Below are positions 1 through 9,124 of a DNA stretch of 9,124 nucleotides, in pieces. Under the pieces are notes generated by a model. The model was not told the DNA's origin. It searched no databases and worked only from the letters and a program-made list of their open reading frames with translations. This DNA comes from a bacterium (GTDB lineage Bacteria; UBP6; JAFGXH01). The stretch lies in the NCBI GenBank assembly GCA_027064085.1, contig JAMOQH010000112.1, forward strand, positions 1 through 9,124. The letters are read 5' to 3'. The translations under genes were made by a program, and so were the position numbers. Each line of letters begins with the position of its first letter. Position 1 is the stretch's first letter.

Positions 1-398
1 GGAGTAGATTCAGGAATTTCAATATCAATTGAGCCTTCTGTGGTATCCTCTTCAGGAGTAGATTCAGGAATTTCAATATCAATTGAGCCTTCTGTGGTGT
101 CCTCTTCAGGAATAGATTCAGGAATTTCAATATCAATTGAGCCTTCTGTGGTGTCCTCTTCAGGAGTAGATTCAGGAATTTCAATATCAATTGAGCCTTC
201 TGTAGTATCCTCTTCAGGAGTAGATTCAGGAATTTCAATATCAATTGAGCCTTCTATGGTGTCCTCTTCAGGAGTAGATTCAGGAATTTCAATATCAATT
301 GAGCCTTCTGTGGTGTCCTCTTCAGGAGTAGATTCAGGAATTTCAATATCAATTGAGCCTTCTGTGGTGTCCTCTTCAGGAGTAGATTCAGGAATTTC
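1..398 (-). repeat. 54-bp coding tandem repeat, at least 7.4 copies, continuing past window edge
   Basis: Units start at 1, 55, 109, 163, 217, 271 and 325 on the plus strand, and a 20-bp partial copy at 379-398 ends where the similarity stops abruptly. The period of 54 bp is 18 codons, so the array stays in frame. On the coding strand each unit reads EIPESTPEEDTTEGSIDI, with seven acidic and no basic residues and two prolines, which suggests an extended, flexible acidic segment. Units 55-108, 271-324 and 325-378 are identical; the others differ by one or two bases. The near identity points to recent expansion by slippage or unequal recombination. Copy number may be unreliable in a short-read assembly. 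Confidence 0.97.
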
Positions 399-1664
399 TG
401 TTTTAAGCGCCACATCTTGTTCTTTTAACGATTTATTCATTATAACTTCAGAAATAGGATTATTTATAGTTGATGATTGTTTCTTATATAAAATATATTC
501 TTCTAAATATTTCTTTGAAAAATTAGATACTATCTCAAAAGAAGCAAAATCATCAACAGTAAAATCAATATTATTATTATCTATTATAAAGAGACCAATC
601 CAGCGTTCTTTTATAAAAATAGGAAAAAGTAAAATATTTTCAGGAAAAGAAATCGTATAAAATTTATTTAATTCATTATGAAACATATCCAACACTTTAT
701 TTATTTTTGCTCTATGGACTAAATAATACTTTTTATTTACATATATCTCATCTAAATAACTAATTTCATCAATAGGTAACTCTAAATTTATTTTAGATGT
801 TATCTTTCTATCCATAAATAGATATTTTACTAATTTTAAGTTAGCTCCAGCCTTTCCCCAAAAAGAAACTAATTTATATTTAGACACTAAAAATGATAAT
901 AATGTATCTATTATTAATTCTTTATCCTCTATTGAATGGGAAAGTTTTTTTTCTAATAATTCTAAATCATCAATTTCTTCATATACAACATCAAAGAAAA
1001 CATTCTTTTCTAAATTTTTAAAGCTATCAATGGTAATAGGTTTATCAACGATATCTTCTTTTATTTCTACTAAATCTTCAACATCAGATTTTATAGAAGT
1101 TGATATTTGCTCTAAATTATCACTTTCATTTTTATCTTCAATATTTTCTTCCATATCGTCTTCTTTAATTACTTTAAAATTAAGATAAGTATTAAGTTCT
1201 TCAATAAAATGTTCTTGAAATCTATCTTCTAACTCAGAAACTTTTAATCTTACTTTAAGGTTTTCAAATATAACTTCAGGAATCACATTATAATAAATAT
1301 TCATGTTAAATTCTTTTTTTATAAAATCTATGTTCTTTTCATTTATATCACTTTTTACAAAACAGTAAATATCATTTTCATTTTGAGAAATTGGTAAAAT
1401 ATTATATCTCATAACATTAGCAAGACCAAATTCTCTAATTAAGTGGAAATCAATTTCATAAATATCTTTTTTAAAAAAATTAGCATCATTTTTATAAGCA
1501 TTCTCCAAAACTTCAATGAGCTTTTCAAGTGAAAGAAATTTTAATTCATAAATTATTGTATCTAGTGTACCATCTTTTATAACTTGATGTCTTAATGTTT
1601 TTTTTACTTCTCTATGTGTAAGAATTTCATTATTAAGCAAATAAGAACTAAAAAGTGTAATCAT
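1..1664 (-). CDS. GspE/MshE N-terminal-like + GAF-like protein with acidic 18-residue repeats (partial, C-terminus off window)
   Basis: An uninterrupted minus-strand frame runs from ATG at 1664 to the left edge, giving 554 residues with no stop. The start is fixed by AGGAG at 1676-1680, 11 bases upstream. Residues about 1-150 resemble the N-terminal domain of type II secretion/type IV pilus ATPases (GspE-N/MshEN): a helical part, then IDFHLIREFGLANVMRYNILPI and an IYCFVKSDIN strand-helix segment. Residues 150-245 form an acidic linker. Residues about 246-395 look like a GAF domain, ending in ERWIGLFIIDNNNIDFTVDDF followed by a long helix. From residue 423 the protein is a repeat of EIPESTPEEDTTEGSIDI, at least seven copies. 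There is no Walker A motif in the visible part, so this is not a secretion ATPase unless one follows the repeats. The glycine/arginine pattern known for c-di-GMP binding in MshE is not evident, so I do not infer binding. The role is unknown; a cytoplasmic regulatory or scaffold protein is a guess. It is divergent from the kinase gene. Confidence 0.8.
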   Translation of the reverse strand, partial: MITLFSSYLLNNEILTHREVKKTLRHQVIKDGTLDTIIYELKFLSLEKLIEVLENAYKNDANFFKKDIYEIDFHLIREFGLANVMRYNILPISQNENDIYCFVKSDINEKNIDFIKKEFNMNIYYNVIPEVIFENLKVRLKVSELEDRFQEHFIEELNTYLNFKVIKEDDMEENIEDKNESDNLEQISTSIKSDVEDLVEIKEDIVDKPITIDSFKNLEKNVFFDVVYEEIDDLELLEKKLSHSIEDKELIIDTLLSFLVSKYKLVSFWGKAGANLKLVKYLFMDRKITSKINLELPIDEISYLDEIYVNKKYYLVHRAKINKVLDMFHNELNKFYTISFPENILLFPIFIKERWIGLFIIDNNNIDFTVDDFASFEIVSNFSKKYLEEYILYKKQSSTINNPISEVIMNKSLKEQDVALKTEIPESTPEEDTTEGSIDIEIPESTPEEDTTEGSIDIEIPESTPEEDTIEGSIDIEIPESTPEEDTTEGSIDIEIPESTPEEDTTEGSIDIEIPESIPEEDTTEGSIDIEIPESTPEEDTTEGSIDIEIPEST

Positions 1665-1675
1665 ATTTTCTAAAA

Positions 1676-1680
1676 CTCCT
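1676..1680 (-). promoter_or_regulatory. Ribosome binding site of the GspE-N/GAF gene
   Basis: The minus strand reads AGGAG followed by an 11-base A/T-rich spacer to the ATG at 1664-1662. This is the best Shine-Dalgarno near the 5' end of the long minus-strand frame and decides the start; the spacing is slightly long. Confidence 0.6.
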
Positions 1681-1694
1681 GAACAATGGAATAT

Positions 1695-1726
1695 ATTATA
1701 TTAACTAATTTATTCAATAAAGGCAA
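1695..1726 (-). promoter_or_regulatory. Candidate promoter for the leftward GspE-N/GAF gene
   Basis: On the minus strand a perfect TATAAT lies at 1700-1695, and a weak -35-like TTGCCT at 1726-1721 is 20 bases upstream, which is too far. Using the overlapping TAATAT at 1703-1698 gives a 17-base spacer. Such matches are common by chance in DNA this AT-rich, so this only marks the most likely initiation area. Confidence 0.25.
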
Positions 1727-1773
1727 TGTTTTTTTGATTTAGAGAAAAAATTTATAAAATTATATACTATATC

Positions 1774-1802
1774 TTGAAATAATGTTGATTTTCTGCTATT
1801 TT
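1774..1802 (+). promoter_or_regulatory. Candidate sigma70-type promoter of the rightward operon
   Basis: TTGAAA at 1774-1779 (five of six matches to TTGACA) is separated by 17 bases from TATTTT at 1797-1802 (four of six matches to TATAAT). Transcription would begin near 1809 and give a leader of about 55 nt before the ATG at 1864. A second TATACT at 1763-1768 has no -35 at a proper distance. The assignment is by motif and position only. Confidence 0.35.
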
Positions 1803-1811
1803 CTTACTTTA

Positions 1812-1849
1812 TTTAGTTACAGAAATTGTAGCTAAAAGTATTTTTAGTT
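1812..1849 (+). promoter_or_regulatory. Two mutually exclusive leader hairpins before the kinase gene
   Basis: Hairpin A pairs TTTAGTTACA (1812-1821) with TGTAGCTAAA (1827-1836) across a GAAAT loop: ten pairs including one T-G wobble. Hairpin B pairs CTAAAA (1832-1837) with TTTTAG (1842-1847) across a GTAT loop and can extend by two weaker pairs. Both need 1832-1836, so only one can form at a time. They end 6-8 bases before a GGGGG run at 1855-1859 that probably serves as ribosome binding site. The stems are AT-rich and short, so chance is a real possibility, and no known riboswitch class was recognised. Confidence 0.3.
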
Positions 1850-1863
1850 TATTTGGGGGCGAT

Positions 1864-2766
1864 ATGATAGTTGCAGTAGGCTCTATTGCTTATGATACAA
1901 TCAAAACTTGGATTGAGAAAAGATCTTATCTATTGGGTGGTTCCGCATCATACTTTTCTATTGCTGCTTCCAATTTTAGTAAAGTTGATATTGTTGCCGT
2001 TGTTGGTGAAGATTTTAAAAATAAAGACCTTGATTTATTTATCAATAAAAAAATTGGAATTGAAAATATAAAAAAGGAAAAAGGAAAAACTTTTCACTGG
2101 GAAGGAACTTACCCTCAAAATGGAGATGCCCAAACTCTAAAAACTGAATTAAATGTTTTTGAAAATTTTAATCCTAAAATTAACGATAATCTAAAAAATA
2201 AACCAATACTATTTTTAGGTAATATAGACCCAACTCTCCAATACAATGTTGTAGAACAAATGAATTCGCCTAAATGGGTAATATGCGATACAATGAATTA
2301 TTGGATAGAAAAGAAAAAAGATGATTTATTAAAAACCATGTCAAAAGTAGATATTTTAATAATAAATGAAACAGAAATCAAGATGCTTTCAGAAGATAAA
2401 AACTTATTAAGAGCTGTTAAAAAAATAAAAAATATGGGACCTAAAATAGTTTTAGTAAAATATGGAGCAAGAGGAGCCGCTTTATTCTATCAAGACAAAC
2501 ACTTTGTAATTCCAGCAACACCTGTTGATAAAGTAATTGACCCCACGGGTGCTGGTGATACATTTGCTGGAGGTTTTATTGGTTATTTTGCATCTGCGGT
2601 AAAAGACAATGAAGTAACTTTTGAGATATTAAAAAAAGCAACTGTTTACGGAAATATCATGGCATCTTTTACAATTGAGGGATTTGGACTTGATAATCTT
2701 AGAAAAATAGATAATAATATGATTAATGAAAGATTTAAGAGTTTTAAAGATTTAGTTAGCTTTTAA
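1864..2766 (+). CDS. PfkB/ribokinase-family carbohydrate kinase, substrate unknown
   Basis: This 300-residue protein has the usual length and motifs of the PfkB/ribokinase superfamily, which phosphorylates sugars or nucleosides with ATP in the cytoplasm. It opens with the IVAVGSIAYD strand and has the substrate-side glycine pair in LLGGSASYFS at residues 23-32. NETE at 168-171 lies in the metal/phosphate region. The second signature is DPTGAGDTFAGGF at 226-238, which carries the anion hole and the catalytic base Asp232. It matches, from memory, a subgroup in Myxococcota and several candidate phyla marked by 'GK(T/S)FxWxGxY' (here GKTFHWEGTY, 74-83) and 'CDTMNxWI' (141-147). The substrate of that subgroup is not known to me. 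The ATG follows a GGGGG run at 1855-1859. It is the first gene of a five-gene run, divergent from the GspE-N/GAF gene. Confidence 0.92.
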   Translation: MIVAVGSIAYDTIKTWIEKRSYLLGGSASYFSIAASNFSKVDIVAVVGEDFKNKDLDLFINKKIGIENIKKEKGKTFHWEGTYPQNGDAQTLKTELNVFENFNPKINDNLKNKPILFLGNIDPTLQYNVVEQMNSPKWVICDTMNYWIEKKKDDLLKTMSKVDILIINETEIKMLSEDKNLLRAVKKIKNMGPKIVLVKYGARGAALFYQDKHFVIPATPVDKVIDPTGAGDTFAGGFIGYFASAVKDNEVTFEILKKATVYGNIMASFTIEGFGLDNLRKIDNNMINERFKSFKDLVSF

Positions 2767-2787
2767 ATAAAATTTTAAATAAAATTT
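2764..2787 (+). repeat. Perfect 12-bp tandem duplication at the kinase stop codon
   Basis: TAAATAAAATTT occurs twice head to tail, at 2764-2775 and 2776-2787. The first copy begins with the stop codon of the kinase gene. A decayed third copy (ATAAATAGG) may follow and contains the ribosome binding site of the next gene. It is probably simple AT slippage in a 40-bp intergenic spacer. Confidence 0.8.
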
Positions 2788-2806
2788 ATAAATAGGAAAT
2801 ATAAGA

Positions 2807-3784
2807 ATGATTAAGCTTTTAATTTTTGTTTTTACAATTAATATTTTTGGATTATCTTCAACTATTGATAGTATTTTTAAAAAAGAAAACTCTCAGAACT
2901 CTATTAATATAGTCAAAAAAAATAAAAAAGTTAAATCATTAATTGGAACATGGATAACAGACTCCCACATAACAATTGAAATAATAAGAGAAGGAAAATA
3001 TTATATTGGGATAGTAAAATCTGACATTTATGATTCAACATCTACTTTCTTAAATGGTGAATCAATTTTAAGATTCAATAAGAATTTATTAGAAATAAAT
3101 AAAGGAAGACTAAAAATACTAAATGAAAATAAATCTCATAAAGAGTGGATAGATACAAATTTTAAAATATCTAAGGATACTATATTTGATGGTTATAATT
3201 TATATAAAAAAATTCTTGATTCAAATATTAGAATAAAAAAGAAAAGAATTAATAAAAAAAACATACAACTAAGAGTTCAAGCAACTAAACAATTAAAAAG
3301 TAGTGACTGGAAACAACGCTTAGAAGGAGTAAGTACTATTGTTGATTTAAATGATTATACAACAATACCACAGTTAACACCTCTTTTATTTGATCAAAAT
3401 GACTCAGTAAGAACAGCTACTTATTATTTATTAAAAAAATTTAATGAAGAAAATAGTATTGCTGGTTTATCACAACTTTTAAAAGATAGTAAAAAAATGT
3501 CAAATTCAAGAAAGAAAAGGATTAATAATGTATCCTTAGATGGAGTTTGGACAAATGATAATAATTCAATTCAAATATATTTAGGCACCGATAATGTTAT
3601 AACAATAACTAATAATGGTAAGCTTGAAAAGGGACTATATATTTCAGATGGTGAAGACCAATTAGCTGTACAACTAGATAATGATTCAGAGCAAATTATG
3701 CTTAGATACAAAATAAAAGGAAACATAATTTCTTTGAAGTCATCAAAATATAAAAATAAACTTTTATTAAAAAAATTAAAATAA
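2807..3784 (+). CDS. Predicted secreted protein: beta domain - HEAT-like repeats - beta domain, function unknown
   Basis: I do not recognise a named family. The 325 residues begin with MIKLLIFVFTINIFGLSSTI, a short charged-hydrophobic stretch that looks like a signal peptide or membrane anchor without a lipobox. A lysine-rich stretch is followed by LIGTWITDSHITIEIIREG (about 45-63), the beginning of a small beta-rich domain. Residues about 154-229 look like HEAT-type helical repeats, for example DWKQRLEGVSTIVDL and NDSVRTATYYLLKKF. A second beta-rich part begins LDGVWTNDNNSIQIYLG (244-260) and echoes the first 'G-x-W-x-x-(D/N)-x-x-I-x-I' pattern. A periplasmic or envelope-associated protein-interaction role is inference. 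An AGGAA site at 2794-2798 supports the start. It sits 40 bp after the kinase and 19 bp before greA, so it is probably co-transcribed. Composition is like its neighbours. Confidence 0.75.
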   Translation: MIKLLIFVFTINIFGLSSTIDSIFKKENSQNSINIVKKNKKVKSLIGTWITDSHITIEIIREGKYYIGIVKSDIYDSTSTFLNGESILRFNKNLLEINKGRLKILNENKSHKEWIDTNFKISKDTIFDGYNLYKKILDSNIRIKKKRINKKNIQLRVQATKQLKSSDWKQRLEGVSTIVDLNDYTTIPQLTPLLFDQNDSVRTATYYLLKKFNEENSIAGLSQLLKDSKKMSNSRKKRINNVSLDGVWTNDNNSIQIYLGTDNVITITNNGKLEKGLYISDGEDQLAVQLDNDSEQIMLRYKIKGNIISLKSSKYKNKLLLKKLK

Positions 3785-3803
3785 TATTAAATCAGGAGAA
3801 AAT

Positions 3804-4283
3804 ATGATTGAAAGATTTCCAATGACAAAAGAAGGTTATGAAGCATTATTAAAAAAAAGAAATACACTTAAGGATGATGTATTACCACAAATTTTAAAAG
3901 AAGTTCAAATTGCAAGAGAACATGGAGACTTATCAGAAAATGCTGAATATAAATTTGGTAAGGAAGCACAAAGAAACACAGAAAGAAAAATAGGCGAAAT
4001 TGCCTATAAATTAATTAACTCCGAAATAATTGATATTAAAACAATTCCGGAAGACGATGTTGTTATATTTGGTTCAACTGTTACTTTTATAAATAAAGAA
4101 ACAAATGAAACTATTAAATATAAAATCGTAGGTGAAGATGAAGCCGACTTAGAACAAGGAAAGATTTCTTACTTAGCTCCTGTTGCAAAAAATGCTATAG
4201 GCAAAGAACCTGGAGATATAATTAAAGTACCTACCACAAGTGGAGTTATTGAGTATGAAATAGATGAAGTTGAATATATTTAA
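3804..4283 (+). CDS. greA: Transcription elongation factor GreA
   Basis: GreA binds the secondary channel of RNA polymerase and stimulates cleavage of the RNA 3' end in backtracked complexes, restarting stalled transcription. The 159-residue length is standard. The N-terminal coiled coil holds the diagnostic tip sequence AREHGDLSENAEY (37-49), with acidic residues Asp42 and Glu45 that coordinate the catalytic magnesium. The FKBP-like C-terminal domain is seen from about residue 84 (VDD-like turn, FGSTVTFI) through GEDEADLEQGKISYLAPVAKNAIGK-type sequence and the terminal YEIDEVEYI. The start at MIERFPMTKEGYE matches the family and is preceded by AGGAG at 3794-3798 with a five-base spacer. The last 20 bp overlap the start of the RecQ-like gene in another frame, implying translational coupling. 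Confidence 0.97.
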   Translation: MIERFPMTKEGYEALLKKRNTLKDDVLPQILKEVQIAREHGDLSENAEYKFGKEAQRNTERKIGEIAYKLINSEIIDIKTIPEDDVVIFGSTVTFINKETNETIKYKIVGEDEADLEQGKISYLAPVAKNAIGKEPGDIIKVPTTSGVIEYEIDEVEYI

Positions 4284-5814
4284 TGCACAAAAACTTTTAA
4301 AGCAATATTTCAATTATGATGATTTTAGAGAAAATCAAAAATCAGTAATAAAAAATGTACTAAACACACAAGAAGATAGTCTTATTATTATGCCTACAGG
4401 TGGTGGAAAATCAATTCTATATACCATACCAGCATTACTTTATAATGGCCTAACTATCATAGTATCTCCACTAATTGCTTTAATGCAAGACCAAGTATTA
4501 AACTTGAAAACAAGAAGAATAAATGCGGAATACATCTCTTCGGAAGATAATAATTTTAATGAAATTAAAAGTAAAATTAAAGAAATAAAATTATTATTTA
4601 TTTCACCAGAAAGGTTTACAAATAAAACTTTTTTTTTATGGTTAAAAACTTTAGATATAGATTTCATAGCATTAGATGAAGCCCATACTTTTACCGAATA
4701 TGGGCTAAGCTTTAGAGCAAGTTATAGATTGTTTTTTGATAAATTAAATGAATTAAAAAAAAATAAGAATATTAAATTTATGGCACTTACAGCCACTGCA
4801 TCTGAGTTTATTTATAATGATTTAACAAGTAATTATAAGTTTAAAAGAATTTTTAAATTTAATAGCTTTAGGAATAACTTAAATATTAAAATTAATTTAT
4901 TTGAAACAGAAAAAGAAAAGGATTTAGTCTTATATTCTGTACTAAATGAAAAAAACACTAGTTTAATTTATACCATGACAAGAAGAAGTGCAGAAAAAAT
5001 TTATTATAGAAGTGGTGAAAAATTTAAGAAATTAAGATATTATCATGCAAAGCTACCTTCTAACATTAAAAAAGACATATTGAAAGGCTTTATTGATAAT
5101 AAAATCAAAATTATTGCATCAACAACTGCTTTTGGTATGGGAATTGATAAAAGTGATGTTAGATTTGTTTATCATAGTGAATTACCTAACTCTATAGAAG
5201 ATTATGCTCAACAAATAGGAAGAGCAGGACGAGATGGAAAATTATCTGATGTTATTATGTATCTTTCAAAAGAAAACATAGAAATAAGAAAAAATATTAT
5301 ATATAATAATAAAGAAAATCTTGAAATTGAGTTAAAAAAGTTAAAAAATGGTAAAATTACAGAAAATGAAAGTATTAAAAATATTTTTTTAATTAGAAAT
5401 TTAATAACTCCAATAGAATATCCTATTTTAGAGATAAATATACTTAGTGATTTAACATCATACCCATTTTTAATTAATTTATTAAAATTACTTAAAAATG
5501 AAAATAATATCAAAATAATATCTAAAAAACTAGATGTAGAACCATGGATAATAGAAGACAGCTTAAATTATCTTCAAAATAGAGGAAATATAGAGTATAA
5601 AATCAAAAAATACACTATAAATACATTTAACTATGAGGAAGAATTAAAATATTTGTACAAAGATGATGATATTAAAATTAAGAAATTTGAAGATATGATA
5701 GATTTTATAAATACTAAAGAGTGTAGGCATAAATGGCTAGCAAACTATTTTAATAATGAAATAGAAGATTGTAAAACCATTTGTGATAACTGCAGGAGAA
5801 AAAATGAAATATAA
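4264..5814 (+). CDS. RecQ-family ATP-dependent DNA helicase, short (RecS-like) form
   Basis: This superfamily 2 helicase (516 residues) should unwind DNA 3' to 5' in repair and recombination. Visible motifs are the Q-like FNYDDFRENQ (16-25), Walker A TGGGKS (45-50), VSPLIALMQDQV (67-78), DEAH (138-141), LTATAS (175-180), the helicase C motif FGMGIDKSDVRFVYH (290-304) and QIGRAGRDG (317-325). Four cysteines (487, 503, 507, 510) form the RecQ zinc-binding signature, but at the extreme C-terminus. A winged-helix-like segment (about 405-445) precedes the zinc site, and there is no HRDC domain. Canonical E. coli RecQ is about 610 residues with order helicase, zinc, winged helix, HRDC. The loop after DEAH is divergent (see findings). 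The first in-frame ATG lies inside greA and has no clear Shine-Dalgarno, so coupling to greA is likely. The 3' end overlaps maf by 11 bp. Confidence 0.93.
   Translation: MKLNIFNAQKLLKQYFNYDDFRENQKSVIKNVLNTQEDSLIIMPTGGGKSILYTIPALLYNGLTIIVSPLIALMQDQVLNLKTRRINAEYISSEDNNFNEIKSKIKEIKLLFISPERFTNKTFFLWLKTLDIDFIALDEAHTFTEYGLSFRASYRLFFDKLNELKKNKNIKFMALTATASEFIYNDLTSNYKFKRIFKFNSFRNNLNIKINLFETEKEKDLVLYSVLNEKNTSLIYTMTRRSAEKIYYRSGEKFKKLRYYHAKLPSNIKKDILKGFIDNKIKIIASTTAFGMGIDKSDVRFVYHSELPNSIEDYAQQIGRAGRDGKLSDVIMYLSKENIEIRKNIIYNNKENLEIELKKLKNGKITENESIKNIFLIRNLITPIEYPILEINILSDLTSYPFLINLLKLLKNENNIKIISKKLDVEPWIIEDSLNYLQNRGNIEYKIKKYTINTFNYEEELKYLYKDDDIKIKKFEDMIDFINTKECRHKWLANYFNNEIEDCKTICDNCRRKNEI
5794..5798 (+). 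promoter_or_regulatory. Ribosome binding site fixing the maf start
   Basis: AGGAG sits five bases before the ATG at 5804, inside the end of the recQ-like gene. A GTG at 5783 in the same frame would add seven residues (MITAGEK), but it has no such site and the added residues are not part of the Maf family N-terminus, so 5804 is the better start. Confidence 0.8.
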
Positions 5815-6415
5815 TTATAAAATAAATTTAGCATCAGAATCTCAAAGAAGGATAGATTTTTTAACACAATTAAAACTAGAATTTAATCATTTTTCAGTAA
5901 ATATAGATGAAACTCAATTAGAAAATGAAATCCCATTAAATTACTTAAAACGAATAGTAAATAACAAAATGTTGGGTGCAATTACAATATTGGGTGAGAA
6001 AGGGCGAGTCAACGGCTCGCCCTTACCCAATATTGTAATTGTTGCAGATACAATAGTAGTTTTAGGTAATACTATTTTACAGAAGCCTAAAAATAAAGAA
6101 GAAGCTAAAGAATTTTTGACTATGTTATCAAATAGATGGCATAATGTAATTACAGGATACAGTATTTCAGATGGAAAAGAGCTAAAATTATATAAATTTG
6201 TGACTACAGAAGTACTCTTTAAGAAGTTAACAGCAAAAGAAATAGATTTTTATCTATCAGATAATGAATATATGGGTAAAGCAGGAGCTTATGCAATTCA
6301 AGGTTTAGGAGCTTTTATGATTAAAAAATTCGTTGGGTCTTATTCTAATGTTGTTGGGCTTCCTATTATGGAACTATTTTCTGATTTACAAAAATTTAAA
6401 ATTATTGAACTATAA
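5804..6415 (+). CDS. maf: Maf-family nucleoside triphosphate pyrophosphatase with an in-frame palindromic insertion
   Basis: Maf proteins hydrolyse nucleoside triphosphates such as dTTP/UTP or modified nucleotides to monophosphate and pyrophosphate, a cytoplasmic pool-cleaning and division-linked role. The 203-residue protein from ATG 5804 has the full signature set: NLASESQRRIDFL (8-20), NIDET (33-37), VADTIVVL with the catalytic-region aspartate (80-87), KP after the next strand, HNVITGYSI, MGKAGAYAIQGLGAF and GSYSNVVGLPI. Residues about 59-80 are unusual: they are encoded by a 63-nt inverted repeat and read TILGEKGRVNGSPLPNIV in the middle. From the conserved Lys55 to the AD of ADTIV there are 25 residues, against about 15-16 in B. 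subtilis Maf and E. coli YhdE as I recall them. The motifs on both sides are intact, so the enzyme may still work. The gene overlaps recQ by 11 bp and the convergent amidohydrolase by 14 bp. Confidence 0.94.
   Translation: MKYNYKINLASESQRRIDFLTQLKLEFNHFSVNIDETQLENEIPLNYLKRIVNNKMLGAITILGEKGRVNGSPLPNIVIVADTIVVLGNTILQKPKNKEEAKEFLTMLSNRWHNVITGYSISDGKELKLYKFVTTEVLFKKLTAKEIDFYLSDNEYMGKAGAYAIQGLGAFMIKKFVGSYSNVVGLPIMELFSDLQKFKIIEL
5979..6041. repeat. 63-nt near-perfect inverted repeat with GC-rich core embedded in maf
   Basis: The outer arms are perfect 17-bp complements: CAATTACAATATTGGGT (5979-5995) and its complement at 6025-6041. A four-base GAGA bulge (5996-5999) is present on the left only. 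The inner stem pairs AAGGGCGAGTC (6000-6010) with GGCTCGCCCTT (6014-6024), 11 pairs with one T-G wobble, around a three-base AAC loop. The length equals 21 codons and the frame stays open, so the element is translated as part of Maf. The GC-rich core stands out sharply in this AT-rich window. It is not followed by a T run on the plus strand, so it does not look like a normal terminator. No second copy is present in the window. Confidence 0.95.
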
Positions 6416-7565
6416 TCCATCTTTTCCAATTTTCAATTAAATTAATCATAAAATTAATACCATAAAATAAAGCATCTTCATTTAAGTCTAAATCTGGAGT
6501 ATGTAATTCTTGAGGCTTTTCATTTTGAGCTCCCAAAAAGAAAAATACACCATTTATATCTCTTAAATACTCGGGGAAATCTTCTGCAAGCATTACAGGT
6601 TGCTCTCTTACTAATTCTGGTAAAAATTCAATATCTAAATCACTATTATAATAATTTTCTATACTCAACAGGAGATCAATATCATTAAACAAAGGTATTG
6701 CATCTCTTATAATTGTCAATTCAGCCTTAGCTCCATATAATTCTGCAAAATTTTCTACACTTTTCTCCATTTGTTTTATTACTAAGTGCCTTGTATTTTG
6801 TTCAAAATACCTAAGCATACCCTCTATTTCTAAATGAGAGCTAATAATATTTAATCTATCAGCACCTTTTATAGAGCCTACCGTTAAAACACTACTATCT
6901 TGTGCATCAATTTTTCTGGAAATAAAACTCTGTATATGGCTATACCACTCAGAAAATATCATAATTAAATCCTGAGATTTATGAGGATTAGCTCCATGAC
7001 CACCATCACCTTTAAGCTTTATATTAAATGATAAAGTTCCTGCCCAAGCTTTACCTAATGCAGCCGAAACTAAACCCGTTTCTAAATCTGGCTTTACATG
7101 ATAACCAAAAATATAATCAGGTTTACCATAAGCTTTATATAAGCCATTTTCAAGCATTAATTTAGCTCCACCAGCTCCTTCTTCTGCAGGTTGGAATATT
7201 AAAATTAAATTAACAGGAGGAGTTTTTTGAGAATAATAATCTGCAATAGCTAGTAAATTTGTCATATGAAAATCATGCCCACATGCATGCATAAAACCAT
7301 TATGCTCTGAGCTAAAATCTAAATTTGTATTTTCTGTAATTTCTAAAGCATCAATATCTGCTCTAACTGCAATTGTAGGACAATTATTACTGTCTGTAGC
7401 TATAAAAGCAACTATCCCAGTTTCTGTTACATACTTATACTTAATACCCCTTACTTTTAGGAAATTTTCAATATATTTTATTGTTTTATATTCATTTAAA
7501 GATGCTTCTGGAATTTTATGTAGTTCTCTTCTTGTTTTTATAATCAAATTTTTATTTATCTCCAT
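6402..7565 (-). CDS. M20D-family amidohydrolase/peptidase (hippurate hydrolase / N-acyl amino acid deacylase type)
   Basis: Members are cytoplasmic two-metal enzymes that remove acyl groups from amino acids or related compounds (N-acyl-aminoacylases, hippuricase, IAA-amino acid hydrolase, N-acetyl-diaminopimelate deacetylase). The 387-residue length is typical. Metal and catalytic residues are all seen: Cys95 and His97 in MHACGHD, Glu128/Glu129 in QPAEEG, His156 in FGYHVKP and His355 in LHTPDLDL. The dimerisation/lid domain is seen at about 178-290, with GGHGANPH (188-195). The N-terminus RRELHKIPEASLNEYKT is family-typical, and the ATG at 7565 is preceded by AGAGAG (7575-7570). The exact substrate cannot be read from sequence. 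It lies 54 bp after the lipoprotein gene with no convincing terminator between, so the two may share the promoter at 9045-9073. Its 3' end overlaps maf tail to tail. Confidence 0.95.
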   Translation of the reverse strand: MEINKNLIIKTRRELHKIPEASLNEYKTIKYIENFLKVRGIKYKYVTETGIVAFIATDSNNCPTIAVRADIDALEITENTNLDFSSEHNGFMHACGHDFHMTNLLAIADYYSQKTPPVNLILIFQPAEEGAGGAKLMLENGLYKAYGKPDYIFGYHVKPDLETGLVSAALGKAWAGTLSFNIKLKGDGGHGANPHKSQDLIMIFSEWYSHIQSFISRKIDAQDSSVLTVGSIKGADRLNIISSHLEIEGMLRYFEQNTRHLVIKQMEKSVENFAELYGAKAELTIIRDAIPLFNDIDLLLSIENYYNSDLDIEFLPELVREQPVMLAEDFPEYLRDINGVFFFLGAQNEKPQELHTPDLDLNEDALFYGINFMINLIENWKRWIIVQ

Positions 7566-7619
7566 TTTTCTCTCTATTTTTTATAAAATAAACTTACTTA
7601 TTTAATATTTTATATGTAA

Positions 7620-9014
7620 TTATTTATATATAGAACCAAATGAATTCAATAATTGAGACGCTAACTCATACTTTTTATTATTTTCATCTTCCTTTTCTTT
7701 TTTGTTTAACCATCTCATTTTTGAATTTATTGTTTTAGTAATATTTTTATTTTTAATCTCTTCTTGTTCAGGATGTTTTAAATTCATCATTCTTAATTTA
7801 ACACCTTTAGATGTTTTATACAAAAAATAAATAGTTCCTTCATTATCAATTTCAACAACAACACCAATGCTGGTTAATTTATCATTAAACTCTTTATCTT
7901 TATCTTTATCAAATGTATTGTCAAAAAACACTATATCGCCAACTTTAGGGTTTTCTTTATACAATTTACCATTAGTATTTACATAATTATAAATCATTTC
8001 TGTAGTTGATAGCCATTTTCCACTATCATCTTTTTTATTCTCTACATCAGTTAAATCAACTCTTTTATTTAAAAACACCATTTTTACAAACCCAGAAGCA
8101 TATTTATTCCACTTTTTACTTTCAGGCATATTTTTATCTTCAAAAGTTTTTGCAAACTTAGCAATATTTTCTCTTTCAGCTTCAGGCAAAGTAATATTAT
8201 ATGCTAAATCAGATAATTTATGTTTAGATAGTATTGAACCAAATGAATTTACTAATTGTGATGACAAAGTAGGAAACTTATCACTACTTCCATTTTTCTT
8301 TTCTTTTTTAGTTAACCATCTCATTTGAGAATTAATTGTTTTAGTAATATTTTTATTTTTAATATTTTTTTGTTCAGGATGTTTAAAGTTTATCATTTTT
8401 AACTTAACACCTTTAGATGTATTATATAAAAAATATATAGTACCCTCTTTATCAGTATCTATTACAAGACCAATACTAGTTAATTTATCATTAAAAACTT
8501 CATCTTTATCTGCATCGTAGGTATTATCAAAAAATACTATATCACCAGGTTTAGGATTATTACCTTTAAGTATTTCACCATTTTTTTCTATATAATTATA
8601 AATCATTTGTGTAGTTGTAAGCCATTTTCCATTATCATCTTTTTTCTTATCTACATCAGTTAAATTTACAGCAAATTTTAAATAAACCATTTTTATAAAA
8701 CCAGAAGCATACTTATTCCACTTATTACTTTTAGGAATCTTTTTATCTTCAAAAGATTTTGCAAAATCAACTATCTTTTTTCTATCATCAGAAATTGAAA
8801 CAACAGTACCCTCTTTAGGGGCAACAACTTTATTTTTATCTATTTTAAGTTTATCTTTATCATGAACAATCTTTTCAGTTTTAGTTTCTTTGTTTTCAAA
8901 CTTTTTTTCTGTTTTCTTCTCAGTTTTTTTTACTTTATCACTAGTTGTTTTTTTAGCCTTTGAACATGAAAATGCAAAAAACACTAAAATCATTAAAAGA
9001 ATAACCTTTCTCAT
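7620..9014 (-). CDS. Lipoprotein with two tandem, apparently inactive NlpC/P60 (CHAP)-like domains
   Basis: The 464-residue protein begins MRKVILLMILVFFAFSCSK: a lipoprotein signal with likely acylated Cys17 (the lipobox AFSC is slightly atypical). A Lys/Glu/Thr-rich tether (18-65) follows, then two homologous domains, about 78-262 and 283-463. Each has the papain-like NlpC/P60 framework: KWNKYASGF(I/V)KMV, then GDIVFFDNT(Y/F)D, LTSIG(L/V)V and GTIYFLY. In active relatives the first motif reads (D/Y)CSGF and the later one HVG. Here the cysteine is Ala103 and Ala306, and the histidine is Ser180 and Ser382. Peptidoglycan cleavage by the usual mechanism is therefore unlikely; a binding, structural or regulatory envelope role is inferred. 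GAGGT (9025-9021) lies six bases before the ATG. The first gene of a probable two-gene operon with the amidohydrolase. Confidence 0.85.
   Translation of the reverse strand: MRKVILLMILVFFAFSCSKAKKTTSDKVKKTEKKTEKKFENKETKTEKIVHDKDKLKIDKNKVVAPKEGTVVSISDDRKKIVDFAKSFEDKKIPKSNKWNKYASGFIKMVYLKFAVNLTDVDKKKDDNGKWLTTTQMIYNYIEKNGEILKGNNPKPGDIVFFDNTYDADKDEVFNDKLTSIGLVIDTDKEGTIYFLYNTSKGVKLKMINFKHPEQKNIKNKNITKTINSQMRWLTKKEKKNGSSDKFPTLSSQLVNSFGSILSKHKLSDLAYNITLPEAERENIAKFAKTFEDKNMPESKKWNKYASGFVKMVFLNKRVDLTDVENKKDDSGKWLSTTEMIYNYVNTNGKLYKENPKVGDIVFFDNTFDKDKDKEFNDKLTSIGVVVEIDNEGTIYFLYKTSKGVKLRMMNLKHPEQEEIKNKNITKTINSKMRWLNKKEKEDENNKKYELASQLLNSFGSIYK
7626..8783 (-). repeat. Internal gene duplication: two about 540-555-bp domain copies
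   Basis: Codons 78-262 (8783-8229) and 283-463 (8168-7626) encode clearly homologous domains offset by about 203 residues. Long blocks are conserved, for example TSKGVKL(K/R)M, KHPEQ, IKNKNITKTINS, MRWL and NSFGSI. Synonymous and conservative differences are frequent, so this is an older duplication than the 54-bp array at the left edge. The copies are joined by a linker of about 20 residues (263-282). Confidence 0.9.
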
Positions 9015-9020
9015 TGTGTA

Positions 9021-9025
9021 ACCTC
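9021..9025 (-). promoter_or_regulatory. Ribosome binding site of the lipoprotein gene
   Basis: The minus strand reads GAGGT with a six-base spacer to the ATG at 9014-9012, supporting that start in front of the signal peptide. Confidence 0.65.
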
Positions 9026-9044
9026 ATAAAAAATAATTGTGCTT

Positions 9045-9073
9045 ATTATATAGTTTTATTACTGAATTTACAA
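9045..9073 (-). promoter_or_regulatory. Sigma70-type promoter of the lipoprotein/amidohydrolase genes
   Basis: On the minus strand TTGTAA (9073-9068, four of six matches to TTGACA) is followed by a 17-base spacer and a perfect TATAAT (9050-9045). Transcription would start near 9038, giving a leader of about 24 nt that contains the GAGGT site. The spacing and perfect -10 make this the best promoter in the window. The rest of 9074-9124 shows nothing I can assign. Confidence 0.6.
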
Positions 9074-9124
9074 ATATTTTTATCAAACACCTATTTGAAC
9101 GCTTTTAAATTTAGTAAATGAAGA

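Follow-up and report, generated by a model that had tools for sequence, protein, structure and literature searches.

An in-frame palindrome in a bacterial maf gene, probably a REP-type element with local enlargement

The maf gene on a 9,124-nucleotide contig (C112, the whole of which is referred to here as the window) of a 3.65-Mb bacterial genome in 195 contigs carries, within its open reading frame, a nested palindrome that is composite: a GC-rich core belonging to a dispersed family is enclosed by outer arms that are unique to this locus. The structure is probably a REP-type element that sits in a gene and was then enlarged locally; such insertion is an event of a known type and is frequent in this lineage. 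We are confident, if not certain, that the best overall explanation is a REP-type core that entered maf, arms that were enlarged afterwards and an insert that is neutral to its host. A literature search returned no paper on such an element in such a lineage.

The outer arms are perfect 17-bp inverted repeats (CAATTACAATATTGGGT and ACCCAATATTGTAATTG), as stated in the original prediction, which had been made from the letters alone; the total length of 63 bp, equivalent to 21 codons, the intact maf frame and the contrast between a GC-rich core (70% GC) and its surroundings (25% GC for the window) were also described correctly. The inner stem (AAGGGCGAGTC/GGCTCGCCCTT, positions 6000 to 6010 and 6014 to 6024) does close on the AAC loop given there, but its 11 pairs comprise 10 Watson-Crick pairs and one T.G wobble, so the stem is not perfect throughout. 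The palindrome is far above what chance would produce in a window of 25% GC: the longest perfect inverted-repeat arm measured 17 bp, against at most 13 bp when the window was Markov shuffled 25 times, and its predicted RNA fold reached -43 kcal/mol (z = -7.9).

Table 1. Features of the maf palindrome (positions in the window) and related cores
Feature	Position	Strand	Remark
maf, Maf nucleotide pyrophosphatase, 203 aa	5804..6415 (5804-6412 plus stop)	plus	host of the palindrome, frame intact
Whole nested palindrome, 63 bp	5979..6041		encodes Maf residues 59-80
Left outer arm	5979..5995	plus	probably an inverted copy of the right arm; outside the dispersed repeat
Right outer arm	6025..6041	plus	native Maf sequence, NIVIV before ADT
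Putative REP core GGGCGAGCCGTTGACTCGCCC	6002..6022	minus	part of the dispersed family
Foot tetranucleotide GTAA of the maf copy	6023..6026	minus	other copies carry GTAG or, in some cases, GTAC
Direct repeat TTGGGTG	5972-5978 and 5990-5996 (span 5972..5996)	plus	18 bp (6 codons) apart
Sibling core GGGCGAGGTGGTGACTCGCCC			within the RAYT gene
Second sibling core GGGCGAGGCGGTGACTCGCCC			brackets the RAYT in L086
Core form GTAGGGACGAGTCGGTGACTCGTCC			putative RAYT substrate, as is the maf GTAA version

That the palindrome is a dispersed element had been proposed at the outset, and for the core this held: RAGNNNNTGACTYRYCC matched 35 times in the genome, in and between genes, versus once for the reversed control. 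Hairpins of the form GGGC..GCCC numbered 60 (8 for the reversed pattern), and the narrower form GGGCGA..TCGCCC was found 7 times (reversed controls, 0), with further GGGCGAG..CTCGCCC hairpins elsewhere in the genome. On the minus strand, the maf core has the form GTAA-GGGCGAG-CCGT-TGACTCGCCC, which aligns with the copies on contigs C185 (GTAG-GGGCGAG-GTGG-TGACTCGCCC) and C189 (GTAC-GGGCGAG-GCGG-TGACTCGCCC); a GTAG foot is present in the siblings on C185, C101, C122, C133 and C138, and GTAA is common among the copies here. Since RAGNNNNTGACTYRYCC had no match in either of the two sister-genus genomes, the expansion is lineage specific within the genomes compared; in any other genome searched, the number of matches was at most three. 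Additionally, five loci (L058, L064, L066, L076 and L077) contain a composite repeat that is built around GGGC hairpins and flanked by sequences such as TTGAAAATCCRTGTAAAAC and GGTTGAAACGGCC; at least some of its copies appear to be intergenic.

What did not hold was the 63-bp unit, for a search of the genome with the whole palindrome and its flanks found only the palindrome itself. Perfect symmetry and an exact length of 63 bp had made it attractive to regard the entire unit, arms included, as the mobile element; given that neither arm has a second copy in the genome, that sibling copies have other flanks and that the right arm encodes conserved Maf sequence, we find this scarcely credible. 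Conversely, the whole palindrome might have arisen within maf by hairpin-templated mutation, with its likeness to the dispersed hairpins reflecting chance or convergence, an account that would suit the uniqueness of the outer arms and the known capacity of template switching to homogenize inverted repeats in coding DNA (PMC8604942). However, the core conforms to the pattern of a family for which the reversed control has a single match in the genome, and it departs sharply from the window in GC content, which makes a purely local origin very unlikely.

While the core is thus best regarded as a family member, the outer arms point to a second, local event. The right arm encodes NIVIV, which aligns to the Maf strand preceding ADT, and the left arm encodes AITILG, which is not conserved in Mafs; deletion of 18 bp, the spacing of the TTGGGTG repeats, leaves a shorter, in-frame stem (TTGGGT/ACCCAA) around the core. 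The left arm is probably an inverted local copy of the maf flank, generated by templated duplication after insertion of the core, and the TTGGGTG repeat is possibly the footprint of that duplication; both the direction and the order of these steps are what we infer from the arrangement of the sequence. Mechanistically, the hairpin in the nascent strand could have primed a template switch that copied the maf flank in inverted orientation, leaving behind the direct repeat, six additional codons and the long outer arms, and the pattern inclines us, somewhat, toward such an origin. Complementary, host-specific flanks of at least 8 bp were found at 4 of 21 family loci (maf, L315, L326 and L327), where 0.1 would be expected from swapped flanks when a larger offset is allowed (a small offset misses the maf arms), and the extended flanks of these four loci differ between hosts.

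The copies of the family, most of which are inside genes, amounted, once arrays were merged, to 23 places by our own count, and 16 of the 22 examined were in phase 0, giving [RK]DE[SA][VLM]T[RHY]P or a peptide close to it. According to Pfam, their hosts include FtsK, CheA, TilS, an AraC-type protein, a TonB-like protein, protein kinases, a TPR protein, FliK and an RDD protein, and a RAYT transposase open reading frame (ORF) is also among the genes carrying the core. The family therefore does what had been supposed of the maf palindrome, namely, enter genes of an AT-rich lineage in frame, where it would be translated, but its hallmark is not the KGRVNGSPLPN-like peptide that had been put forward: the actual family peptide is [RK]DE[SA]VT[RH]P, because most copies are oriented opposite to the one in maf, which reads GRVNGSP. 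In forward orientation, the GTAG/GTAA-tagged consensus has stops in two frames and none in the third, which partly accounts for the shared reading frame; all three reverse frames are open and yet are used more rarely, which suggests that insertion is biased in orientation or that the peptide is under selection. Both sister-genus orthologues of TilS lack the insert around TDESMTRPTKAMT, and PurM contains a GTAG-tagged hairpin as well as a second, much longer repeat-rich insert, neither of which is found in sister-genus PurM. At the purM locus (L226, on C101), the GTAG-tagged hairpin is accompanied by three GTGAGTCAAGGCAATGCCTTGACTGTAC units and by a GTAGAGACGAC..CGTCTCT hairpin that has tandem repeats, all of them in frame, and a match to a repeat peptide similar to that of PurM was seen on C8. 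At L273 (C111, positions 2184 to 3725) and L320 (C105), several ORFs, one of them for an NlpC/P60 protein, contain long arrays of tandem units (KDKSLAYPPRKQ, DKSLTHPVDSK) that derive from the element.

Genome stretches sampled to a total of about 740 kb held GTAN-tagged hairpins at 22 places, compared to none in shuffled sequence. The notion that tagged hairpins favor genes was unsupported, as 11 of the 22 places fell in ORFs of at least 120 amino acids, which make up 91% of the sample; that genes are underhit overall is expected if most insertions are removed. Nevertheless, the share of hairpins in genes is high relative to REPs, most of which are reported to be intergenic (PMC3733652).

As for how the core spreads, two RAYT-like genes were identified. 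The ORF on C185 matches the REP-associated tyrosine transposase family NF047646 (E = 4.7e-19, 68.7 bits); the core and a tandem repeat break into this ORF without loss of frame. The other gene, on C182 (77.4 bits), has no such interruption, and both scores are slightly under the NCBIfam cut-off of 80 but over the Pfam Y1_Tnp cut-off. The tagged core was also present in at least 119 stretches of named genomes, mostly Chloroflexota metagenome-assembled genomes (MAGs) among the matches listed. In one of these, a Chloroflexi MAG (L086) and hence a member of another phylum, GTAGGGGCGAGGCGGTGACTCGCCC and its reverse complement flank a complete RAYT head to head, the bracketing core being identical to the C189 copy of this genome, and a RAYT near a core copy was seen at only 2 of the 119 foreign loci fetched. 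RAYTs bind and cleave single-stranded REPs, aided by GTAG (PMC8266576), and on the basis of this published activity and the RAYT genes found, mobilization of the core by a RAYT in this genome is a well-founded inference. Specifically, a RAYT (an IS200/IS605-like HUH tyrosine transposase) would have carried the core (about 21 to 27 bp, positions 6002 to 6026), a presumed copy of the lineage's REP-type palindromic mobile element, into maf as single-stranded DNA. The GTAA foot of the maf copy sits uneasily with the S. maltophilia enzyme, which no longer cleaved once either of the final two positions of GTAG was altered (PMC8266576), although GTAA is frequent here; the reversed orientation of the maf copy relative to most siblings also counts against this account. 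Alternatively, the REP family might be real but have been spread by slippage, gene conversion or a lost transposase rather than by the RAYTs of this genome. Many copies do lie in tandem arrays within genes, which replication slippage can produce, and the single core-carrying RAYT here is itself interrupted by the core and tandem repeats; however, dispersed single copies in unrelated genes require some form of transposition, and with the second, uninterrupted RAYT and the sibling core bracketing a RAYT in L086 also speaking against it, we deem this unlikely.

Turning to the host protein, the palindrome-bearing Maf matches its profiles well (Pfam PF02545, E = 2.9e-47; TIGR00172, 143.5 bits with a cut-off of 117.15) and keeps all residues that are invariant among 13 Mafs. 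Its segment from K55 to ADT is 25 amino acids long, compared with 14 to 17 in nearly all other relatives and 20 in one, and exceeds that of Escherichia coli YhdE by 9, in line with the lengthening of about nine residues originally noted. Alignment to the two closest relatives, both from the sister genus, gave a mixed answer: the palindrome is absent there, yet the same segment spans 27 and 73 amino acids. Because this loop tolerates length in the Maf family, extra length alone is no evidence of insertion, and because the sister-genus Mafs are long-looped and palindrome-free, a clean absence is limited to TilS and PurM. The 73-amino-acid segment (L027, genome G002), at the same loop, is rich in N, K, E and D.

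In an AlphaFold2 model built from five sequences, four of them Mafs from viral contigs, and hence from a shallow alignment (mean pLDDT, 81; pTM, 0.79; mean pLDDT of residues 61 to 70, 66), a helix (44 to 65) is followed by a loop (66 to 75) and a strand (76 to 87); a single-sequence prediction (mean pLDDT, 33) was set aside. The core encodes approximately residues 66 to 74, so its peptide falls in the predicted loop between the helix and the strand that precedes ADT; the original prediction had likewise placed it in a loop. The insertion would have been retained because its length, or later small indels, preserved the frame and its peptide lodged in a length-tolerant loop; this same tolerance favors neutrality, and the insert is probably neutral for Maf, with a regulatory role superfluous. 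The very stable predicted hairpin could be taken to mean that it was kept for regulation of the maf mRNA, through attenuation, processing or translational pausing, but the lack of a T-run after it (the 3' flank is TTACCCAATATT) rules out an intrinsic terminator, many unrelated genes contain the same hairpin, and sister-genus maf genes lack it; we give such a function little credence.

Among known systems, the closest is the GTAG-type REP with its RAYT (TnpA-REP) (PMC3733652, PMC2817692, PMC8266576), with which the element shares a short perfect hairpin, a GTAR foot, dispersed copies, a RAYT in the genome, a REPtron-like arrangement elsewhere and in-frame copies inside genes. The core (21 to 27 bp, with a stem of 7 to 11 bp) lies within the limits described for GTAG-type hairpins (20 to 40 bp, with a stem of 5 to 13 bp and a loop of 2 to 20 bp [PMC3733652]), is dispersed and multicopy by the counts against reversed patterns given above and is associated with RAYTs on C185 and in L086. 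Differences are that the maf copy has GTAA, that many copies here are genic, in one frame and tandemly amplified whereas REPs are mostly intergenic and that some have host-specific extended arms. Since the maf copy lacks an exact GTAG, membership is claimed for the hairpin family, with the maf copy as a variant. The Rickettsia palindromic elements (Ogata et al. 2000; reviewed in PMC2229807), to which the palindrome was first likened, share in-frame, tolerated palindromes in conserved genes (here, maf, purM, tilS, ftsK and cheA) of an AT-rich host, and in this respect the comparison stands; however, they measure 105 to 146 bp (PMC2229807), as opposed to the 21- to 27-bp core, the RAYT association sets the present element apart, and the small repeats of R. 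conorii are tagged with CGTC rather than GTAG (PMC3733652). Similarly, inverted repeats homogenized by template switching (PMC8604942, PMC8794818) resemble the arms in that one is copied, inverted, from the other, but here the starter hairpin would be an inserted mobile element, and the event is deduced from the pattern and not from an ancestral sequence.

These findings suggest that REPs have inserted in frame in a further AT-rich lineage on a scale resembling that seen in Rickettsia, with RAYT as the likely enzyme class. More tentatively, and with rather less conviction, we speculate that in this genus a REP-like element is a recurrent source of protein sequence, entering mostly in one orientation with a single open frame, expanding in tandem into hydrophilic linkers of core proteins and growing palindromic arms, specific to each host, through template switching driven by its hairpin. 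The family offers a natural test of strand-biased entry of a RAYT element into genes and of an inserted hairpin going on to reshape its own flanks, and the extra peptides in Maf, TilS, PurM, CheA and FtsK are targets for studies of expression and activity. Elsewhere in the window, positions 1 to 398 are taken up by a 54-bp unit (EIPESTPEEDTTEGSID) repeated in tandem and in frame (7.4 copies) within a minus-strand ORF (3 to 1664) cut by the contig end, and a second minus-strand ORF (7620 to 9014) has a lipoprotein-like signal start and two similar repeats of about 200 amino acids.
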